Shown here piece after piece: positions 1 to 5,014 of a stretch of DNA of 5,014 bases. The notes beneath the pieces were generated by a model. That model searched no databases. It worked only from the letters and a program-made list of their open reading frames with translations, and was not told the origin of the DNA. The DNA lies in NCBI GenBank assembly GCA_031279925.1, contig JAITHQ010000058.1, positions 1 through 5,014 of the forward strand. Reading direction: 5' to 3'. A program made the position numbers and the translations under genes. Origin of the DNA: Treponema sp. Its GTDB lineage: Bacteria; Spirochaetota; Spirochaetia; Treponematales; Breznakiellaceae. Numbering within the stretch: the first letter of the stretch is position 1; each line of letters starts with the position of its first letter.

Positions 1-139
1 TGTTCAGAATTACAACTTGTCTATCATGGGACTTCCTGTACCGCTTGGAAGGAAGTAAACGCATGGAGGATAGCGCATGGGTACGATGAGTCCTGTGCGT
101 TATCCCCCGCTTGGCGGAACATTATTTGCGGAGATACAA
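1..139 (+). other. Upstream stretch, coding status unresolved
   Basis: No convincing gene can be assigned here. The second forward frame is open from base 2 to a TAA at 56-58 and could be the last 18 codons of an upstream gene (ending ...GLPVPLGRK). The first frame is also open across this stretch, but it runs on to a stop at 265-267, through the lipoprotein gene, so it is probably chance. A GGAGGA (66-71) sits at good spacing before ATG 77. That frame is open to a TGA at 206-208 and is the same frame as ATG 140, so the lipoprotein could in principle start at 77. The better-placed start is 140. Confidence 0.25.
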
Positions 140-485
140 ATGAAATATATTATACCTGTTATGCTGGTTATCCTGCCAGAACGAGGCCCGCTGGTATCCC
201 GCCGCTGACGTGGAGATTGCCCATTACTACGAGTACGCCGATACATCCGGGCCTAAACTGGCCGTAACCCTGGTCATCCACAACACCGGCGATACGTCCA
301 TCCTGTCCAGCACCGTTACCCTGCGGGCGGCCACCAATAAGCGAAAGTATCTGCAAACCGCCGCCTCAAATGGAAAAATCATCCCCGGCGGTAAAGTCGC
401 CCTGACCGTCTCGCTGGCCTTTCTGGAGCCGGACGAGCAGGTAAACCAGGACGGAATCAGCATCTACAGCAGTTTCTTTGATTAG
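140..485 (+). pseudogene. Small putative lipoprotein, frameshifted in its signal peptide
   Basis: The body of this protein reads in the frame of base 210 and ends at TAG 483-485. It has no recognised domain, but its beta-rich pattern (VTLVIHNTGD, GKVALTVSLAFLEPDE) suggests a small folded periplasmic domain. The only start with a good ribosome site (GGAG 130-133, six bases before ATG 140) is in another frame. It encodes MKYIIPVMLVIL, a typical signal-peptide start, then stops at 206-208. The downstream frame, read upstream of 210, gives ...LSCQNEARWYPAADVEI. Joining the two near 170-176 yields MKYIIPVMLVIL-SCQNE, a credible lipoprotein signal with a lipobox Cys. I infer a frameshift there and an ancestral protein of about 115 residues. 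Initiation at GTG 210 is possible but has no ribosome site and would lose export. The next gene follows after 12 bases, so this is the first visible gene of the operon. Confidence 0.6.
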
Positions 486-497
486 CCGGAGGGCGGC

Positions 498-1088
498 ATG
501 GAAATATTTATGTTTTTGGCGCTTACCCGCCTGCTGGTTTCGGAAGAAGAACTGCGCTTTGCTACAATGTACAAACAGGGTTACGATACCTCCTGCGGAA
601 TCGCCGTTACCGCATCGCTCCTTAACTATTACTGGAATGTCCCCGTTACGGAACCGGACCTTTACCAGACCATGATCCTGGACCGGCTTGACGGCGAAGC
701 GGCAGCCTACACCATTACTTTTTATGACATCATGCAGTATACGCAAACCCGCCAAATCGCGGCCAGGGCCTACAAAATGGACTGGAATACCCTTGGCGAT
801 TCGCTTGAAAAAGGCTATGCCCCTATCATCATCCATTACGAAAAACCCCGGCCCTACTTTGCCCTTTTGCTGCGCCTGCTCGATAACTATGCACTCGCGG
901 CAGACCCGGCCAACGGTTTAGAAATCGTGGATAAAACTACGTTCGAGAAAAACTATTCCGGCAATGCCCTGCTCACCGCGTTCCGGGACATTCAGAAAAA
1001 CACCGGCCTTATCGAACAAATTACCGGGGAAAAAACCCGGCGGCTGCATATTCTGCAAGACCTGGCCCGTTCCCGGAGGCGATGGTGA
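498..1088 (+). CDS. C39 peptidase-like protein with Tyr at the catalytic His position
   Basis: This 196-residue protein matches the C39 (bacteriocin-processing, papain-like) fold. The N-terminal part reads YKQGYDTSCGIA, with Q27 and C33 spaced like the oxyanion Gln and nucleophile Cys of ComA-type C39 domains (Q11, C17). The C-terminal part reads PYFALLL...AADPANG, with D136 matching the catalytic Asp. The residue 16 before this Asp, where ComA has His96 (Asp112), is Tyr120 (TAC at 855-857), so the enzyme is probably inactive or altered. H113 is nearby but out of register. No ABC transporter is attached, so it is a stand-alone form, as in FapD. The N-terminus (IFMFLALTRLLV) is a weak signal-like segment interrupted by R11. 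GGAGGG at 488-493 precedes the ATG. The last codons overlap the barrel gene by 7 bases, implying translational coupling. The ORF itself is intact. Confidence 0.75.
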   Translation: MEIFMFLALTRLLVSEEELRFATMYKQGYDTSCGIAVTASLLNYYWNVPVTEPDLYQTMILDRLDGEAAAYTITFYDIMQYTQTRQIAARAYKMDWNTLGDSLEKGYAPIIIHYEKPRPYFALLLRLLDNYALAADPANGLEIVDKTTFEKNYSGNALLTAFRDIQKNTGLIEQITGEKTRRLHILQDLARSRRRW

Positions 1089-1444
1089 AAAAAGCGTTAC
1101 TGTCATGGCTTGGGCTGCTGGCCGGAGCGGCTCTCTGGGCGGCGGACCCCGATTACCAGCGCTACGATCTGGTTCGGGAGCCCAGCGAGCTTCTTGTTGA
1201 AGGTTCCTTTCATTATTGGGCGGAAGAGACGGATGCGCGTGATTTCCATACCCTGCTTCTGGGCGTGAGCGCGGAATACTCCTTCAAAACCAGCCACAGC
1301 GTTTCGTTCAGCCTGCCGTACACATTGGGCCTGTACAACAACCCCGATTCCCGGCAAAAAGAGTACTATTCTTTTGGCGATCTGCGCCTGTCGTATGAAT
1401 ACTTGAAGCGGTTCAATCATATCAATCTTTTCTTCGGCCCCCTG

Positions 1445-1452
1445 GTAACAAT
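1445..1452 (+). repeat. Target-site duplication, left copy
   Basis: GTAACAAT directly abuts the left inverted repeat of the 269-bp element. It matches GTAACGAT at 1722-1729 in 7 of 8 bases. Both copies encode V-T-I in the barrel gene. Confidence 0.75.
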
Positions 1453-1479
1453 CCACTGTCAACAATTTAAGCGTATCCG

Positions 1480-1560
1480 GCGGGGGCGTTGCGGGGGTGG
1501 AACCCCCGCATGGGGGGTAGCGGAAGCCCGTAGGGCTGGAGCGAGGGGGGCTTCCCCCCT
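1480..1560 (+). repeat. GC-rich triple-hairpin block inside the MITE
   Basis: Three adjacent inverted repeats are visible. GCGGGGGT (1491-1498) pairs with ACCCCCGC (1502-1509) across a 3-base loop. AGCCC and GGGCT flank a 3-base loop near 1525-1537. AGGGGGG (1544-1550) pairs with CCCCCCT (1554-1560) across CTT. The base composition is much more GC-rich than either the barrel gene or the nested palindromic units, so this block has its own origin. It may be a dispersed repeat of the genome or a structured RNA segment. Confidence 0.6.
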
Positions 1561-1564
1561 CTTA

Positions 1565-1693
1565 GAGCCTGTTCAAAATCTGGAATTTTGGCGTTGCAAA
1601 CGTCAAAATTCTACCTTGCAGGCTCGAAAAGAGCCCGAAAATCGGGATTTTTGCGGTCAATAGACCGCAAAAATCCACAATTTGAACAGGCTC
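1565..1693. mobile_element. Nested pair of palindromic units, head-to-head
   Basis: The segment is bounded by GAGCCTGTTCAAA (1565-1577) and its perfect reverse complement (1681-1693). TTA on both sides (1562-1564, 1694-1696) looks like a 3-bp target duplication. It consists of two units separated by GAAAA. Unit 1 (1565-1625, 61 bp) contains the arm GAATTTTGGCGTT and its near-complement. Unit 2 (1631-1693, 63 bp) contains a perfect 14-bp stem, 1645-1658 with 1663-1676, and loop AATA. Both units have GAGCC-type ends, an asymmetric central palindrome and a TTTGAACAGGCTC end facing outward. GAGCCTG ends with a TNA-type 3-bp duplication recall the IS1031 group of the IS5 family, which could supply the transposase (inference). 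Confidence 0.75.
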
Positions 1694-1721
1694 TTAGTTT
1701 TTCTTAAGTTGTTGACAGTGG

Positions 1722-1729
1722 GTAACGAT
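1722..1729 (+). repeat. Target-site duplication, right copy
   Basis: GTAACGAT directly follows the right inverted repeat of the 269-bp element and pairs with GTAACAAT at 1445-1452. The single difference suggests the insertion is not very recent. Confidence 0.75.
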
Positions 1730-2042
1730 CCCCCTCGCGGAACAGAACGAATATGCGGCGCGGGAAGGGGTTTATTTGGCAGGTGACGGCAGATATTCGA
1801 TAGGGGCGGGCGTATCCGTAACCGGCATCCGTGACCCGGTCGTGTGGAACGCGGGTTTCCAGTATACTGTGGGTCTGCCAAAGCAGGAGCGGGTTTACCG
1901 TTCATGGCAGCCGGGCAACATACAACTGTCCGCGGGTTTTTCAGATTTGCTCAACTACCGTTTTGGTTTTTCCTTTGCGCTGACCCAGCAGATTGGCCTT
2001 CCGGCGATAATGGGGGACCACATAGACCCGGCGGGGGTTTTG

Positions 2043-2103
2043 GAGCCTGCAAGGTAGAATTTTGGCGTTTGCAACGCCAAAATTCCAGATTTTGAACAGG
2101 CTC
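2043..2103. mobile_element. 61-bp palindromic MITE, second copy, in the barrel gene
   Basis: This unit is the reverse complement of 1565-1625 with 60 of 61 bases identical (the difference is at position 39 of the unit). It is preceded by TTG (2040-2042) and followed by TTA (2104-2106), an imperfect 3-bp duplication. Removing the unit plus 3 bases (64 bp) brings AGV and SSAKGE into one frame of the barrel gene. The copy proves that the 61-bp unit can move on its own, without the partner unit it has at 1631-1693. Confidence 0.85.
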
Positions 2104-2294
2104 TTAAGCAGCGCCAAAGGTGAATTGATGATTTTGTTTGAAAAAGACACGGTACGCCTTTCCGTTGAAACGTCCCTGTACCCGCTCAACAGACCTTTCT
2201 TGCTTGGATTAGTCTACGGGCACAAGTTCGATTTAAGCGCCAAAAGCGGCGGCCTGAAAAGGCATGAACAAACGAGGTAACGCAAAGTCGCCCA

Positions 2295-2328
2295 CCCACA
2301 AAAAGCCTGTTGTTGCTCTTTTTGTGGG
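2295..2328 (+). terminator. Strong hairpin after the operon, possible terminator
   Basis: CCCACAAAAAG (2295-2305) pairs perfectly with CTTTTTGTGGG (2318-2328) around a 12-base loop, 15 bases after the barrel stop codon. The T-run lies within the stem and is not followed by a T tract, so it is not a textbook intrinsic terminator. It could still end or stabilise the operon transcript. Confidence 0.45.
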
Positions 2329-2497
2329 GAATGGGGAGTATAGCGTTTTCCACGGCCATGGCTTTTACGGCATAAGCCGTGGCCGCCGGTTTCAGGGCCT
2401 ATCGCCCTGTAATGGTATCCACAAGAGCCGTTGGCTCTGGAAATAGGTTTTACAAGCGGTTTGTATCGGGCAGCGCGCTGGTATCCTATTGGCTTTG
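2329..2497. other. Gene-free stretch with further hairpins
   Basis: No convincing gene is seen between the operon and the DinB-like gene. Small inverted repeats follow one another: CCACGGC/GCCGTGG (2350-2356, 2376-2382), CAGGGC/GCCCTG (2393-2398, 2404-2409) and AGAGCC/GGCTCT (2424-2429, 2433-2438). A perfect palindrome CAGCGCGCTG lies at 2471-2480. A 60-codon frame starting at ATG 2264 overlaps the barrel end and runs through these hairpins. It has no ribosome site of quality and no recognisable protein features, so I do not call it. Confidence 0.5.
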
Positions 2498-2526
2498 TTG
2501 AAAATTAACCGTTTTCGGTATATGTT
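2498..2526 (+). promoter_or_regulatory. Possible sigma-70 promoter of the DinB-like gene
   Basis: TTGAAA (2498-2503) and TATGTT (2521-2526) are separated by 17 bases, an optimal spacing. They lie about 70 bases upstream of the DinB-like start codon. The -10 box matches the consensus at four of six positions. Confidence 0.4.
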
Positions 2527-2595
2527 ACGAATTTGATACGGCTTCTTCGCTGTGGCTGCCTGATCCCCCTGTATAGTTAAAATAAGGAGTAAAAA

Positions 2596-3123
2596 ATGAA
2601 AGAGACAGCTATGTACGCCAAATACAATCAGGCGGGAAACAGGGTTATTTACGATTTATTAAGCAAGATGTCCAATGAGGAACGGGAAAAGGACAGGGGA
2701 AGCTATTATGGCAGCCTTTCTGCTTTGTTCCGCCATGTTATCTGGGGAACACGGCTTTTCCTGGGCGTGTACAAAGAAGCGCTTGTCAATAACACTGCGG
2801 CCTTAAAGGCGATTGCCGGCGCCGAGAAATTCCCCATGCCGCCGGAAGGCATTTTAAGCACAGATCAGTGGAAGAAACTGGACGCGACACTGAAAGCCGC
2901 CGATGCCGCCTATGTGGGTATGGCAGAAGCTGTCAGCGCCGCCGAGCTTGCGCAGCCGCTGAAAATTGACTGGTACGGGGGAAAGCCTCCATCGGTTCCG
3001 CTTTCTTTTATGTTAAGCCAGCTTTTGGTTCACAACACCCACCATCGGGGACAGATTTCCCAGATACTCGACTCACTCAAGATCGATAATAACTATTCGG
3101 GGATTAACGTTACATTTTTGTGA
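2596..3123 (+). CDS. DinB/YfiT-like family protein, putative metal-dependent enzyme
   Basis: The 175-residue product has the length and layout of the DinB superfamily, a four-helix bundle with a three-His metal site. The candidate ligands are H47 in the second helix (ALFRHVIWGTRLFL) and H146 and H150 in the C-terminal helix (LLVHNTHHRGQISQIL), the usual HxxxH plus distant His pattern. Some relatives are thiol-dependent S-transferases (bacillithiol, mycothiol) or hydrolases. The substrate cannot be told from this sequence. The start at 2596 is set by AAGGAG at 2584-2589, six bases upstream, and M6 has no such site. The gene stands alone, with a promoter-like site upstream and a terminator 57 bases downstream, and it shows no damage. 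The product is presumably cytoplasmic, since no signal peptide or membrane segment is seen. Confidence 0.85.
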   Translation: MKETAMYAKYNQAGNRVIYDLLSKMSNEEREKDRGSYYGSLSALFRHVIWGTRLFLGVYKEALVNNTAALKAIAGAEKFPMPPEGILSTDQWKKLDATLKAADAAYVGMAEAVSAAELAQPLKIDWYGGKPPSVPLSFMLSQLLVHNTHHRGQISQILDSLKIDNNYSGINVTFL

Positions 3124-3180
3124 AAAATGGCGGTTAAATCCCAGGGGTAAATTCCACCAAACCCCACGCCCAAAACCATT

Positions 3181-3212
3181 GCCCCTGACCAAAAGCAGGG
3201 GCAGGGTTTTCT
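3181..3212 (+). terminator. Rho-independent terminator after the DinB-like gene
   Basis: GCCCCTG (3181-3187) pairs with CAGGGGC (3196-3202) around an 8-base loop and is followed by AGGGTTTTCT. It lies between the converging DinB-like and brnA-like genes. On the - strand the hairpin could also stop the brnA transcript, though the T-rich tail there is poor. Confidence 0.6.
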
Positions 3213-3237
3213 GTTGTGGCGGCCTGTTCCCTTTGGG

Positions 3238-3471
3238 TTACCCGGATACAACGGTTTCAGCCGCCTTTGCGTTATCCGGGTTTTCTGATTTCGGCTGTCC
3301 GCTGCGGTTGATGTATTGTTTCAGCGCGGCGAACCCCCGCCCGACTACGGGAACACGGCCGGATGAAAGGTCTTGATCCGTTATCTCATCGTCAAAACTG
3401 GGGATGTTCTGTTTTTCTAAAGCCTTCAATTTTTCCGGCGTCCATTTGGCGCGAATTTCTGACGACGTCAT
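3238..3471 (-). pseudogene. BrnA-like antitoxin, C-terminally truncated
   Basis: The 77-residue frame reads MTSSEIRAKWTPEKLKAL, then IPSFDDEITDQDL and GRGFAALKQYINRSGQPK. This is the N-terminal two thirds typical of BrnA/CopG-type antitoxins of BrnTA modules, which bind and neutralise the BrnT RNase. In full-length members the next part is a ribbon-helix-helix DNA-binding segment (IRL..DVL...). Here the sequence ends in NPDNAKAAETVVSG and no such segment is visible in the other two frames downstream, so the DNA-binding part is probably lost. The start at 3471 lies 7 bases after the toxin relic's stop codon, the usual brnT-brnA order. A short functional variant is an alternative, but the broken toxin next to it favours decay. 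Confidence 0.6.
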
Positions 3472-3478
3472 AATAGTT

Positions 3479-3743
3479 TCATTCTTGCGTTTTCATATCT
3501 TTTGCTCCATATTTTTTCATGAACTTGAAAAAGTGCTATTACTCGAATCTTGCCATTGCGCGGCGTCCAGCAAAGACACAGCCGCAATTCGCCAACCAGA
3601 CCGAACGACAGAAATCTATCCTCGCCATAATCATGCCGATTATCCTGGCGGGTTTTGACATTCGGATCCGCCAGAACGAATTCGGCAATCTCGAAATCAA
3701 GCCCATGCTTGGCGATGTTCGCCTCGCGTTTGTTTTCATCCCA
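3479..3743 (-). pseudogene. BrnT-like toxin relic, at least two frameshifts
   Basis: Reading the - strand from 3743 gives WDENKREANIAKHGLDFEIAEF, then DPNVKTRQDNRHDYGEDRFLSFGL and WTPRNGKIRVI. This is the classic BrnT pattern (WDxxKxxxNxxKHG near the N-terminus; R...GLV...TPR....IRVI later). A stop codon (3746-3744) sits directly before the Trp. One base less in the ATA-A-TGG junction would join it to an upstream frame ending QFI, so the 5' end is frameshifted. After RVI (about 3541) the frame is lost again. The normal BrnT ending (KKYGAKDMKTQE, stop 3481-3479) is found one frame over. The two blocks total about 85 residues, close to the family length. BrnT is a ribosome-independent RNase toxin, and this copy cannot make an intact product. 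Confidence 0.7.
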
Positions 3744-3926
3744 TTATAAATTGCTTATCTTCGTTTACTTCTGTTAGTACCCAAAAAGGTGCCTGTCACC
3801 CCCTGCGCTCACATTAATCTTAGCACAGGCGGGTTTGATATAAATAATAACGGCAATTCACAAGCACACAATAATCTTCAACCATATATTACTTGCTATA
3901 TGTGGATAAAGAACAGGATAGTATTT
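3744..3926. other. Intergenic stretch with a small REP-like palindrome
   Basis: No gene is seen. AAAAAGGTGCCTGTCACC (3783-3800) contains GGTG-CCTGT-CACC. GGTGACAGGCACC-type motifs of this kind recur near transposase genes in many bacterial genomes (from memory, not checked). The 3' half is AT-rich, like the adjacent methyltransferase gene, and contains a weak imperfect hairpin (CCATATA...TATATGTGG, about 3881-3904). Confidence 0.4.
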
Positions 3927-4628
3927 TTACTTTTTGTTTATTTTCACGACAATATCGTTCCAGCTTCCAGGATTTAAACAAAAAAATAAAATTTTATGTT
4001 TGCCAGATACTAGCAATTCGTCTACAGCCTTGATTACACCATACGGACCTTTTGATACATAGTCATAAATAATATAATCATTGAATTGTATAATACCACC
4101 ATCTTTTACTTTGTTTAGTAATACAGTAATATCTTTTTTTACACTTTCATAATCGTGGCCAGCATCTAAATACACATAATCAAAATAATCATCGTTGAAT
4201 ACACTTAATACTTCCCATGAGAATCCTTTCTTGATGCAGAATACTCCTTTATTTATTTCTGCTTTATATTTTTTTTCGATATAATCTACATGTTCTAAAT
4301 TTAAATCTGTAAAATCAGTTCTATTTCTGAATAATTCATTCCCGGGACTCCCCTCAAAAATGTCGATAGCGTAAAATTTTGAGGGTTCTAAATTATCAAT
4401 TATTTTTCTACTGAAATCTCCATAGGCAACTCCAACTTCTGCCACAATTCCTCCTTTGGGTAATAACGTTAAAGCAAAATCACGATTGGGTAATAACCTG
4501 GCATTTTGCATAGTATCATACGGCAAAGGAAGTCCTTGTAAAATTTCTAGGTTTTTAGAATTTCGCTGTATATCATATCCCAGCAGTTTAAATATATTTT
4601 TCACCATTTTTTTAATAATATTTTCCAT
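3927..4628 (-). CDS. Class I SAM-dependent methyltransferase (Methyltransf_24 type)
   Basis: With the ATG at 4628 the product is 233 residues. A TTG start 16 codons upstream (4676) is possible but has no ribosome site, whereas GGGA lies about 8 bases before the ATG. The SAM-binding motif I is VAEVGVAYGDFSRKI (E64, G66, G70) and the acidic residue after strand 2 is D89 in YAIDIFEG. FDYVYLDAGHDYESVKKDI (about 149-167) is the hallmark D-x-G-H-x-Y segment of Methyltransf_24/CmcI-like enzymes. It is followed by GGIIQFNDY. Members methylate sugars or secondary metabolites, often in polysaccharide clusters. The acceptor cannot be deduced here. The gene is strongly AT-rich with AT-ending codons, unlike the operon on the left, which suggests recent acquisition. 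All motifs are intact. It stands alone, with decayed toxin-antitoxin remains downstream. Confidence 0.85.
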   Translation of the reverse strand: MENIIKKMVKNIFKLLGYDIQRNSKNLEILQGLPLPYDTMQNARLLPNRDFALTLLPKGGIVAEVGVAYGDFSRKIIDNLEPSKFYAIDIFEGSPGNELFRNRTDFTDLNLEHVDYIEKKYKAEINKGVFCIKKGFSWEVLSVFNDDYFDYVYLDAGHDYESVKKDITVLLNKVKDGGIIQFNDYIIYDYVSKGPYGVIKAVDELLVSGKHKILFFCLNPGSWNDIVVKINKK

Positions 4629-4909
4629 ATAATTTTCCCGTTTATAGTCCTTTGAAATTTTATTTTTACAGGGCAACGCCCCACATTTACCAAAGCAAAA
4701 AAGCCTTTCAACTCCATTTAGGAGTATTGGTAATTATAGCGGCATCTTCCTTTTGGGATTTTTAATAGCGTTTTCACGGTTTCCATTTTTCACCCCTTCA
4801 TTATTTGCGGGTAATTTTTAAAGCAGTCGTCCACCAACGGGGTGTTTTTTACTGCCTATAGATTAGGCTTAGTATGGGGTAATTCAAAAGTTTGTCAATA
4901 GGGCGCAAT
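4629..4909. other. Gene-poor AT-rich stretch upstream of the methyltransferase
   Basis: No solid gene is seen. On the - strand a 22-codon frame (4786-4718, METVKTLLKIPKGRCRYNYQYS) has an AAGGGG-like site before its ATG and could be a leader or a gene fragment. The frame starting at 4717 right behind it lacks a ribosome site and overlaps the methyltransferase. CCACC/GGGTG followed by TTTTTT (about 4831-4850) is a weak terminator-like shape on the + strand. The stretch presumably carries the methyltransferase 5' region. Confidence 0.35.
4869..4898 (-). promoter_or_regulatory. Weak candidate promoter toward the methyltransferase
   Basis: On the - strand a perfect TTGACA (4898-4893) is followed after 18 bases by TACTAA (4874-4869), which matches the -10 consensus poorly. 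It points toward the small frame at 4786 and the methyltransferase at 4628. The long leader makes this tentative. Confidence 0.25.
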
Positions 4910-4967
4910 GCGTCATAATTTTTCTAACCCAGGAGGGGCGGAAGCGTCATAATAAAAATCTAACCCA
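4910..4967 (+). repeat. Two tandem degenerate repeats, possible IS end
   Basis: Copy A is 4910-4931, from GCGTCATAAT to TCTAACCCA. Copy B is 4944-4967, with the same start and end and a slightly longer AT-rich middle. The copies are spaced 34 bases apart. Repeated terminal motifs of this sort occur at the ends of some insertion sequences, such as the IS21 family. No transposase is in the window, so a mobile element would have to lie beyond the right edge. Confidence 0.5.
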
Positions 4968-5014
4968 AAAAATTACACTGGTTTCACGAGAGGTGAAACC
5001 GAATGGGGTTAGAT
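4958..5014. repeat. Inverted repeat enclosing a perfect hairpin, cut by the window end
   Basis: ATCTAACCC (4958-4966) is inverted as GGGTTAGAT (5006-5014). Between them GGTTTCAC (4980-4987) pairs with GTGAAACC (4993-5000) over the loop GAGAG. The outer arm may continue beyond the window as a further inverted copy of the tandem repeat at 4910-4967. Confidence 0.55.

Follow-up and report, generated by a model that had tools for sequence, protein, structure and literature searches.

The window, by which we mean the whole stretch of 5,014 bases analysed here and seemingly one entire contig, carries a gene for an outer-membrane barrel that non-autonomous transposons from two families have very probably inactivated, namely a nested pair and a third, probably trimmed MITE, in an operon that itself seems to be decaying. 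The sequence-only reading of this DNA had described two independent insertions in the gene, whose removal restores a frame of 285 codons, and had taken this as giving the exact boundaries of both. That mobile-type foreign DNA interrupts a single gene is borne out by uninterrupted homologues and by target duplications, but the insertions number at least three and come from two families, with the second site sharing the IS5-type family of the inner element at the first. We compared the window, untouched and with nothing excised, with homologues, and used relatives' genomes in place of the source genome.

Exact matches to a 29-base probe taken from the element were found in 7 stretches of three MAGs of the Pc512 series (Spirochaetaceae bacterium / Treponema sp.), a series which we take to be of termite-gut origin. 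In the element scan of three relatives (G001, G002 and G003) the candidates scored were, respectively, 40 of 57, 40 of 277 and 27 of 27, making the counts lower bounds; the relatives are draft MAGs whose contigs are broken by repeats, and several element copies lie at contig ends. At gathering scores, Rfam returned no family in the window, and of the eight papers in which the MITE phrase and Treponema occur together none, judged by title and opening of the abstract, concerns treponeme MITEs.

The open reading frame that begins at 1082 reads through into foreign DNA and stops at 1663. A protein search with this natural frame, in which residues 1-122 were scored, found 8 proteins including the window's own, and the homologue P0002 (286 aa) was 96% identical across these residues. 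P0002, P0003, P0004 and other homologues are uninterrupted; of the 195 genomes in the family to which G002 belongs, 12 have homologues of the barrel. Aligned to the untouched window, P0002 falls into three pieces, residues 1-123 on 1085-1453, 121-226 on 1722-2039 and 227-286 on 2098-2277, where the overlap at residues 121-123 corresponds to the codons duplicated at the first insertion. The gene thus consists of an N-terminal part at 1082-1452 (plus strand, start ATG 1082 or GTG 1085, P0002 residues 1-123, 95% identity), a middle part at 1722-2037 (plus strand, residues 121-226, 94% identity), of which the host sequence ends at 2037-2039 with T's common to the element blurring the edge, and a C-terminal part with the stop codon at 2104-2280 (plus strand, residues 227-286, 90% identity, from the tblastn stretch 2098-2277).

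The first insertion begins with an outer element of 269 bp at 1453-1721, bounded by 19-bp inverted ends (1453-1471 and 1703-1721) that are complementary at 18 of 19 positions. It is flanked by a left target copy, GTAACAAT, at 1445-1452 and a right copy, GTAACGAT, at 1722-1729, an 8-bp duplication with one mismatch. Element and duplication together make up the 277 bp claimed earlier for this site, and here the boundaries hold, since the flanks (7 of 8 bases identical) and the alignment to P0002 agree with them, and homologues continue smoothly across the repaired junction. There is no transposase-size reading frame inside the outer element. Its end pattern, with one mismatch allowed, was found in 69 of the 195 genomes in the G002 family, with a control pattern giving 0 in every row. 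Among 16 distinct pairs of outer ends, the 8-bp flanks match at 7-8 bases in 10 and at 2-3 bases in 6, and a cross-row control gave 0 matching flanks in 240. Two long pairs enclose an IS4-family frame scored against NF033592 (cut-off 115), one with ends 1,349 bp apart (L103, 150 bits, perfect 8-bp duplication) and the other with ends 1,364 bp apart (L104, 148 bits, no duplication), and the YREK spacing is visible by eye in these transposase frames; a third long pair, L105, spans 1,171 bp. Because its ends are common to IS4 transposase-bearing pairs and accompany 8-bp duplications, we classify the outer element as a MITE with IS4-family ends.

The GC-rich core of the outer element (1477-1559, plus strand) is a dispersed repeat that also occurs without outer ends close by. 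Elsewhere, two core copies had no end that could be found (L097, L102), one had an end-like match 145 bp away (L093), one had a single outer end (L096) and two had both ends (L094, L095), and the outer element looks like a chimera of core and ends. Other IS4-type MITEs of 134-194 bp have the same ends with varied cores (L106, L107, L108, L109, L110, L058 and L074), and a common core lies between the outer-type ends of L107 and L109. In G073, a 3.3-Mb genome that includes loci L130, L140 and L145, there are 328 matches to the outer end.

Inside the outer element lies a second one, the inner element, of 129 bp (1565-1693), with ends GAGCCTGTTCA and TGAACAGGCTC and made up of hairpin A (1565-1625), a linker (1626-1630) and hairpin B (1631-1693), and flanked by TTA at 1562-1564 and again at 1694-1696 as a 3-bp duplication. 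As single-stranded DNA it folds far more stably than shuffled sequences (z -10.8). Counting only copies with 40-bp flanks, and leaving out partial and contig-end copies, there are 17 distinct full copies including that in the window; 14 of them have identical 3-bp flanks (9 TTA, 5 TAA) and 3 do not, while identical TTA/TAA flanks arise by chance at 2.6% of 20,000 random positions. The inner-end pattern was found in 10 of the 195 genomes in the G002 family. At L155 a start frame matching PF13340 (42 bits, cut-off 34.3) stands beside an identical 17-base inner end, and transposase-like C-terminal frames lie within inner-type ends at L121, L122 and L144; we take both PF13340 and these C-terminal frames to be of IS5 type. 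A TNA target is typical of an IS5 subgroup. The search recovered no IS5-type insertion sequence complete at both ends, the parent of the inner element being seen only as insertion sequence ends in G125, G019 and G034, and PF01609 and PF13340 gave 6 and 2 matches in G001-G003, mostly partial, none bounded by inner ends. By its ends, we regard the inner element as a MITE with IS5-family ends. G073 has 66 matches to the inner end, and its copies with inner-type ends, about 210-295 bp long, enclose a different GC-rich core.

The two elements can be told apart by how they occur elsewhere. Among the candidates scored, the inner block (window 1561-1697) matches by itself in G001, G002 and G003; a match to the outer block and its ends alone (window 1453-1561 plus 1691-1735) occurs in G002, and G001 and G003 contain pieces of the outer core. 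A single composite element of 277 bp was set aside on these grounds, with the inner part matching alone in three genomes and the outer part alone in G002, and we read the first insertion as two nested elements, the inner MITE being flanked by TTA on either side. At one locus, L033, the outer element is 137 bp long, 97% identical over 109 bases and free of the inner one; as 269 - 137 = 132, which is the 129 bp of the inner element plus the 3-bp TTA duplication, its length is exactly that expected for an outer element lacking the inner one. At the point of inner insertion L033 reads CTG rather than TTA, and its flanks match at 2 of 8 bases, so that it has no 8-bp duplication. It is conceivable, if on balance doubtful, that the outer element landed in the barrel gene already carrying the inner one and that the 269-bp composite moved as one unit, since its outer ends are intact and nothing in the window speaks against such a move. 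What makes us favour it less is that among the candidates scored (40 of 57, 40 of 277 and 27 of 27) none extends further than 5 bases outside the inner element with its TTA copies, and that the sole close outer copy among the matches listed, that of L033, is without the inner element.

The second insertion is probably of a different nature from that first described. It had been given as a unit of 61 bp which, with its 3-bp duplication, made 64 bp in all, but the supposed target copies are TTG and TTA, and the TTTTG at the left edge matches the element family. The foreign DNA at 2038-2103 (minus strand) is probably a remnant of a second inner-type MITE, in which the linker TTTTG (2038-2042) is joined to hairpin A (2043-2103), and hairpin B and the left target copy are missing. 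The surviving right target copy, TTA at 2104-2106, is a host Leu codon aligned to a Leu of P0002, in keeping with the TTA/TAA flanks of the family. The 61-bp hairpin at 2043-2103 falls between residues 226 and 227 of P0002, is up to 100% identical to hairpin A of inner-family copies elsewhere, folds with a z of -6.3 and has ends, GAGCC and GGCTC, that pair. In 9 of the 17 full inner copies a CAAAA linker joins hairpins A and B, and TTTTG|GAGCCTGCAAGG at the second insertion is identical to this internal linker read on the opposite strand; on that strand the full copies read GGGCTC-TTTTG-GAGCC, as against GGGGG-TTTTG-GAGCC in the window. When inspected for both ends and both target copies, the second insertion proved to lack its left half. 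A likely mirror case, judged by eye, is L087, which has hairpin B and the linker and would have lost hairpin A.

The protein comparison agrees. At this junction P0002 reads DPAGVRVLSRAKGE, and the junction proposed by the sequence-only reading is two residues shorter, so that the continuity with the nearest homologues, complete at the first junction, falls short by these two residues at the second. By arithmetic, its repair from GTG 1085 yields 284 residues against the 286 of P0002. When P0002 is aligned with five other homologues of full length and with two locus rows, none of them has a gap relative to P0002 at this position; among more distant loci there is likewise no gap at L038, L040, L041 and L043, two additional residues at L039 and one at L042, whereas L044 has two residues fewer slightly upstream and L047 one fewer net. 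The empty site at this junction is known at the protein level only. Given the linker at the left edge and the two missing residues, a trimmed MITE is a better reading than an exact 61-bp unit, and the second insertion was probably a full inner-type MITE, later cut to about half its length by a deletion of roughly 70-75 bp. Two exact and independent insertions were for the same two reasons rejected at this site.

A rather unlikely alternative can be built on the lone hairpins of the family, in that the 61-bp hairpin would have transposed by itself with a TTR duplication (TTG/TTA), an unrelated deletion of 6 bp having removed two host codons. Half of the partial copies shown (6 of 12, by eye) are indeed lone hairpins with TAA/TTA on both sides, the pairing GAGCC/GGCTC ends would suit a unit of this kind, and the length of the barrel protein at the second junction does vary among distant homologues. 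Yet the TTTTG on the left is the internal linker of the family, the alternative calls for another event at precisely this junction, and while 14 of the 17 full copies have TTA/TAA on both sides, TTG occurs in none of them on the side concerned. The lone hairpins themselves (about 60-66 bp, TTA/TAA on both sides by eye: L083, L084, L085, L086, L090 and L091) could be mobile units or products of slippage between GAGCC repeats. That repeats merely joined unrelated metagenome pieces during assembly is very improbable: the window does seem to be an entire contig and several relatives' copies lie at contig ends, but the three gene pieces, 90-95% identical to P0002, align to it in the correct order and so belong to one gene, which makes a chimeric contig unlikely, and target duplications of 8 bp and 3 bp are what genuine insertions would leave.

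Taking the trimmed MITE as the preferred reading of the second site, a history of the gene can be proposed. An IS4-family-ended MITE landed in the VTI codons, duplicating 8 bp, as both structure and homologues show; the 129-bp IS5-family-ended MITE lies at a TTA inside the outer MITE, with TTA duplicated, having entered either before or after the outer element arrived in the barrel gene. Some 310 bases downstream in the gene, another IS5-type MITE probably entered at a Leu codon, TTA, and would afterwards have been reduced to hairpin A and the linker by a deletion that also took the left target copy and, with hairpin B, two codons of the host. Judging from the shared ends, both MITE families were presumably moved in trans by the matching full-length insertion sequences.

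The gene so interrupted is, by its predicted fold, a FapF-like outer-membrane barrel. When compared with the fold of FapF, the model showed a 12-stranded barrel, with about 34 residues, signal included, ahead of the first strand; structural alignments to FapF have 13-16% identity, and a COG4313 channel scores almost as high as FapF. A search of the PDB by sequence with the barrel profile gave no match at E up to 1. The barrel gene is the third in an operon with a lipoprotein gene at 140-485 (plus strand) and a C39 peptidase gene at 498-1088 (plus strand; PF03412, 3.1e-14) that overlaps the start of the barrel gene. Against the NCBIfam model for FapD the peptidase scores 4.6e-9 and 35.9 bits, far below the cut-off of 330. 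A homologue of the peptidase adjoins the barrel at six loci (L038, L039, L041, L042, L044 and L048), and the trio of small lipoprotein, C39 peptidase and FapF-like barrel is common to the first four of these. In the lipoprotein gene of the window, the signal (from 140) and the body (210-485) are in different frames, read from a single contig where a sequencing error could mimic a frameshift, while in four relatives they share one frame. Since the lipoprotein is out of frame as well, and with the 8-bp duplication drifted at one base, the operon seems to be decaying. The neighbouring genes further along are ordinary, a DinB-family protein at 2596-3123 and a Methyltransf_24-type methyltransferase at 3927-4676 (minus strand). 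Between them, at 3474-3743 (minus strand), is a frame for a BrnT-type toxin of a type II toxin-antitoxin system (PF04365, 75 bits), probably truncated, as it begins right after a stop codon and has no start, followed by a 77-aa frame (3238-3471) with no Pfam match.

With these results the ends, the targets and the probable parents are given for two MITE families of treponeme-like spirochaetes, and the host gene adds a spirochaete case, here in decay, of a FapF-like barrel with a C39 peptidase partner. They also illustrate that a frame restored by excision is no proof of exact boundaries, for the frame left behind by a trimmed MITE may seem intact and yet be short of host codons. One may speculate, and we do so tentatively, that one pair of IS4-type ends has time and again enclosed unrelated dispersed palindromes to form new chimeric MITEs, and that the two-hairpin IS5-type MITE spreads both whole and as self-transposing single hairpins of about 61-66 bp. 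If such a repeat-capturing economy were real, each repeat would be both landing pad and cargo for the next in these treponemes.

Both MITEs are of known kinds, although these members are themselves new, and in this respect the finding is tidy and unsurprising. Like MITEs derived from IS5, the inner family has ends, GAGCCTGTTCAAAATCT, in common with a PF13340-bearing insertion sequence end, and 3-bp TTA/TAA flanks; it differs in being built of two diverged hairpins around a 5-base linker and in occurring whole and as single hairpins. REP and BIME palindromes are single and paired short hairpins scattered in genomes, and the inner family resembles them in this, but most of its whole copies carry target duplications and IS5-like ends. 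The outer element, like MITEs derived from IS4, shares its ends with an insertion sequence (about 1.35 kb), makes 8-bp duplications and has no transposase, but the cores of its family vary between copies, and other dispersed repeats can serve as cores. Insertion sequences of the IS4 family have YREK DDE transposases (PMC2266710), and the outer end sequence, CCACTGTCAAC, has no clean fit to any of the subgroup consensus sequences in Table 1 of that survey. In the Fap system a FapF barrel is accompanied by the C39 peptidase FapD (PMC5557850, PMC6173800). The window has a FapF-like barrel and an adjacent C39 peptidase, the latter far below the FapD cut-off, and differs in that a small lipoprotein precedes the pair.
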